This document shows, in pieces, positions 1-64,000 of a stretch of 64,000 bases of DNA. A program made the translations under genes and the position numbers. Origin of the DNA: Methanoculleus bourgensis MS2 (GTDB lineage Archaea; Halobacteriota; Methanomicrobia; Methanomicrobiales; Methanoculleaceae); assembly GCF_000304355.2 (NCBI RefSeq), contig NC_018227.2, forward strand, positions 1,364,001 to 1,428,000, written 5' to 3'. Position 1 is the first letter of the stretch; each line of letters begins with the position of its first letter. The notes beneath the pieces were generated by a model. That model had not been told where the DNA came from, ran no database searches, and was given only the letters and a program-made list of their open reading frames with translations.

Positions 1-282
1 CTCCACTCAGAGGTCCCCACCGGCTGGATCGAGATCAACCCCGAGGACGCAAAGGCGCTCGGTATTAAGAACAAGGAGATCGTCCGTGCGACCTCCCGGC
101 GTGGCACGGTGAACGTCCCCGCGAAGGTGACCCCCGACATCATGAAGGGTGTCATGTTCATGCCGTTCCACTTCGCCGAGTGCGCGGCAAATATACTGAC
201 TCACAACGCACTCGACCCGATCGCGAAGATCCCGGAGTTCAAGGCCTGTTCTGTGAAAGTTGAGAAGATTACGGAGGCCTGA
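1..282 (+). CDS. fdhA: Formate dehydrogenase alpha subunit, C-terminal end (partial, upstream copy)
   Basis: This is the last 93 codons of a molybdopterin oxidoreductase that starts before the window. The segment is the C-terminal molybdopterin-dinucleotide-binding domain and ends in LTHNALDPIAKIPEFKAC. It closely matches the end of the complete fdhA at 1666-3732 at both DNA and protein level. The TGA stop is followed after two bases by the ATG of fdhB, exactly as at the second fdhA/fdhB junction. It is therefore the first of two tandem fdhAB pairs. Whether the active site carries Cys or Sec cannot be seen here. Confidence 0.95.
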   Translation, partial: LHSEVPTGWIEINPEDAKALGIKNKEIVRATSRRGTVNVPAKVTPDIMKGVMFMPFHFAECAANILTHNALDPIAKIPEFKACSVKVEKITEA

Positions 283-284
283 AA

Positions 285-1436
285 ATGGCAGCAAAAGGCG
301 ATATGTTCTACGTATGGGCGGCAGATGCCGACGTGCTAAAGAAAGGAGAGTGTGGAGGCGCGATCACCGCCCTGCAACAGTACGCCCTTAAGTCCGGCAT
401 GGTGGACGCTGTCCTTGCCGTCAGGAAGGGGCAGGACATCTACGACGCTGTGCCTGTGTTCATCACCAACCCCGACGAGGTCGCCGAGACGGCCGGATCG
501 CTTCACTGTGGGACACTCCTGCTCTCGAAGCTGGTCAAGCAGTATCTGGACAGCAACAAGACCGCACGGCTCGGCGTCACAGTCAAAGGCTGCGACACGA
601 TGGGTCTTATTGAGCTTGCGAAGCGGAATGCGGTCGATATGGATCGCCTCCTCCTGCTTGGTGTGAACTGTGGCGGCTCGGTCAGTCCGGTCCTGGCCCG
701 AAAGATGATCGCCGAGAAGTTCGAGGTCGACCCTGATGTGGTCCACAAAGAGGAGATCGACAAGGGTCAGTTCATCATCGAGTACGAAGGCGGCCACAAG
801 GGCATCTCGATTGACGACCTCGAGGACTGGGGCTACGGGCGCCGGTCGAACTGCCGCCGGTGCCTCTACAAGGTTCCGCGCCAGGCCGACCTCGCCTGCG
901 GAAACTGGGGTGTCATCGGCGATAAGGCCGGGAAGGCCACGTTCGTCGAGGTCTGCTCCGAGAAGGGCGCAAACCTGCTTGATGCCGCCGCGAAGGCCGG
1001 AGCTGTCGCCACGGGGCCCGCGAACCCGAAGGGGATCGAGATCCGCGGTAAGGTCGAGAACGCGATGCTGAAGCTCGGCAACAAGTGGCGGAAGAAAAAC
1101 TTCGAAGCGCTCGCATCCGACCTCTGGGGCACCATCGCCAGCGAGACGGGCCGGTGCATCAAGTGCTACTCTTGCATCGAGAACTGTCCGGTCTGCTTCC
1201 CGGTTGCAGAGGGGCTCAGAGGGGACTCAAGGATGGTCACCTCAGGAGAGGTTCCGCCAAATCCGATGTTCCACCTGAGAAGGTTTGCACACATCTCCGA
1301 CTCCTGCATCAACTGCGGCCAGTGCGAAGAGCTCTGCCCGATGGAGATCCCGCTTGCGCTCTTCTCCCATGCCATCAGGACCGAGGGTGACAGTGTATTC
1401 GAGCCTAAACTCGGGAAGGCACCCTACACCAACTAA
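285..1436 (+). CDS. fdhB: F420-dependent formate dehydrogenase beta subunit (first copy)
   Basis: 383-residue protein of the FrhB/FdhB family. FdhB carries FAD and [4Fe-4S] clusters and passes electrons from formate oxidised by FdhA to coenzyme F420 in the cytoplasm. The FrhB/FdhB core fills the first ~280 residues, including an RRSNCRRC cysteine motif near residue 190. Two ferredoxin-type motifs follow: CIKCYSCIENCP near residue 291 and CINCGQCEELCP near residue 341. It starts two bases after the fdhA stop. Compared with the second copy at 3735-4973, the core is nearly the same but the region around the first cluster differs, and the C-terminus is about 30 residues shorter. A T-rich stretch after the stop (about 1440-1450) could end the transcript. 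Confidence 0.96.
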   Translation: MAAKGDMFYVWAADADVLKKGECGGAITALQQYALKSGMVDAVLAVRKGQDIYDAVPVFITNPDEVAETAGSLHCGTLLLSKLVKQYLDSNKTARLGVTVKGCDTMGLIELAKRNAVDMDRLLLLGVNCGGSVSPVLARKMIAEKFEVDPDVVHKEEIDKGQFIIEYEGGHKGISIDDLEDWGYGRRSNCRRCLYKVPRQADLACGNWGVIGDKAGKATFVEVCSEKGANLLDAAAKAGAVATGPANPKGIEIRGKVENAMLKLGNKWRKKNFEALASDLWGTIASETGRCIKCYSCIENCPVCFPVAEGLRGDSRMVTSGEVPPNPMFHLRRFAHISDSCINCGQCEELCPMEIPLALFSHAIRTEGDSVFEPKLGKAPYTN

Positions 1437-1665
1437 CCCATTTTTTCTTTGTACTTTAACCTATCCAAAGCATTTTCAGGGGCGCATCAACATACACACT
1501 CCATTTATGCGTCTGAATACATATTCGACCAACCATTCCCTGTATTGTGTTGGCCTCCTGAGACGCAGGGCACTATAACCCACACTTATTCACTAAAAAG
1601 GCGGATGTTAATCACTACCATTAAATATTCCCTACTTAGAATTTATATATATCCGAGGTTTTACC
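1437..1665 (+). promoter_or_regulatory. AT-rich promoter region of the second fdhAB unit
   Basis: The 229 bp between fdhB and the second fdhA are AT-rich, unlike the flanking genes. They open with a T-rich tract (about 1440-1449), a plausible archaeal terminator for the first unit. Two TATA-like boxes lie near the 3' end: TTAAATATT at 1621-1629 and TTTATATAT at 1642-1650. The first is the right distance for a start site around 1645-1655. A GAGGT ribosome-binding motif at 1655-1659 precedes the ATG at 1666. The second fdhAB pair can therefore be transcribed on its own. Confidence 0.6.
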
Positions 1666-3732
1666 ATGGAACTCAAGTATGTACAGACAACATGCCCGTA
1701 CTGTGGTACGGGATGCAGCTTCAACCTCGTGGTGAAGGATGGAAAGGTTGTCGGCACACAACCATACACCCGCTCACCTGTCAACGAGGGTAGGGTATGC
1801 CCCAAGGGTACCTATGCTCATGAGTTCGTAAACAGCCCGGATCGTCTCACAAAACCGCTGATCAAGAAAGACGGCAAGTTTGTTGAGGCGACCTGGGACG
1901 AGGCCTACGACCTGATCGCTCAAAAGTTCAAGTCGTACAAGCCCGACGAGTTCGCTGCGCTCGCATCGGCCAGAGTCTCCAATGAGGAGAACTACCTGCT
2001 GATGAAGTTCACCCGCGGCGTCATGAAGTCACGGCACATCGACCACTGCGCCCGGCTCTGCCATGCATCCACCGTCGCGGGGCTTGCCGCATCGTTCGGG
2101 TCCGGTGCGATGACCAACTCGATTCTCGACATCGCCGAGTCGAAGTGCGTCTTCATCATCGGGTCCAACACCTTCGAGCAGCACCCGCTGATCGGCCGCA
2201 AGGCCATGCAGGCAAAGCTGAACGGCGGGAAACTCATCGTATTTGACCCGCGCTACACGCCGACCGCCAAGCAGGCGGACCTCTACGCGTCCTTCTACTC
2301 CGGCACCGACGTGGCCATCCTGAACTGCCTGATGGGAGAGATCATCAGGAACGGATGGGAGGACAAGGAATGGGTTTCGACCCGTGCAAAGGGATACGAG
2401 GAACTCAAAGCGGTCGTGCTCAAGGATGATTACCTCCCCGAGAACGTCTCGAAGATCTCCGGCATCCCGGCCGAGCAGCTCAAGACTGCAGCCGAATGGA
2501 TCGGTACCGCCGAATCCTGCGCACTCCTCTACTCGATGGGAATCACCCAGCACACCGTGGGTGTTGACAACGTCAAGTCGACCGCAAACCTTCAGATGCT
2601 GACCGGAAACATCGGTAGGCGCGGCGGCGGCGTGAACGCACTCCGCGGCCAGAACAACGTGCAGGGCGCCTGTGATATGGGAGCCCTCCCGGTTGTCTTC
2701 ACCGGTTACCAGAAGGTCACCGACCCGGCCACCCACAAGAAGTTCGCTGACGCCTGGGGCTTCCCCGACGGCATCTGCGAGCCGAAGAACGGCTACGAGG
2801 TCACCGTCATGATGGACGTCCTGACTGACAACCCCGGCGAACTCAAGTGCATGTACATCATGGGCGAGAACCCGATGCTCTCCGACCCGGACCTCAACCA
2901 TGTCAGGGAGGCCATTGGGAACCTGGAGTTCCTGGTCGTGCAGGATATCTTCCTGACTGAGACCGCTGAGATGGCCGACGTCGTCCTGCCTGCCGCCTGC
3001 TATGCGGAACGGGGCGGCACCCAGACCAGCACCGAGCGGCGTGTTCAGATGTGGCGCAAAGCCCAGGATCCACCCGGCGAAGCGAAGGAGGACTGGCAGA
3101 TCATCAGTGAACTCGCCGCAAAGATGGGTTACGCCAAGCAGTTCCCCTACCAGGACATCGAGGAGATCTTCAACGAGATCGCCGCAGTCACCCCGTCCTA
3201 CCACGGCATGAACTACGAGCGGCTCAACAAGCCCGAAGGGCTCCACTGGCCCTGCCCCACCACAGAGCACCCCGGCACACCTATCCTGCATATCGGCAAG
3301 TGCTCACACCCCGACGGAATGGGCGTGATGCATGCAATCGAATGGAAACCACCTGCAGAGGTGCCCGACGAAGAGTACCCCTATCTCTTCACAACCGGAC
3401 GCTGCATCTGGCACTGGCACACAGGGTCCATGACCCGCCGGTCCGAGACGCTCGATGCCGAGGTCCCCACCGGCTGGATCGAGATCAGCCCTGATGATGC
3501 AAAAGCGCTCGGCGTCCAGAACAAGGAGATGGTCCGTGTGACCTCTCGCCGCGGGTCCATTGAGGTCCCCGCAAAGGTGACTCCCGACATCAAGAACGGT
3601 GTCATGTTCATGCCGTTCCACTTCGTCGAGTGCGCGGCAAATATACTGACCCACAATGCACTCGATCCGATCGCGAAGATCCCGGAGTTCAAGGCATGTG
3701 CTGTAAAGGTTGAGAAGATTACGGAGGCCTGA
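1666..3732 (+). CDS. fdhA: Formate dehydrogenase alpha subunit, molybdopterin-containing
   Basis: 688-residue catalytic subunit that oxidises formate to CO2 with a bis-molybdopterin Mo or W centre and one [4Fe-4S] cluster. The cluster ligands are C10, C13, C17 and C45 in the N-terminal domain. The metal ligand is C132 in DHCARLCH, at the position that is selenocysteine in Sec-type enzymes, so this is a Cys-type FdhA. The rest follows the usual domains III-IV, ending in the dinucleotide-binding domain. It has its own promoter and is followed after two bases by fdhB. The C-terminal ~280 bp are nearly duplicated at the left edge of the window. Full length for the family. Confidence 0.97.
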   Translation: MELKYVQTTCPYCGTGCSFNLVVKDGKVVGTQPYTRSPVNEGRVCPKGTYAHEFVNSPDRLTKPLIKKDGKFVEATWDEAYDLIAQKFKSYKPDEFAALASARVSNEENYLLMKFTRGVMKSRHIDHCARLCHASTVAGLAASFGSGAMTNSILDIAESKCVFIIGSNTFEQHPLIGRKAMQAKLNGGKLIVFDPRYTPTAKQADLYASFYSGTDVAILNCLMGEIIRNGWEDKEWVSTRAKGYEELKAVVLKDDYLPENVSKISGIPAEQLKTAAEWIGTAESCALLYSMGITQHTVGVDNVKSTANLQMLTGNIGRRGGGVNALRGQNNVQGACDMGALPVVFTGYQKVTDPATHKKFADAWGFPDGICEPKNGYEVTVMMDVLTDNPGELKCMYIMGENPMLSDPDLNHVREAIGNLEFLVVQDIFLTETAEMADVVLPAACYAERGGTQTSTERRVQMWRKAQDPPGEAKEDWQIISELAAKMGYAKQFPYQDIEEIFNEIAAVTPSYHGMNYERLNKPEGLHWPCPTTEHPGTPILHIGKCSHPDGMGVMHAIEWKPPAEVPDEEYPYLFTTGRCIWHWHTGSMTRRSETLDAEVPTGWIEISPDDAKALGVQNKEMVRVTSRRGSIEVPAKVTPDIKNGVMFMPFHFVECAANILTHNALDPIAKIPEFKACAVKVEKITEA

Positions 3733-3734
3733 AA

Positions 3735-4973
3735 ATGGTAGCAAAAGGAGACACTGTTTACGCATGGGCATCCGATGCCGCCTGCCAGGAGAGGGGCGAG
3801 TGTGGTGGAGCGGTCACCGCTCTGCTGACGCACGCGCTCAAGACCGGCATGGTGGATGCTGTCCTTGCAGTCAAGAAGGGGCAGGACATCTACGATGCCG
3901 TGCCTGTGCTCATCACCGACCCCGCCGAGATTGCGGAGACGGCAGGATCACTTCACTGCGGGACGCTCCTGCTCTCGAAGCTCTTCAAGACTTATCTGGA
4001 CGGCGCCGCGAATATGCGGATCGCTGTGACGGTGAAGGGCTGCGACGCGATGGGGCTGTATGAGCTTGCGAAGCGCAACCAGATCAACCTGGATAATGTC
4101 CTGATGATCGGCCTCAACTGTGGCGGCTCGGTCAGTCCGGTTCTGGCCCGGAAGATGATCCGCGAGAAGTTCGAGGTCGACCCCGACGATGTCGTCAAGG
4201 AGGAGATCGACAAGGGCCAGTTCATCATCGTGACGAAGGACGGCCAGCACAAGGGCATCTCGATGGACGAGCTCGAGGATGAGGGATACGGCCGTCGGTC
4301 GAACTGCCGCCGGTGCAAGATGAAGATCCCGCGTCAGGCCGATCTCGCCTGTGGGAACTGGGGTGTCATCGGTGACAAGGCCGGCAAGGCCACGTTCATC
4401 GAAGTCTGCTCCGAGAAGGGCGCAAACCTGCTTGATGCCGCCGTGAAGGCCGGAGCCGTCGCTAAGGAGCCCGCGAACCCGAAGGGGATCGAGATCCGCG
4501 GCAAGGTCGAGAACGCGATGCTGAAGCTCGGCGACAAGTGGCGGGCACGCTACTTCGAGGGGCTTGGCGAGGGCAAGGAACGCCTGAAGAAGATCATGGA
4601 CGACACCTCCCGGTGCATCAAGTGTTACGCCTGCATCGAGAACTGCCCGATCTGTTACTGCGTCGAGTGCAGCACGAAGAAGGGCTACCTGGTCGAGCCC
4701 GGTCAGGTTCCGCCGCCGTTCATGTTCCACCTGATCCGTTACGCCCACATATCGGACTCGTGCATCAACTGCGGCCAGTGTGAAGAGCACTGTGCGATGG
4801 ATATCCCGAACTCGCTCTTCATGCACGCGCTGCAGGTCGACCTTCAGGAGATGTTCGGCCACACCCCGGGTGTGGACATGGAACTCCCGGTCCTTGCGCT
4901 TGTTGAAGAGCAGACTGAGCGCAAGCGGCTTTCCGACACCGGCAGCGACCAGATCTTTGACATCTTCAAGTAA
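3735..4973 (+). CDS. fdhB: F420-dependent formate dehydrogenase beta subunit (second copy)
   Basis: 412-residue FrhB/FdhB-family protein, partner of the FdhA just upstream. It holds FAD and [4Fe-4S] clusters and reduces F420. Ferredoxin-type motifs CIKCYACIENCPIC and CINCGQCEEHCAM are present; in the second motif Ala replaces the usual Pro after the fourth Cys. Most of the protein is close to the first FdhB, but it has a different linker (GEGKERLKKIMDD) before the first cluster and a longer C-terminal tail ending in QIFDIFK. The start is fixed by the same TGAAAATGG junction as in the first pair. A T-run follows the stop. Confidence 0.96.
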   Translation: MVAKGDTVYAWASDAACQERGECGGAVTALLTHALKTGMVDAVLAVKKGQDIYDAVPVLITDPAEIAETAGSLHCGTLLLSKLFKTYLDGAANMRIAVTVKGCDAMGLYELAKRNQINLDNVLMIGLNCGGSVSPVLARKMIREKFEVDPDDVVKEEIDKGQFIIVTKDGQHKGISMDELEDEGYGRRSNCRRCKMKIPRQADLACGNWGVIGDKAGKATFIEVCSEKGANLLDAAVKAGAVAKEPANPKGIEIRGKVENAMLKLGDKWRARYFEGLGEGKERLKKIMDDTSRCIKCYACIENCPICYCVECSTKKGYLVEPGQVPPPFMFHLIRYAHISDSCINCGQCEEHCAMDIPNSLFMHALQVDLQEMFGHTPGVDMELPVLALVEEQTERKRLSDTGSDQIFDIFK

Positions 4974-4988
4974 GGAAGAATCTCCCTC

Positions 4989-4995
4989 TTTTTTT
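4989..4995 (+). terminator. Oligo-T terminator after the second fdhAB
   Basis: A run of seven T follows the fdhB stop by 15 bases, the usual form of an archaeal intrinsic terminator. The rest of the gap up to the transposase (about 5000-5378) has no convincing gene. Around 5111-5185 it holds a GC-rich segment resembling the intergenic repeats at 11011-11100 and 53690-53760. Confidence 0.5.
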
Positions 4996-5245
4996 GCACG
5001 TGGCGACACGGCAGCGTAGTTTCTTCAGGCCTGTAGTCCACATGACTCAGAGCATTCTGACGCACATTCGCAAAGAATTGAGCAATATCCTGCGTCAAAA
5101 GCGCTAACATGGCTTTCCACCGGGTGTCGCCTCGCGGGGGAGGGACCGGGAGGGGGTGTCCCCCATAGGCGTTAACTTACCCGCTGGGTGGAATGCATTC
5201 TCGGTGATACCGGCAAGTACCAAGCAATCGGCGAGTTCTCATCTC

Positions 5246-7020
5246 TGCCCCAAGGCAATCCGTTTCCCATGAGATTTCCATGGTCACTATCGTTTTCCGA
5301 TCATCCGCAGTAAGAATCCCCTCTCTCTAAATATCAAAAACCACAAGATCTTTGTACTTTCAGAGAATACGCTTCAATATGCCTCTCGTTGATGGTTTCG
5401 ACGACACCTCGATCCTCTCCATCGGTCATCTCGGCATTGTCGCCGGTGCCTACGACTCCCTGCAGATCGCCGCTGTGATCGACGCTGCTCTCCCCAAAAC
5501 CCGTCACCACCATCTCAGCCACGCCCAGGTGCTCAAGGCCATGGTCCTCAACGGTCTCGGGTTCATCGAACGTCGTCTCTATCTCTTTCCTGATTTCTTT
5601 GATGACATCGCCGTCGAACGCCTCCTCGGCGAGGGCATTACGCGGGACCACCTCAACGACGATGTGCTCGGCCGAACCCTGGACGCGATCGCCGCCTACG
5701 GCCCGACCGAGCTCTTCAACGAGATCGTTGCAGCATGCCTTCTTCCGACCGACTTTGGGGCCCACTGTATCCACATCGACACCACCAACTTCAGCGTCAC
5801 CGGGGCGTATGAGGCTGAGCTCGATGTGGGCGAGATCGAGATCACCTACGGTCATCCGAAGGATGGCCGGTGGGATCTCAAACGGTTTGTCCTCGGGATG
5901 GCCTCGAACCAGTATGGGGTTCCGCTCTTCCTCCAGACGTTCTCCGGCAACGAATCGGACAAAGAAACGATCCTGACCATCATCCAACACCTCAACGAGA
6001 ACCTGAGATCCGATGAAAAGGTCTACCACGTGGCTGATTCAGCCTTCTACACGGCAAAGAACCTGAAAACTCTGGGGCAGCACACGTTCTGGATCAGCCG
6101 GGTCCCGGCCACGATCACGGAAGCGCAGGACCTGGTCCGGACCGAGGATCCGCTTTTGCCGTGCATCGACGACCGCTACAGTTATCAGGAGCATTGCAGC
6201 GAATATGCCGGGATCCGGCAGAAATGGGTTCTGTACCGGTCGGTCCCGATGTATGAGCGGGAGGAGAAGACGTTCGAGAAGAATCTGGCAAAGAACCTGG
6301 ACCGGGCACGAACATCGCTCCGAAAACTCTGTTCCCGGGAGTTTGCCTGTGAACCGGATGCGCGTATGGCAGCCGAGATCTGGCTCAACAAGCATCCGCG
6401 ATACCAGTTCCGGAACCTTGACCTCGCCACGATTACCCGCAAGCAGGAGAAGAAGCGGGGGAGACCGAAGAACGGGGAGCCGGTTCAGGTGTCGTACAAG
6501 ATCACGGCTGAGATCGAGCACAACCCTGCGGTTCTTGCCGAGGAACGGCGGATCCTCGGGAGGTTTGTCCTGGCAACGAACGATCTGGCGTTGTCAGCCG
6601 ACGAACTGCTCGCCAACTACAAGGGGCAGGGGGCGGTGGAACGCGGGTTTCGGTTCCTGAAGGACAAGTCGTTCCGGGTCGCAGAGGTCTTTTTGAAGAA
6701 GCCATCCCGGATCCAGGCGCTGGCGATGGTGATGGTGCTCTGCCTGTTCATCTATGCGCTCACGGAGTTCCGGGTGCGGCGGGAACTGGAGCGAACCGGC
6801 GAGACGGTGACCAGCCAGACGAAGAAACAGACCCAACGGCCGACGTTGAAGTGGGTGTTCTTCCGGTTCCGGAGGGTGCGGGAGTTCGTGGTGGTCGAGG
6901 AGGGAAGGAGGGTGAGACGGGTGGCGAACCTGAATGAGGAGTTGCAAAAGATTCTGCGATTGCTGGGGAGGGAGTACGAAAAATACTATACATGACGGAG
7001 GACATGCGGAATGTGGGGCA
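5246..7020 (+). mobile_element. IS1634-family insertion sequence (boundaries tentative)
   Basis: The element is defined by its transposase at 5379-6995. Candidate ends are TGCCCCA at 5246-5252 and its reverse complement TGGGGCA at 7014-7020, each followed inwards by weakly similar sequence. This gives about 1.78 kb, plausible for the family. No clean target-site duplication was found, so the limits are provisional. The right end lies about 115 bp before porB. Confidence 0.45.
5379..6995 (+). CDS. IS1634-family DDE transposase
   Basis: 538-residue transposase when started at the ATG at 5379; an in-frame TTG at 5352 would add nine residues. The N-terminal region (SHAQVLKAMVLNGLGFIERR) matches the DUF4277-type domain of IS1634 transposases. 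A DDE/RNase-H-like core follows, with IHIDTTNFSV near residue 140, YHVADSAFYT near residue 220 and YKGQGAVERGFRFLKD near residue 420 as likely sites of the acidic residues. The frame is intact and may be active. It lies between fdhB and porB and is not part of either operon. Family assignment is by recognition of motifs and length, not by a search. Confidence 0.85.
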   Translation: MPLVDGFDDTSILSIGHLGIVAGAYDSLQIAAVIDAALPKTRHHHLSHAQVLKAMVLNGLGFIERRLYLFPDFFDDIAVERLLGEGITRDHLNDDVLGRTLDAIAAYGPTELFNEIVAACLLPTDFGAHCIHIDTTNFSVTGAYEAELDVGEIEITYGHPKDGRWDLKRFVLGMASNQYGVPLFLQTFSGNESDKETILTIIQHLNENLRSDEKVYHVADSAFYTAKNLKTLGQHTFWISRVPATITEAQDLVRTEDPLLPCIDDRYSYQEHCSEYAGIRQKWVLYRSVPMYEREEKTFEKNLAKNLDRARTSLRKLCSREFACEPDARMAAEIWLNKHPRYQFRNLDLATITRKQEKKRGRPKNGEPVQVSYKITAEIEHNPAVLAEERRILGRFVLATNDLALSADELLANYKGQGAVERGFRFLKDKSFRVAEVFLKKPSRIQALAMVMVLCLFIYALTEFRVRRELERTGETVTSQTKKQTQRPTLKWVFFRFRRVREFVVVEEGRRVRRVANLNEELQKILRLLGREYEKYYT

Positions 7021-7135
7021 TAGCACCATCTCCACCTCACCAGTTTCCCTGGGAGGCCCCCAGGTGCCCGGGGACAAAACCACAAAACCCTCATTACAAT
7101 TAATGACAAATATAGAGAAGAGGAGTGTAAACAAT

Positions 7136-8017
7136 TTGTCCGCGATTCCGAAGGAGGAGTATCTGTTCAAGTGCACGTCCGCCTGTGCGGGGTGCAGCTC
7201 TTCCCTGTGTCTGCGCTACGTGCTCAAAGCAGCCGGCCCGGATTCTGTCCTGGTCGTGCCTGCCTGCTGCACCAGCGTCCTCCAGGGGATCTACCCCGGC
7301 ACGGCGATGAACGTGCCGGTATATAACATAGCATTTGCCGCAGCCGCCGCCTGCGCCTCAGGTATGAGCAATGCGTTCGCGACGCTCGGAAGGAAGACCA
7401 ACGTCATCGTCTACGCAGGAGATGGAGGGACCGTCGATATCGGTATTCAGGCGCTATCCGGCGCTTTCGAGCGCGGCACCGATTTCCTCTACATATGCTA
7501 CGACAACGAGGCATACGGCAACACCGGCATGCAGCGGTCGGGCTCGACGCCGCTCGGGGCACGCACCACCACGACCCCCGGCGGCAAGCCCACAGCCAAG
7601 AAGGACCTCGACCGTATCGTCGAGGCGCATAACCCCCCCTACATGGCGACCGCCTGCAGCGCCTACCCCCTCGACCTCTACAAGAAGGTGAAGAAGGCGC
7701 TCTCGATTCCGGGGCCGAAGTTCATCCATATCCTTGCACCGTGTCCCCCCGGGTGGCGCTACCCCTCGGAGAAGACCGTCGAGATGGGGAAACTCGCGGT
7801 GAAGACCGGAACATGGGTCCTCTACGAGCGTGAGTTCGGGAAACTCTCCATCAGCGGCCCGTCGAAGGCGGCGATGAGGAAGCCCGCGCCCTTGGAGGAC
7901 TACATCAAGGGTCAGGGCCGGTTTAAGAACATAGATCCTGAGGTTCTCGAAGAGATGCGGCAGCAGGTTGAGCGCAACATCCAGCGCCTCTCCCGCGAGG
8001 AGGCCGGCATATGCTGA
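7136..8017 (+). CDS. porB: Pyruvate:ferredoxin oxidoreductase beta subunit
   Basis: Thiamine-diphosphate-binding subunit of the four-subunit enzyme that interconverts pyruvate and acetyl-CoA + CO2 with ferredoxin. Cluster cysteines lie in CTSACAGCSS near the N-terminus, and the ThDP/Mg motif is VIYAGDGGTVDIG followed by YDNEAYGNTGMQ. Several in-frame starts exist. TTG at 7136 gives 293 residues, the usual length, with a GAGGAG motif ten bases upstream; ATG at 7103 lacks such a site, and 6992 overlaps the transposase. It overlaps porA by seven bases. Gene order B-A-G-D is the reverse of the more familiar G-D-A-B. Confidence 0.92.
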   Translation: MSAIPKEEYLFKCTSACAGCSSSLCLRYVLKAAGPDSVLVVPACCTSVLQGIYPGTAMNVPVYNIAFAAAAACASGMSNAFATLGRKTNVIVYAGDGGTVDIGIQALSGAFERGTDFLYICYDNEAYGNTGMQRSGSTPLGARTTTTPGGKPTAKKDLDRIVEAHNPPYMATACSAYPLDLYKKVKKALSIPGPKFIHILAPCPPGWRYPSEKTVEMGKLAVKTGTWVLYEREFGKLSISGPSKAAMRKPAPLEDYIKGQGRFKNIDPEVLEEMRQQVERNIQRLSREEAGIC

Positions 8018-9123
8018 CGATCGCGACCGGCAACAAGGCAGTGGCGGCCGCGGTGAAGGCCGCAAAACCCGGCGTCATCGCTGCATACCCCATCACCCCC
8101 CAGACCGAGATCGTGGAACAGATCGCCGAGTATGTCAACGCCGGCGACCTCAAAAGTCAGTACATCCCGGTGGAGAGCGAGCACTCGGCCATGGCCGCCT
8201 GTATCGGGGCAAGCGCAGGAGGCGTCCGCACCTTCACGGCGACGAGTTCGCATGGCCTCCTCTACATGCACGAGATGGTCCACTGGGCGGCGGGCGCACG
8301 CCTGCCGATCGTCATGGCAAACGTCAACCGTGCCCTTGGACCCGGGTGGAACACCTGGGCCGAGCACTCCGACGCCTTCTCCCAGCGCGATACCGGCTGG
8401 CTGCAGGTCTTCGTGAGCACGGTCCAGGAAGCCTATGACGCCACCCTGATGGCGTTTAAGATCGCCGAAGACGAGCGGGTCCTCCTCCCGGTGATGGTCA
8501 ACCTGGACGGGTTTGCGCTCAGCCACATCATGCAGTCGCTTGAGACGGTGGAGGTCGGTGACTTCCTGCCCGCCTACCACCTCCCGCACGCCGTCGATAC
8601 GGAGAACCCCTGCGTCTACGGGCCCATGACCGGACCGGACGACTACTTCCGGTTCCGCTGGGATATCGAGCGCTCGATGCGTGACGCGAGAGGCGTGATC
8701 ACGGAGGTCGAACGCGAGTTTGCGGAGCGGTTCGGCCGCTCCTACGGTCCCACCGAGGAATACCGGTGCGAGGACGCCGATGTCGTCGTCATCGCCATGG
8801 GGACGCTCGGGAAAGAGGCGGAGGTGGCGATCGACCTCCTCCGCGACGAGGGGATCAAGGCCGGGTCCATGCGCCTGCGCTGGTTCCGGCCCTTCCCGGA
8901 CCTCGACGTTGCCGGGCGGGAGGTCGTGGTGATCGACCGCGACTACTCCTTCGGCTTCGGCGGCGTGGTTGCAAACGCCGTCCGGGCAAAGACCGGTGTC
9001 GAGCCCTACAGCGTGATCGCCGGTCTCGGCGGCCAGGAGGTCACCTACAACGATATCGTGGAGTTTGTCAGGAACCGGCGTCCTGGTGAAGAGACCTGGT
9101 TTGGGGTGAGCGACCATGTATGA
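8011..9123 (+). CDS. porA: Pyruvate:ferredoxin oxidoreductase alpha subunit
   Basis: 370-residue alpha subunit containing the pyrimidine-binding half of the ThDP site and the CoA/substrate-interacting domains. Diagnostic segments are AAYPITPQTEIVEQI near residue 30, the VESEHSAMAACIGASAGG glutamate region and ANVNRALGPGWNTWAEHSD, typical of PorA rather than of 2-oxoglutarate or branched-chain enzymes. The C-terminal domain has VVVIAMGTLGKEAEVAID. It overlaps porB at its start and porG at its end, so the four subunits are translationally coupled. Confidence 0.95.
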   Translation: MLTIATGNKAVAAAVKAAKPGVIAAYPITPQTEIVEQIAEYVNAGDLKSQYIPVESEHSAMAACIGASAGGVRTFTATSSHGLLYMHEMVHWAAGARLPIVMANVNRALGPGWNTWAEHSDAFSQRDTGWLQVFVSTVQEAYDATLMAFKIAEDERVLLPVMVNLDGFALSHIMQSLETVEVGDFLPAYHLPHAVDTENPCVYGPMTGPDDYFRFRWDIERSMRDARGVITEVEREFAERFGRSYGPTEEYRCEDADVVVIAMGTLGKEAEVAIDLLRDEGIKAGSMRLRWFRPFPDLDVAGREVVVIDRDYSFGFGGVVANAVRAKTGVEPYSVIAGLGGQEVTYNDIVEFVRNRRPGEETWFGVSDHV

Positions 9124-9643
9124 GATCAGGATCCACTCCCGGGGCGGGCAGGGCGGTGTCACCGCCGCCCGCCTGCTTGCCCTCGCGGCGTTCCGGGACG
9201 GAAAATACGCAACTGCCTGTCCGTTCTACGGGGCGGAACGGCGCGGGGCGCCGGTCGTCTCGTTTGTCAGGATAGACGATAAGCCGATCAAGATCTACAG
9301 CCAGATCCACGAACCAGATCTCGTGATCGTGCTCGATGCGAGCATCATGGACGTCGTGGACGTCCTGCAGGGTCTCAAAGAGGACGGGACGGTACTCTTA
9401 AACAGCGCTCACGCGCTTGAGGGGTGCGGCGCGACCTGCCGCCACGTCGACCTGACCGGGATTGCGCTCGCCAAGAACCTGGTGATCGCCGGGAGTCCCA
9501 TCCTCAACACCCCGGTGCTCGGGGCGCTTGCGAAGATGGGCGTCGTCACGCTCCCGTCGGTCGAGAAGGCGATCCGGGAGATGTTTGCCGATGAGCGGAA
9601 CGTACAAGCTGCTGAAGCGGCATATGAGGAGCTGAAGATATGA
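9116..9643 (+). CDS. porG: Pyruvate:ferredoxin oxidoreductase gamma subunit
   Basis: 175-residue gamma subunit of the 2-oxoacid:acceptor oxidoreductase family. The N-terminus has the signature IRIHSRGGQGGVTAARLLA, followed by PFYGAERRGAPVVSFVR and a C-terminal Rossmann-like region. It contributes to the CoA/substrate domain of the complex. It overlaps porA by eight bases and porD by four (ATGA). Length is normal. Confidence 0.95.
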   Translation: MYEIRIHSRGGQGGVTAARLLALAAFRDGKYATACPFYGAERRGAPVVSFVRIDDKPIKIYSQIHEPDLVIVLDASIMDVVDVLQGLKEDGTVLLNSAHALEGCGATCRHVDLTGIALAKNLVIAGSPILNTPVLGALAKMGVVTLPSVEKAIREMFADERNVQAAEAAYEELKI

Positions 9644-9885
9644 GAGAGAGACTTGCGCTCAGCAGACCCACGGAGGCCTCTTCAGGGAAGACGGGGTCGT
9701 GGCGGACGTTCCGGCCCGTCGTGGACAGGGAAGTCTGCAACGGCTGCGGGCTCTGCGCCCAGTACTGCCCGGACGGGGTCATCGACGAGGAACTCAATAT
9801 CGACCTTGATTACTGCAAGGGCTGCGGCATCTGCGCAAACGAGTGCCCGAAGGAAGCCATCACTATGGTGCGGGAGGAGCGCTGA
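9640..9885 (+). CDS. porD: Pyruvate:ferredoxin oxidoreductase delta subunit (2[4Fe-4S] ferredoxin)
   Basis: 81-residue ferredoxin-type subunit with two complete motifs, CNGCGLCAQYCPDG and CKGCGICANECPKEA. These carry electrons from the ThDP site to external ferredoxin. Residues 1-25 are a variable extension (LSRPTEASSGKTGSW). The start overlaps the porG stop. The 3' end overlaps a convergent zinc-ribbon gene by about 23 bases. Confidence 0.94.
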   Translation: MRERLALSRPTEASSGKTGSWRTFRPVVDREVCNGCGLCAQYCPDGVIDEELNIDLDYCKGCGICANECPKEAITMVREER

Positions 9886-10255
9886 CCTCCCCCTCCTCGT
9901 CGATAGGACACTGGCCGATATACTCCAGGTTGAACCGGTAGAAGTGCGTATAGCCGCAGTTCCGGCACCGGGTTGTAAGGTGGTTGCTCCCGACCACGAG
10001 GTCGTGCGCTCCTTCAACCCCACAATTTTTGCACCGTGCACCGGTTTCCAGGGTCCAGATATCGTAACGCCCAAGGGGCGTGCAGACACCAACCACCTCC
10101 GTGTTCTCAAACCTTGGAATGAAGATCCGGGTCGCCCCACAGTTTGAACAGATCACCTGCGCCTGCGCGGAGACCGCTTTTATGATCTGGTCGGCATCCT
10201 CGCCGCAGTGGTAACAGTCGGTGCGGTACCGGGTGAAGATGAACTGCTCGCTCAT
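9863..10255 (-). CDS. Four-CxxC zinc-ribbon protein of unknown function
   Basis: 130-residue protein with four Cys pairs: CYHC near residue 14, CSNC near 36, CKNC near 74 and CRNC near 96. They would form two zinc ribbons. It has no membrane segment or catalytic motif that I recognise. The ATG lies at 10255, divergent from the hsp20 gene, and the 3' end overlaps porD on the other strand. The regular Cys spacing and good coding quality make it a real gene. A nucleic-acid-binding role is only a guess. Confidence 0.8.
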   Translation of the reverse strand: MSEQFIFTRYRTDCYHCGEDADQIIKAVSAQAQVICSNCGATRIFIPRFENTEVVGVCTPLGRYDIWTLETGARCKNCGVEGAHDLVVGSNHLTTRCRNCGYTHFYRFNLEYIGQCPIDEEGEVSAPPAP

Positions 10256-10402
10256 GCATGATACTCAACGGCCGCAAGATAAAACCTCGCATCCCGCGTG
10301 CAGGCACTGCCCGTGATCCATCGCCCCGGGAGAGGGGGGCGACCGGGGACAACAATTAAATATCTCTCTTGCATCCCTGTTGCCGTCGAGGAGGTTACCA
10401 GG

Positions 10403-10705
10403 ATGGCAGCGTTAAGAGTCGCACCGTATGTCTGTGCCTATTCAGACGAAAATGAGGAGAATCTTCACATCGAGATCGAACTACCTGGCGTCGATAAGAA
10501 GGATATCACTTTTAAGATGCAGGAGACCAGTTTCTCCATCGATGCAGCCCGTGGCGACGTCCGGTACGTCGGCACCTATGCGATCGGATGTCCCGTCGAT
10601 CCCGACAGGGCGAAGGCGACCTTCAGGAACGGGCTGCTCGCCGTCGACGTTCCCTACATACAGCCGGCCGCAGAAGAAGTAAAGCAGATTCCCATCGCGG
10701 AGTGA
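10403..10705 (+). CDS. Small heat-shock protein, Hsp20/alpha-crystallin family
   Basis: 100-residue Hsp20-like protein, an ATP-independent holdase that binds unfolding proteins. The alpha-crystallin core is visible as LHIEIELPGVDKKDITFKM and the GLLAVDVPY segment near the end, which replaces the usual GVLxVxxP. It is at the short end for the family. The ATG at 10403 is chosen because GAGGAGGT lies about 8-15 bases upstream and the core begins soon after; the longer frame upstream has no support. A TATA-like AATTAAATA lies near 10353-10361. A T-run at 10718-10723 follows the stop. Confidence 0.85.
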   Translation: MAALRVAPYVCAYSDENEENLHIEIELPGVDKKDITFKMQETSFSIDAARGDVRYVGTYAIGCPVDPDRAKATFRNGLLAVDVPYIQPAAEEVKQIPIAE

Positions 10706-10717
10706 CGGGGGTTCTCA

Positions 10718-10723
10718 TTTTTT
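10718..10723 (+). terminator. Oligo-T terminator after hsp20
   Basis: A run of six T lies 13 bases after the hsp20 stop codon. Confidence 0.4.
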
Positions 10724-10839
10724 GATCACGGCCCTGCGGAACTGGCCGGAAAGTATGCACGGTGGGGTACGGGCATACCCAGATGAAACCACCATACGGC
10801 GTAGCGAGAGGCTGCACGGATGAAGTCGGCCTGCTCCCT

Positions 10840-11100
10840 GGACTCGGACCGTGGTGGGCATCTCCCTGGGGGTGGAGCAGGGAAGGGGCGAGTTCCCTTC
10901 CAAAAGGCAGTGCCCGGGCAAACCCCCACCCCACCCCGGGAGGATGACAATTGACCTCAGATCAATCAGAAATGTCCCGGATCGGCCCTCGTCTCCTGCA
11001 TTGAGCGGTATCCTCGTGAACTTCTATACCTAAGGTCGGCGCGTATGGGTGATCCCTGCCGGAGGTGCCTCCCGCCACCCCCTCCACCGGTAGAGGGTCA
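10840..11100. repeat. Non-coding gap with two GC-rich intergenic repeat segments
   Basis: The gap 10706-11132 has no convincing gene. From about 10845 to 10945 it contains a segment beginning ACCGTGGTGGGCATC that resembles the repeats at 43495 and, inverted, at 29007 and 54062. From about 10945 to 11100 it contains, in reverse orientation, a segment that aligns with 53690-53840: both share CCCATACGCGC and GAGGATACCG followed by CAAT and CAGGAGACGA. Small open frames over this gap are low-complexity and were not called. Confidence 0.55.
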
Positions 11101-11132
11101 CCTTTATTACCAAGCGTCCGCACGTCAGGTGT

Positions 11133-13292
11133 ATGAACCCGGCACACGGACGTGACCAGGAAACATCAGTCAGGGAAGAATCGCCTCCAAACCGGCTTAT
11201 CCACGAACAGAGCCCGTACCTGCTCCAGCATGCCTACAACCCGGTCGACTGGTATCCCTGGGGCGAGGAGGCATTCCTCCGGGCGAAGGAAGAGGCGAAA
11301 CCGATATTCCTCTCCATAGGCTACTCGGCCTGCCACTGGTGCCACGTCATGGAAGAGGAGTCGTTTGCAGATCCCATGGTCGCAAAACTCTTAAACGACG
11401 TCTTTGTCTGCATCAAGGTGGACCGCGAAGAGCGGCCCGACATCGACCAGATCTACATAGATGCCGCCCATGTGCTGAGCGGGGTTGCCGTAGGATGGCC
11501 CCTCACCATCTTCATGACCCACGATGGGCGACCGTTCTTTGCGGCGAGTTATATCCCGAAGGAGAGCCGCTACGGGATGACCGGCCTCGTAGACCTTATC
11601 CCGCGGATTAGCAGGATCTGGCAGACACGGCGGCAGGAACTCGAGCAGACCGGCAGCCGGGTGCTGGAGGCGCTTCAGAGCGCGGCCCGCACTCCCCCGG
11701 GGGAGAGCGAACTCTCGGAGGCGACCCTCGATGACGCCTACGATACCCTGTTCCGGCTCTTCGACGGAGAGAATGGCGGGTTCGGGGACGCGCCCAAGTT
11801 CCCGGCCCCGCATAACCTCATATTCCTGCTCAGGTACGGGCACCGGACCGGCAAAACCCCGGCATACACGATGGTCGAGAAGACGCTGCACGCCATGCGG
11901 CGGGGCGGGATATTCGATCATATCGGCTGGGGGTTCCACCGCTACACGACGGACGCAGAGTGGCTCGTCCCGCATTTTGAGAAGATGCTCTACGACCAGG
12001 CGCTCCTGATCATGGCGTATACGGAGGCCTACCTCGCGACAGGGAGGGAGGAGTTTGCCAGGACTGCCCGGGAAACGATCGCCTACGTCCTGCGGGAGAT
12101 GACCGACCCGGACGGCGGTTTCTACTCGGCCGAGGATGCGGACAGCGAAGGCGTGGAGGGGAAATTCTACATCTGGACGAAGGCCGGGATCCTGCAGGTA
12201 CTCGGGGAGGAGGACGGGGAACGGTTCTCCCGGATCTTCGGCGTCACGGAGCCGGGGAACTACCTTGAGCAGCCGGGCGCCAGGAGGACCGGCCAGAACG
12301 TCCTCCGCCTGCGGCGGCCGCTGGCGTCCTGGGCACATGAGTTCTCGATGCCGGAGGAGGACCTGGCATGGTTCGTGGAGGATGCCCGGCAGAGACTCTT
12401 TGCGGCGCGGGAAGAGCGGGCCCGTCCGGCAAAGGACGACAAGATCCTCACCGACTGGAACGGGCTGATGATCGCCGCCCTGGCGACGGCGGCCCGGGCG
12501 TTCGATGACCCCGAATACCTGGCGGCGGCAGAGAAGGCGGCCGCGTTCGTTCTCACCCGGCTGCGCGGGCCAGACGGGCGGCTCCTCCACCGCTACCGGA
12601 ACGGTGAGGCCGGCATCACGGCGACGCTTGATGATTACGCGTTCATGCTCTGGGCCCTTATCGAGGTCTATGAGGCGTCATTTGCTCCCGGCTACCTCCG
12701 GACTGCAGTCAAACTCGCCCGGGACCTCTCTGCCCGCTACTGGGACTGCGACCACGGAGGGTTCTTCTTCACGCCTGATGACGTGGAGATCGCCGTCCGG
12801 CAGAAACCGGTCTTTGACGGGGCGACTCCCTCCGGCAACAGCGTGGCCATGTATGCCCTCTTCCTCCTCGGCCGGATGACGGCGAACCTCGAATTCGAGG
12901 AGATGGCGAACCGGATCCGTCGTGTCTTTGCCGATACCGTCCGGGAATCCCCCATCGCCTACTCCTACTTCCTCACCGGCCTTGAGTTCATGCTGGGACC
13001 AAACGTCGAGGTGATCATATCGGGCGTCCGGGACGCAGAGGATACCCGGGCGATGATCCAGGCCATCCGGTCGCGCTATACACCAGACGCCGTCGTCATC
13101 TTCCGGCCCTCTGACGAGGAGGAACCGGAGATCACGAAGGTGGCCGGGTTTACCCGGGATATCGTGACAATCGAAGGGAAAGCGACGGCGTACGTCTGTA
13201 CCAACTACGCCTGCGACATCCCGGTGACTGATATCGACGAGATGCTGCGGCTCATGAGGACGACATCGAAACCGCCGGAACCGGTCATCTGA
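11133..13292 (+). CDS. DUF255 thioredoxin-like / six-hairpin glycosidase-fold protein (YyaL/SSP411 family)
   Basis: 719-residue protein. The N-terminal ~180 residues form a thioredoxin-like DUF255 domain with [21 protein letters not shown] and the redox-type motif SACHWCHVM. The remaining ~500 residues are the (alpha/alpha)6-barrel region with [26 protein letters not shown] and [11 protein letters not shown]. The family is conserved in many bacteria, archaea and mammals, but its biochemical role is not established. Length is normal. The first ATG at 11133 adds an ~20-residue lead before the conserved start. It stands alone. Confidence 0.9.
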
Positions 13293-13365
13293 GGGCAGGG
13301 TTCATGGTATTGGCCAGCGGAGTGATACCCCGCGGGCGCAGGTTCCCGCAAGGAGTCTTTTCGGT

Positions 13366-13893
13366 ATGATGATGCGAAACGGAGTTGATATGGAGCGGGT
13401 GAACGCCCGCGTGGAGGCGATGCGAAAGGATCCGGCAGGGGGGAGAAAGACCCTCTCCGGCATCACCAGCTGGAACGGCGGTGCGCACTCCACCACGATT
13501 GTCAGGAACTTTGCTATCCCCGCCGACGAACCAGGCGCCATCGGTGGGACCAACCGGGGCCCGAGCCCGATGGAACTGGTGCTCACGGCGCTTTCAGCCT
13601 GCATCGCGATCTCTATCGCCTACAGCGCGGCTGAAGACGAGGTTGAGGTCCATTCCATCGAGATCGACGTCGAGGGCGACCTCGACCTCAGGGGGCTTTT
13701 TGAGATCACCAACGACGTCCGGCCGGGCTTTGAGGAGGTCCGGGTGACCGTCCGGATGGAGGCGGACGCACCGCGGGAGAAACTTGAGGAGCTCGTGAAC
13801 CACGGCTACCGGCGCTCACCGGTCGTGGATTCGCTCGAGGGGAAGGTGCCGGTCAGGGTCTGTCTCGCGCAGGAGGATGCGGGGACGGCCTGA
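13366..13893 (+). CDS. OsmC family protein
   Basis: 175-residue OsmC/YhfA-like protein. The characteristic segment RGPSPMELVLTALSACIAIS carries the conserved first cysteine. The second conserved position is Ser in YRRSPVVDSL, as in the YhfA-like branch, so a classical two-Cys peroxidase cycle is unlikely. An AAGGAG motif lies ten bases before the ATG at 13366; a second ATG at 13390 with GGAG upstream is possible. Probably related to thiol or oxidative stress, substrate unknown. Confidence 0.85.
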   Translation: MMMRNGVDMERVNARVEAMRKDPAGGRKTLSGITSWNGGAHSTTIVRNFAIPADEPGAIGGTNRGPSPMELVLTALSACIAISIAYSAAEDEVEVHSIEIDVEGDLDLRGLFEITNDVRPGFEEVRVTVRMEADAPREKLEELVNHGYRRSPVVDSLEGKVPVRVCLAQEDAGTA

Positions 13894-14001
13894 ATCCCGG
13901 CCGGAGCCGGGGGTGCAGCCTGCAGCATCCCGCCGCCTTAATCTGAGGGGTGTGGTGCGTGCAGGGGATCGCTAATACCGTCCGCAAACTTCGCGGCTTC
14001 A

Positions 14002-14060
14002 CGGCAACGCGAGAGACAACCTGGGGTGCGGAGACGAGGATCCGGTCTCTCGCGTTGCCG
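14002..14060. repeat. Perfect 16-bp inverted repeat (hairpin)
   Basis: CGGCAACGCGAGAGAC at 14002-14017 is the exact reverse complement of 14045-14060, separated by 27 bases. TTCGCG motifs lie just outside both arms. It sits in the 13894-14471 gap, where I see no intact gene. The motif recalls the TTCGCG-rich hairpins near 24.1 and 31.6 kb. Confidence 0.6.
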
Positions 14061-14333
14061 CGGGAGTTCGCGAAAGGCGTGTGGAGTATTCGATGCCCTG
14101 GTACAATATTACACGACCCACAGGCGCCCGTCCGGTCGTGCCGGCAGTTGGCGTAGGCCGGGAGGGACGGCCTGATGAGGGAGGCAAGTTCCCCGACCCG
14201 GGCATCGCGGTGATGGAGGTGCTCTGGGAGACGATCCGTGGGCCGAAGACCTGGGGTCCCGGAAGGAGGTCTGGTCGTGTCTGAGAAACACAGAGTGTGT
14301 CATAGATCACTCTGGAGACGAGAACCTGGTTAA

Positions 14334-14471
14334 TGAGGAACCGTGCTCGGGGTGAAAGTGAACGGGGGTGCCGGGCGGAAGGCGGCGACCATGATATCAT
14401 CGGTCTCCCGGGCCCGTCCGACGGCGGCATCGTCGAGGGTTTTCTCTGTCACAATCCGGTGGACTTCGAGG
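14334..14471 (-). pseudogene. Possible gene remnant next to the TnpB element
   Basis: On the minus strand, directly beyond the predicted right end of the TnpB element, an open stretch reads ...VTEKTLDDAAVGRARETDD... and ends at a TAA near 14334. It has coding-like composition but no start in the window and no continuation on the other side of the element. It is most simply a fragment of an older gene. No family was identified with confidence. Confidence 0.25.
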
Positions 14472-14600
14472 GTGAACTACCCCGCGCTCTCGGGCGGGGC
14501 TTCCTGCTTCATTCTCCTCCCCACCGGGAGCGAGTCCACAGGCTCTTCGGCGCGTTCCACGCCTGTTATACCACACCTACAAGATTCTGGTCTTGTACGG
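14472..14600 (-). ncRNA. Predicted omega/reRNA scaffold of the TnpB element
   Basis: The interval runs from the end of tnpB to the right end of the element on the minus strand. It contains the terminal GC hairpin (14480-14500) followed by TAGTTCAC. In characterised IS200/605 elements this region is the guide-RNA scaffold, and the first ~16-20 bases beyond the element act as guide. Here the adjoining flank would be CCTCGAAGTCCACCGG, reading leftwards from 14471. This is inferred from position only. Confidence 0.4.
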
Positions 14601-15681
14601 CGAATTTTTTAATATTGATCGCTGCGTTGATATCACGGTCGTGGACGATACCACAATCCGGACATGTCCATTCACGATCCGAGAGTTTCAAATTACGATT
14701 CGTGTATCCGCAGCAATTACAGATTTTTGATGATGGTTCAAACTGTCCGATCTTCAGGAGTGTTTTCCCATATTTCAGACATTTGTATTCCAGTATCGTG
14801 AAGAAGGTACCCCACGATACATCGCTGATACTCTGCGCGAGGCAATGGTTCTTCTGCATTCCAGCGACATTCAACGATTCCACTGCGATGGCTTGGTTCT
14901 CGCTCACAACTCGAAAAGAGAGGTTGTGCAGGAAATCGTTGCGCTGGTTGGCGACCTTCTCATGACATCGGGCGAGTTTCTGGATCGCCTTCTTCCGATT
15001 CTTTGACCCGTTCTTCTTCCGGGAAACCCGTCGCTGCAACACTTTCAGACGTTTGAGGGACTTTTTCAGGTACCGGGGATTCTCAACCTTCTCTCCGGTC
15101 GAGAGGGTTGCAAAGTCTGTTAACCCGACGTCGATCCCGAGGGTGGTAGCCAGCGTGAACGGGGTGGGTTCCGGCGTTGCCGCTCCATCATCAACGAGAA
15201 TGCTGACGAACCATTTCCCGGTCGAAGTCACCGAAACCGTCGCATACTTCATCGTTCCGGTGAATGTCCGGTGGAAAACAGCCTTGATCTCGCCGAGTTT
15301 GGGGAGTTTGAGCCGGTTGCGCTCAAAATCCACGGCGTAGTGTTGCGGTACCTGAAAGGACTGTACCGGGTTCTTCTTCGATTTGAATCGCGGAAATCCT
15401 TTCTTCTCGCGGAAGAACCGGGTGAAGGCATTGTCGAGATTCTTGTTTGCACTCTGGAGAGATTGAGAGTTGACCTCTTTGAGCCACGGATGCTCTTCTT
15501 TCAGTGCGGGAAGACGGGCGTTCAGGTCAAAACAGGAGAGTTTTTGACCTTCCTGCTCATATGCCCGGATCTTTTGCTCCAGAGAAGAGTTATACACAAA
15601 CCGACAGGCATGGATATGTTGCATGAGTGATGCAACCTGCTCCCGGTTGGGATACATCCGATACTTGTAGGCTTGAAGCAT
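14566..15681 (-). CDS. tnpB: RNA-guided endonuclease TnpB (IS200/IS605 family)
   Basis: 371-residue TnpB. The RuvC-like triad is complete: D184 in GIDVGL, E268 in AVESLNV and D350 in HDRDINAA. The zinc finger has C321/C324 (CNCCG) and C340/C343 (CPDC). The N-terminal helix-turn-helix begins YKYRMYPNREQ. All catalytic residues and full length are present, so the nuclease may be functional. No tnpA is nearby, so it would be mobilised in trans or retained as a nuclease. TnpB proteins are RNA-guided DNA nucleases that help keep the element at its site. Confidence 0.93.
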   Translation of the reverse strand: MLQAYKYRMYPNREQVASLMQHIHACRFVYNSSLEQKIRAYEQEGQKLSCFDLNARLPALKEEHPWLKEVNSQSLQSANKNLDNAFTRFFREKKGFPRFKSKKNPVQSFQVPQHYAVDFERNRLKLPKLGEIKAVFHRTFTGTMKYATVSVTSTGKWFVSILVDDGAATPEPTPFTLATTLGIDVGLTDFATLSTGEKVENPRYLKKSLKRLKVLQRRVSRKKNGSKNRKKAIQKLARCHEKVANQRNDFLHNLSFRVVSENQAIAVESLNVAGMQKNHCLAQSISDVSWGTFFTILEYKCLKYGKTLLKIGQFEPSSKICNCCGYTNRNLKLSDREWTCPDCGIVHDRDINAAINIKKFAVQDQNLVGVV

Positions 15682-15851
15682 ACAAGGATTGTTTGTCCTT
15701 ACAATAACATATAGTTCCTGGTAATTGTGTGACGAAGGGCGGCTCCGCTTTCATCCCCACCCTGAAGGGTGGGGTCTTCCCGCTCCGCCCCCTTCACCCC
15801 CGCAAGATAAACTCCGGGGTCAACGGTTCGTCCTTCCTCTCCCTGCAGAAG

Positions 15852-16343
15852 TCAGTCCTGCCTCCCCCTCGCCGCCCGCTCCGTCAGCCGTGAGTAGAAC
15901 TTCCGGTGCCAGAACGGCACGTCCCCCGGCCGGGAGAGCGATTGCCAGGCCGCCCACATGAGCCGTTCGGAGACGCTCTGCCACTCGCCCGCCCGCCGGG
16001 CCATGTCGTCCGCCGGCTGCCCGATCGCGTGCAGGATCTCGTGCCAGATGCGGAGGATGATCGCCTCGTCATCCCTGTCCTCGCGCGTGACCCGGACGCT
16101 CGCCCGCATATCCATCCCGCCCCCGAGTGCCCGGGCAGGGATCGCGTCGTCAAAGACGTAGACCGTCCCTGCCGGCACCGGGAAGGGAAAGCCCTTCCAC
16201 ATCGGATCCTTCTGGTCGAAGTAGCGGACCTCCGGCGCGCCCGTCTGGACCGTGAACTCGAAGAACGGCGGGATGAGCTGGAGGTGCGGCTCAAGCCTCT
16301 GCCGCAACGCTTCGGTCTTGAAGTAGAGGTCGAAGTGAGGCAT
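15852..16343 (-). CDS. Hypothetical protein with an HEXXH metalloprotease-like motif
   Basis: 163-residue protein with IWHEILHAIGQPADDM near residues 104-119. The HEILH matches the zincin HEXXH signature, with an acidic pair soon after as a possible third ligand. No signal peptide or membrane segment is visible, and no family was recognised. The zinc-binding role is inferred from the motif alone. It follows the TnpB element on the same strand but shows no sign of being cargo. Confidence 0.65.
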   Translation of the reverse strand: MPHFDLYFKTEALRQRLEPHLQLIPPFFEFTVQTGAPEVRYFDQKDPMWKGFPFPVPAGTVYVFDDAIPARALGGGMDMRASVRVTREDRDDEAIILRIWHEILHAIGQPADDMARRAGEWQSVSERLMWAAWQSLSRPGDVPFWHRKFYSRLTERAARGRQD

Positions 16344-16433
16344 CGGAGCCCCGGTGGTGGGCAGTAGAGAAAAACCTTCGGTTGTAGCGGGCCGGCGCCT
16401 CGCCTCTCGTAAGGTGGTCCAGGGTGCCTGCGC

Positions 16434-16754
16434 CTACTCCCGCGGTGCCTCTTCCGGGAACGCCTCCCGCCGCTTCTCGATCCAGGCCCGGGTCCAGACC
16501 CTCAGGTCATCGATGGTCGCGGACCCCTGCGCGGCACGCATCGCCTGCAGGTGGTCCTCAAGCTCATCGGCCAGCCCAAAGATCAACGCTTCGGATGCTT
16601 CCTGCGACGGAGGTTCTTCCGCCTGCAGGCAGGCGCTACCCAGGTCGAGGAAGTGCTTCAGCTCGCCCGTCGCCTCGAGGACCGCGGTGAGATCCAGCCT
16701 GACAGTACGCCCCATAAGAGTGGGATAGACCCCCTGGTAGATAACTCCATCCAT
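16434..16754 (-). CDS. Small acidic hypothetical protein
   Basis: 106-residue acidic protein, probably largely helical (ALIFGLADELEDHLQAM). No known domain was recognised. It has coding-like composition and an ATG at 16754. An AT-rich patch (ACTACTTAATGATTG on the minus strand, about 16826-16840) could hold its promoter. It lies about 90 bases upstream of the HEXXH gene on the same strand, so the two may be co-transcribed. Confidence 0.55.
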   Translation of the reverse strand: MDGVIYQGVYPTLMGRTVRLDLTAVLEATGELKHFLDLGSACLQAEEPPSQEASEALIFGLADELEDHLQAMRAAQGSATIDDLRVWTRAWIEKRREAFPEEAPRE

Positions 16755-16890
16755 TTGTTCCCCGGGGCTCCGGCCGCCGCCTCCCGGTCCACCCGTTGCG
16801 ACCCGAACCCTGCCGACTCCAGGACAATCATTAAGTAGTCATGGTACTCTCTGCCCCCCGGGGCACACCCCAAAGCGATAGATACTGGAG

Positions 16891-17379
16891 ATGAGCAGGA
16901 TGCCAGAAGGAAGATCAGAGGTCATTATGGAGCACAGGACACGGACCACCGGCGAGGAGTGGTTCATGTCGGCGGATGATGCCCTGGATAAGAAAGTGGT
17001 CAACCCTGAGGGGGACGACATTGGAGAGATCTCGGATATGCGGCTCGCGTTCCCGGTGGGTCGGGTGGAGTATATGGTGCTCAAGTACGGGGGCGTGCTC
17101 GGCATGGGAGCAAAGAGGTTTGCCATCCCTCCTGAGGCGCTTGCCTACCACCCGGGGAACGATGTCTTCGTTGTAAACATCGACAAGCGGCGGCTGGACG
17201 AAGCGTCCGGCTTCTCCGAGGATAACTGGCCCCGGGAAGCAGACTGGGACCTGATCCGGTCAGGCCGGCCCACGACGGAACCGCCGAGCAGGGAAGAGGC
17301 GGAGGCTGTGGCGCGAAAGACCCCGCCGCCGGAGGTCGTGACGACTGAGCGGGTTGAGACGCGGGAGCGGCCCCGGTAA
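16891..17379 (+). CDS. PRC-barrel domain protein
   Basis: Up to 162 residues. The PRC-barrel core is KKVVNPEGDDIGEISDMRL followed by VEYMVLKYGGVLGMGAKRFAIP, typical of archaeal stand-alone PRC-barrel proteins. A charged, Pro-rich tail follows (TTEPPSREEAEAVARKTP). Starts at 16891, 16900 or 16927 are all possible: GGAG lies nine bases before 16900, and AGAGGT five bases before 16927. PRC barrels occur in RNA processing and other contexts; the role here is unknown. Confidence 0.8.
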   Translation: MSRMPEGRSEVIMEHRTRTTGEEWFMSADDALDKKVVNPEGDDIGEISDMRLAFPVGRVEYMVLKYGGVLGMGAKRFAIPPEALAYHPGNDVFVVNIDKRRLDEASGFSEDNWPREADWDLIRSGRPTTEPPSREEAEAVARKTPPPEVVTTERVETRERPR

Positions 17380-17479
17380 CGGGACCGGTTCTCCATGCTC
17401 CGGCGGGGTACCCCGCCCCAATCCACGCCACCCCCGCGCCGCAAGCCGCGGGCCCGGCGGTTGTCCGGGTCCGATCGTT

Positions 17480-17679
17480 GTGCGTCGCCGGTGTCGCACC
17501 ACCGTTTTTGTGGGACATGGAATGCGTTTTGTGGCCCACAAAATTTGTTGTGGGTCATGGGCGTCGCACAACCGCCATCCTGGTTATAGTTTGTAGGTAT
17601 TCTGGTACCAACAAAATCTGTTGTGGATATTGGATCGGGGTTTGGATATACACAAACTGGTTTAGTGGTACCAGAATAC
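17480..17679. repeat. AT-rich island with inverted and direct repeats
   Basis: GTATTCTGGTACCA at 17597-17610 is the exact reverse complement of 17666-17679. CCCACAA and TTGTGGG form a hairpin near 17537-17556. Segments near 17495 (GTGTCGCACCACCG) and 17566 (GCGTCGCACAACCG) are imperfect direct repeats. The composition is much lower in GC than the flanks. The right arm abuts the stop of a Fic-like fragment. It may be a decayed MITE-like insertion. Confidence 0.5.
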
Positions 17680-17832
17680 TCACAACCGGGTGATCTCAGG
17701 GACGACCTGCTTCATCTCGTTGTAGAGGGAGATGATGCCAAGCGCCCTCCTGCCGTTCTCATCCGCCTGTTCGCAAACAGCCTGCAAGAAGAATGCGATC
17801 CAGCCGTCCCAGTCCCCATCGCTTCCCCTCCG
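17680..17832 (-). pseudogene. Remnant of a Fic-family gene (C-terminal fragment)
   Basis: A 50-codon minus-strand stretch reads SDGDWDGWIAFFLQAVCEQA, then ENGRRALGIISLYNEM and VVPEITR before a stop. This resembles the region after the catalytic motif in Fic/Filamentation proteins (…DWEEWI.FFLEGV…LTRSQY). An in-frame TAG lies immediately upstream, and the usual SQY motif appears only after a one-base shift. No catalytic Fic motif is present, so it is a decayed fragment. Confidence 0.45.
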
Positions 17833-17887
17833 CTACCTTCGCAAGCCTCCGCCTGATGAGTGACCGACAGGGGTGGAGGAGCCCCCC

Positions 17888-19048
17888 TCACCCCGTCGCG
17901 ACCTCGACGCACTCCTTCCTTGTCCCGATCCGGGCAAGCGCCCCGCACATCCCAGGAACGTAGGCAAGCGCCTTCCCTGAGTCCACCATGATCGAGTCAA
18001 ACTCATCCATCCGTGGCGAGACGACCATGCAGGTGTCCGTGATCACCCGGGCGCCGCTCCGCTCGATCGCGGCCACGTGGTCCGGGTTCTTCTTCGCAAC
18101 CCCCGCTGCCGCGAAGATGTAGAAGGGTTTTGTCGTCGTCTTCCCCTTGAGGAGACCTGCGAGTTCCTCAAGTTCGGCGCTCGAACAGTGGGGGCAGCCC
18201 ACCGCGACCGCCTCGACCTCAGTCTCCGCAAAGAGAGCCTCGACCTCGTCCTGGGTCACCGTCACCCGCTCAAGGTCGTCGGTCTTAAACGAGAAGACCC
18301 TGGCCTCGGGGGTGATCTTATCGACGTGGAAGAGCGCAACCGCGCCGGTCGCCGCCATCGCGGCCCCGAGCGCCTTGAGCTGGTCGCGGTTCGGCCGGAT
18401 CCCTTCAAAGATCGGGATCCGGTTCCCCACCTTCTTCCCGGCGACATGCCCGATCGCCCCCCAGTGGTCGGCCCGCGGGCCTGTGCCCTCCTCGACCTCG
18501 ACGACGACCTGCGGCCGCCGGTTCGCGACGATATGCAGCCCGTAGTAGGGGGTCTTTCCGATGATCGCCGCCGCAAGCGCGCTTGGGCCTCCCTCCCGGT
18601 TCGTCCGGGCACCGAGGACCGAGTTCGCGTAGGCGACCGCCGAGGACTCGGACCAGGCAAGGTGCTCCCCGTATTCTGTAATATTGAGGTAGTAGGGGGT
18701 GCAGGTGCATTCGAGTTTGATCCCGAGCTTCCGGTAGGCCTCGACGACCAGGGCCTGGTTGCGGGCAAACTCCTCCTTGATCCCGAACTCCCGCCAGCCC
18801 TCCTGCGGCATCCCGATCGGGTTTAAGACCGTCGGGACCGCCACCCGGGCATCGAGGCTCTGCAGCCAGGCAAGCCCCCACTTCCCGATGGTCTTGTAGG
18901 ACGCACCGCTCACCTGGGCGCTCGTGATCGGGATCAGTTTCTCGGCCTCGTAGACCTCCCCGAGCGCGACCAGGATCTCCATCATCTTCTGCGGCGTCTC
19001 GCCGAACTCGCCGGCGAGCACCTTCTCGTCACTCGTATCCAGGTACAT
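17888..19048 (-). CDS. Aconitase X large subunit, probable phosphomevalonate dehydratase large subunit
   Basis: 386-residue AcnX catalytic subunit from the ATG at 19048 (MYLDTSDEKVL). In archaea, AcnX dehydrates (R)-5-phosphomevalonate to trans-anhydromevalonate 5-phosphate with an Fe-S cluster. Motifs seen are GECTPYY-like CTCTPYYLN, WSESSAVAYANSVLGART, VGCPHCSSAE and DTCMVV. It is the last gene of an operon with ubiX and ubiD, four bases after ubiD. The next two pathway steps use exactly those partners, which supports the mevalonate role over amino-acid dehydratases in the same superfamily. The small subunit (DUF126) is not in the window. Confidence 0.88.
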   Translation of the reverse strand: MYLDTSDEKVLAGEFGETPQKMMEILVALGEVYEAEKLIPITSAQVSGASYKTIGKWGLAWLQSLDARVAVPTVLNPIGMPQEGWREFGIKEEFARNQALVVEAYRKLGIKLECTCTPYYLNITEYGEHLAWSESSAVAYANSVLGARTNREGGPSALAAAIIGKTPYYGLHIVANRRPQVVVEVEEGTGPRADHWGAIGHVAGKKVGNRIPIFEGIRPNRDQLKALGAAMAATGAVALFHVDKITPEARVFSFKTDDLERVTVTQDEVEALFAETEVEAVAVGCPHCSSAELEELAGLLKGKTTTKPFYIFAAAGVAKKNPDHVAAIERSGARVITDTCMVVSPRMDEFDSIMVDSGKALAYVPGMCGALARIGTRKECVEVATG

Positions 19049-19052
19049 GAAC

Positions 19053-20294
19053 TTACAGCCACTCCGCTCTCTTAAATTCGTCCTCCCTCCCCATAACGAT
19101 CGTGGCATCGACCCCGACCTTCACGTTCGTCCCGTCAGCAAGCCGCATCGGGTCAAGCGAGGACCCCCGCACCCCGGGGATGACCATGATATCGGTATCG
19201 CCCCGGACCCTTGTCGCGATCGCGTACTCGACGTCGTAGGGGTCGTAGATATCGATATCTTCGTCCACCACCACGACGTGCTTGAGGGAGGTGTGGGCTG
19301 CAAACGCCGCCATGATGGCGTTCCTGGCATCCCCCTGGGTGTTCTTGCGGATCTGCACCACAGCGTGGAGGTAGCCGGCCCCACCCTTCGTGAGGAGGAC
19401 GTTTCTGACCCCGGTCACCTCGCCGACCGCGCGGTAGATCTTCGGCTCATACGGGGCGCCCATCAGGAGTTTGTGCTCATCGCCGGCGGGGAGGATGCCG
19501 TGGTAGATGGGATCCTCCTTGCAGTACATATGGGTAAACTCGATCACCGGCTGCTGGCGCACGGGGTCGTAGGTCCCGGTGATATCGACGAACGGTCCTT
19601 CGCTCGCCGTCTCTGCCCCGATGTAGCCTTCGAGCACGATCTCGGCGTCAGGGACCCGGACACCGTTCTCGCACGTCCTGACGGCGAGTTCCCCGCCCAT
19701 CAGTTCGGCCGCGTAGGCAAGTTCTTTCCCCTGTGGAACCCGGGTGCAGGTCGCAAACGTCACGAGCGGGTGGGTCCCGACCGTGACCGCGACCGGGAGC
19801 CGCTCTCCCCTTGCAAGCGCCGCTTTGAGCAGGGTGTGGGTGTGCCGCCCCTCCACCAGGCGGGCCACCACCCGGTGGTCGTCGAGGACCATCATCCGGT
19901 GGATGGAGGCGTTCTCGACGCCGTCAAAGCACGAGAAGACCACTCCTGCCGTGAAGTAACGGCCCGCGTCCCCCGGAAAGTGCGTCATGACCGGGATGCG
20001 GGAGAGGTCGGCGGGAACGCCGCCCTCGCACCGCCCGGCGTCTCTCACGCTGCCGTCGTAGGTCGCGGCCGCAAGGTGTCGGACCAGGTCGCGCTCCCCG
20101 ACGCCGAGCGCCGCTGCAAGCGCCCTGCGGTCGCCGAGCAGGTTCATCACCGCCCGGTGACCGTCGAGGTCGTGGAAGAAGAGGATCTTCTCGGTCCGGC
20201 TCGCCATACGGGGAGCCTCGTAGACGGTCGAGCAGGGTCGCTCGATATCCTCAACCCTGCCCTGCTCCCGCATTGTCGCTATAAAATCACGCAA
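19053..20294 (-). CDS. UbiD-family decarboxylase, probable anhydromevalonate phosphate decarboxylase
   Basis: 413-residue UbiD-family enzyme. These use prenylated FMN to decarboxylate alpha,beta-unsaturated acids. Conserved UbiD features are visible around NASIHRMMVLDDHRVVARL (prFMN/metal region) and GETASEGPF-like ETASEGPFVDITG, where Glu and Arg residues act in catalysis. In the archaeal modified mevalonate pathway the UbiD homologue makes isopentenyl phosphate from anhydromevalonate phosphate. It lies between ubiX, which makes its cofactor, and acnX, which makes its substrate, with gaps of three and four bases. Confidence 0.88.
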   Translation of the reverse strand: MRDFIATMREQGRVEDIERPCSTVYEAPRMASRTEKILFFHDLDGHRAVMNLLGDRRALAAALGVGERDLVRHLAAATYDGSVRDAGRCEGGVPADLSRIPVMTHFPGDAGRYFTAGVVFSCFDGVENASIHRMMVLDDHRVVARLVEGRHTHTLLKAALARGERLPVAVTVGTHPLVTFATCTRVPQGKELAYAAELMGGELAVRTCENGVRVPDAEIVLEGYIGAETASEGPFVDITGTYDPVRQQPVIEFTHMYCKEDPIYHGILPAGDEHKLLMGAPYEPKIYRAVGEVTGVRNVLLTKGGAGYLHAVVQIRKNTQGDARNAIMAAFAAHTSLKHVVVVDEDIDIYDPYDVEYAIATRVRGDTDIMVIPGVRGSSLDPMRLADGTNVKVGVDATIVMGREDEFKRAEWL

Positions 20295-20297
20295 ATC

Positions 20298-20843
20298 TTA
20301 TCCACTCCATCGTGATCCCAGGGTATGGTCGACCCCCAGGTGGTCGAGCACCCGCGCCACCACCATATCGACGAGGTCGTCGATCGTCTCCGGGTGCTGG
20401 TAGAAGGGCGGGCTTGCGACCATCACGGTCGCGCCCGCCTCATCGGCGGCAAGCATGTTCTTTAAGTGAATCCGGGAGAGCGGCATCTCCCGGATCAGGA
20501 GGAGGAGCGGCCGCTTCTCCTTGAGGCAGACGTCCGCCGACCGGGCGATCAGGTTATCGGCAAACCCGTTGCTGACCGCCGCAAGCGTCTTCATGCTGCA
20601 GGGCACGATCGCCATCGCGTCGTAGCGAAACGATCCGCTCGCGATATCGGCAGCAAGGTTGCTGTTCTCGGCGTAGATGGCGTCGAACCCCTCAAGGTCC
20701 ACGCCCTCGATTGCGGCGATCTGCCGGGCGACGTCCGATATCACGATATGCACCCGTGCCTGGTCACAGAGCACCTCAAGCAGGCGGCGGGCGTAGATGA
20801 CTCCGCTTGCCCCCGTGACCCCGACGACAAATTCCTTCTTCAT
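20298..20843 (-). CDS. ubiX: UbiX-family flavin prenyltransferase
   Basis: 181-residue flavoprotein that joins a dimethylallyl group to FMN to make the prenylated FMN used by UbiD enzymes. Motifs: VGVTGASGVIYARRLLEVL at the N-terminus, IVPCSMKTLAAVSNGFADNLIAR, and REMPLSRIHLKNML. The length is normal. It lies two bases after the HD-domain gene and three bases before ubiD, within one minus-strand operon. Confidence 0.95.
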   Translation of the reverse strand: MKKEFVVGVTGASGVIYARRLLEVLCDQARVHIVISDVARQIAAIEGVDLEGFDAIYAENSNLAADIASGSFRYDAMAIVPCSMKTLAAVSNGFADNLIARSADVCLKEKRPLLLLIREMPLSRIHLKNMLAADEAGATVMVASPPFYQHPETIDDLVDMVVARVLDHLGVDHTLGSRWSG

Positions 20844-20845
20844 GG

Positions 20846-22054
20846 CTACGTCACTACGAGTTTATCCTGTTTTGTCGCCCGCTTCACCCGGAGGACCTCG
20901 TTCGCCGCCTGCTCCACTGCCTGGCGGTTCCCTCTGGTGGTGTAGACCCCAAGGCGCCACTGCTGCCGCCGGGTGTCGTTGAGGGTGTTGATGAGGGGCG
21001 AGACCTCCTCGATATCCACCATCGTGTGGCTGTTCCTGACCTGGACCTCCATCGAGAGATCGGTCGGGAGCGGGGGGATGTCGACGAGAACCTCCTCTTC
21101 CGGGATCCCCGCGGTCTCAGCGATGGCGATGGCCAGGTCCCGTTCCCGGGCCGGCCCAAGGTCCTGCTGGAGGGCGGCGGCGTTCACCCGGTCCCCGCCG
21201 ACGTAGAGCGCCCGCTTGTAGAGGTCGCGGGTGTAGACCCGGCAGGCGAGGTCGCGGGTGATCGGGTGGGCCGAGTGTTTCAGCCGCTCCATGCAGGCGG
21301 CATCGTCCATCCGCACGAGTTCCTGCGCATCCGCGCCCGGGACGTTCAGCACCTCTTCCCTGAGCGCGTGGACGAACATGCTTGTCGCGATCCTGCTCAC
21401 GTGGTGGAAGTAGACCGCCGGGCGCATCAGGGTCCGTGCGATGAGGAGCGACTCGGCGGCGTTGATACCGCCTTCGTGCAGCGCGATCCCGGACCCGGCG
21501 AGAACCGAGCACCTGATGAGCCGGTGTGCGTCGACCGTCCCGTAGGGGACGCCGGTGTAGTGGGCGTCCCGCATCAGGTAGTCCATCCGGTCGACGTCCA
21601 GGCTCCCGTGGATGATGCTCGCGAGGCGGTGGTCGCCCGAGACGATGGCGCTGACCTCGGCCGGGTCGAGCCCCTCATCCTCAAGGATCCCGGCGATCGC
21701 TCCTTCCCCGACGATCCCCTCGATCTGGTGATGGCTCCGCCCGGCAAACTCCTTCATCACCGGTTCGGTGACATGAGAGAAGGGGCCGTGGCCGATGTCG
21801 TGGAGGAGGGCGGCCGTGGTGACGACCCTCGTCTCGCCGGCATCAAGCCCGAGTTTGCTGCACATGATTCCAGCCAGGTGCATCGTCCCGAGCGAGTGCT
21901 CGAACCGGGTGTGGTTTGCGCCGGGGTAGACCAGGTTTGCAAACCCAAGCTGGGTTATGTGGCGGAGCCGCTGGACCTCCCCGGAGTCGAGCAGCCTGAG
22001 CGCGAGTTCGTCGGCCTCGACGTAGCCGTGGACCGGGTCTTTGATGATCTTCAT
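20846..22054 (-). CDS. HD-domain phosphohydrolase (dGTPase/SAMHD1-like)
   Basis: 402-residue HD-superfamily metal-dependent phosphohydrolase. It begins KIIKDPVHGYVEADELALRLLDS, typical of archaeal SAMHD1-like proteins. Metal ligands are H in TRFEHSLGTMHLAG, HD in LLHDIGHGPFSH, and D in SLDVDRMDYLMRDA. The substrate may be a deoxynucleotide or another phosphoester. It is the first gene of the ubiX-ubiD-acnX operon, though no metabolic link to isoprenoids is evident. The start at 22054 is divergent from cofD, 47 bases away. Confidence 0.88.
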   Translation of the reverse strand: MKIIKDPVHGYVEADELALRLLDSGEVQRLRHITQLGFANLVYPGANHTRFEHSLGTMHLAGIMCSKLGLDAGETRVVTTAALLHDIGHGPFSHVTEPVMKEFAGRSHHQIEGIVGEGAIAGILEDEGLDPAEVSAIVSGDHRLASIIHGSLDVDRMDYLMRDAHYTGVPYGTVDAHRLIRCSVLAGSGIALHEGGINAAESLLIARTLMRPAVYFHHVSRIATSMFVHALREEVLNVPGADAQELVRMDDAACMERLKHSAHPITRDLACRVYTRDLYKRALYVGGDRVNAAALQQDLGPARERDLAIAIAETAGIPEEEVLVDIPPLPTDLSMEVQVRNSHTMVDIEEVSPLINTLNDTRRQQWRLGVYTTRGNRQAVEQAANEVLRVKRATKQDKLVVT

Positions 22055-22101
22055 CAGTTCTGTTAAGATTCTTCGTAGAGAACTGATAAAAGTATGGAGA
22101 G
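22055..22101. promoter_or_regulatory. Short divergent promoter region with a small inverted repeat
   Basis: The 47 bp between the HD gene and the first cofD contain CAGTTCT (22055-22061) and AGAACTG (22079-22085), a 7-bp inverted repeat. The spacer between the arms is moderately AT-rich. It could be a shared operator, but the arms are short. Confidence 0.3.
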
Positions 22102-23007
22102 ATGATCACCTTCCTCTCTGGCGGCACCGGGACCCTCGCGCTCATCAGGGGTTCCCGGCAGATCCTCCACGACAGCGATATCGCTGTGGTCGCGAGCACC
22201 GCCGGGGACTCCTGGGTCTCGGGGAGCCACGCTGCGCCTGATATCGATGCCGCCATCTTCCTCTTCGCGGGCATCCTCGATACCGGCCGGTGGTGGGGGA
22301 TCAGGGGGGACACCTACGCCACCCACAACTACCTCCCGAAGGTGGCGGGGGGCGAACCCTTCCCGGTCGGGGACCGTGCCCGGGCCGTGCAGATCGCGAG
22401 GACAAACCTCCTCCGGCGCGGGATGACCCTGACGGAGGCAGTGCAGGCGCAGTGCCGGGCGCTCAGCATCGGGGCGACCGTCCTCCCGGCGACCGACACT
22501 GAGGCCGGGGTGCTCGTCGATACCGGGACCGAACGCCTGCCGCTCTTTGAGTACTGGACGTGCGCCGCGGCCGATACCGAGGTGCGGGAACTCATCCCGG
22601 CCACCCGGGAGCCGCCGGTGACAGATGCGGTCCGGGTGGTGATCGAGGCGAGCGACGCCGTGATCATCGGGCCTGACAACCCTGCCCGGGGCATCCTCTC
22701 CATCCTCGACTGCGCCGGCATGCGTGACCTCCTCAGCGACCGGTTCGTGGTCGCGGTCTCGCCGTTCAGCGGCGACGTCGCGCCCGACCCGAAGGATGCC
22801 GCGCTCATGTACGCCGTCGGTGAAAAACCGACCTCGTATGGGGTCTTCCGGCTCTACCGGGACGCGGTCGACGTCTTTGTCCAGGACCTCCACGACCCCG
22901 ACGAGATCCCGGGATCGCTCCGCCTCGAAACCCATCTCCTGCATGACCGGCAGGCAGAATCGCTCGCCTGGGACATCATGGCGGTCATACGCCACGCGGT
23001 TTCGTGA
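22102..23007 (+). CDS. Diverged CofD-like 2-phospho-L-lactate transferase paralogue
   Basis: 301-residue CofD-family protein. CofD transfers a phospholactyl-type moiety to Fo in F420 synthesis. The GGTGT nucleotide loop is kept, but other motifs have changed relative to the adjacent copy: LALIRG for PKLLRG, STAGDSW for NTAEDIW, APDIDA for SPDVDT, and GPDNPARGI for [19 protein letters not shown] and the C-terminal DVFVQDLHD region are retained. Same length as its neighbour, so an intact paralogue. Possible meanings are a different donor or acceptor, or a regulatory copy. Confidence 0.82.
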   Translation: MITFLSGGTGTLALIRGSRQILHDSDIAVVASTAGDSWVSGSHAAPDIDAAIFLFAGILDTGRWWGIRGDTYATHNYLPKVAGGEPFPVGDRARAVQIARTNLLRRGMTLTEAVQAQCRALSIGATVLPATDTEAGVLVDTGTERLPLFEYWTCAAADTEVRELIPATREPPVTDAVRVVIEASDAVIIGPDNPARGILSILDCAGMRDLLSDRFVVAVSPFSGDVAPDPKDAALMYAVGEKPTSYGVFRLYRDAVDVFVQDLHDPDEIPGSLRLETHLLHDRQAESLAWDIMAVIRHAVS

Positions 23008-23078
23008 GAAGAGTGGTCCCGACCCCAGGCCCGATTGGCAAAATTCATATATGGATGTGCTTGATACGCTAAATATTC

Positions 23079-23984
23079 ATGATCACCTTCCTCTCGGGCG
23101 GCACCGGCACGCCCAAACTCCTCCGCGGCATGCTGGACCTGTTGGAGGAACGGGACATCGCGGTCATCGTCAACACGGCTGAGGATATCTGGCTCTCTGG
23201 CAACCACCTCTCTCCTGACGTTGACACGGTCATGTACCTCGTTGCAGGGGTCCTCAATACCGACCGGTGGTGGGGGATACGCGATGACACCTACATCACC
23301 CACGACCTCCTGGCAAGACTCGGTATCGAGGAGTTCATCGCTGTCGGGGACCGGGACCGGGCGGTGCACGTCGCGAGAGGAGAGATGCTCAGGGGCGGGA
23401 TGCGGCTCACCGAGGCGACGAAGGCGCTCTGCGAGAGACTGGGTGTCAGGGCGACCGTCCTCCCGATGACAGACTCTCCGGTGACGACCTACGTTAAGAC
23501 GCGCCAGGGCGAGATGCACTTCCAGGAGTACTGGGTGAAGCACCGGGGCGCTCTCGCGATCGAGGGCGTGGTCCGGCGCTCCCGGGAACCGCCGGTTGCG
23601 ACGCCGGAGGTGATCGCGGCCATCGAGGCGAGCGATGCCGTGGTGATCGGGCCGAGCAACCCGGTCACGAGCATATCGCCGATCCTCGAGTGTGCCGGGG
23701 TGCGGGAGGCGCTCCGCCGGCACAGACGCGTCATCGCAGTCAGCCCCTTCATCGGCGATGCGCCGATCAGCGGCCCGGCGGCGGCCCTGATGCGGGCCTC
23801 CGGGAGAGAGCCCTCATCGGCCGGGACCTTCGGTCTCTACGAGGATTTTGTGGATGTCTTCATCCAGGATATCAGGGACCCGGTCGAGATCGAGGGAGCG
23901 CTCCGCCTGGATACCCTCATGGTCTACCGGGGGAAGAGCCTGGATCTCGCAAAAAGTATCGTGACGCTGATCTACGGCTACTGA
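23079..23984 (+). CDS. cofD: 2-phospho-L-lactate transferase
   Basis: 301-residue canonical CofD. It condenses the activated phospholactate donor with 7,8-didemethyl-8-hydroxy-5-deazariboflavin to give F420-0. All family motifs are present: [53 protein letters not shown] and GPSNPVTSI. It lies 71 bases after the diverged paralogue and has its own TATA-like CATATATG (about 23047) and TAAATATT just before the ATG. This copy is the likely enzyme for F420. Confidence 0.95.
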
Positions 23985-24054
23985 GTGTATCGGGCCGGTG
24001 TTTGGGGAGGGGTCGCTGATACCCGCGTGAGGCCGGATCGTTACCCCCACTGAA

Positions 24055-24240
24055 AAACTCACGCGCGAAGCCCTGACGCCCGTGGGATTGTTACGCCCTC
24101 CTTCGCGCTCAACGCGAGAGGTTCCGGTATAGAGGGGTGCGTCACTACAGTCCCACGCGAAGAGCGCGAAGGCGCGAAGTCCATGTACCTCCTCCCAACC
24201 GGAACCCTTCGCGCTCTCACGCGTGCTTCCGCGTGAGGTG
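24055..24240. repeat. TTCGCG-rich hairpin repeats in the cofD/nifU gap
   Basis: The gap 23985-24288 has no gene. It contains CTCACGCG…GAAG and CACGCGAAGAGCGCGAAGG near 24162, and the complementary CTTCGCGCTC…CGCGTGAG near 24207-24237. These are the same motifs as the tandem array at 31.55-32.05 kb and can form a long hairpin. Confidence 0.55.
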
Positions 24241-24288
24241 GCGATCTGCACCAGGGCCCACATGATAAGGTGAACTGCCCCGGTACCG

Positions 24289-24678
24289 TCACGCCTTCTT
24301 TTCTTTTTCCAGGTAATCCCGTATCGCCGCGTGGAGCGCGTCCGCCGCGAGGTTTGAGCAGTGCATCTTTCGGGGCGGCAGCCCCTCGAGTTCGGTCGCC
24401 ACGTCGTCACGGGTGATCTGCAGCGCCTCCTCAAGCGTCTTTCCCTTGGCGAGGTCGGTCACCATGCTGCTCGTGGCTATCGCCGACCCGCACCCGAACG
24501 TCCGGAACCTGATATCCTCGATGACGTTCTCCCTGACCCTGATGAAGATCTCCATGAGGTCTCCGCAGACGGGGTTGCCGACTTTGCCGTAACCGTCCGG
24601 GTTCTCGATCACCCCGACGTTGTGCGGGTTCATGAAGTGCTCCATCACCTTCTGGCTGTATCCGATCTGGTCTGTCAT
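24289..24678 (-). CDS. NifU/IscU-type iron-sulfur cluster scaffold
   Basis: 129-residue scaffold protein from the ATG at 24678 (MTDQIGYSQKVMEHFMNPHN). The three ligand cysteines are present in GNPVCGD, RTFGCGSAIA and RKMHCSNLA. It assembles [2Fe-2S] or [4Fe-4S] clusters and passes them to apoproteins. GGTGAG lies upstream. No NifS/IscS cysteine desulfurase is next to it; a TusA-like sulfur-carrier gene lies upstream on the same strand. The longer frame reaching 25059 is an upstream extension without support. Confidence 0.92.
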   Translation of the reverse strand: MTDQIGYSQKVMEHFMNPHNVGVIENPDGYGKVGNPVCGDLMEIFIRVRENVIEDIRFRTFGCGSAIATSSMVTDLAKGKTLEEALQITRDDVATELEGLPPRKMHCSNLAADALHAAIRDYLEKEKKA

Positions 24679-24845
24679 TGCTCTCACCTGCAGTGGTCCG
24701 GCACATCTCCGGGCGCTAACGCCCGGCGAGTCCTGGTTCGTCGACCGGACAGGACTGTGAAGCGGTCCCGGTCTCCTCACCCTGCATGCGATCCCGTTAG
24801 CTCTTCCGGGGTATGAAGGTGTTCTGTGAGTGTACATCCCCCCAC

Positions 24846-25094
24846 TCACTTCGCCTCCGCTCCCGCCGCCGCCTCTTTTCGCATGATGAGCGTGGTCACG
24901 CCCGCGACGACGTGCTCTTCCTCGATCATGTGCCCGTTCTCGTCGGCCCAGGCCCTGACCCTCTCTGCGAGGTCCGGGTCGTCGGTCATCACCTGCATGA
25001 CCTGCCCACTCTCGAGCACCTTCATCTCCACATCGATCGTCAGCATGGGCGCCTGGCATGCGCCGATGCAGTTTACAACCTTATCCGCGTACAT
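24846..25094 (-). CDS. TusA/SirA-like sulfur-carrier protein with altered CPxP motif
   Basis: 82-residue protein of the TusA fold. The conserved segment VVNCIGACQAPMLTI keeps the reactive Cys (C13) but has Gln for the first Pro of CPxP. VLESGQVMQVMTDDPDL follows, as in the family. The start at 25094 is preceded by GGTGAG; the frame upstream to 25340 is not supported. Lying 167 bases upstream of nifU on the same strand, it may move sulfur for cluster assembly. Confidence 0.8.
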   Translation of the reverse strand: MYADKVVNCIGACQAPMLTIDVEMKVLESGQVMQVMTDDPDLAERVRAWADENGHMIEEEHVVAGVTTLIMRKEAAAGAEAK

Positions 25095-25674
25095 CCATCT
25101 CACCGTCCTGATGGAGAACCTCATGGCGTCCGGGCCCATCTCCCGCGTGTCGGGAGTCGGGGTGCCATGGCGCTCCCGGATCATGCACCATATCATATAA
25201 GCGTTGCTCCGGGGGGCGCCCGGGGCATGGAGCGGCAACGGGCTGATCCCGCATTGCTCGATCGCGCCGGCGCCGGCCTGGAAGAAGGCGTTTTGAGGCG
25301 ATCCGTGCCCGGGGCGACCTCGCCCGACGGCGTGATACACCTCAAACGCCTCCTCCGGGTACCCTCCCCGGTGCGCTCCACCTCTCCCCGGCGGGGTGGC
25401 GCCGCCCTGCCATGAACTTCTGGATAATTTTTGATATCGCCGAAGATAGCAACGATCCCGGTTCCGGGCGTTCTCCTGGGGTAGGCCGGCAGGACCCAGT
25501 TCGGTCCCGGGAATCGGAGCGTACTCAAAAACCCCTCATTTGTTTGGTTGTTTTCAAAATTATCTATTTTTCTCAGAACTATAACAAAATCGGATGAAAA
25601 ATTATCTCCATTCTTAAATTGTGGTTGTTATAACCGAAAATTTTAAAAAACACAAACGATAAGAATGATCCTTA
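25095..25674. promoter_or_regulatory. Long AT-shifting gap; promoter of the arginine decarboxylase gene
   Basis: No convincing gene lies in these 580 bp. The first ~430 bp are GC-rich with low-quality frames. From about 25530 the sequence becomes very AT-rich. TTTTAAAAAACACAAAC at about 25642-25658 is a likely TATA/BRE area for the ATG at 25675. Confidence 0.4.
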
Positions 25675-26217
25675 ATGTTCGTTCCGACCAAGTGTTTCTT
25701 TACAAAGGGTGTGGGCATCCACAAAGACAAACTGGCATCGTTTGAGCTGGCCCTCAGGCAGGCGGGCATCGAGAAGTACAACCTGGTCTACGTCTCGAGT
25801 ATATTCCCCCCGAACTGCCAGCTGGTCTCGAGGGAGGAGGGCTTACAGCACCTCTCGCCAGGCAGTATCGTCTACGTCGTCATGGCCCGGAATGAGACCA
25901 ATGAACCGAGCAGGCTTGTCTCTGCCGCCATAGGCCACGCGATGCCGAAGGAGAGCAACACCTACGGCTACCTCTCCGAGCACCATGCTTTCGGGGAGAC
26001 GGCAGAGGTCTCGGGCGAATACGCCGAAGACCTCGCGGCAACTATGCTCGCCACCACGCTCGGCATCGAGTTCGATCCTGACCGGGCATGGCAGGAGCGG
26101 GAACAGACCTACAAGGCCAGCGGCCGGATCATCAGCACGACCCATACCTGCCAGTCGGCGGAAGGGGTCATGGATGGCCGCTGGACAACGGTCATCTCCG
26201 CGGCAGTCTTCCTCTGA
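25675..26217 (+). CDS. pdaD: Pyruvoyl-dependent arginine decarboxylase
   Basis: 180-residue proenzyme that self-cleaves to form a pyruvoyl group and converts arginine to agmatine, the first step of archaeal polyamine synthesis. The cleavage region [13 protein letters not shown] is intact; cleavage is expected between the two Ser residues. [17 protein letters not shown] and [13 protein letters not shown] also match the family. It stands alone behind an AT-rich promoter and is followed by a T-run near 26233. Together with the SpeD homologue at 54.6 kb it suggests spermidine-type polyamines. Confidence 0.95.
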
Positions 26218-26425
26218 AGACCCCGGCATCCATCTTTTTTGCACGATAAAGACCCAGACGCCCGCCCCCCCTGGGTGGGGGGTTTGCGGAGTCGCGGCGC
26301 CACATACAATTTTTCCCGCGGATGTCCGGTTCCGGCCTCTTCCGGTCGTCTGGAAGAGCGCCCTTCAGGGCAGGAGCGTAAAACAAAATACCTCCCGGGG
26401 CCCACATTGTACCCAGGTTTTTAAT

Positions 26426-27715
26426 ATGCGTCTACCAATACGGGCCGTAACCCCGGAATCTGAATCTGCTGAAATTATCGGCTGGGTACACGAGGTCCGC
26501 GATCTCGGAGGACTGACGTTCTTCCTGATCCGCGACCGGACCGGCATCATCCAGGTGACCATCCCGAAGAAGAAAGTCCCGGCCGAGATCGTCGAGGCAG
26601 CCCGGGACGTCTCACGGGAGTCCGTGGTCAGGGTCCAGGGCAAGGTCAAAGCGATCGCGAAAGCACCCGGGGGACGTGAGATCGTCCCTGAAGAACTCGA
26701 GATCATCAGCGTCGCAGAAAGCCCGCTCCCGCTCGATGTTGCCGAGAAGGTGCCTGCCGAGATGGACACCAGGATCGACTCCCGGTTCCTGGACGTGAGA
26801 AAACCGCGTGTCCGCGCTATCTTTGCCATCCGCTCGACGGTGACCTGTGCCGCGACCGAGTTCCTCCACTCCCGGGGCTACATCAATATCACCACCCCGA
26901 AGATCGTCGCCGCCGCCACCGAGGGCGGTACCGAACTCTTCCCGATCGCCTACTTCGAGAAAGAGGCGTTCATGAACCAGAGCCCGCAGCTCTACAAGCA
27001 GATGATGATGGCGGCGGGTTTCGAGAAAGTCTTTGAGATCGGCCCAATCTTCCGCGCCGAGGAGCACAACACCGTCCGGCACCTCAACGAGGCCACGTCG
27101 CTTGACGTGGAGGCTTCGTTTGCCGACCACAACGACGTCATGGAACTCCTCGAAGACCTGATCGTCTACGTCTACGAGGCTGTCGCGAAGACCTGCGGCG
27201 AGCACCTGGCGGAACTGGACGTCGACCTCGCGGTCCCAAAGAAGCCCTTCCCGAGGATCCCCTACGCTGAGGCGATCGAGATCGCGAATGCGACCATCGA
27301 GGAGAAACTCGCCTTCGGCGACGATCTCTCCCCGGCGGCCGAGCGGGCGATCGGCAACGAGATCGGCCAGCACTACTTCGTTGTCGACTGGCCCACTGAT
27401 ATCAGGCCCTACTACGCGATGCCCTACCCTGACAGGCCCGAGTTCTGCAAAGCGTTTGACCTGATGCACCCCAGGATGGAACTCTCCTCCGGCGCCCAGC
27501 GTATCCACGATCACGACCTCCTGGTGGAGCGGATCCGCGCGAAGGGTCTTGCGCCCGAGGCCTTCGAGTTCTACTTAAAAGCGTTCCGCTACGGCATGCC
27601 CCCGCACGCCGGGTGGGGGCTCGGTATCGAGCGCCTGGTGATGACGATGCTCGGTCTTGGGAATATCCGCGAGGCAGTACTCTTTCCGCGTGACCGACAT
27701 AGACTGACTCCATGA
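26426..27715 (+). CDS. aspS: Aspartyl-tRNA synthetase, archaeal type (probably non-discriminating)
   Basis: 429-residue class IIb synthetase from the ATG at 26426 ([12 protein letters not shown]). The N-terminal OB-fold anticodon domain has [11 protein letters not shown]. Motif 2 is [19 protein letters not shown], and motif 3 is [16 protein letters not shown] near the C-terminus. His in GWVHE, where discriminating archaeal enzymes have Trp, and Pro in KAPGG suggest a form that also charges tRNA-Asn. If so, Gat amidotransferase would be needed. It overlaps the next gene by four bases. Confidence 0.93.
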
Positions 27716-28614
27716 GACTGATGAGCAGACTCCTGCCCACCACGGTGGTCGGGAGCTACCCGGTGGTGAAAGGCTCGGGGATTTTTGCCCTCGTGGACCC
27801 GCTGAAACACGCGGTGGAGGTAGCGGTCGCCGACCAGGTCGCGGCCGGGATCGATATCATCTCCGACGGCCAGGTCCGGGGTGACATGATCCGGGCCTTC
27901 ACCTCCCGTCTCCCCGGCATCCGGGGGTCTTCGGTCGTCGGGAAGGTCCAGCCCGCCCGGCAGCCCATCACGGTCGGGGATACAAAATACGCCCTCTCCC
28001 GGCACCCGAAGGTGAAAGGGATCCTCACCGGTCCAAGCACGCTTGCGCACGGTCTTGCCGTCGAGACTCCGTTCTACCGGAACAAGGACGAACTGGTCCT
28101 GGACCTTGCCCAGGCGCTCGCGGTCGAGGCGGCGTACCTGGAGTCGGCCGGGGTCACGGTCCTCCAGGTCGATGAACCCATCTTCTCCACGGGAGCCGCA
28201 AACATCGCCGTCGGCCTTGAGGCGGTGAACGCGATCGTCGCCCGGCTCAGGATCCCGGTCTGCCTCCACGTCTGTGGGGGTCTGTCAGCGGTCATTGACG
28301 ACGTCCTCCAGGCGAACGTCGCGATATTTGACTTTGAGTTCGCCAATAACCCGGGGAACCTCGACCTGCTCTCAGAGAAGGACCTGCGCGGCCGGATGAT
28401 CGGTTACGGCTGCGTGGACTCGGCAGACCCTGCCGTTGAGAGCGTCGAGACTATCAGGAAGCGTATCGAGGCCGGGGTCGACGTCTTCTCGCCTGAGGCC
28501 ATGCTCATCGACCCCGACTGCGGCCTGCGGATGCAGTCGCGGGATGCGGCGCTTGGAAAACTGAAGAATATGGTTGCCGCAGCAGGAATGGTCCGGGTCG
28601 GGTATACCAGTTAG
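27712..28614 (+). CDS. Archaeal MetE-like methionine synthase
   Basis: 300-residue protein equivalent to the C-terminal catalytic barrel of cobalamin-independent methionine synthase. The zinc ligands are visible as H and C in CLHVCGG and C in IDPDCGLR, with QVDEPIFSTG forming the glutamate region. The short archaeal version lacks the folate-binding N-terminal half and in methanogens uses methylcobalamin-type donors instead. It overlaps aspS by ATGA, so the two are co-translated. Confidence 0.88.
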   Translation: MRLMSRLLPTTVVGSYPVVKGSGIFALVDPLKHAVEVAVADQVAAGIDIISDGQVRGDMIRAFTSRLPGIRGSSVVGKVQPARQPITVGDTKYALSRHPKVKGILTGPSTLAHGLAVETPFYRNKDELVLDLAQALAVEAAYLESAGVTVLQVDEPIFSTGAANIAVGLEAVNAIVARLRIPVCLHVCGGLSAVIDDVLQANVAIFDFEFANNPGNLDLLSEKDLRGRMIGYGCVDSADPAVESVETIRKRIEAGVDVFSPEAMLIDPDCGLRMQSRDAALGKLKNMVAAAGMVRVGYTS

Positions 28615-28689
28615 GCAAAGCCACGAAGAGGATGGGGATTTTGGCACAATCTCCGCGAACCTCTGCGTGAGTTGATCCGGGCTGCATGG

Positions 28690-29060
28690 AATTATGGGTT
28701 GTCCCGGGGCACGGCTTTCCCCGGTCTCCTCTCCCTATTGCGATAGCCACCACGGTCCAGTGTCCGGGGGTGAGTTCGGGGAAAATGGGTCTGGCATACC
28801 TGCACCCGCCTGCCCCTCCGTGAACTCCTCTCCGGAGCCACTCCCGGGGCACGGCTTTCCCTTGGGTACCATCACGCACTGCCCCCGCCCATTTTGGGGC
28901 GGGGGAGGAGGCCGCAGGCCGGGTGGGGTGGGGGTTGCGGGTACCGCTGTGCGAGAGACAGGGGAGGGGGAAACCCCCTCCCCGTCAGCCCCACCCCCAT
29001 TTGCGATAGCCACCACGGTCCACTGCACGGAGATAAGCCCAGGGAAGGTCCGTGTCCGGC
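28690..29060. repeat. GC-rich intergenic repeat cluster
   Basis: The gap 28615-29235 has no convincing gene. CGATAGCCACCACGGTCCA occurs twice, near 28741 and 29004. CCCGGGGCACGGCTTTCCC also occurs twice, near 28705 and 28845. The segment from GCACTGCCCCCGCCC (near 28878) through GGGGGAGGAGGCCGCAGGCC is repeated near 53940-53990. Frames here translate to low-complexity Pro/Gly sequence. The last ~100 bp are more AT-rich. Confidence 0.6.
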
Positions 29061-29235
29061 GCCCGCCCCTTTGAGGTGGGGACGCTCACCAGGATCGGAA
29101 CCGGGTCTTGATAGAGCCAGGTATCATGACTCTACCATTTTCCAACCCGGGGGGTTTGCATCCAACTGTGGCATCCGGTTCAACGTATCAATATTGCGAA
29201 ATTCGACCGGTATTCTCTTCCTCTTATTGTATTGT

Positions 29236-29820
29236 TTAGACCACCCTGCTCGTCGTCGAGAGTTCAAGACCCTTTGCGACGATGTGGTACGGGATCACCC
29301 GTTGTGGCACGTTTGCGTCTTTGAATTTCTCGATGGCGAGCGTCCGCTCGAACTCGTTGCCGTGGATCTGGTGCCTGAGGGTGATGAAGATATCGGCCGC
29401 ACGCATCATCCGAACCTCCTCGGCGGGGCTGTGGAGACCGGTGTAGAGGAGGTAGACGATGGTCGCCCCCCGTCCGATGACCTCGCGGGTGTCATCGAGA
29501 ATGAGGCCGGTGGCCACGTCGACCCCCCATTCCAGGACCAGCGTGGAGAGGGAGTCCACGACGATCCGGTCTCCCTGCATGGCTCCGGCGAGTGCCGCGG
29601 GGTCCATGCCCCGTGCGTCGGTCATCCCCTCCTGCGGCACGGTATCAATCATAAGGTACGTTCCGCCCCGGTCTCCTGTCTCCCAGAACTGCCCTGCCAG
29701 GAGTTCAAGGCCGCTTAAGGGGGAGCCGGAGACGATGACGCGGGTGCTCGGCGGGAACCCGCCGTCGAGTGCAAGGTCCAGGCCCGCGATTCCTGTTGAA
29801 CGTCTGGTTCTGTCTGCCAC
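29236..29820 (-). CDS. KaiC-like RecA-superfamily protein with degenerate Walker A
   Basis: 194-residue protein with the layout of a single KaiC/RecA-like domain: TGIAGLDLALDGGFPPSTRVIVSG, a Walker-B-like RIVVDSLSTLVLEW, and a C-terminal strand FERTLAIEKFKDANVPQRVIPYHI. The Walker A position reads GSPLSGLELL instead of GxxGxGKT/S, so normal ATP hydrolysis is unlikely. Related archaeal KaiC-like proteins sit near signal-transduction genes. It may be a non-catalytic scaffold or sensor. Confidence 0.8.
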   Translation of the reverse strand: MADRTRRSTGIAGLDLALDGGFPPSTRVIVSGSPLSGLELLAGQFWETGDRGGTYLMIDTVPQEGMTDARGMDPAALAGAMQGDRIVVDSLSTLVLEWGVDVATGLILDDTREVIGRGATIVYLLYTGLHSPAEEVRMMRAADIFITLRHQIHGNEFERTLAIEKFKDANVPQRVIPYHIVAKGLELSTTSRVV

Positions 29821-29894
29821 TGGTCTACCTCGGGTGTATTCCCGGAATTATGTATTCGCCGCCTTTTCTTTAATAGTACCTGATCCGGCCCGGT

Positions 29895-31421
29895 CTATGC
29901 GCCGGATCTGCAGTACTCTTCCCTGAGGCGCTTCCGGAGGAGTTTCCACCCGTTCACCCGCGGGATATCGTCGGCGATGATGACCCGGCGGGGGACCTTG
30001 TAGCCTGCGAGGTGGTCGCGGGAGAAGGATATGATATCGTCGGGCGCGATACCGTTCTCGGAGGCGGGGATCACCACTGCCACCGGGATCTCGCCCCGGC
30101 GCTCGTCCGGGCACCCGAAGACCGCCGCGTCGCGGACGCCCGGATGCTGGACGAGGACGTTCTCGACCTCGGTCGGGTAGACCTTCCAGCCTGACATGAC
30201 GATCATGTCCTTCTTCCGGTCGGTGATGTAGAGCATCCCGTCCTCATCCAGGTGGCCGACATCGCCGGTCAGGAACCAGCCGTCCGGGAGGAAGACGGCC
30301 GCGGTCTCCTCAGGCATCTGCCAGTAGCCGGAGGCCACCGCCGGGCCCCGGAGGGCGATCTCGCCGTCTTCGCCGGTCCCAAGTTCCCGGCCGGGGTCGT
30401 CGGCGTCGACGATCTTCACCTCCGAGAACCCGACCGGCGTGCCGACGCTCCTGAATTCGTCGGCGGTCGCGTAGTGTTCGGGGCGGATGGCGGTCCCGGT
30501 CCCGACGACGATCGTCTCGGAGAGGCCGTAGGCGTTGACGACCGGGATCCCGAACCGCTCGTGGAAGGGTTTCCAGACACCGGGCATCAGGGGGCCGCCG
30601 CCGCTGATCATCACCCTGACGGTGGCAAGCGCCGTCTCGGTCCCGGGCGGGGTCTGGATGAGGGAGTGGATCACCGGCGGCATCCCGGCGACGACCGTGG
30701 CCCGGTATTCACGGGCGAGGTCGAGGTAGCGGTCGAGGTCGAACCGCTCCATGACGACGTAGGTCCCGCCCGCCCGGAGGGTGGAGAGCCCCCAGCTTAT
30801 CCCGACATGCCCCATCGGGTAGATCCCGAGGTAGACGTCGTCTGCGGTGATCCCGAGGACGTCCCGTTCGGCGTCCATGGCCGCGATCCAGTTGCCGTGG
30901 GTGAGCATGGCGCCCTTCGGCTTCCCGGTGGTGCCTGAGGTGTACTGGATCTGGCAGAGGTCGTCGAACCGGCAGTTGGCCGCACGGAGGTCGGCCGGCG
31001 CACTGAGGAGGTTCGCCCAGGTCTCCCCGCCGACGGGGATGACGTGCCGGAGGGTCGACGCCCGGCCCCTGATGCGGCCGACGAGGGCCGCCCCCTCTGC
31101 GTCGGTGATGACGGCCGTCGCTCCTGCGTTGCGGACGGCATAGAGGACCTCGTCCTCCCGGTAGACCCGGTTTGTCGGGACCGCGACGGCGCCGATGCGC
31201 CAGAGGGCGAGGTAACTGATGAGGTACTCAGGCGAACTCTCCAGGTAGATGCAGACCCGGTCCCCGTGCTCGATCCCGAGGTCGAGGAGGCCGCGTCCGA
31301 CCCGGGAGATCCGGTCGCGGAGGTCGGCGTAGGTGTAGGTCTCTCCCCGGGAGGGGACGACGAGAGCGGGCTTTTTGGGGTTATGGGCGTTGGCGTCGAG
31401 AAAGGTTGTACAGTTCGGCAT
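29895..31421 (-). CDS. AMP-forming acyl-CoA synthetase / AMP-dependent ligase
   Basis: 508-residue ANL-superfamily enzyme that activates a carboxylic acid to its CoA thioester through an acyl-adenylate. Motifs: phosphate loop YTSGTTGKPKGAMLTHGN near residue 160, VVNAYGLSETIVVGTG, WFLTGDVGHLDEDGMLYITDRKKD, and the C-terminal PRVNGWKLLRKRLREE with the catalytic Lys expected in that segment. The substrate cannot be predicted. It starts at 31421 and is read alone on the minus strand, ending 75 bases before the KaiC-like gene. Confidence 0.9.
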   Translation of the reverse strand: MPNCTTFLDANAHNPKKPALVVPSRGETYTYADLRDRISRVGRGLLDLGIEHGDRVCIYLESSPEYLISYLALWRIGAVAVPTNRVYREDEVLYAVRNAGATAVITDAEGAALVGRIRGRASTLRHVIPVGGETWANLLSAPADLRAANCRFDDLCQIQYTSGTTGKPKGAMLTHGNWIAAMDAERDVLGITADDVYLGIYPMGHVGISWGLSTLRAGGTYVVMERFDLDRYLDLAREYRATVVAGMPPVIHSLIQTPPGTETALATVRVMISGGGPLMPGVWKPFHERFGIPVVNAYGLSETIVVGTGTAIRPEHYATADEFRSVGTPVGFSEVKIVDADDPGRELGTGEDGEIALRGPAVASGYWQMPEETAAVFLPDGWFLTGDVGHLDEDGMLYITDRKKDMIVMSGWKVYPTEVENVLVQHPGVRDAAVFGCPDERRGEIPVAVVIPASENGIAPDDIISFSRDHLAGYKVPRRVIIADDIPRVNGWKLLRKRLREEYCRSGA

Positions 31422-31544
31422 GGACGGACTCCGTTCGGCATGTGTGCGCTTTGATGTATATACTTGTGCATGGGCCTGTAAATAGGTTGCCCCGATGGGG
31501 GTGGCGGATCATTTCACCTTACCTTGAGGGTGCGTGGGAGTGAT

Positions 31545-32095
31545 CGCCGGTCTCACGCGAAGAACGCGAAGACGCGAAGGGGACTGCCTCCACCCATGAC
31601 CAAGCTTCGCGGCTTCGCGGCTTCGCGTGAGTTTTCAGCACAGGGGGGTGATCGAGCCTCACGCGAAGAGCGCGAAGACGCGAAGGGGACTGCCTCCACC
31701 CATGACCAAGCTTCGCGGCTTCGCGGCTTCGCGTGAGTTTTCAGCACAGGGGGGTGATCGAGCCTCACGCGAAGAGCGCGAAGACGCGAAGGGAACTGCC
31801 TCCACCCATGACCAAGCTTCGCGTGCTTCGCGGCTTCGCGTGAGTTTTCAGCACAGGGGGGTGATCGAGCCTCACGCGAAGAGCGCGAAGACGCGAAGGG
31901 AACTGCCTCCACCCATGACCAAGCTTCGCGTGCTTCGCGGCTTCGCGTGAGTTTTCAGCACAGGGGGGTGATCGAGCCTCACGCAGAAGTTCGCGAAGGG
32001 GCGTTGCAGGTGCCCGGACAAATCTTCGCGTGCTTCGCGGCTTCGCGTGAGATAATGTACAAGGGTAACGAACAAGGCCTCACGCGGGGCGGCGC
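31545..32095. repeat. Tandem array of ~107-bp hairpin repeats
   Basis: CAGGGGGGTGATCGAGCCTC recurs at 31641, 31747, 31854 and 31961, giving a period of 106-107 bp. A diverged unit lies before the first, and degraded sequence follows the last. Each unit contains TCACGCGAAGAGCGCGAAG and, about 35 bases later, CTTCGCG…CTTCGCGTGA, which are near reverse complements and can form a ~27-bp stem. Frames through the array repeat the motif AKSAKTRR and are not real genes. Confidence 0.9.
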
Positions 32096-32287
32096 GAAGC
32101 CTTGACGCCTGTGCGGCCCTCTCCTCTCTTCGCGCTCTTCCGGGTGCGACCGCGGATTCCCCCACCCTCATACCACTGGCGGGAGGTTAGCCCTCCTGCC
32201 GGTCCCGGCGCCTCCGGGGCGACGCGTGCGAATAAAACACAAAGGCCAAATCCTGGCGCGGGAAACGGGTGTCAAGGGTAGATTATC

Positions 32288-33926
32288 GTGCATTTAATGC
32301 GTTCCTGCGTGGTAACGGTAGGATTACCAATGCTGTTCCTGGTTCTCGCTCTCGTGCAGCCGGCATGCGCCGGGCTGTACACCGACTCGTGCGGGATGGT
32401 ATGGACGGATACCTGCGTTCCGTTCGAGCGGGACAACGAGACGGCCTACTATGAGGAACTTGCCGCGTCCTTTGCGCCCATCGCGGACAACCTGACAGAG
32501 GCGCCCGATCTCGGCAACCTCTCCTGGAGCGACGCCTTCAGCGAGATGTGCACCTATATGGAGGAGCGCTACGCCTTCACGGAGTGGCGCGGCGTCGACT
32601 GGGATCTGCTCTACGCGACGTATGCCCCCGGGATCGCGGATGCCGAGAAGAGCCAGGATGCTGCCGCGTACTACCGCACACTCCGTGAGTTTGCGTCCGC
32701 CATCCCGGACGGGCATGTCATAATCCTCTCTCCCGATGACTTCGGGGCGAAGTATGCCGATATCGGCGGAGGCTACGGGTTTGCCGTCGCGAGGCTTGAC
32801 TCGGGCGAGGTGATCGCGACCTACGTCGCGGACGGGAGCGATGCAGAGAAGGCGGGGATCCGGTTCGGCGATGAGGTGGTCTCCTGGAACGGCCGGCCGG
32901 TCGGGGAGGCGATCGACGCGACATCGATCATCTGGGCCCCGATCAAGCCTTCGACCACTGAAGGAATCCTCCTCCAGAAGCAGCGGTTCCTGACCCGGGC
33001 GCCGGTTGGAGCCGGGGTGACCGTCGGGATAGCCGCTCCGGAAGATTCGGCCCCCCGCACGGTCAACCTGACCGCGGCGGAGGACGGCTACGACACCCTC
33101 ACCCGGACGAGCATCTTCCTCGGCCGCGAGGCGAACGACGTGGAGGCCGGGACGGGGGCGGAACTCAAAGCGATGATCTCGAACGACACTGTGACCTGCC
33201 GGACCCTCTCCGGGGGCATTGTCTATATAGCGATATACGAAGAGGCCTACGATGCGTACCAGCCTTTCAGGGCGGCGGTGAAGGACGCGATCGCGAAGGA
33301 CGCTCCTGGCATCGTCATCGACCTCCGGTTCAACAGGGGCGGGGATGACAACCTGGGATCCGCCTTAGCAGCCTGGTTCGTGGACCGGCCGGTCTTCTAT
33401 GAATACGGCACCTCGTACGACCCCGGGACCGGGGAGTTTCCGGTCCTCTGGGAGTCCTGGACACAGCCCCGGCCCGACCGCTACATGGGCCCAGTCGCGG
33501 TCCTCGTCAGCCCGTATACCATCAGCACGGGCGAGGGTCTCCCGAAGGTCTTTGCCGGGTCCGGGACTGGTGCGATCGTCTCGTGGTACGGAACGAACGG
33601 CGCGTTCGGTATTGTGTCGCCCGGACCGGTGCTGCCCCCCCGGGATCATGACAGCCTTCCCGGCGGGCGCGTCGCTCGATGAGAACGGCAGGATCCAGGT
33701 GGACAGCAACGCGTCGATGATCGGCGGGGTTGCCCCGACGGTGCGGGTGCCGCTGGATGCGGATACCCTGGCGCGGGCGATGGCCGGGGAGGATGTCCAG
33801 CTCACCTACGCGGTCGAGTGGCTCGAGGCGCAGGCAACGAACGGAACCGTCCCGGCGGCGGCACCTGGGTTGGCGGTCCCGCTCGCGGCGGTTGCGGTTC
33901 TCATGATCTGGTACGGCCGGCGGTAG
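32288..33926 (+). pseudogene. Secreted S41-family (C-terminal processing) protease, frameshifted
   Basis: The first frame (32288-33682) encodes a signal peptide (VVTVGLPMLFLVLALVQPACA), a PDZ-like domain (FAVARLDSGEVIATYV…AEKAGIRFGDEV) and the S41 core (GIVIDLRFNRGGDDNLG, VSPYTISTGEG). A run of seven C at 33635-33641 shifts it out of frame. With six C the product continues through MTAFPAGASLDENGRIQVD to 33926. The C-terminal end, APGLAVPLAAVAVLMIWYGRR-like, resembles an archaeosortase PGF-CTERM anchor. It may be a recent mutation, a sequencing error or slippage. ATG at 32297 is an alternative start to GTG 32288. Confidence 0.8.
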
Positions 33927-33968
33927 TTACAAAAAGAGTCCTCCGGGGGTATCCCCCGGAGCATCCGT

Positions 33969-36386
33969 TCACTGGTATTCAGGCGGCTGCACTTCTTTCG
34001 GGAGCCCGCCCTTGAAGTGCTGCTGCACCTTCGCGTAGTACTGCCGCACCCGCTCGTTCATCGTCGCGTGCACCTTCTCCCGTGCCCGGTCAAAGTGGGA
34101 GGAGTTCACGAGGGGGGCGCCCTCCCGCATGGCGAGCATGGCCGCCTCCCGGCAGAGCCCCTCGAGGTCTGACCCGACGAACCCCTCGGTATTGGTCGCG
34201 ATATCCGTAAGAAGACGGTCCCGCACGGGATCGTCGAGGTTCACCTCATTCTGGACGAGGAGGTCGACGATCTTCTTCCGCCGGAGGTAACGCTGGAGCC
34301 CCTCGTCACTGCTCGTCGCAATCGCGGCACGGCGGGTCTTCACGTCTTCGACGCTCACGTGGCCATCGGTCCCGGCAGCCAGCATCAGGTCTTCGAGTTC
34401 GTCCTCAGAGAGACCCTTCGTTATCTCGACGAGTTCCTCTATAGCAGAGCCTTCAATCGGCATGTAGCGGGTATGGATCGCGAGGATCTTCGCCCGATCG
34501 TCCCGACCGGGCTCGCCGATGTAGACGAGCCGGTCAAACCGCCCAGGCCGGAGCAGCGCCGGGTCGACCATATCGGGCCGGTTCGTCGCGCCCATCACCA
34601 CCACGCCCCGGAGTTCCTCGAGACCGTCGATCTCGGTCAGGATCTGGTTTAAGACGCTCTCGATGACGCGCGACTCGGAACCCCCGCCCCGGGCGGGAGC
34701 GAGAGCGTCCAGCTCGTCGAAGAAGATGATGGACGGCGCCACCTGCCGGGCCTTCTTGAAGACCTCGCGGACCGCCCGCTCGCTCTCCCCGACCCATTTC
34801 GAGAGGAGCTGGGGACCCTTGACCGGCACGAAGTTCGCCCCGCTCTCGCTTGCGATCGCCTTTGCGATCAGGGTCTTTCCCGTCCCGGGCGGGCCGTAGA
34901 GGAGGACACCCTTCGGGGGCTCGATCCCGAGGTCGTCAAACCGTTCACGCCGGGTGAGCGGGTACTCCACCGCCTCGCGGATCTCCTGCTTTGCCTCCGT
35001 AAGCCCGCCGACGTCCTCCCAGGAGGTGTGGGGAACCTCGAGGAGGATCTCCCGCATGGCGCTCGGGCCCACGTCGCGGAGGGCTTCGCGGAAGTCCTTG
35101 CTCACGACCTCCATCTTCTCGAGGGTCTCGGGCGGGATCTCCTCCGCCTCCATATCGATCTCGGGGAGGTAGCGCCGGAGCGCCTTGATTGCTGCCTCAC
35201 GGGCAAGGGCGGCGAGGTCTGCCCCGACAAACCCGTGGGTCTGCTGGGCGATGTAGCCGATATCCACGTCGTCGGCAAGCGGCATACCGCGGGTGTGGAT
35301 CTGGAGTACCTGGGCCCGGTCGTCCTCAGGCGGAACCCCGATCTCGATCTCGCGGTCGAACCGTCCCGGACGGCGGAGGGCCGGGTCGATGGCGTCGAGC
35401 CGGTTCGTGGCCCCGATCACCACGACCTGCCCCCGTTCCTCAAGCCCGTCCATCATCGTAAGGAGCTGGGCCACCACACGCCGTTCGACCTCTCCCGTCA
35501 CCTCCTCGCGCCGGGGGGCGATAGAATCGAGTTCGTCGATAAAGATGATGGCGGGCGCGTTCTGCCGGGCCTCCTCGAAGACCTCGCGGAGCCGCTGTTC
35601 GCTCTCGCCGTAGTACTTCGATATCACCTCAGGCCCTGCAATCGAGATGAAGTGTGCCCCGCTCTCGCTTGCGACCGCCTTTGCGATCAGGGTCTTTCCC
35701 GTCCCGGGGGGGCCGTAGAGGAGAACGCCCTTCGGAGGCTCGATCCCGAGTTTTCTGAAGATCTCCGGGTGGCGCATGGGGAGTTCGATCGTCTCGCGGA
35801 CCCGCTGGAGCTCGCCTTTGAGGCCGCCGATATCCTCGTAACTGATCCTCTTGACCCCCTCAAACCCGGCTGCCGGCTTCTCGGAGAACTCGATCTTGGT
35901 GTTCCTGGTGATGATCACCGCGTTCTCAGGCTCGATCATCACGGCCTTGAACGCGACAAGCTGGGGCTGCATGAACGGGAGGCCAGCCTGGATCGGCACG
36001 GAATCGTTCTTCATGACCGGGAAGTCGATCAGTTTGTTGACGGCGTTGCTGAAGTTGATGGGGAGCTGTTTCGGGAGGTCCTCCGGGGGCGCGAGCACCA
36101 CCCGTTTCGCCTCGACCTCCTCGTCCAGCGTCCGTATCTTTACCCGGTCCCCGATGCTGGCACCGGTGTTGAGCCGGGTGAAATTATCGATCCTGACCTT
36201 ACCCTGGTGCCAGTCGTTCACCATGGCACGCCAGACCTTGGCCACGGTCGGGCGCTTGCCTTCGATAAGGACGAGATCCCCCGGGCTGAGCCTGAGCTGC
36301 AGCATGGTATCAGGGTCAAGCCGTGCCTTGCCCGCGCCCTGATCCTCCGGATAAGCGCTATCTACTTTCAAGTATATCTCGGGCAT
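33969..36386 (-). CDS. cdc48: CDC48/VCP-type AAA ATPase
   Basis: 805-residue AAA+ unfoldase acting with the proteasome and in protein-complex remodelling. The N-terminal double-psi/N domain (residues ~1-190) starts EIYLKVDSAYPEDQGAG. It is followed by two AAA modules, each with GVLLYGPPGTGKTLIAKA. Walker B motifs are IIFIDELDSIAPRR in D1 and IIFFDELDALAPARG in D2. The C-terminus has the helical extension VHATMNERVRQYYAKVQQHF. Read alone on the minus strand, with an oligo-T (AAAAAG on plus, about 33931) after the stop. Full length. Confidence 0.97.
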   Translation of the reverse strand: MPEIYLKVDSAYPEDQGAGKARLDPDTMLQLRLSPGDLVLIEGKRPTVAKVWRAMVNDWHQGKVRIDNFTRLNTGASIGDRVKIRTLDEEVEAKRVVLAPPEDLPKQLPINFSNAVNKLIDFPVMKNDSVPIQAGLPFMQPQLVAFKAVMIEPENAVIITRNTKIEFSEKPAAGFEGVKRISYEDIGGLKGELQRVRETIELPMRHPEIFRKLGIEPPKGVLLYGPPGTGKTLIAKAVASESGAHFISIAGPEVISKYYGESEQRLREVFEEARQNAPAIIFIDELDSIAPRREEVTGEVERRVVAQLLTMMDGLEERGQVVVIGATNRLDAIDPALRRPGRFDREIEIGVPPEDDRAQVLQIHTRGMPLADDVDIGYIAQQTHGFVGADLAALAREAAIKALRRYLPEIDMEAEEIPPETLEKMEVVSKDFREALRDVGPSAMREILLEVPHTSWEDVGGLTEAKQEIREAVEYPLTRRERFDDLGIEPPKGVLLYGPPGTGKTLIAKAIASESGANFVPVKGPQLLSKWVGESERAVREVFKKARQVAPSIIFFDELDALAPARGGGSESRVIESVLNQILTEIDGLEELRGVVVMGATNRPDMVDPALLRPGRFDRLVYIGEPGRDDRAKILAIHTRYMPIEGSAIEELVEITKGLSEDELEDLMLAAGTDGHVSVEDVKTRRAAIATSSDEGLQRYLRRKKIVDLLVQNEVNLDDPVRDRLLTDIATNTEGFVGSDLEGLCREAAMLAMREGAPLVNSSHFDRAREKVHATMNERVRQYYAKVQQHFKGGLPKEVQPPEYQ

Positions 36387-36432
36387 TACCTCTAGTTCTT
36401 ATATTTCGGGGATTTATAAGTACTGGAGACGC

Positions 36433-37626
36433 ATGAACATACTTCTCTTCGACCCGTTCAACGGGGCTGCAGGCGACATGGTCATCGGTTCTCTCCTTGA
36501 TCTGGGGGCGGACGAGGAGGCTGTCAGGGCAGCCATGCGTTCAGTCGTCGGCGAACCGACAATAGAACGGGTAGACCGCTCCGGCATCCGGGCCGTCCAG
36601 GTGAGGGCGCATGCCCCGGTGCACCACCGCACTCTCGATGAGGTGCTCGACCGGGTGGCCGGAAGCGACGCCCCCGCCCCCGCACGGGAGATGGCCCGCC
36701 GGGTTTTTTTCAGGATCCACCGGGCAGAGGAGGGCATCCACGGGGCCGGGGCGCATTTCCACGAGGTGGGGGCCGACGACGCCATCGCCGACGTGGTCGG
36801 AGCCTGCACCGCCCTCCACTCCCTGGACGTCGATGGGGTGGCGGTCCTCCCGGTGGCGCTCGGGAGGGGGTTTGCGGTCGGGGCTCACGGGACGTTCCCC
36901 ATCCCTGCCCCGGCGACTGTGGCGATCCTTGCCGCATCTGGGCTGCAGACGGTTCCCGGGGATGAGGATCGGGAACTCTGCACCCCGACCGGGGCCGCGC
37001 TCCTTGCCGAGTTTGCGACGGTCAGGCTGGCGGACCTCGGTCCTCGCACGATCAGGGCGGTCGGTTACGGGGCAGGGAGCAGGAACCCGCCCGGAAGACC
37101 AAACGTCCTCCGATCGATGCTTCTTGCCGTTGAGGAGCAGGCCGTCGGCGACCGGGTCGATATCCTGGAGACGAACGTGGACGATGTGACCGGGGAAGCC
37201 CTCGCCTACACGCTTGCCCGCCTGATAGAGGAGGGGGCACGGGACGCAAGCGCCATTCCCGCGGTGATGAAGAAGGGGCGGAGCGGCCATCTTGTCAGGG
37301 TGGTCTCCCCCCCTGATGCGACCGACCGCCTCACCGGGGTGATGGCCCGGGAACTCGGGACGCTTGGTATACGGTGCATACCGATGGTCCACCGGTTTGT
37401 CGCCGAACGGACGGTTGAACCGGTCACGGTGACGCTCCGGGGCCGGGAGTGGACGATCGACGTGAAGTGCGGTTGGGCTGGAGGGAAGATCTCCTCCTTC
37501 AAGCCGGAGTACGACCAGACAGCGGCGTGCGCACGGGAACTCGGGGTTCCGCTCCGGGAGGTTGCCGGCGCCGTCGAAGCGGTCGCACGCCGCCTGTTCA
37601 TCGAGCGGGGTGTGCTGGAACCTTGA
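36433..37626 (+). CDS. larC: LarC-like nickel insertion protein (DUF111)
   Basis: 397-residue LarC-family protein. LarC inserts nickel into the pyridinium dithiocarboxylic acid cofactor of lactate racemase. The N-terminus ILLFDPFNGAAGDMVIGSLLD, the His-rich GAGAHFHEVGADDAIADVVG and the C-terminal ETNVDDVTGEALAYTLARL match the family. larA, larB and larE are not nearby, so its client here is unknown. The stop overlaps the TTG start of radB. Confidence 0.9.
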   Translation: MNILLFDPFNGAAGDMVIGSLLDLGADEEAVRAAMRSVVGEPTIERVDRSGIRAVQVRAHAPVHHRTLDEVLDRVAGSDAPAPAREMARRVFFRIHRAEEGIHGAGAHFHEVGADDAIADVVGACTALHSLDVDGVAVLPVALGRGFAVGAHGTFPIPAPATVAILAASGLQTVPGDEDRELCTPTGAALLAEFATVRLADLGPRTIRAVGYGAGSRNPPGRPNVLRSMLLAVEEQAVGDRVDILETNVDDVTGEALAYTLARLIEEGARDASAIPAVMKKGRSGHLVRVVSPPDATDRLTGVMARELGTLGIRCIPMVHRFVAERTVEPVTVTLRGREWTIDVKCGWAGGKISSFKPEYDQTAACARELGVPLREVAGAVEAVARRLFIERGVLEP

Positions 37627-38300
37627 AGCCGGACCGGGTCAGCACGGGGAGTCCGCCCCTCGACGACCTCCTGGGCGGCGGGCTTGAACGGCGGGCGATC
37701 ACCCAGGTCTACGGCGAGCCTGCGAGCGGCAAGAGCACCCTCTGCCTGCTGGCGACGGTGGCAAGTCTCCGGTCCGGGAACTCGGTCGTCTACATCGATA
37801 CCGAGGGGTTCTCGGTGGAGCGGTTTATGCAGATCGCCGGGGAGCGTGCGGGGGAGTTTGCGGACCGGCTCTACCTCTGTGAGCCACTCGATTTCGCCCA
37901 GCAGGGGGCGATGATCGCTGATGCGGAGGAGCTGCTCCGGAAGAGCGACCGGGCCCCCGTGGGCCTGCTGGTGGTCGACTCGGCGACCGGTCTTTACCGG
38001 ACTGAACTTGGTCTTGGGCGGGAGACGGTGCGCAGCCTCTCGCACCATATGGTCAGACTCCTCGGGCTTGCGAAGAAGTACGATATCCCTGCCCTGATCA
38101 CCAACCAGATCTACGTGGACGTTGAGCGGGACCGGGTCTCGGGTCTCGGGGGGACGGCGCTTGAGCATATCTCAAAGGCCATCATCAGGCTTGAAAAGAG
38201 GGATAGTGTCCGGCGGGCGATGCTCCGGAAGCACCGGTCCCGGCCGGAGGGTATCTCGTTTGATTTTGTGATCACACAGGACGGGATCAGAAAGGTATAA
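37623..38300 (+). CDS. radB: DNA repair and recombination protein RadB
   Basis: 225-residue euryarchaeal RadA paralogue. Walker A is GEPASGKSTL near residue 32, and Walker B is GLLVVDSATGLYR. It lacks the N-terminal helix-hairpin-helix domain of RadA, as usual. The start is TTG at 37623, overlapping the larC stop (TTGA), which gives normal length; upstream codons in this frame belong to larC. RadB assists recombination and is a recombination mediator in haloarchaea. The 3' end overlaps convergent dapF by 14 bases. Confidence 0.92.
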   Translation: MKPDRVSTGSPPLDDLLGGGLERRAITQVYGEPASGKSTLCLLATVASLRSGNSVVYIDTEGFSVERFMQIAGERAGEFADRLYLCEPLDFAQQGAMIADAEELLRKSDRAPVGLLVVDSATGLYRTELGLGRETVRSLSHHMVRLLGLAKKYDIPALITNQIYVDVERDRVSGLGGTALEHISKAIIRLEKRDSVRRAMLRKHRSRPEGISFDFVITQDGIRKV

Positions 38301-39105
38301 CGCCCGCAAAGACCGTGCTGGCCGGGCCTTCCATGGTGACGGAATCCCCGAAGCGGATGATGAGCGGACCTCCTTTTGTCTCCACCCGCACCTCATCCCC
38401 AACGTTGCCGAGGTGGTGGGCGACGGCTGCCGACGCGGTGGCGCCGGTTCCGCAACTGAATGTCTCGGCCTCAACGCCGCGCTCGAATGTCCGGATCCTG
38501 ATGGTGTCGCCGTCTCCCTGCTCGACGAAGTTGACGTTCGCACCCTCAACGAAGGTGGGGTGGTTCCTGATGGCGGGGCCGACGGTGGTGATATCGACGG
38601 CGCCGATCTCTTTTGTGAAGACGACGGCGTGAGGGACGCCGGTGTTTACGGCATAGACGGTGAACCCCCGGATCTCCTGCTTGTATTCGCCGGTCCCGGT
38701 GGCGGGGATGGCGCTCCGCTCGAACGCGGGCGTCGGCATGGTGATGGTCGCGGTGAACTCGTCATCCGCATACCCCATCGTGACCGGGACGATCCCGGCC
38801 CCGGTCTCGACCGAGCAGGATTCTTTGACGTAGCCGGCGTCGTAGGCGTACTTCGCAAGACACCGGATGCCGTTCCCGCACATCGCGGCCTCGCTCTCAT
38901 CCGGCTGGAAGAGCCGCATCCTGATGTCGGCTTTCTCTGATGCCTGGAGGAAGAGGATGCCGTCGGCGCCGATGCCGAACCTGCGGTCGCAGTAGAGCGC
39001 AGCAAACGCTCCCTTCATATCTTCGGGGATGACTTCCCGGTCGTGCTCATCGATCAGGATGAAGTCGTTGCCGTTCCCCTGCAGTTTGGTAAACGCGATC
39101 TCCAT
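38287..39105 (-). CDS. dapF: Diaminopimelate epimerase
   Basis: 272-residue epimerase converting LL- to meso-diaminopimelate for lysine synthesis. The two catalytic cysteines are in AAMCGNGIRC and TFSCGTGATA. The N-terminal FTKLQGNGNDFILID motif is complete. The start at 39105 is clear. Archaea lack DAP-containing peptidoglycan, so the role is lysine biosynthesis, which in methanogens commonly uses DapL upstream. Confidence 0.96.
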   Translation of the reverse strand: MEIAFTKLQGNGNDFILIDEHDREVIPEDMKGAFAALYCDRRFGIGADGILFLQASEKADIRMRLFQPDESEAAMCGNGIRCLAKYAYDAGYVKESCSVETGAGIVPVTMGYADDEFTATITMPTPAFERSAIPATGTGEYKQEIRGFTVYAVNTGVPHAVVFTKEIGAVDITTVGPAIRNHPTFVEGANVNFVEQGDGDTIRIRTFERGVEAETFSCGTGATASAAVAHHLGNVGDEVRVETKGGPLIIRFGDSVTMEGPASTVFAGVIPF

Positions 39106-39198
39106 GGTGTAAGCCTCTCTGTCGTAGATATTTGGAGGTTGCGACTGATAAACCGTGGGGGTAGCGGCTGGTCGTCAGGGTACCTGATATGGCCCGGT

Positions 39199-39468
39199 AT
39201 GGAGCGATGTTCCGGAAGGACCTCCCTCTCGCCGGTGATCGAGAGGACCGCGGACGACCGCTACACAACCGTCATCTTCGTGGACGAGGGTATCGGTCCG
39301 CCCGGAGAACTGAGAGTCACCCTCAAACTGACAGCCGGGTGCGGCCTCTTCCACGGGATGGGGCAGGACACCTACCGGACGGAGGTGAGGGAGACGGTCC
39401 CCGCCGGAACCGGCGGGCGGATCGTCGTCGATGCGACGGTCGAGAAGTATCGGCCGCCCGGACCCTGA
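39199..39468 (+). CDS. Hypothetical protein, beta-rich, partly duplicated nearby
   Basis: 89-residue protein (MERCSGRTSLSPVIERTADD…) ending VDATVEKYRPPGP. It has alternating polar/apolar strands and no recognised domain. ATG 39199 gives the conserved part; the frame is open further upstream to 39043. Degraded pieces of its coding sequence and downstream flank occur at 40504-40615. The 3' flank also carries a relE remnant on the other strand. Confidence 0.5.
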   Translation: MERCSGRTSLSPVIERTADDRYTTVIFVDEGIGPPGELRVTLKLTAGCGLFHGMGQDTYRTEVRETVPAGTGGRIVVDATVEKYRPPGP

Positions 39469-39538
39469 AGGGTGAGATTTCTGGTTCTTGGAGGCGGCGT
39501 CGTTGAGCCTCTGGCGGGCACGGGCCACATAGTTATAT

Positions 39539-39625
39539 CGGGTGACATCCGGTCAGAACCCCCGGTACACCCTGCCCACGGGGCCTCTTCGGGTCGCCTT
39601 CACCGGATCAGGGAGTGTTCTCTCA
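39539..39625 (-). pseudogene. relE remnant
   Basis: Minus-strand sequence aligns with the intact relE at 40603-40863. CCTCTTCGGGTCG-CTTCACCGG (plus sense, about 39584-39606) matches the codons for LTGEADPKR, and TCAGAACCCCCGGTACACCCTG (39554-39575) matches the relE C-terminal region. About 125 bp between them is missing. In this copy the C-terminus would read VYRGF. Confidence 0.55.
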
Positions 39626-39681
39626 ACCTCCCCGGACATGGGCAGAGTGAACTCGGCCGCCGCTCTCGAAAGGTTAATCCG

Positions 39682-39715
39682 ATATTACAAGTATTATAGG
39701 TATTACAAGTAATAC
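39682..39715 (+). promoter_or_regulatory. Direct-repeat palindromic operator candidate
   Basis: GTATTACAAGTAATAC at 39700-39715 has 7-bp inverted arms. ATATTACAAGTATTAT at 39682-39697 is a near copy 18 bases upstream, and CAGATACGGATACTAC follows. The sequence is AT-rich and lies 31 bases before the ATG of the 47-residue gene. Two copies about 1.7 helical turns apart are typical of a dimeric repressor site. Confidence 0.4.
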
Positions 39716-39745
39716 AGATACGGATACTACAGGGAAGGGATCAAC

Positions 39746-39889
39746 ATGGTGTATGCGCCAGATAACCGGCACCAGAAGGAGAGGTCCAGGGAATCCATCC
39801 GCATGGGACTGACTCCGTTTGAGAAGCGCGCACTCGAGGCTTCCATCAAGAAGAACCGGAAAGCGCTGGAACTCTTAAGCCAGCACTGA
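39746..39889 (+). CDS. Small basic protein, 47 residues
   Basis: MVYAPDNRHQKERSRESIRM, then GLTPFEKRALEASIKKNRKA and LELLSQH. It is charged and probably helical, with no recognised family. GGGAAGGGA lies about 6-14 bases before the ATG, and paired palindromes lie upstream. The 3' end overlaps the convergent Doc-like gene by 15 bases. The antitoxin idea is attractive from size and place, but convergent orientation is unusual for a toxin/antitoxin pair. Confidence 0.5.
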   Translation: MVYAPDNRHQKERSRESIRMGLTPFEKRALEASIKKNRKALELLSQH

Positions 39890-40453
39890 ATAGATATCTA
39901 TCCTTTTTGTATTTGCGCGGATCCATTCTTCGACCTCGTCCGGGGTATACCTGCTGTTGCCGTCGTCGTCGAGGTCGGCCAGCGTGACCATGAACCGGTC
40001 CACCTCTTCTGCGTCTGCATCAAAAATGTACCCGTTTGCGCGCAGTATGAGTACGTCTGTGGCCGTATACGCGGTTCGCTTATTCCCCTGCCAGAACCCA
40101 TGTCCGTTTGTGACGACCTCAAGGAACCAGGCGGTCTTCCTGTAAATGTTCTCCTGACATACCCAGTAATTATTCCAGAGATAGACCCAGGTCTCGACAC
40201 AACCCGGATCCTTCAGCCCCTCCCACCCCCGATCTTCAGGCCGATCGTGTAACGCAATAAGGGTGTCGTGGATTGCGATAATCTTCTCTCCAGTGATATC
40301 ATTCACGAGCCAGCCGCACCGCGGACACCACCAACCGATCGGGATCTCAGCCCTGTGGCTGTCTTCATCTGTATCGCGGATGAAAGCCCGGATCATCCTG
40401 ACATCATCGCAATAAGGGCTTGGACAGTCGGGTGCGAGACGCAGCATGCTCAT
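39875..40453 (-). CDS. Doc-like Fic-fold protein with N-terminal zinc ribbon
   Basis: 192-residue protein. The C-terminal ~130 residues resemble Doc toxins: IIAIHDTLIAL, GLKDPGCVET, NIYRKTAWFLEVV, and the active-site segment GHGFWQGNKRTAYTA near residue 115. Doc usually has HxFxxxNKR, and His, Phe, Asn, Lys and Arg are all kept. The first ~50 residues contain C10-x4-C15 and C43-x2-C46, a likely zinc ribbon. Doc proteins phosphorylate elongation factor Tu; this fusion may differ in target. No Phd-like antitoxin is adjacent. Confidence 0.75.
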   Translation of the reverse strand: MSMLRLAPDCPSPYCDDVRMIRAFIRDTDEDSHRAEIPIGWWCPRCGWLVNDITGEKIIAIHDTLIALHDRPEDRGWEGLKDPGCVETWVYLWNNYWVCQENIYRKTAWFLEVVTNGHGFWQGNKRTAYTATDVLILRANGYIFDADAEEVDRFMVTLADLDDDGNSRYTPDEVEEWIRANTKRIDIYSVLA

Positions 40454-40503
40454 CAGATCCTATTGAAAATGGCAACGCCCGAATAGATGAATTTAATCCC
40501 TAG

Positions 40504-40615
40504 TGGGCTTCGTGGACAAGAGTATCGGCCCGCCAGGAGAACCGATGGCCGCCCGGACCCTGAAGGGGGTAGACGGTGTCCTAGGCGATGTCAGAACCCC
40601 CGCTACACCCTGCTC
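40504..40615 (+). pseudogene. Degraded duplicate of the 39199-39575 region
   Basis: Three short blocks match the 89-residue gene and its flank in the same order. TTCGTGGACAAGAGTATCGG (from 40508) matches about 39275. GGCCGCCCGGACCCTGAAGGG (about 40546) matches about 39452. TCAGAACCCCCGCTACACCCTG (40591-40612) matches 39554. The parts between have been deleted. The last block includes the relE stop codon. Confidence 0.6.
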
Positions 40616-40863
40616 CGGTGGCCGACCGCGACGACATGGATCACCAGGAGGTCGTCGATGACCGAGAGGATTGTCCGGTAATCCCCGACCCTGAGGGAGT
40701 AGAACGCGGGGTTGTCTGACCCTTTCAGTTTTTTGAGATGCCTCTTCGGGTCGGCCTCACCGGTGAGTGTTGCGAGTTCCTCGCCTATCTGTAATGCTAT
40801 GGGTCGTGGAATGCTCTTGAGGGTATGACGGGCTGTCGCGGTGATGACCACGCGGTAGGTCAT
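40603..40863 (-). CDS. relE: RelE/ParE-family toxin
   Basis: 86-residue RelE-superfamily toxin (VVITATARHTLKSIPRPI…, LKKLKGSDNPAFYSLRVGDYRTIL). RelE proteins cut mRNA at the ribosome. It begins inside the end of its antitoxin gene (ATGA overlap at 40860-40863). The C-terminus (GHRSRV) is a few residues shorter than implied by the remnant copy at 39.55 kb because of a TAG. Confidence 0.88.
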   Translation of the reverse strand: MTYRVVITATARHTLKSIPRPIALQIGEELATLTGEADPKRHLKKLKGSDNPAFYSLRVGDYRTILSVIDDLLVIHVVAVGHRSRV

Positions 40864-41093
40864 TCCTCCTTCAGCTCCGCCATGACCTCATCCAGAGTGT
40901 AGACCCTTCCGGCCTTAAGATCCTCAAGCGACCGCTCGAGGTCCCGGATCGTCTCTTGACTGAGCGGCTCCTCGTCGACCGCCATAGCCACCAGGCGCTC
41001 GATCACATCGTTGTAGGACTCCCGGGGATGGAGCTTCAGGGTGTTGAGCCGATCCTTGAGTTCGGTATCGATCTTGATGGTGGTGCTGGCCAT
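40860..41093 (-). CDS. RelB-like antitoxin, ribbon-helix-helix type
   Basis: 77-residue protein starting ASTTIKIDTELKDRLNTLK, a ribbon-helix-helix DNA-binding segment, followed by an acidic tail (DEVMAELKEE) that would wrap the toxin. It is directly upstream of and overlapping relE. Such antitoxins neutralise the toxin and repress their own operon. The promoter should lie in 41094-41130. Confidence 0.85.
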   Translation of the reverse strand: MASTTIKIDTELKDRLNTLKLHPRESYNDVIERLVAMAVDEEPLSQETIRDLERSLEDLKAGRVYTLDEVMAELKEE

Positions 41094-41619
41094 ACTGAGG
41101 TATACTCTGGTTTACCTGATGAAGGTTTTGTATGATACCCGGGTGGATGCTGTGGGGCACCGACCTGTTCCGTGAGAGGTCCAAACCCGGCGTACACGCG
41201 TCATTTCAGGAGCCGCCCGGAGGCTCACGATTATCCCCGGGTTTGGAGTGTCGGGAGCTGTGCGGGATTCTGGACGGAGTCTGTCCTTGAGCCCACGGGC
41301 GTAGGGGTGAGGCTCATTTTCCATTGGAAATCTGCAATGCCACCATCAAATGGGGCAAATCACTACGATTCGACGAGACCGGTGATTCCAGTCCGCCGAT
41401 GGCAATTCAACGCGATGGCCAGAAAGGTTATGGGGAGGAACGTTGAAGTCTCGATTGGAGATATCACATTTGATAGCCCATGGAAGCCGGAGACTTCGAT
41501 CGGTTTCGTTTCCCGGCTCCAGATCATACCAGGGGGCTGCCGGAGTGAGATTTTGCCATCAGCGATAGCCCCTGCGGCTCCCCGGCCTCCCGGGATACGT
41601 GAACGAAGGTGAGAAGATC
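41094..41619. other. Gap without a firmly supported gene
   Basis: The 526 bp between the antitoxin and the secreted protein contain a plus-strand frame, 41325-41612, with moderately gene-like composition (…RKVMGRNVEVSIGDITFDSP…). It has no recognised domain or clear ribosome site, and it would run into the next gene. I leave it uncalled; it could be a decayed coding region. Confidence 0.3.
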
Positions 41620-42078
41620 ATGAAACAGAAAAATAGGTCAGGATTATGTGCCGCCGCCCTTGTCGGCCTGCTCCTTGTCTGCGCGGCGGCTGCCCCGGTC
41701 GGCGCGGAGGAAACCCTGCAACTTCTCGGGGGCACTCTCCTGATCGACGAGACTAAGGGCACCGACTGCTGCTCCGCGACGGGTGCTCATAGCAAATGCC
41801 TCATGTATACCCCGGGGACAACCTACCGGGTCGTCGTGCTCTGCGAATACAAGGACGGCAACGATGCAATCGGACAGACGGCCCAATTCAGGCTGGAGGG
41901 GCCGGACGGCACCGTGGATACCAAATCCATATGGGACATCCCTATCTTCAACAACGACTGGAAGGGAAGGTTGACGGTGGATTTCACGCCCGACGGTCCC
42001 GGTACATACTACTGGGAGCTCACGTGCAGTGAAGGCGCTCACAGCGCATCGGCGCGCGGAAGCATTGAACTCCGGTAG
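41620..42078 (+). CDS. Small secreted protein of unknown function
   Basis: 152-residue protein from ATG 41620, with GGTGAG six bases upstream. A signal peptide (CAAALVGLLLVCAAAAPVGA) is followed by a beta-rich domain of ~125 residues with Cys pairs DCCSATGAHSKC and ELTCSEG. FRLEGPDGTVDT and FTPDGPGTYYWELTC recall immunoglobulin-like or copper-binding extracellular folds. No anchor is visible, so it would be released or bound loosely outside the cell. Confidence 0.8.
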   Translation: MKQKNRSGLCAAALVGLLLVCAAAAPVGAEETLQLLGGTLLIDETKGTDCCSATGAHSKCLMYTPGTTYRVVVLCEYKDGNDAIGQTAQFRLEGPDGTVDTKSIWDIPIFNNDWKGRLTVDFTPDGPGTYYWELTCSEGAHSASARGSIELR

Positions 42079-42253
42079 GGATTATCCAGATGGCGGCATC
42101 TCCCTCCCTCCATCCAATTCATTGGAGTCTCAGGTCCATATCGCGTGGCGATACCTCTGCCGACCTGTGCCGGTGAAGCGGACCCAGCTGGACGGCGGCC
42201 CGCGGTGCGGCGTTCGGCATTACCCGGAGTTGGAACGGATCCCCACCCCTACA

Positions 42254-42286
42254 ATACATATATACCCCTCCCGGAACCAACCATAA
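42254..42286 (+). promoter_or_regulatory. TATA box before rpoL, compatible with leaderless start
   Basis: ACATATATA at about 42256-42264 is a good archaeal TATA box. Transcription ~25 bases downstream would begin about 42287-42290, right at the first possible start codons of rpoL. No ribosome site is present, which fits a leaderless mRNA. Confidence 0.5.
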
Positions 42287-42292
42287 GTGCGT

Positions 42293-42577
42293 ATGGCCAT
42301 GAAACTCAAACTCCTGGAGTTAACCGACGATAAGGCCCGGATCCTCTTTGAAGGCGAAGGCAACACCTACGTAAACGCGCTCGCCGCCGAGCTCATCAAC
42401 GATCCCGGGGTGGACGTGGCGCACCACAAGCAGGCATTCCAGTTCTCCGACCCCGAACTCGCCGTCACCACAGTCGGCGGCCGGCCCCCTCTCCTTGCAA
42501 TCACTGACGCGGCAAAACGGCTCTCCGGCTACGCCGGCGAACTCCTCCAGCAGATGGAAGCCCTCGAGACCGCGTAG
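42293..42577 (+). CDS. rpoL: DNA-directed RNA polymerase subunit L
   Basis: 94-residue homologue of eukaryotic Rpb11, part of the D-L platform of archaeal RNA polymerase. The core EGEGNTYVNALAAELINDPGVDVAHHKQAF is family-typical. Starts at GTG 42287, ATG 42293 or ATG 42299 are all possible; the TATA position favours one of the first two. It is followed six bases later by a methyltransferase gene, probably co-transcribed. Confidence 0.9.
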   Translation: MAMKLKLLELTDDKARILFEGEGNTYVNALAAELINDPGVDVAHHKQAFQFSDPELAVTTVGGRPPLLAITDAAKRLSGYAGELLQQMEALETA

Positions 42578-42583
42578 AGAGCC

Positions 42584-43195
42584 ATGAAGAAGAGCGCCGA
42601 AGGCTTCACCCGGATTGCCCGGGAAGTCTTTGCCCCCATCTACCCTGTCATCGCTGAGCAGGTGCTTGCGTGGTCCGGGATACGGGACGGCATCTGCCTT
42701 GACCTCGGGAGCGGTCCCGGCCTCCTCTCGGTCGCGCTTGCGGAGAAGAGCGACCTCTCCGTCATCGCGCTCGATGCTGAACCGGCGATGGCGCGGATCG
42801 CGCAGGAGACCGCCGCCGGACGTACTGACCGGGTAGCCCCGGTCATCGGCGACGTCCACTGCATGCCGGTCAGGGATGACGCCGCATCACTCATCGTCAG
42901 CCGCGGCTCGATCTTCTTCTGGGAAGACCGGGTGCAGGCGTTCCGGGAGATCGAACGGGTCCTCCGGCCCGGCGGGGTCGCGTTCGTCGGCGGCAGCTTT
43001 GGGACCGCCGAGCTCCGGGACAACATCTTTGCCGAGATGCGGCGGCGCAACCCGAGCTGGGACCGCGATGTCGCACGGAGGAGCGGGCAGGCGACTCCCG
43101 ATCTGCTCCGCCGGGAGCTCGCGGCAAGCGCTGTTGCCAGCTCCCGGATACGGGAAGAAGAAGCAGGGTTCTGGGTGGAGATCAGAAAAGACTGA
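42584..43195 (+). CDS. Class I SAM-dependent methyltransferase
   Basis: 203-residue methyltransferase. SAM-binding motif I is CLDLGSGPGLLSVALA, the acidic end of strand 2 is ALDAEPAM, motif II is around IVSRGSIFFWED, and LRPGGVAFVGG follows. Its substrate is unknown. It lies six bases after rpoL. Confidence 0.85.
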   Translation: MKKSAEGFTRIAREVFAPIYPVIAEQVLAWSGIRDGICLDLGSGPGLLSVALAEKSDLSVIALDAEPAMARIAQETAAGRTDRVAPVIGDVHCMPVRDDAASLIVSRGSIFFWEDRVQAFREIERVLRPGGVAFVGGSFGTAELRDNIFAEMRRRNPSWDRDVARRSGQATPDLLRRELAASAVASSRIREEEAGFWVEIRKD

Positions 43196-43339
43196 ACTTT
43201 CAGATCTGTTGAAAATCCTCTGCCTGCTTTCTAAATCCGGACTCATTTTCTGTACGAGACCGGGAGCGTACTCTGGAGCAGTTGTATATGCCCATCTACT
43301 GACCTCCCCCGCCCACAATCGGGTTTATCCTCGCTTTAC

Positions 43340-43830
43340 GGTTCAGAAATTACAGCGAGCACACTCTTCGCGTGTTCACGCACCCGGTAAATCGCCCGGG
43401 TCCGCTATACCGGGTGGGAAAACGGCTCTGTTGAACCCCTGTTCCGGTCTTTCCCTGCCCCGATGAGGGGGGTGCTGGAGCCGGCTTGTCCCCGGCAGTG
43501 GACCGTGGTGGCCATCGTCCTTGGGGGTGGCGGCTCGCGGGGAGGGGGGAGCATCCCCCACCCCGCCCGCGCATTCGGAGCTCCTCCCCCGCCCCCGCAG
43601 GAAGGGGGCAGTGCGTGGGGATAGCCGGGGGAAAGCCATGTCCGGGGCTGGGAGAGAGGAACAGGGTTGACCGATTCCGCCAGATACCAGAACTCTTAGA
43701 AGCGAGGACAGTGTCCCGATGCAGTGGACCGTGGCGACTATCGCATCCGGGGGAGGGGGGCGGGCTCCCCTCCCCGCAAGGGGTAGGAGCAGTGCGTTGC
43801 GAAGAGCCGGTGGAAAGCCGTGTCCCATGA
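43340..43830. repeat. GC-rich intergenic repeats in the methyltransferase/aIF2-beta gap
   Basis: The 789-bp gap 43196-43984 has no supported gene. GCAGTGGACCGTGG occurs near 43494 and again near 43719; each begins a block ending near a GGGGGAAAGCC / GGTGGAAAGCC and GTGTCC motif. These are inverted copies of the 28.7-29.0 kb family. CTTCGCGTGTTCACG near 43366 is a trace of the TTCGCG family. GGGTTCAACAAAGCCG-like motifs recur at 43854 and 43964. Confidence 0.55.
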
Positions 43831-43984
43831 GTGTGACTAGCGAGAGCCAACAGGCAGGGATTCAACAAAGCCGGAAAAACAGGGTCCCATCTCCAGCGCA
43901 CCGGGGGTAGGGACGACCATCCAGAGATCCTGGCTCCCCACACCCCCGCCGCAACAGGATCAGGGTTCAACAAAGCCGACCGGT

Positions 43985-44602
43985 TCAGTCAACACGCTCG
44001 GTGAAGATGATCGTCCCGGCGATCCGGGTGATCTTTATCTTCACTGTCTGGCCCGGTTTTGCGTTCGCAACATACATCGTGTAGCGGTCGATCTTCACCA
44101 CACCGTCGCCGCGCTTCGAGAGGAACTGCGGCGTCACGTCCATGATGGCGCCCTCGGTCGGTTTTGAGGCTGCAGAGGGATCTACGGTCGATCTCCGCTT
44201 CCGAACCGGCCGGTGACCGCCGCAGGCGTCGCAGCGGAGCATCAGGATCCGGTCGCTCTTGACCAGCCGGGTGTCTGGCTTCCCGCACTCCGAGCAGATG
44301 ACGTAATCCTCGACGTAGCCGTGGATGATCGCGTTGATCTGCTCCTGCTCAAACTTCCCTGAGAAGACGGCCCGCGTCCCCTCGATCTTTCCGGCGGTGC
44401 CGAGTTCGCCGAGGAGGTGCTTCATCAGGTGCTCCTGGTCGCGCCTGAGGGTGCTTGCGATCTCGGCGAAGTTCTCAAGAACCGTGGTCTTCCCCTCGAT
44501 GAAGGCGCGGGCGGTGGGAACAATGAACCGGTCCTCAGCCTCCGTTGGCTCCGTGATATTGGTATATGCCTTCTTGAGAAGGTCTTCATATGACTGGGTC
44601 AT
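43985..44602 (-). CDS. Translation initiation factor aIF2 beta subunit with C-terminal TRAM domain
   Basis: 205-residue aIF2-beta, part of the factor that brings initiator tRNA to the ribosome. The N-terminal alpha/beta core is followed by the zinc finger [12 protein letters not shown]…CDACG near residues 100-125. The last ~60 residues ([18 protein letters not shown]-like, [13 protein letters not shown]) form a TRAM RNA-binding domain, an extension found in some methanogens. The start at 44602 is divergent from purL. Confidence 0.93.
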
Positions 44603-44697
44603 ACCCCACTATAGGTCGCAGGACATCAAAAAGTGGTTACCTCGATTCCCCGGCCTGCACACGCTTATCTAGATCGGCGACCCACCAGCTTTACAGT

Positions 44698-46770
44698 ATG
44701 TTATCGGCTCAGGACCTTGCACTGCTGCAAAAAACCCTCGGACGCGACCTGACCGACGTCGAGGTCGCCTGCTTTGAAAATCTCTGGAGCGAACACTGCA
44801 GTTACCGATCCACCAAACCTCTCCTCAAGACGCTGCCGACGGAAGGGGACGAGGTGCTGCTCGGGCCGGGGGACGATGCCGCGATCGTGCGGTTCAGCGA
44901 CACCTGTGCCCTTGCCATCGGGATGGAGAGCCACAACCATCCTAGTTACGTGGACCCCTACGAAGGTGCCGCCACAGGCGTCGGCGGGATCGTCCGCGAC
45001 ATCCTCTCCATGGGCGCCCGCCCCATCGCCCTGATGGACCCGCTCTACTTCGGCCCTCTCGATACCGAGAAGAACCGCTACCTCTTCGAGCAGGTCGTCG
45101 CCGGTGTCGCGGACTACGGCAACTGTATCGGGGTGCCGGTCGTCAGGGGCGAACTCGTCTTTGACCACTCGTACTCGGGAAACCCGCTCGTGAACGTCGT
45201 CTGCGTCGGTATCGTGGACCCGGACCGCTACATCACTGCACGGGTGAAACAGCCAGGCAACCACCTGGTGCTGCTCGGCTCCTCGACCGGCCGTGACGGT
45301 CTCGGCGGGGCGTCGTTTGCCTCCCGGGACCTTGCCGGGGATACTGAAGCCGCAAGCCGGCCGAGCGTCCAGGTCGGCGACCCCTACACCGAGAAGCTCC
45401 TCATCGACGCAATCCTCGAGATGGCAGAGACCGGGAAGCTCCTCTCCTGCCGCGACCTCGGGGCGGCGGGGCTAGCAGGAGCGTCAAGCGAGATGGCGAG
45501 CACGTTCGGGGCGGTCATCTACGCAGACCAGGTCCATCTCAGGGAGACCGGGATGGTGCCCCGCGAGATCATGCTCGCCGAGTCCCAGGAGCGGATGATG
45601 GTCGAGGTGGCGCCCGAGGATGTCGCCCTGGTGGGCAGGATCGCAGAGAAATACGACCTCGGCTGGAGCGATGTCGGCGAGGTGATCAGTGAGCCCCGCT
45701 ATATCGTGAAGTTCCACGGCGAGGTTGTCGCCGACCTGCCCATCGATCTGCTGGTCGGGGGAGCGCCGCTCTGCTCCTGGGAGAAGGAACCCTACTCGGC
45801 GGAGACGCCGTTCTCCCGCCCGGAGGCTGCGGTAAAAGACCTCGCGCTTGCGGTGCTTTCGCACCCGGACGTGGCGCGCAAGGACTGGGTCTACGAGCAG
45901 TACGACCGGGACGTCCAGCTCCGGACGGTCTCGGTCCAGAACGACGCCGCCGTGCTCCGCCTGGAGGATAAGGCGCTCGTCTTCTCCTGCGGGTGCAACC
46001 CCCGGCACATCTACTTAAAGCCCTTTGAGGGGACGGCGAACGCCGTCATCGAGAACGCAAGCAACCTCGCCTGCCTCGGCGCCGACCCGCTCTGTCTCGT
46101 CAACTGCCTCAACTTCGCAAGCCCCGAGCACCCGGAGGTCAACTGGCAGCTCGAACAGTGCGTCCTCGGCCTCGGGGATGCGGCGCGGAGGATGACAATC
46201 CCGGTCGTCGGCGGCAACGTCTCGCTCTATAACGAGAGCGACGAGTTCGGGACGCAGATCAAGCCCACGCCGTCGCTCGGGATGGTAGGGCGCGGGGATG
46301 TCAGGCAGTGGACGGCCCCGGCCAAAGGCGACCTCCTGGCCCTGATCGGGACGACGGAGCCTGACTTCGGGGGTTCGGTCCTGGACGCCGTCACCGGGTG
46401 CGGCGGCCATGCGCCCGCGGTGGCTGACCCGGCCATCGTCGCCGTCGTCCGCGACCTCGTCAGGGAAGGCCGGGTCACCTCCGCAACCGACCTCTCCCTG
46501 GGCGGGCTCCTCGCGGCGCTCGTCAAGGTCGCGCCACAGGCAGACGTCACACTCACCGGCGACCCCCTGGAGGAACTCTTCTCCGAGACCTACGGCCGGT
46601 TCCTGGTCGCGGTGAGGGACGAGGCGGCCCTCGCCGGAGTTGAGCACCGGATCATCGGCAGGGTCGGGGGCGACGCCCTCACCCTCAGGCTGAAGGGCGA
46701 GACAGTCGTCATCACGCCCGAGGAACTCGAGGCGGCGCTCTCCTCGACGACCCGGCGGATGCGGTTCTGA
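44698..46770 (+). CDS. purL: Phosphoribosylformylglycinamidine synthase subunit PurL
   Basis: 690-residue ATP-dependent ligase of step four of purine synthesis, acting with PurQ and PurS. Signature regions are [50 protein letters not shown] and [14 protein letters not shown]. Start at ATG 44698; the frame upstream is not supported. A T-run (about 46782-46787) follows the stop. Confidence 0.96.
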
Positions 46771-46788
46771 CCGGCTCTCCTATCTTTT

Positions 46789-47277
46789 TTACGTTCTGCT
46801 GACCGCTCGCGGCTGGACAAGATCGACCAGGGCCTCCACCGCCCCGGCCTTCTGCAGGTCCCGGTCTGTGAACGAGACCGCCCCCCTGACCTTGGCGCCA
46901 CGATCCACAAGCATCGCCCTCATCCGGTCAAGTGTCTTCCCTGGCGCCCCGCGAGAAGTGCAGAAAACGGCTGCGGGCTTTTCCTCGATGCCTCGCAGGG
47001 CTGCGACGGCGGCGTTGGCGGCGGGCGTCGGGTTGAACGCCCATACCGGGCTTCCGACGACGACGGCATCGTAGCCGGAGACATCGATGAGTGCAGGTTC
47101 AATAGCGGCAAGCTCGCCTCGCAGAGCCCGCGGAGCGCCTTTCAGGTACATCCCTGCCTTCGAGTAACCCGCAAGGTCTCGTACCTCGACAAGATCGCCG
47201 CCGGTCGCCGCGGCGAGCCGCTGGGCCACTGCCCGGGCGGTTCCGGTCTCAGAATGGAAGATGATGCAGACGGACAT
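46789..47277 (-). CDS. Flavodoxin-family protein
   Basis: 162-residue flavodoxin-like FMN protein. The phosphate-binding loop is HSETGTARAVAQ at the N-terminus. The FMN-contact region is VVGSPVWAFNPTPAANA, and CTSRGAPGKTLDRM follows. It probably moves electrons between redox enzymes. It is convergent with purL and on the same strand as ilvC, 55 bases downstream of it. Confidence 0.88.
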   Translation of the reverse strand: MSVCIIFHSETGTARAVAQRLAAATGGDLVEVRDLAGYSKAGMYLKGAPRALRGELAAIEPALIDVSGYDAVVVGSPVWAFNPTPAANAAVAALRGIEEKPAAVFCTSRGAPGKTLDRMRAMLVDRGAKVRGAVSFTDRDLQKAGAVEALVDLVQPRAVSRT

Positions 47278-47332
47278 ACCGGAGGGTACTCCAGAGATAT
47301 ATAAACCGGTATCGGCTGGAAAAAAGGGTGAA

Positions 47333-48322
47333 TTATTTCTTAAACTGCGGCATAAACCCGCGGATCTCCTTGCCCACCTGCTCGATCAGGTGCTCCTCGT
47401 CAGCCTTCGTCAGCGCCGTGAAGACCGGGCGGTTCACCATGTTCTCAAGCATCCACTCCCGCGCGAACTCACCGTTCTGGATCTCTTCAAGGATCTCCTG
47501 CATCGCCGCGTAGGTCTCCGGCCCGATGACGCGCGGTCCCCGCGTCAGGTCACCGTACTGGGCGGTGTTGCTGATCGAGTCGCGCATCTTCGTAAATCCG
47601 CCCTCGTAGATGAGGTCGACGATGAGTTTCATCTCGTGCAGGACCTCAAGGTAGGCCATCTCGGGCGCGTACCCGGCGTCTACGAGGGTCTCAAACCCTG
47701 CCTTGATGAGCGAGGTCACCCCCCCGCAGAGGACCGCCTGCTCCCCGAAGAGATCGGTCTCGGTCTCCTCTGCAAACGTCGTCTCGAGCACCACCGCGCG
47801 GGTTGCGCCGATCCCCCGGGCGTAGGCGAGCGCGATGGCGTGCGCGTTCCCGGTGTAGTCCTGGTGGACGGCGATGAGGGCCGGGACGCCCTTTCCCTCC
47901 TCGTAGGTCCGCCTGACCATGTGGCCGGGCCCTTTCGGGGCGACCATGATCACGTCGACCGTCGGCGGGGGGACGATCTGCCCGTAGTGGATGTTGAACC
48001 CGTGCGAGAACATCAGGCAGGCGTTCTCTTTGAGATGCGGGCTGATTTCGGTGCGGTAGACGGCCGCCTGGGTCTCGTCGGGGAGGAGAATCTGGACGAC
48101 ATCGGCGCGCCTGACGGCGTCCGCAACCGGATAGACCTCAAAACCATCTTCTGACGCTCTCTGCCAGCTGCCGCCCGGCCGCAGGCCGATGACGACCCGG
48201 CAGCCCGAATCACGCAGGTTCAACGCCTGTCCGCGACCCTGGGAGCCGTAGCCGATGACGGCGATCGTCCTGCCCTCAAGGGTGCGGGGGTCAGCGTCGG
48301 ACTCATAATATTTCTGCACCAT
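47333..48322 (-). CDS. ilvC: Ketol-acid reductoisomerase
   Basis: 329-residue class I KARI of valine, leucine and isoleucine synthesis. The Rossmann motif is [19 protein letters not shown]. Catalytic acids lie in [17 protein letters not shown] and the C-terminal knotted domain ([19 protein letters not shown]). GGAGGTGAG lies just upstream of the ATG at 48322. The coenzyme loop ends [12 protein letters not shown], with Arg and Ser suggesting NADPH. Full length. Confidence 0.96.
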
Positions 48323-48449
48323 AGATACTCACCTCCGGTTAGCCAGCAAAGTTAATAAACATTGTATTGGAAATCCTCTGTTGTCGGGAGAGTTATTTAA
48401 GGTCCATGAAGAGAAACCTTATTCTCTATACACTACTTGAGGATTTGAG

Positions 48450-49391
48450 ATGGAACTGCCAGATGTCCAGTCCAGCCTGCCGGAGGTCCGTATCAATCTG
48501 ACCAGGGTGGGTGTAAAAAACGTCCAAAAACTCGTCGAAGTCGCTCGCCCCGGCAAACGGCCGGTTATTTTCATCTCCAACTTCGATGTCTTCGTCGACC
48601 TGCCGGGAAGCCTGAAAGGTGCAAACCTCTCCCGCAACTTTGAAGTCATTGATGACGTGCTACAGCAGGCCATCGACGGGGAGGTAAAGGTGATCGAGGA
48701 ACTCTGCAGCGTAGTAGCGCGGAAACTCCTCGACCGGCATGAGTACGCGGAGCGGACCGAAGTCAGGATGCGGAGCCAGTTTATGGTTCGGCGGGAGACG
48801 CCGGTCAGCGAAACCAGCTGCCATGAAGTGGTGAATGTTCATGCAAGCGCGATCGCCCAGAGGAACGACGGAAGCCCGATCATCCGCAAAAGCATTGGTG
48901 CTGAAGTGACCGGGATGACCGCCTGCCCCTGTGCCCAGAACATCATGAAGGACCATGCCCTGCATGTCCTCGAGAACCTCGGCGTGGCGGAGGATAAGAT
49001 CGATGCGTTCTTCGAGGAGGTGCCGATGGCCACGCACAACCAGCGTGGACGGGGTTTCCTCTGTGTCGAGACCGACGATGATCAGTACGTCAGCCTCGAG
49101 AAGATCATCAAGATCCTGAAGGACTCGATGAGTGCGCGCATATACGAACTCCTCAAGCGAGGCGACGAGAGCTACGTCGTGATGGAGGCTCACAAGAACG
49201 CCCGGTTCGTTGAAGACTGCGTTCGTGAGATGGCCCGCAAGGTGATCGCGCAGTTCCGGGATCTCCCCGGAGATTCCGTGGTAACCATAAAGCAGACAAA
49301 TGAGGAGAGTATCCACCAGCACGACGCATACGCGGAGCGGAAGGCGACGATAGCTGAACTCGTCGCGGAGATGGATGAGGGAGCACTATAG
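48450..49391 (+). CDS. mptA: GTP cyclohydrolase MptA (archaeal, Fe(II)-dependent)
   Basis: 313-residue GTP cyclohydrolase of the MptA/FolE2 family. It opens GTP to 7,8-dihydroneopterin 2',3'-cyclic phosphate, the first step of tetrahydromethanopterin synthesis. Metal- and substrate-site motifs are GMTACPCAQNIMKDHA near residue 155 and ATHNQRGRGFLCVE near residue 195. The start at 48450 follows a TTGAGG stretch. A T-rich tract (49408-49417) after the stop likely ends transcription. Confidence 0.93.
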   Translation: MELPDVQSSLPEVRINLTRVGVKNVQKLVEVARPGKRPVIFISNFDVFVDLPGSLKGANLSRNFEVIDDVLQQAIDGEVKVIEELCSVVARKLLDRHEYAERTEVRMRSQFMVRRETPVSETSCHEVVNVHASAIAQRNDGSPIIRKSIGAEVTGMTACPCAQNIMKDHALHVLENLGVAEDKIDAFFEEVPMATHNQRGRGFLCVETDDDQYVSLEKIIKILKDSMSARIYELLKRGDESYVVMEAHKNARFVEDCVREMARKVIAQFRDLPGDSVVTIKQTNEESIHQHDAYAERKATIAELVAEMDEGAL

Positions 49392-49407
49392 ATCCTAAGA
49401 ACATATT

Positions 49408-49417
49408 TCCTTTTTTA
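49408..49417 (+). terminator. T-rich terminator after mptA
   Basis: CCTTTTTTAT lies 17 bases after the mptA stop and separates it from the frh operon. Confidence 0.45.
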
Positions 49418-49582
49418 TATTATGTTAACTGATTATAATACACAGTCAACCTGTTTTTAACATGGGGTGTTACGAAATTTTAATTGAGTAATATTGAAAA
49501 TGGGCCCAAACGAAAGGTATAAACTCTGTTTTCGTCATATTCCTTCTTGACGTACCTGTGTACGTTTCCAGTGCAAAAAATT

Positions 49583-49615
49583 GTGTGGTAACACCGGTAT
49601 AGTGTTCAGAACACC
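49583..49615 (+). promoter_or_regulatory. Paired palindromes upstream of frhA
   Basis: GTGTGGTAACACC (49583-49595) and GTGTTCAGAACACC (49602-49615) share the frame GTGT-N(4-5)-ACACC and start 19 bases apart, about two helical turns. A TATAAA box at about 49518-49523 would place transcription start near 49545, so these sites lie in the leader between promoter and the TTG at 49641. They could bind a repressor of the hydrogenase operon. Confidence 0.45.
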
Positions 49616-49640
49616 ATAATATCGGAATGAGGCGATATAT

Positions 49641-51008
49641 TTGTCGAAAGTTGTAGAGATTTCCCCAACAACGAGACATGAAGGCCACTCAAAGCTCGTT
49701 CTAAAAGTTAACGATGAAGGCATCGTCGAGCGTGGAGATTGGCTCAGCATCACCCCAGTGAGGGGTGTCGAGAAGCTCGCTATCGGCAAGACGATGGAGC
49801 AGGTTCCAAAGATCGCATCGCGCGTCTGCGGTATCTGTCCTATCGCACATACCCTGGCGGGCATTGAGGCGATGGAAGCATCCATCGGATGTGAGATCCC
49901 CGAGGACGCAAAACTCCTGCGTTACATCCTGCAGTGTGCAAACAGGATGCACAGCCACGCCCTGCATAACATCCTATCCCTCCCGGACATGTACATCCCC
50001 GGGACCGATACGAAGATCAACCCGTTCACCAAGGAAGAACCGGTCAGGAGCGTTGCCCTCCGTATCCAGCGGCTCCGTGAGATCGGCCAGACCATCGGTG
50101 AGATCGTCGGCGGAGAAGCCATCCACCCGAGCAACCCTCGCGTCGGTGGTATGTACACCAACATCACCCCGCGTGCGAAGGCGAAGATCTACGACCTCGC
50201 GAAGGAAGGCCGGCTCCTCGCTCAGGACCACATGGAGTTTATGATCGCGGTCTTCCGGGACTTCCAGACGCGTGGCACTACTGAGGTCGGCGGCGTCGAA
50301 GTGCCTATCCCCGACGACCTCGGCTACCACAACCAGGGCTACATGGCCGTTGCACCGATCTACGGCAGCAGCAGCCTCGATGAGAACCCCACCTGGTTCC
50401 CCGAGCGGTTCACCGAAGTCCGCCCCTGGGACTGGTATATGGGTGAGATGGAGGTTAGCGAGGCCGACGAGAACTACCCCATAGGTGGCACCACCCCCGT
50501 AGGCACGAAGACCTGGCCCCAGATGGAGGCCTGCACCGGTGTCCCGCTCTACGACGGCCAGCCTGTCGAGGTCGGACCGCGTGCACGTCAGGTCCAGTTC
50601 AAGAACTATGACGAGAAGGGTGCGATGGGGCTGCAGATTGCACGCCAGATGGAGCTCCCAGGGACCATGTATGGCATCCTCGACGCACTGGATGCGCTCA
50701 ATACCTCCGGATCTGTGCTTGCAGACGATATCCCGCAGGGCGACGGATCCCTTGGGTGGGCTGCGAACGAGGCTCCCCGTGGAACCGACGTCCACCTTGC
50801 CCGTGTCAAGGACGGCAGAGTCCAGTACTTCTCGATGCTCGTCCCGACCACCTGGAACTTCCCGACCTGCAGCCGTGCACTGACCGGTGCACCCTGGCGG
50901 CTCGCGGAAGTCATCGTGCGTGCGTATGACCCCTGTGTCTCATGTGCAACGCACATGCTGGTGGTCGACGAAGACAAGAGGTTAGTGGCCCAGAAACTCA
51001 TTCAGTGA
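49641..51008 (+). CDS. frhA: Coenzyme F420-reducing hydrogenase alpha subunit
   Basis: 455-residue [NiFe]-hydrogenase large subunit. Nickel-iron site cysteines are in RVCGICPIAHTLAG near residue 70 and DPCVSCATHM near the C-terminus, the latter cleaved after His by the FrhD protease. It starts with TTG at 49641, preceded by GAGG. First gene of frhADGB, which reduces F420 with H2. In methanogens Frh supplies reduced F420 for the CO2-reduction steps. Confidence 0.96.
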   Translation: MSKVVEISPTTRHEGHSKLVLKVNDEGIVERGDWLSITPVRGVEKLAIGKTMEQVPKIASRVCGICPIAHTLAGIEAMEASIGCEIPEDAKLLRYILQCANRMHSHALHNILSLPDMYIPGTDTKINPFTKEEPVRSVALRIQRLREIGQTIGEIVGGEAIHPSNPRVGGMYTNITPRAKAKIYDLAKEGRLLAQDHMEFMIAVFRDFQTRGTTEVGGVEVPIPDDLGYHNQGYMAVAPIYGSSSLDENPTWFPERFTEVRPWDWYMGEMEVSEADENYPIGGTTPVGTKTWPQMEACTGVPLYDGQPVEVGPRARQVQFKNYDEKGAMGLQIARQMELPGTMYGILDALDALNTSGSVLADDIPQGDGSLGWAANEAPRGTDVHLARVKDGRVQYFSMLVPTTWNFPTCSRALTGAPWRLAEVIVRAYDPCVSCATHMLVVDEDKRLVAQKLIQ

Positions 51009-51018
51009 GTGTACACGC

Positions 51019-51570
51019 ATGCTATTCCGTGAGATCGTGATCGCAGGGTGCGGCAACCCCCTCTACGGAGACGACGGGTTCGGCCCTGCAGTCGTGGAAG
51101 AACTCAAGAAGTTACAACTGCCCGACAATGTCAAGGTCATCGATGCCGGCCTTGGCGCCCCTCACTTCCTCTTTACCCTGATGGAAGATGCAGAGGTGCC
51201 GGTGAGGAAACTGATCATCATCGATATCGCCGACTTCGGCGCAAAACCCGGTGATGTGACGAAACTCCGGCCTGAAGACCTGCCGCCGGGCGCCTACCGG
51301 GATGCCCACTCATGGGACCTTTCCGAACCGCTGCAGCGGTTAAAGGATGTTATCGATATCACGATCATCGGGTGCCAGCCAAAGCGTGTCGCTAGCCATG
51401 AGTTTGAACTAGGGCTCACTGAGGAGGTTGAAGGGGCCATTCCCAAAACAGTGCGCGTAGTACTGGAAGAAATTGGGGTAGAATATGGGGCTGCTATCAA
51501 CCATCAAGGAACGCATCTTTGGGCGCCGGGAGAAACCGCCGGAAATGCCGGGGAAACAACCGGAAAATAA
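51019..51570 (+). CDS. frhD: F420 hydrogenase maturation protease
   Basis: 183-residue endopeptidase of the HyaD/HycI family that trims the FrhA C-terminus once nickel is inserted. The N-terminus IVIAGCGNPLYGDDGFGPAVVEEL holds the conserved Asp (DDGFG), and VKVIDAGLGAPHFLF and IDIADFG hold further metal-binding positions. It lies ten bases after frhA. Its 3' end overlaps the long form of frhG by 86 bases. Confidence 0.93.
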   Translation: MLFREIVIAGCGNPLYGDDGFGPAVVEELKKLQLPDNVKVIDAGLGAPHFLFTLMEDAEVPVRKLIIIDIADFGAKPGDVTKLRPEDLPPGAYRDAHSWDLSEPLQRLKDVIDITIIGCQPKRVASHEFELGLTEEVEGAIPKTVRVVLEEIGVEYGAAINHQGTHLWAPGETAGNAGETTGK

Positions 51571-52441
51571 ACCTGAGGCAAAGCCTGCAGCGGATCCACC
51601 GCAGGCGAAACCTGCAGTGAAGCCCTCTGATGTGAGTGGAAAAGATAAGGTGGAAGTTGTACAAAAGGAGGAAAAGCCTGTGGCAGAGAAGATTACTATA
51701 GGTGAATTACATCTGAGCGGATGTACGGGATGCCTCGTGACGCTTGCGGATAACTACGAGGGTCTCTTCAAGCTGCTCGATGATTACGCGGACCTGGCCT
51801 ATGCACTGACGCTGGTCGATGTGCGCCACGTGCCTGAGATGGACGTGTGCCTGGTCGAGGGTTCGTGCTGTCTTGATGACAAACTCTCGGTAGAGGAACT
51901 GAAAGAAGCAAGGGCGAAGTCGAAGGTACTTGTCGCCTACGGCGGCTGTGCAGCCTACGGCAACATCACCCGGTTCTGCCGGGGTGGCCAGTGGAACCAG
52001 CCGGGTCAGGAGGCATACGTGCCGATCAGCGAGGTCGTCGACGTCGACCTCTTCCTGCCGTCGTGTCCCCCGTGCCCCCAGGCAGTCAGGAACGTTGCCG
52101 TCATGGCCTTCCTGCTGCTGAAGGGCAACGACGAGCAGAAGAAACTCGCGACCGCCTACCTGACGCCGCTGATGCAGCTTGCACAGCGTGGCAATGAGGC
52201 CTGCGGTTGCGACCTGATGTATGACGTCATCAACCAGGGGCTCTGCATGGGGTGCGGAACCTGTGCCGGAACCTGTCCGGTCCGTGCCATCACCATGGAG
52301 TACGGCAAGCCGAACGTGAACCGGGATCTCTGTATCAAGTGCGGTGCCTGCTACGCGCAGTGTCCGCGGAGCTGGTTCAACTTTGACGTCATGAACAACT
52401 ACGAAGGCATCATGGATGCAATCCGTGGAGCCATGGAGTGA
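51485..52441 (+). CDS. frhG: F420 hydrogenase gamma subunit with N-terminal extension
   Basis: Iron-sulfur small subunit of Frh. The core (from ~residue 66) has ELHLSGCTGCLVTLADNYEG, VEGSCCLDD and PSCPPCPQAV for the proximal cluster, then two ferredoxin motifs, CMGCGTCAGTCPV and CIKCGACYAQCPR. The frame is open from ATG 51485, adding an amphipathic start (LLSTIKERIFGRREK) and a Lys/Pro/Ala-rich linker. However, a GTG at 51680 with AAAGGAGG eight bases upstream is an excellent internal start and would give a standard ~253-residue protein. Which form is made is unclear. Confidence 0.92.
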   Translation: MGLLSTIKERIFGRREKPPEMPGKQPENKPEAKPAADPPQAKPAVKPSDVSGKDKVEVVQKEEKPVAEKITIGELHLSGCTGCLVTLADNYEGLFKLLDDYADLAYALTLVDVRHVPEMDVCLVEGSCCLDDKLSVEELKEARAKSKVLVAYGGCAAYGNITRFCRGGQWNQPGQEAYVPISEVVDVDLFLPSCPPCPQAVRNVAVMAFLLLKGNDEQKKLATAYLTPLMQLAQRGNEACGCDLMYDVINQGLCMGCGTCAGTCPVRAITMEYGKPNVNRDLCIKCGACYAQCPRSWFNFDVMNNYEGIMDAIRGAME

Positions 52442-52451
52442 GGTGAGAAAG

Positions 52452-53339
52452 ATGGATGTACTCGGTAACTACAAGTCCGTGATATCGGCACGCTCGACCG
52501 ACAGGGATATCCTGAAGAAGGCCCAGGACGGCGGCATCATCACGACGCTCTTTGCCTACGCGCTCGAGGAAGGCATCATCGATGGTGCCATCGTCGCGGG
52601 CCCGGGTGATGAACCCTGGAAGCCGGAGCCAATGGTCGTGACCACGAAGGCCGAACTCCTGGCCGCTGCCGGAACACGCTACACCATCAGCCCGAACCTC
52701 TCCCTGATCAAGGAGGCGACCCGGAGCTACGGCCTGGACAGGGTCGGTATCGTCGGTACCCCCTGCCAGATTCAGGCTGTCCGAAAGGCTCAGGTCTACC
52801 CGATCGGGATGCGCGACGTCGACGATAAGATCGCTCTCGCGCTCGGCATCTTCTGCATGGAGAACCTCTCCTACCAGGCACTGGAGGCCATGGTTGAGGA
52901 CCACTGCAACCAGAAGATGGAGTCTGTCACGAAGATGGATATCGGCAAGGGCAAGTTCACGGTCTACACCGAACGCGGTGCAGTCGCACAGATGCCGCTT
53001 AAGCTGATCCACAAGTACGTGCAGCCCGGATGCAACGTCTGCCTGGACTATGTCGCGAACCTCGCCGACATCTCCAGCGGTTCCGTGGGAAGCCCCGACG
53101 GTTGGAGCACGGTCTTTGTGCGGAGCACCAAGGGCAACACCGTCTGGGACGGCGCTATCAAGGCCGGTTTCTTCGAGACGAAGCCGATGGACCAGGTCAA
53201 GCCGGGCCTCGACCTCGTGAAGAAACTCGCCACCGACAAGATCACGAAGAACCAGAAGAACGTGGATGCACGTAAGACCATCGGACTCAAGGCTGACGGA
53301 ACCCCGAAGGGTCTCCGGAACCCCTACGAGTCTCCCTGA
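52452..53339 (+). CDS. frhB: Coenzyme F420-reducing hydrogenase beta subunit
   Basis: 295-residue FAD- and [4Fe-4S]-containing subunit that passes electrons to F420. FrhB-family segments are AQDGGIITTLFAYALEEG, VGIVGTPCQIQAVRKAQ, FCMENLSYQ and GCNVCLDYVANLADISSG. AGGTGAG lies five bases before ATG 52452. It ends the operon. Related over its core to the two FdhB proteins. Confidence 0.96.
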   Translation: MDVLGNYKSVISARSTDRDILKKAQDGGIITTLFAYALEEGIIDGAIVAGPGDEPWKPEPMVVTTKAELLAAAGTRYTISPNLSLIKEATRSYGLDRVGIVGTPCQIQAVRKAQVYPIGMRDVDDKIALALGIFCMENLSYQALEAMVEDHCNQKMESVTKMDIGKGKFTVYTERGAVAQMPLKLIHKYVQPGCNVCLDYVANLADISSGSVGSPDGWSTVFVRSTKGNTVWDGAIKAGFFETKPMDQVKPGLDLVKKLATDKITKNQKNVDARKTIGLKADGTPKGLRNPYESP

Positions 53340-53356
53340 AACTCTCTCTTTTTTCT
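53340..53356 (+). terminator. T-rich terminator after frhB
   Basis: CTCTCTCTTTTTTCTG immediately follows the frhB stop and contains six consecutive T. Confidence 0.45.
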
Positions 53357-53482
53357 GCGGAGCCGGAAGGGCTCCTATCATGAGTATACCAGGGTAAGCC
53401 ATCGGCCCCATCCGGGGTCGGGAGCGGCGCTTTCAGGAACTCCCGGTGGACTGTTTCCATCTAACATTTCACATATACTGTT

Positions 53483-54110
53483 GCCTCACGCGAAGAGCGC
53501 GAAGAATGTGGGGGTGGTATCGGCAGGTCTTCCTCACGCACCGGGTTCCTCAAAATAAGGCGAAATGTTCCACCGGGCATCGATTCTCAATACACTCAAT
53601 AGAAGCGATTACCGATCGGTTTTCGTCCGTTCTTGCTACTCGCGAGTCCCGGCGCCACACCCGGGCATCACCACGCACTTGCCCCCTCCCTGGGGACGGG
53701 AGTTTCGTGGGGCGTGCCTCGTGCGGGGAGGGGGAGACCCCATACGCGCTAACGTTCGGTATGGAGACTCGTGAGGATACCGTCCAATTCAGGAGACGAA
53801 AGTTGGCCGCTCTGCGGTCAATCGTCCACCTCTTCGGAAAACGGTCTTGGTCCTTGTTGGAGGCAATTGATGAGAGCCCGACCGGTTCGCTCCGAGAGGT
53901 TATCAGGCCCGGGCAGGGTTTGCCCCTGGGAACGCCCGGGCACTGCCCCCGCCCCCCGAGGGGGCGGGGGAGGAGGCCGGAGGCCGGGCGGGGTGGCGGG
54001 TTCGCGGTATCGCCGCCTGCGGGGAGGGGGCGAGCCCCCTCCCCTGTCCCCACCCCCCAGGGTGATAGCCACCACGGTCCACTTGCCCGGGACGAGCCCA
54101 GGGAATAGGT
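53483..54110. repeat. Intergenic repeat mosaic between frhB and speD
   Basis: The ~1.2-kb gap 53357-54558 has no convincing gene. It carries three repeat types. CCTCACGCGAAGAGCGCGAAG near 53485 belongs to the TTCGCG family. The block 53690-53840 (CCCATACGCGCTAACG…GAGGATACCG…CAGGAGACGA) aligns with the inverse of 10945-11100. The block 53920-54110 (GCACTGCCCCCGCCCCCCGAG … GATAGCCACCACGGTCCACT) aligns with 28870-29040. Small frames here are low-complexity. Confidence 0.6.
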
Positions 54111-54558
54111 CGCGCTCATGCGTACAGCCTCTCGCTCTGCCCCATGAATTCTCCCGCGTGGCTTTCCGCGAGAGGCTGGTGATCCCCGCACCAGAACCCG
54201 TAAAATAAGGTGAAATGCTCTACTCGCCGCATGAGGCGCGGCCTCCGGGCACAGGTGATGCGATTCTTCGCCTGGCACCGTGAGAACCGGGTTGAGTAAT
54301 CGCGTTAGGATGGGGATTCACGCCCAGCGAGCCGTCTCCCTATGCCGCAACCTCACAAAAACGGGTCTCCGGAAGCGTAACTCCGGATACAGGAAGCTAT
54401 TTGGCGGCCGATTTTTTGAAAATGAGAAGATGGGGGATTGCTACCATGAACCCCGGCTCATGGCAACTCTTCGGCACTACCTGTTCATACCGGTGGGAGA
54501 TGGCAGTGGCTCTCCATCGTTGTGTGGTAGCAGTGGTGAGTGCCGTGTGCGGTCTTCT

Positions 54559-55005
54559 TCAGTCCCTGAACAGTACCTGGTAGGTCGCCGACTGTGCCCC
54601 AAAAAAGTTCCTGCAAAACTCCGCTGCGCGTGAAGGTTCGTACTCCTTGCAGCTGAAGATATCGAGGTAGGCGGCGTTGGTCTCGTTTGCGAAGTGGCCG
54701 GAGACGAGCGACGTCTCAATGAGCTGGGTCATTGAGAACCCTGCGACCCTCTCGTTCGGGCCGAAGTGGATGATCTGCGGTTCGCCGAACCTGTGCATAT
54801 CAATCAGGTCGCAGAGTTCGATGATGAACCGGCGGATCTTCTCTGGGTCCCTGATCGATGCCGGGTCGCAGCCCTTCAGGTCCACGCTCGTATACAGTCC
54901 CCAACTCCCGCGTTGTTTGAACTCTGCAACGATCTCTGCGTCGCTCATCATCTCTGCCATAACGTTGTTTGCCGCAACGTTGTTTGTCATTACCTTACTT
55001 GCCAT
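54559..55005 (-). CDS. S-adenosylmethionine decarboxylase (SpeD) homologue with altered cleavage site
   Basis: 148-residue SpeD-like protein. A gapless alignment to class 1B SpeD (T. maritima numbering) places S99 at the pyruvoyl Ser63, H104 at His68 and C119 at Cys83, with exact spacing. The residue before the Ser, normally Glu (cleavage at Glu-Ser), is Thr98, and the following His is Leu. Self-cleavage may therefore be altered or slow. The start at 55005 has GGTGAG just upstream. With arginine decarboxylase at 25.7 kb it suggests a spermidine-type pathway, if active. Confidence 0.78.
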   Translation of the reverse strand: MASKVMTNNVAANNVMAEMMSDAEIVAEFKQRGSWGLYTSVDLKGCDPASIRDPEKIRRFIIELCDLIDMHRFGEPQIIHFGPNERVAGFSMTQLIETSLVSGHFANETNAAYLDIFSCKEYEPSRAAEFCRNFFGAQSATYQVLFRD

Positions 55006-55551
55006 GATCTCACCTTCGAGGGTATCTCTGATCGATTTGATCTTTTAATTTTCGATGGTCCAGATTTTAAACTTATGCATTATACCGTAAGAGAATAACC
55101 GTTATTTATCCGTTAGGTTCGAGCAATCCCCAGATATCAATAATTCTGGATTGTATTTTTACCATATTCTAAAAATGACGACATTAAGGCGTTTATTTGT
55201 CTTTTGTTATGCCAAATATCCAGTACATTTCATATTTTGTGTGAGTCTTCTCGCCCGCGCAGTTTTCTCTCCGGCCCCTGCTGAGGGGGTCTACCGGCAA
55301 ATAGGGTCACCTGGAATTGTTCTTTTTCATGTATCGTTTTCAGGTTGCTCAACCTTCGAGAAAAACCATTAAGACCGGTATTGAAAATTTTCAATCGCCC
55401 ATCAGGCAGCACTCCGACCGAAAGGCAGTCGGGCAGTGACTACTGCGGCGCTCCAAAGGGGTCCTGGGATCGCATATCCACTCCGCCCGTCGCGCACCGG
55501 GCGGCCTCCCATACCGCAACGATGCGCCGGACCTGCGGCATCCCCATACCC
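55006..55551. other. AT-rich gap
   Basis: No gene was found. The first ~350 bp are AT-rich and likely hold the speD promoter (minus strand, near 55040-55080). GCCCGCGCAGTTTTCTCTCCGG around 55252 marks a change to GC-rich sequence. A GGCAGCACTCCGACCGAAAGGC stretch near 55404 looks like a remnant of unknown origin. Confidence 0.35.
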
Positions 55552-55695
55552 TCACCGGACCCGCGGGTGATGGCGGTGCGCGCGTCTGACATGCGCATGG
55601 AGTTCCTCAAGGGCGGGATACTGTCGCCTGCAGATCGGGCAGATGAACTCTCCCATCTCCACGGGGATCCTTCGCCTCCGCGGCGGTTCGCTCAT
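55552..55695 (-). CDS. Single C2H2 zinc-finger mini-protein, 47 residues
   Basis: MSEPPRRRRIPVEMGEFICP, then ICRRQYPALEELHAHVRRAH and RHHPRVR. The finger is exactly C-x2-C-x3-Tyr-x5-Leu-x2-H-x4-H, the canonical classical pattern, with a basic N-terminal arm and tail suited to DNA binding. Its ATG overlaps the stop of the LigD-phosphoesterase gene (ATGA at 55692-55695), so it is translationally coupled to it. It is too short for ordinary gene-length cut-offs and easily missed. Confidence 0.7.
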   Translation of the reverse strand: MSEPPRRRRIPVEMGEFICPICRRQYPALEELHAHVRRAHRHHPRVR

Positions 55696-56255
55696 GCTGA
55701 ACCCTCCTCCGCTGCGATCTCCTCGATCGTCCGCCCGGAGACGACCGACCGGAGTTCCGTTGCCACGAGGTCCCTGCCTGGCGCCGCCTCAGCGTCGTCC
55801 ATCTTCACGAGGAGCCAGGCCTCGCCCTTTCCTGTCCTGAACCGGGTGAGGGCATAGCCACCCCTGACCTTCTCCCCCTCGAGCCGGACCGATACGTGGC
55901 CCCGCCCGAGCGCCTCGGTGACCGAAACCTCCTCTCCGCCCTTCCGGGTGAGGTTCCGGTAGGTTCCCCGGTCCCAGACCATGACCGTCCCGGCCCCATA
56001 ACCCCCCTCCGGGATGACGCCCTCAAAGTCGGCGTAGTCGAGGGGGTGGTCTTCTGTGGGGACGGCGAGGCGTTTCTCCTTCGGGTCCGTGGACGGCCCT
56101 TTCGGGACCGCCCAGGACTTCAGCACGCCATCAGCTTCCAGGCGGAAGTCGTAGTGGAGCGTGGTCGCATCGTGCTTCTGGATGACAAAGATCGGGCGGT
56201 CTCCCGACGTCCGGGCAACCTCCCCCTCCCCGTGGGGATCGTCAGGCCTGCTCAT
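55692..56255 (-). CDS. Stand-alone LigD-type 3'-phosphoesterase
   Basis: 187-residue protein equal to the phosphoesterase (PE) domain of bacterial DNA ligase D. PE domains remove 3'-phosphates and 3'-ribonucleosides from DNA ends during break repair. Conserved site residues are in FVIQKHDATTLHYDFRLE near residues 23-41, SWAVPKGPS, and PEGGYGAGTVMVWDRGTY. The tail has GEAWLLVKMDD. It lies 41 bases after the HerA-like ATPase gene and overlaps the zinc-finger gene. Confidence 0.92.
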   Translation of the reverse strand: MSRPDDPHGEGEVARTSGDRPIFVIQKHDATTLHYDFRLEADGVLKSWAVPKGPSTDPKEKRLAVPTEDHPLDYADFEGVIPEGGYGAGTVMVWDRGTYRNLTRKGGEEVSVTEALGRGHVSVRLEGEKVRGGYALTRFRTGKGEAWLLVKMDDAEAAPGRDLVATELRSVVSGRTIEEIAAEEGSA

Positions 56256-56296
56256 GCATGGAATCAGGCGCTGCCGGGGATAAGGGTTGTCCCGGC

Positions 56297-58549
56297 CTAG
56301 AGATCCCGCCGGGACGTGGGAACGATCCTGATATTCATCTTCTCCGAACCGATGATCAGGATCCCCTCCCCGGGCTGGAAGTTGAGGAGGTCCTTCTCGC
56401 TCACCTCGAAGAACTTGGCGTTCTCCTGAGCCTGCTTCTTGTTCTCGGCCCGCATGCAGAACTTTACGGCGATGTTTGCCAGGATCTCCTCGTTGAAGTG
56501 CGCGATCAGCTGGGACGCAAGGATCAGCGAGACACCGAACTTCCGCATCTCGGTGGCGTACTTGTTCAGCACCGCCTTAATCGCCGTCTTTGAACCGCTC
56601 TTCTGGCTCACCAGGAGTTTCGCCTCGTCGACGATGACGAAGAGCCGGAACTTCTCCCGGTCGTTGTCTGTCCCGCGCGGGATCTCGCCCGTCGCCTGGA
56701 GGGTGTAGTAGATCCGCCTGAGGAAGAGGTCGGCAAAGAGGTAGCGCAGGTTCTCGGGGAGGGCATTCAGGTTGATATGGGTGATCCCGCCTGAGAGGAT
56801 GGTGGGGAGCGAGATCTTCTCCTCCCCTGAGAAGAGTTTGTAGTCGAAGATATCCTCGAGGTAGGCCGGGATCGTCTCATCCTCGCAGGTCATGATCTCC
56901 CCCTCGATATCGTCGAAGTCGAGCACCCGCGTCCAGGTCGCGGTCTTTCCCGTGATCCCTGATGCCCGGTAGCAGTCCTTGATGATGTTCTTGATCTTGC
57001 GGCGCTGCTGGATCCCGAGCGTCGGGAAGTTGATGGAGATCGCGTCGACGAAGTCGGAGGTGGCACGGAGCGGGGTGATCTCGTCGATGGCGGGATCGAG
57101 TTCAAGCGGGTTGAAGTAGTACTCCCCGCCCTCACGGATCTTGTAGGTCCTGATATCGCCGATACTCGGGGCCATGTCTCCGTGGAAGTCGATCATGATG
57201 ACCGGCAGCGCCTGCGCTGCAAGCTCGAGGGCAATACACCGGATCGTCTCGGTCTTGCCGGCGCCGGAACCGCCGAGGATGATCATGTGGCCGTTGTTGA
57301 GCCTGCCCGGTGACCAGTTGACCCGCCGCCCGTCAGGAGCGTGGCCGAGGAAGATGTCAAGCCCGCCGGGACGGGGGGGCTCCACCGCCGGGGCGGGGCG
57401 GGGCACGGGAACCGGCACGGGCGTCGCCTCCTCAACCACGTCCTCTTCCTCGTCTGAGAAGATCTCATCGTCCCACTCTTCCTCATCCAGGAGCTGCGGT
57501 TCCGCCGGCGGTGGAGGAACCTCCACTCTGGGGAGGGGAGCGGGTTCCGGGGCCGGGGCCGGCCGGTCGATGACGATCTTATCTGCAACATCGACCATCA
57601 GCGCCCGCCCGAGGTCGCGGAGACGTGCGTCGTAGAGGTCGCGGTCCTTGATGATGAACCGGGGGAGGTCGACGCCGTCGTCCTGGGGAACCTCCTCAAG
57701 GACGTAGATCGAGTCGGCGAGCAGGCCGAGCACCCTTGAGAGTTCCCGGCGGTGGGCCGGCGATGCGCGGATACGGTCGTAGTCCTCGCCGCAGACAAGG
57801 TAGCGCAGGACGGTGAACGTCGAATGGAACGACTCAAGGAGCATATCGTAGTGTTCCCGGACCCCGGGATCGATCGTCTCAAGCATGCCTTTGAGGATAT
57901 ACGCGAACTCCGGCGGGAAGGTGTAAACGACGCCGCCGGCTCCAAACCCGTCGAGGTCGTAGGCATAGGCGAGGACGGCGCACCCGGCGGCTTTCAGCCG
58001 GGCGGCGAACCGCTCACACTCCTCGAAGAGCGCGGGGTTGTTGTTGAGCAGAAAACCGATGAACGTCTCTTCGGTTCGGGGAAGCGTGGACGGGAGGGTC
58101 TTGTTGACATATGACCCCTTCACCGTCCCCGCAAGGAGGACCGGGACGACCTCGTGGATCTCGCATGCCAGGCTCCGGATATCCAGCGCCCGGAGCCGGG
58201 CCTCCATCAGCGGCCGGGCGATCGCCTCCCCCGCCGGGGTCGCCTTGATGACCGTCGTGCCGTGCCAGGAGACGGAGTCGATGAGGCCGACTTCCCTGAG
58301 CGCGAAGAGCGGCCCCGACGTATACGCGTAACAACTCTTTTCGACCACGCCTTCCCCCCTCCCCCGGGACGACGAACTATTCTGGGCGATGTAGATGTAG
58401 AGGAGTGTCTCGATGATGTCGTGGACCTCCTGCGTCCGGAAGTCCCCCAGGTAGTTGATGACTGCGGGAGGGAACGACTCTGCCAGAGCAGGGATCCCGG
58501 TATCCGCATAGCCCATCGCTTTCAGTGCTTCGATAAGATCTCTTGACAC
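56297..58549 (-). CDS. HerA/FtsK-superfamily ATPase with unusual N-terminal region
   Basis: 750-residue protein. The C-terminal ~355 residues form a HerA/VirB4-like ATPase: Walker A GGSGAGKTET near residue 425, IMIDFHGDM, Walker B LFVIVDEAKLLVSQ near residue 637, and a likely arginine-finger region. The N-terminal ~325 residues show no recognised domain and are probably helical with a winged-helix-like stretch (ETLLYIYIAQ…FALREVGLIDS). A Pro/acid-rich linker (residues ~327-393) separates them. Such ATPases pump DNA or form rings with nucleases. First gene of the cluster with the PE and C2H2 genes. Confidence 0.88.
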   Translation of the reverse strand: MSRDLIEALKAMGYADTGIPALAESFPPAVINYLGDFRTQEVHDIIETLLYIYIAQNSSSSRGRGEGVVEKSCYAYTSGPLFALREVGLIDSVSWHGTTVIKATPAGEAIARPLMEARLRALDIRSLACEIHEVVPVLLAGTVKGSYVNKTLPSTLPRTEETFIGFLLNNNPALFEECERFAARLKAAGCAVLAYAYDLDGFGAGGVVYTFPPEFAYILKGMLETIDPGVREHYDMLLESFHSTFTVLRYLVCGEDYDRIRASPAHRRELSRVLGLLADSIYVLEEVPQDDGVDLPRFIIKDRDLYDARLRDLGRALMVDVADKIVIDRPAPAPEPAPLPRVEVPPPPAEPQLLDEEEWDDEIFSDEEEDVVEEATPVPVPVPRPAPAVEPPRPGGLDIFLGHAPDGRRVNWSPGRLNNGHMIILGGSGAGKTETIRCIALELAAQALPVIMIDFHGDMAPSIGDIRTYKIREGGEYYFNPLELDPAIDEITPLRATSDFVDAISINFPTLGIQQRRKIKNIIKDCYRASGITGKTATWTRVLDFDDIEGEIMTCEDETIPAYLEDIFDYKLFSGEEKISLPTILSGGITHINLNALPENLRYLFADLFLRRIYYTLQATGEIPRGTDNDREKFRLFVIVDEAKLLVSQKSGSKTAIKAVLNKYATEMRKFGVSLILASQLIAHFNEEILANIAVKFCMRAENKKQAQENAKFFEVSEKDLLNFQPGEGILIIGSEKMNIRIVPTSRRDL

Positions 58550-58964
58550 GGGTTCACCAGCGGATGCGTTCTCGTGGCGCCGGGACGCTCCCGGCGTCTG
58601 CCTGCCTCAGGTCAACCACCGGGGGCAGGTTCTGGTACGGTACGCTGCATGATCCTGCTTCATGCGGTGCGAGCAGCAGGCCCGCACCTGAAGCAAGGTC
58701 AGGTAGAATACGTTTCGTTCTGCGATCTATTAAATATAGGCTGTTTGCAGAAAACCGGGCGCATCCCGACAGAATACGCCCCCACCGGCCCGGACCCACA
58801 GGGTCTCTGTGTCAGGCATCGACCGATCCCGGGCACTCTGTCTTTCACGAGAGGGCGCTCATCTCCCGGAATTCCCGGAAATACACGCGAAAATCGTTGT
58901 TTTTAGCATGTGAATATTTTTATATTACTGATGTTATATGTACTGAAGTCAAGGCGGGTGTACC
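58550..58964. promoter_or_regulatory. Divergent region between the HerA-like ATPase and the histidine kinase
   Basis: No gene is supported in these 415 bp. AT-rich sequence near 58905-58935 (ATATTTTTATATTAC) is a good promoter area for the kinase. ATTAAATATAG at about 58727-58737 may serve as a TATA box for one of the two directions. Confidence 0.4.
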
Positions 58965-60359
58965 GTGATAACCCTCACCGAACAGCAGCGGGTGGCCATT
59001 CTCGTGGTTCTCCTTGCTATATCTGTCTTCCTGACCTACTTCTTCCATACCGTCCTGATGCTCGGGACCGTCTTTTCACACTTCTTCTACATTCCTATCA
59101 TCCTGACCGCCCTCTGGTGGGAGAAGAGGAGTATCCTGGTCGCCCTCTTCCTCGGCGGGCTCGTCGTCGTCGGCACCCTCGGTTTTAGCCCAGACCCGCT
59201 GGTCCCAAACGATTACGCACGTATCCTGATGTTCGTCGTCGTCGCCTTTGTTGTCGCTTCCCTCTCCGAGCAGCTCAGGGGGCGGGAGCGGGAAGTGAAG
59301 AAGCAGCGGGATCTCGCGCAGCGCTACCTGGACGTGGCTGGTGTCCTCTTCGTCGTCATCGGCAGCGACCATACCATCAGGCTCATCAACCGCCACGGTT
59401 GTGAGCTGCTCGGCTACCGGGAAGAGGAACTGCTCGGGAGGGACTGGTTCGCAACCGTTGTCCCGGAAGCGTCGAGGGAAGCGCGGCGGCAGGCCTTCGA
59501 TGCCGCGATCGCCGGAGGCGGCGCCTCCCGGGGTCGGCAGGAGAACCCGGTCGTTACGCGAAACGGGGATGTGCTGATCCTCGCGTGGCAGGACACGATA
59601 ATCACCGGTGATGATGGCCGGCCGGTCGGGATGATCGGGTCAGGCTCCGATATCACCGACCGGATCCGGGCCGAGGAAGAACTGCGGGCGGCCCACGGCG
59701 AGGCGAACCTCTACCTCGACATCATGGTGCATGATATCAACAACGCCAACGCTGTCGCTCTCGGCTATGCCGACCTGCTTGCCGAGGTGCTGGAGGGGAG
59801 GGAGAGGCAGATGGTCTGGAAACTCAGGAGCGGAATCAGCCGGAGCATTGAGATCATCCAGAATGTCTCGACGATTCGGCGCCTGCGCTCAGGAGAGACC
59901 ACTGTGAGACCGATCGACCTGGACGCGGTCATCAGGGCCGGGATCGCCCATCATCCCGACGCAGCGTTCGTCTACGAGGAAAAGCCTGTCTGGGTTATGG
60001 CCGACGACCTCCTCCCTGAGGTCTTCACGAACCTCGTCAGCAACAGCGTCAAATTCGGGGAGCCGGGAGTCGAGATCAGGATCCGTGTTGAGGAGGACGA
60101 CGGGATGGTCGAGGTCTCAGTCGAGGACACCGGGCCGGGGGTGCCTGACCCGGTAAAACCTCTCCTCTTCACCCGCTTTGTGCGGGGCACGAATACCAGG
60201 AGCGGGAAAGGGCTCGGTCTCTACATCACGCGGATGCTTGTTGAGCGCTACGGCGGGAGCATCAGGGTCGAGGACCGGGTCCCGGGACACCCCGAATGCG
60301 GGGCCGCTTTCCGGTTCACCCTCCGGCGGTGCGACCAGCCGGTTACCCCCAGATCCTGA
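58965..60359 (+). CDS. Membrane-bound sensor histidine kinase with PAS domain
   Basis: 464-residue kinase. Residues ~8-105 hold about four membrane segments (VAILVVLLAISVFLTYFF, ILVALFLGGLVVVGTL, ILMFVVVAFVVASL). A PAS domain spans ~120-235 (VIGSDHTIRLINRHGCELLG). The H-box is IMVHDINNAN with His near residue 255, and the ATPase domain has NLVSNSVKFG, DTGPGVPD and GKGLGLYITRML. The HDINN-type phosphorylation motif is common in methanogen kinases. No response regulator is adjacent. Confidence 0.92.
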   Translation: MITLTEQQRVAILVVLLAISVFLTYFFHTVLMLGTVFSHFFYIPIILTALWWEKRSILVALFLGGLVVVGTLGFSPDPLVPNDYARILMFVVVAFVVASLSEQLRGREREVKKQRDLAQRYLDVAGVLFVVIGSDHTIRLINRHGCELLGYREEELLGRDWFATVVPEASREARRQAFDAAIAGGGASRGRQENPVVTRNGDVLILAWQDTIITGDDGRPVGMIGSGSDITDRIRAEEELRAAHGEANLYLDIMVHDINNANAVALGYADLLAEVLEGRERQMVWKLRSGISRSIEIIQNVSTIRRLRSGETTVRPIDLDAVIRAGIAHHPDAAFVYEEKPVWVMADDLLPEVFTNLVSNSVKFGEPGVEIRIRVEEDDGMVEVSVEDTGPGVPDPVKPLLFTRFVRGTNTRSGKGLGLYITRMLVERYGGSIRVEDRVPGHPECGAAFRFTLRRCDQPVTPRS

Positions 60360-60825
60360 CCGGGTCAAGGGCGGCATCGATGACCAGGTCGAACGCAAAG
60401 GCATCAAGCCAGCCCGCTTTCTCAAACATCTGCATGAAACAGACGCCCACGACCTTCGCGCCGGCATGGGCGCCGACGGCCGCCTGCACCGCTTCTTTCG
60501 TGACCGGGACGCCCGGCATCGCAAGTCCGCCCATCAGGACGACCACCTTCGGGTCGACGCGGGCCGCGTCACCGGAAACCTGCATCCCGACGCCACCGAC
60601 CGGGCGGATCACCTTTGCCGCCGCCTCGTCCGCGTAGGGCACGTAGACCTGTTCCACGGGGAGGTCCCGGACAGCGAACCCCAGGAGCTCGATGAAGGGC
60701 GTGCAGGTGCCGGGGCAGCCGTAGTAGACGACCTGGTCGCCTGCACTGAGCCCTGCCTCGCGGAGGTAGGCCTTGAACGGCCGGAGCATCCCGGGAACGC
60801 CGGTGAGTTGCTCTTTTAGTTCCAT
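60343..60825 (-). CDS. DUF2124 family protein
   Basis: 160-residue methanogen-type protein of unknown function starting MELKEQLTGVPGML at 60825. Conserved features are VVYYGCPGTCTPFIELLGF near residue 40, MGGLAMPGVPV and VGVCFMQMFEKAGW. A TATATA box lies about 20-27 bases before the ATG, so the message may be leaderless; the longer frame to 60903 is then unlikely. The 3' end overlaps the kinase gene by 17 bases. Confidence 0.82.
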   Translation of the reverse strand: MELKEQLTGVPGMLRPFKAYLREAGLSAGDQVVYYGCPGTCTPFIELLGFAVRDLPVEQVYVPYADEAAAKVIRPVGGVGMQVSGDAARVDPKVVVLMGGLAMPGVPVTKEAVQAAVGAHAGAKVVGVCFMQMFEKAGWLDAFAFDLVIDAALDPVRIWG

Positions 60826-61395
60826 AAGGGTCTGGTTGTCGCCGGGGATATATACCGGTTCTGGATGGGGCGGGCGCTCCGGGCGCTGCGCCATGCGCCA
60901 CATCCGGCAGTCGGGGTGGTGATATAAAATACAATACTTATTGCATCCTTGATGAATATCTTTAAATTAAATAGTACTCATTGATACGTTTTATATAGCT
61001 GATATTACAGAAACGGAGGTACCTGCACCCTCCGTGTGGGAGGAGACCACATAGCAGGGTCCACAGGTTTCAATCACCTCCTCTCGAAACGCGGCTACTG
61101 GACCGCCGGAGGGGCCGCGAAGCCGGTAGTCTATCTGCCCCAGGTCATCCTCGCAGTCCTGCCGGGAGCCGCGTTCGGTGCGGCATCCGGGGCTGTCTTT
61201 CCAGCGGCCTTCTCTATCGACACGCTCGCTGCCGATGCTGGCGCCTAATCCTGAAACGGCCATGAGGCTTGCACACACGAAAATCAGTGTTTTTGATGCA
61301 GGAGACGAGTATGCCGGATCGGGTTGTTCCCCGGCGGTGGACCATGGCGCGGTTGAACTGAGGGAACCTCCTGTTGCCCAAACCCGGGAGGTCTC
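60826..61395. other. Gap with promoter elements and a trace of intergenic repeat
   Basis: No gene is supported. AT-rich sequence from 60920 to 61010 (TTTAAATTAAATAGTACTC, TTTATATAGC) may hold a promoter, but it is 390 bp before the next gene. CCCCGGCGGTGGACCATGG near 61329 resembles the GTGGACCGTGG repeats at 43.5 kb. Confidence 0.35.
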
Positions 61396-62259
61396 ATGAA
61401 TCGGAGTGTGGAGATGACATACAGAGACATTGACTGGAATACCGTCTGGAAAGACCTCTACGAGAAGAATGCAGAGTGCCGGGGGAGCGGGGAATGCGCC
61501 TCGATCTGGGAATCACGTGAGAAAGCACTCGATTTTCTGAATCAATCACGGGAGAACCCGGATAGGATCCGCCATATTATCGACGGGCTCCCGCTCAGGG
61601 CCGAATCGGCGGTGCTGGATATCGGCGCCGGACCCGGAACGCTTGCCGTCCCCCTTGCGGGCCGGGTTGCCCGTGTGACCGCCGTCGAACCAGCGGCAGG
61701 CATGGTGGAGGTTATGGAGGAGTACGCGGCAGAGGAGGGTGTATCAAACCTCTCGATCGTGCGGAAACGCTGGGAGGATGTCGATCCGGCGGCCGACCTG
61801 AATGGTCCCTACGACATTGTGATGGCCTCGTACTCGCTCGGGATGCCGGATATCAGAACAGCGATCGAGAAGATGTGTAAGGCGTCCTCGGGACGGGTCT
61901 ACCTCTTCTGGTTTGCCGGGACGACAACCTGGGAGCAGGGGATGCTCGACCTCTGGCCGGGCCTGCACGGGAAGGAATACCAGCGGGGGCCGAAGGTCGA
62001 CGTCCTCTGGAACGTCCTCTACGCGATGGGGATCTGCCCGAACGTGGAGACGGTGCGGATGGAGCATACCCGCAGGTTCCCGGATATCGACGCAGCAGTT
62101 GCCGAGTATGGGAAGCAGTACAGGGTCAGGACCCCTGCACAGGAGAGAATGCTCAGGGATTACCTCGCCGGTATGCTCTCGGAGAACGGCGACGACCTGG
62201 TGCTCTCCGGCATGACGACGCGGGTGAAGATCTGGTGGGAGGTGGACGGGTGCCGGTGA
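61396..62259 (+). CDS. Class I SAM-dependent methyltransferase
   Basis: 287-residue protein. SAM motif I is VLDIGAGPGTLAVPLAGR near residue 77, followed by TAVEPAAGMVEVM and IVMASYSLGMPDIR. GGGAGGT lies four bases before the ATG at 61396. Similar methyltransferases occur near nickel or corrinoid genes in methanogens, but the substrate here is unknown. A CooC-like gene follows 71 bases later. Confidence 0.85.
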   Translation: MNRSVEMTYRDIDWNTVWKDLYEKNAECRGSGECASIWESREKALDFLNQSRENPDRIRHIIDGLPLRAESAVLDIGAGPGTLAVPLAGRVARVTAVEPAAGMVEVMEEYAAEEGVSNLSIVRKRWEDVDPAADLNGPYDIVMASYSLGMPDIRTAIEKMCKASSGRVYLFWFAGTTTWEQGMLDLWPGLHGKEYQRGPKVDVLWNVLYAMGICPNVETVRMEHTRRFPDIDAAVAEYGKQYRVRTPAQERMLRDYLAGMLSENGDDLVLSGMTTRVKIWWEVDGCR

Positions 62260-62330
62260 GAGAGGGCGCCCGCCGATCCGGGTACAGGGTGTTGAGTGGT
62301 TGTAGAAGAGTATGAGGATGTGAACATAGT

Positions 62331-63104
62331 ATGAAGATTACCATCTGTGGCAAGGGAGGCAGCGGGAAGAGCAGCGTTGCCGCGCTGCTTGCCCGCGAGT
62401 ATGCACGGAGGAACCGTGCGGTACTGGTCGTCGACACCGACGAATCGAACCTCGGGCTGCACCGTCTTCTCGGGACGGACGCCCCTCCTGACCTTATGGA
62501 TTACTTCGGGGGCAAGAGAGCAGTGACAGAGAAGATCATGGCTGCGATGCCGGACCCGTCGTCCGTGGACCTGGTGGGGGAGACCTGGACCATCGACGCG
62601 ATTCCCGGCGACTATGTCGCACGGGAAAACGGGGTCAGGCTCGTTGCCATTGGGAAGATCCATGACGCCGGGGAGGGGTGCGCCTGCCCGATGGGGATGC
62701 TCGCCCGCCAGTTCCTCGACCACCTCGACCTCGGGGATGACGATGTCGTCATCGCCGATACGGAGGCCGGGATCGAACACTTCGGCCGGGGTGTAGACCA
62801 GGGGGCCGACGTGGTCCTCATGGTCGTGGACCCGTCGTTTGAGTCGCTCCGGCTCGCGGAGAAGGTCGGGGATATGGCAGCACGGATCGGCGTTCCGCTC
62901 TACTACATCTTAAACAGGGTCGACCTCTTCTCGGCCGCCCGGTTGCGCCGGAGCATGCCCGAATCCTCGCGGATCGCCTGCGAGATCCCGCCGGACCCCG
63001 CGATCCTTGCCGCGGGCCTCGACGGCCGGGCGCTGGAACAGAGCCATCCCGGGATCGTCACGCTCGCGGATACGCTGGACGCCACCTGGAGGGGAGGAGC
63101 ATGA
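62331..63104 (+). CDS. CooC-like ATPase (metal insertion, MinD/ParA superfamily)
   Basis: 257-residue P-loop ATPase. The deviant Walker A is CGKGGSGKSSVAALL, with DTDESNLGLHRLLG next. The CXC motif GCACPMG near residue 118 is the metal-binding site of CooC proteins, which help insert nickel into CO dehydrogenase. ADTEAGIEHFGRG and VVDPSFESLRLAEKV match the family. It overlaps a flavin reductase gene by four bases. The client is not in the window. Confidence 0.9.
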   Translation: MKITICGKGGSGKSSVAALLAREYARRNRAVLVVDTDESNLGLHRLLGTDAPPDLMDYFGGKRAVTEKIMAAMPDPSSVDLVGETWTIDAIPGDYVARENGVRLVAIGKIHDAGEGCACPMGMLARQFLDHLDLGDDDVVIADTEAGIEHFGRGVDQGADVVLMVVDPSFESLRLAEKVGDMAARIGVPLYYILNRVDLFSAARLRRSMPESSRIACEIPPDPAILAAGLDGRALEQSHPGIVTLADTLDATWRGGA

Positions 63105-63685
63105 TTCTCAGGCCCGGGCAGCGGGAGCAGGTACTCCCGCTCCCGGTTACGCTCATCTCGACGGTCTCTGACGACGGCACGAAAAACGTCGCCCCCTGGT
63201 CGAACATAACCCCGATCCTCAGGCCCCTGGACGAGATCGTCCTGGCATCCTGGATAAAGCGCGACACCCTCGAAAACATCCGCGCCACAGGCGAGTTTGT
63301 CGTGAACATCCCCCCGGCATCGATGGTCGAGGAGGTCATGATATGCGCGCGGAACTACCCGCCTGAGGTCGACGAGTTTGCGGAGGCGGGTCTTGCACCC
63401 CGGCCGTCGGTGAAGGTCCGCCCTCCCGGCGTCGGCGGGTGCCTGGCCTGGATGGAGTGCGTGCTCGCCGAGGAGATCGCGCGGGAGAACTACTCCCTCG
63501 TCATCGGAACGGTGGTCCACCTCGAGACCGACGATCGCTGCTTCAACGATGCCGGCGAGATGGACTTCGAGCGGGCAGAGCCACTCTCGGTTATGCTCGG
63601 GCGGGAGGGGATGTGGTTCACCCGGCCCGTCAGGTCGGGACGGTTTGCCCGCTACGCGGAGATGGCCGCCGGCAGGAAGGGTTGA
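63101..63685 (+). CDS. Flavin reductase-like split-barrel flavoprotein
   Basis: 194-residue FMN-binding split-barrel protein. LPVTLISTVSDDGTKNVAPWSNITPI and WIKRDTLENIRATGEFVVNI are typical of the family. The reaction may be flavin reduction or electron transfer with FMN bound. Its ATG overlaps the CooC-like stop (ATGA), so the two are translated together. Confidence 0.88.
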   Translation: MILRPGQREQVLPLPVTLISTVSDDGTKNVAPWSNITPILRPLDEIVLASWIKRDTLENIRATGEFVVNIPPASMVEEVMICARNYPPEVDEFAEAGLAPRPSVKVRPPGVGGCLAWMECVLAEEIARENYSLVIGTVVHLETDDRCFNDAGEMDFERAEPLSVMLGREGMWFTRPVRSGRFARYAEMAAGRKG

Positions 63686-63692
63686 CGGCAGG

Positions 63693-64000
63693 TCAGAGCA
63701 TCCCGCACCCGGAGAGGTGATAGAGCCGGCCGACCCGTTCAGCCGCCTCCTCTGATTCCGCCTCCCGGATGCGTTCGAGGATTGTCTCGATATCCTCTTC
63801 AGGCATGCACCCGAGGTCTTCCCGACCGGAGAGGATCTGGTCGGTGAGGTAGCTCCAGTCCTCGTCAGAGAGCCGGCTGACCCGTTCCCTGAAGTCTTCC
63901 TCGTCTGCCGCGATATGGTTTGAGACCGGCGGGAGGATCGAGTGGAACTCGTGCCCGGACTCCGGGCAGATGATCCCCTCGTATTCAGGCGCCAGTTTCC
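63693..64000 (-). CDS. Hypothetical protein, C-terminal part (runs off the window)
   Basis: At least 102 codons on the minus strand, without a start in the window. The sequence includes IICPESGHEFHSILPPVSNH, WSYLTDQILSGREDLGCM and EEDIETILERIREAESEEAA, ending LYHLSGCGML. A single CPESGHEFH site might bind metal; the C-terminus is helical. No family was recognised. Confidence 0.6.
   Translation of the reverse strand, partial: KLAPEYEGIICPESGHEFHSILPPVSNHIAADEEDFRERVSRLSDEDWSYLTDQILSGREDLGCMPEEDIETILERIREAESEEAAERVGRLYHLSGCGML

Follow-up and report, generated by a model that had tools for sequence, protein, structure and literature searches.

The main feature of the locus described here is a tail-to-tail gene pair, in which the gene of a Doc/Fic protein faces that of a 47-residue helical protein (p47) that is probably its antitoxin. 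The pair lies between two copies of a relE gene next to dapF in the window, that is, the whole stretch of 64,000 nucleotides analysed (C1:1364001-1428000 of the window genome G000, a single contig of 2,789,774 bp). In the initial annotation, the 47-residue gene and the Doc-like gene lie between the copies of a duplicated segment. Their presence there is not incidental: at 25 of the 27 Doc places of the order, the strand opposite Doc carries a p47-like gene that runs up to the Doc stop codon, and the 47-residue gene is therefore not filler. The duplication around the pair is that of an ordinary, decaying toxin-antitoxin copy, with unusually clear states (single, duplicated and decayed) at one site, and it matters less than the pair that it encloses. 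A Doc partner kept tail to tail across one archaeal order would give a name and a testable function to small genes that carry no annotation. It also raises the question of why archaeal Doc systems abandon the usual antitoxin-first operon.

The p47-Doc gene pair

The p47 gene (39746..39889, forward strand) and the Doc gene (39875..40453, reverse strand) overlap by 15 nt at their 3' ends. The 192-residue Doc/Fic protein exceeded the cut-off of TIGR01550 (DOC_P1) with 56.1 bits against 38.65, and that of PF02661 with 26.0 against 24. Its motif, HGFWQGNKR, departs from the HxFx[D/E][A/G]N[G/K]R motif (as in PMC11065993) in that the acidic residue is replaced by Gln, with H, F, N, K and R kept, and the same Gln is found in most of the Docs partnered by p47. 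Function as judged by the motif is therefore uncertain, and the assignment to the Doc family rests on the profile. By analogy with this family, the protein most likely acts as a Doc/Fic-type toxin and modifies a target protein. It resembles Doc of the Phd-Doc type of phage P1 (PDB 3k33, 3dd7 and 3kh2; phmmer E-value of 2.6e-5 to 3k33), and differs from P1 Doc by the Gln in place of the acidic active-site motif residue and by an N-terminal extension that bears cysteines (CPSPYC and CPRC). The two systems also differ in the position of the partner gene, which is convergent with Doc in the window, whereas in Phd-Doc the antitoxin gene lies upstream of doc in an operon.

With a dN/dS of 0.12 to both G001 and G046, Doc is, by this measure, under purifying selection. 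The values for p47 (0.32 to G001, and 0.58-0.64 to G023 and G046) point to weak constraint. Searches of Pfam, PADLOC and NCBIfam assigned p47 to no family. AlphaFold2, applied to p47 alone, predicted helices at residues 8-20 and 24-46 with a mean pLDDT of 82, the second helix reaching about 90 and above. As a putative protein antitoxin, p47 would block the active site of Doc with its C-terminal helix.

A+T-rich repeats upstream of p47 (39676..39725; direct repeat family D3) contain a perfect inverted repeat, GTATTAC-AA-GTAATAC. The window and G001 both have this palindrome ahead of p47. No such palindrome was seen before the G046 copy, and for this reason a possible operator is only a suggestion. 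Two other assignments were considered and rejected. A PADLOC defence assignment had only weak Doc matches behind it (best 1e-3), and a plasmid origin of Doc had six matching plasmid records, all below 60% identity and none covering 80% of the query.

Distribution of p47-like genes

With a threshold of E <= 1e-10, the Doc search of 199 genomes of the order Methanomicrobiales returned 27 places, spread over 26 genomes. Of the two places where no p47-like gene was found, one lies at a contig end (G014) and the other holds a Doc fragment (G025). The 3' ends of p47 and Doc range from 11 nt apart to 24 nt overlapping. The p47 profile used here (A2, 18 rows) was built from loci found in this work and its own rows match by construction; 15 of the 25 positive places are in genomes with an A2 row and 10 in genomes without one. 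Rows L090, L091, L093, L096, L112 and L115 were entered without their N-terminal part. Another list of Methanomicrobiales loci, with 32 of 34 convergent, mixed loci found by Doc with loci found by p47, and the count from the Doc-found places is the fair one. A Doc found with TIGR01550 in G027, a genome of the same order, has no p47-like gene facing it.

When the p47 profile was searched against 392 genomes of the phylum, it gave 27 places in 23 genomes, 20 of them facing a Doc gene (which is split in G031 and G024). TIGR01550 matches 94 of these 392 genomes, and among 30 Doc loci examined outside the order two had a p47-like match, one of them weak. We put at about even the chance that p47-like proteins are an undescribed antitoxin family that neutralises the Docs of Methanomicrobiales, which would add to the archaea a second convergent Doc system, possibly of independent origin. 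The proteins covered by this reading are short, with the conserved end helix GLxxxExxALExSIxxHxxALxLLxxH; their genes nearly always face Doc tail to tail, the two stop codons adjoining or overlapping, and their Docs mostly have the motif HxFxQGNKR. Our literature search, which included few subscription papers, found no description of p47-like proteins with a Methanomicrobiales Doc.

Relation to convergent Doc systems

The main text of PMC11065993 describes small arCOG10132 proteins that form convergent gene pairs with Doc in Sulfolobales and, in S. islandicus, reports from transformation and pull-down (2024) that SiL_0730 binds SiL_0731 and relieves its toxicity. That main text makes no mention of methanogens or Euryarchaeota. 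For Fic/Doc proteins in general, the main text of PMC2701414 lists AbrB/MazE, PHD and YhfG as partners, and the word "convergent" is absent from it.

The p47-Doc pair is like the Sulfolobales pair in that a small protein gene converges with a Doc/Fic gene in archaea, the antitoxin having been shown experimentally in Sulfolobales. Because a convergent Doc-antitoxin pair has been validated there, p47 is probably the antitoxin of Doc, and both activities, toxin and antitoxin, are most likely by analogy with the family and with this precedent. p47 is shorter than the Sulfolobales antitoxin and has its own conserved C-terminal helix. The p47 profile gave no match at E <= 10 to SMV1 gp44, a viral homologue of the Sulfolobales antitoxin and one member of arCOG10132 (taken as CDF81371, the 44th coding sequence of HG322870 by protein accession, a numbering that we inferred). 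Since SMV1 gp44 was the only member compared, p47 is not filed as a member of arCOG10132.

Repeats and gene remnants around the pair

The left anchor of the site is dapF, which encodes diaminopimelate epimerase (38287..39105, reverse strand; TIGR00652 DapF 4.5e-80 and Pfam DAP_epimerase). The initial annotation had proposed that matching blocks occur in the same order in two loci on either side of the pair, at 39199-39625 and 40504-40863. BLAST self-comparison bore this out. Collinear direct repeats join 39276-39313 to 40508-40545 (87%, E 1e-6), 39452-39472 to 40547-40567 (21/21 identical), 39552-39575 to 40590-40613 (96%), and 39583-39606 to 40740-40763 (92%). It had also proposed that an alignment not significantly better than that of shuffled sequence would refute the duplicated segment. 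The chained alignment of the two loci scored 163.6. None of 1000 dinucleotide-preserving shuffled pairs (maximum 123.9) reached this value, nor did any of 942 pairs of segments drawn at random from the window (maximum 137.3), and the repeats are therefore not refuted by this comparison. The piece between the first membrane-gene fragment and the first relE remnant (39473-39551) had no other match in 35 genomes of the genus, and is about 57 bases longer than the corresponding spacer of G024.

At the first locus, an 89-codon open reading frame (39199..39468, forward strand) joins about 10 codons of the dapF leader to the C-terminal 75 or so codons of a membrane-protein family of about 263 residues. 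A full-length gene of this family is found in G010 (L007:2072-2863; 263 codons, with hydrophobic N-terminal stretches), and the window frame covers only residues 188 to 263, approximately, of the 263-residue relative. Homology between the window and the dapF leader of G021 extends to about position 39230, and therefore the start and first codons of the frame are leader sequence. These two comparisons rule out the intact 89-residue gene that had been annotated here: its start codon lies inside the dapF leader and the rest is a C-terminal fragment. Remnants of the same membrane-protein gene precede the second relE copy (40508..40567, forward strand; from the repeats and BLAST), and by this comparison the gene is debris, a fragment in both copies. 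Against G010, the fragment has 21.5 synonymous and 12.5 non-synonymous differences (dN/dS 0.16), a constrained pattern that suggests recent truncation rather than a working fragment. Against G024, differences fall in 11 synonymous and 9 non-synonymous codons over 74 codons. In G024 the membrane gene is truncated differently and is joined to a piece of the isomerase gene in antisense orientation. Paralogues of the membrane-protein gene at 30-39% identity are common in the genus.

The first relE copy is a remnant (relE', 39552..39606, reverse strand) of two relE blocks with an internal deletion, and its decayed homology with the copy-1 junction of G001 runs on to about 39660. The second copy, of the ParE/RelE superfamily (40603..40863, reverse strand; PF05016 8.9e-10), scored 39.5 bits against a PF05016 cut-off of 23. 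It overlaps by 4 nt a relB-type antitoxin gene of the DUF7557 family (40860..41093, reverse strand; PF24434 3e-15), which is identical to G024 at 227 of 234 nt. In these two genes and their overlap the window relBE is like type II modules of the RelBE/ParDE kind, and it differs from them in being partly duplicated and shortened. The second relE had been called intact, which the comparison of C-termini rules out. It stops after HRSRV, at 86 residues, without the last four codons of its relatives, whereas 16 of the 17 related copies with a C-terminus present end in [YH]R[GRK][FY] (the exception being G027). A Tyr in the C-terminal region is catalytic in E. coli RelE. The early stop is absent from the locus 1 remnant, and the shortening therefore concerns copy 2 only. 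Over 227 bp, this relE is 97% identical to that of G024, with 2 synonymous and 5 non-synonymous differences (dN/dS 0.87) that point weakly to relaxed selection. In G001 the second relE and relB are frameshifted, which may reflect draft errors. The window RelBE is probably no longer functional; judged from these substitutions and truncations, relBE decays while Doc is under purifying selection.

The relE copies do not sort by position. In a tree restricted to matches of at least 150 bp, with one copy per genome and two for G001, the window copy groups with G024 (100/99), and the two G001 copies, 92% alike, group together (95/88 support). At 50 comparable positions, the locus 1 remnant agrees with copy 2 of the window at 46, with G024 at 46, with G001 copy 1 at 44 and with G001 copy 2 at 40. 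The grouping of the G001 copies, and the closeness of the remnant to its own copy 2 and to G024, therefore seem to need either homogenisation of the relE copies by gene conversion or some events that were independent.

Origin of the duplication

A duplication followed by complementary loss had been proposed, together with a search for a single-copy ancestor among related genomes. That comparison was run, and it upheld the duplication. At the same site, G013 has the order ribose-1,5-bisphosphate (R15P) isomerase gene-relB-relE-dapF, with one relE, and G024 carries elsewhere the single-copy unit membrane-gene fragment-relE-relB. The layout of G001 is like that of the window (dapF-relE'-p47-Doc-relE-relB), with 227 bp of relE duplicated. 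Positions 1694-2255 of the G013 locus L061 (relB-relE) match copy 2 of the G001 locus L066, and positions 2029-3286 (relE-dapF) match G001 copy 1 through dapF; the 227-bp overlap of these two matches is therefore the duplicated part, with p47-Doc between. In the dapF-relE spacer, G013 and G001 align poorly over the middle part. The relE'-p47 junction is common to G000 and G001, the window sequence aligning with the G001 junction. It is thus the single-copy relatives, together with a second genome of the same layout and junction, that support the duplication. Window dapF is 89% identical to that of G001. Between these two genomes the dS of Doc equals that of dapF (0.42 in both), and the module and the site therefore descended together. 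On these sequence comparisons, the duplication predates the split of G000 and G001 and is older than the species.

The complementary loss of two intact copies did not stand. In both G000 and G001, copy 1 has no relB and breaks off at about the same position, close to codon 17 (in G001 it starts at codon 17); the 89-codon gene is a fragment in both copies, and the remaining relE is shortened. The shared end point argues that copy 1 was probably truncated when the duplication formed.

We consider the following scheme likely, with p47 as the Doc antitoxin. In the ancestor, as in G013, a single relBE operon would have separated the R15P isomerase gene from dapF. The p47-Doc module would then have settled at the site, in company with a second relE-relB copy or alongside one. 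The join would have cut the dapF-side relE near codon 17, so that a 227-bp stretch of relE came to stand on either side of p47-Doc, as in G001. A one-step mechanism would combine homologous crossing-over at the relB end with illegitimate joining within relE at the dapF end. Once separated from G001, the window lineage would have lost most of relE copy 1 and shortened the other relE by four codons, with the p47-Doc pair kept under purifying selection. The window lineage would also have come to carry membrane-gene fragments before both relE copies; these are present in neither G001 nor G013 at this site, and do not fit simply with the scheme.

Alternative explanations

The membrane-gene fragments before both relE copies would be expected if the whole unit of membrane gene, relE and relB had been duplicated in tandem, p47-Doc had been inserted later and complementary loss had followed, and G024 does show a single contiguous unit. 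This course of events is nevertheless unlikely, given that no relB trace was seen at copy 1 in the window or in G001, that both share the end point of copy 1 beside p47, that the membrane gene is absent there in G001 and G013, and that neither gene is intact in the window. The relationship with G024 allows another reading. Positions 40552-41461 are 94.5% identical to G024, against only 77% for dapF, and this shared block ends in a non-coding-looking stretch common to both (41094..41461; 343 of 368 nt). HicAB at the G024 locus is identical at 426 of 427 positions to the HicAB that G000 carries at another locus, at 1.646 Mb. By these identities, horizontal transfer has also been at work at the site, and relBE with its membrane-gene fragment might have been swapped with a donor near that of the G024 locus, in which case the two loci would not be duplicates. 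We regard this as doubtful. An R15P isomerase fragment of foreign appearance is also present at the G024 locus and, together with the window-like HicAB, makes it simpler to suppose that an island like that of the window was transferred to the G024 lineage, and the membrane-gene fragments of copy 1 and copy 2 share GGCCGCCCGGACCC against G024. The duplication around p47-Doc remains our preferred reading.

As to p47 itself, it might be a separate small protein (for example a toxin, a Doc substrate or a regulator) that is kept near Doc for other reasons. The gene order is convergent and not operonic, three loci have a p47-like gene downstream of an SDH-type protease gene, and at 7 of the 27 places found with the profile the p47-like gene has no adjacent Doc. 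The last observation also counts the other way, orphan p47 with almost no orphan Doc being the asymmetry expected of an antitoxin. A small gene immediately upstream is rare among the Docs of this set, and the Sulfolobales precedent (PMC11065993) further argues for p47 as antitoxin, so that we give a role apart from Doc inhibition a low probability.

The site next to dapF

Many relatives have a variable region between dapF and the R15P isomerase gene (TIGR00511 match over the cut-off). No Rfam match was found in 38200-42200 of the window. Forty loci were annotated in a survey of modules beside the 3' end of the isomerase gene; those not listed here have no such module there or no isomerase gene. 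The dapF-side site is subject to turnover, one toxin-antitoxin module taking the place of another. Intact relBE was found at eight loci (G012, G022, G049, G013, G011, G051, G006 and G004, the relE of the last being cut by the contig end) and decayed relBE at three (G005, G017 and G016). p47-Doc occupies this position at three loci (G046, G014 and G023, with p47 of G014 cut off at the contig end), and HicAB, with HicA and HicB both over their Pfam cut-offs, at two (G000 at 1.646 Mb, and G010).

In the genome of M. bourgensis MS2, dapF (38287-39105) lies approximately 243 kb from the ribose-1,5-bisphosphate (R15P) isomerase gene (G000:C1:1646078), whereas the two are 0.7-20 kb apart in many relatives. 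This difference suggests that a rearrangement took place within the variable dapF-isomerase interval. At 41399-42115, a gene for a secreted-type protein and the stretch upstream of it both recur in relatives, one example being genome G007, where the copy of this region (87%) adjoins the isomerase gene. A short direct repeat (43605-43643 and 43786-43825, 82%) is also present downstream of the toxin-antitoxin site next to dapF.

A HicAB pair similar to that of the window, an isomerase-gene fragment, a membrane-gene fragment and relBE are found together in an island of genome G024 (L006:1796-3763), which was apparently transferred into this distant Methanoculleus species. A short common stretch, GAAGGCCGG, is located at the point where the isomerase and membrane-gene sequences are fused. 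In the window, the spacer (39473-39551) that separates the membrane-gene fragment (in the ORF at 39199-39468) from the relE remnant (39552-39606, minus strand) has about 57 more bases than its counterpart in G024, and for this additional piece no match elsewhere was found in the 35 genomes of the genus searched.

In three loci from other Methanomicrobiales or Methanoculleus genomes (L097, L118 and L119), the p47-like gene is immediately preceded, in the orientation that faces Doc, by a gene for an SDH-type (ClpP-like) serine protease (PF01972). The protease is possibly a third component beside these two genes.

Methanoculleus Doc proteins (39875-40453, minus strand, in the window) carry CPSPYC and CPRC motifs in an N-terminal extension that, judged by eye, appears zinc-ribbon-like. 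An isolated piece similar to this extension (aa 1-56, 48%) occurs in genome G025 (locus L125).
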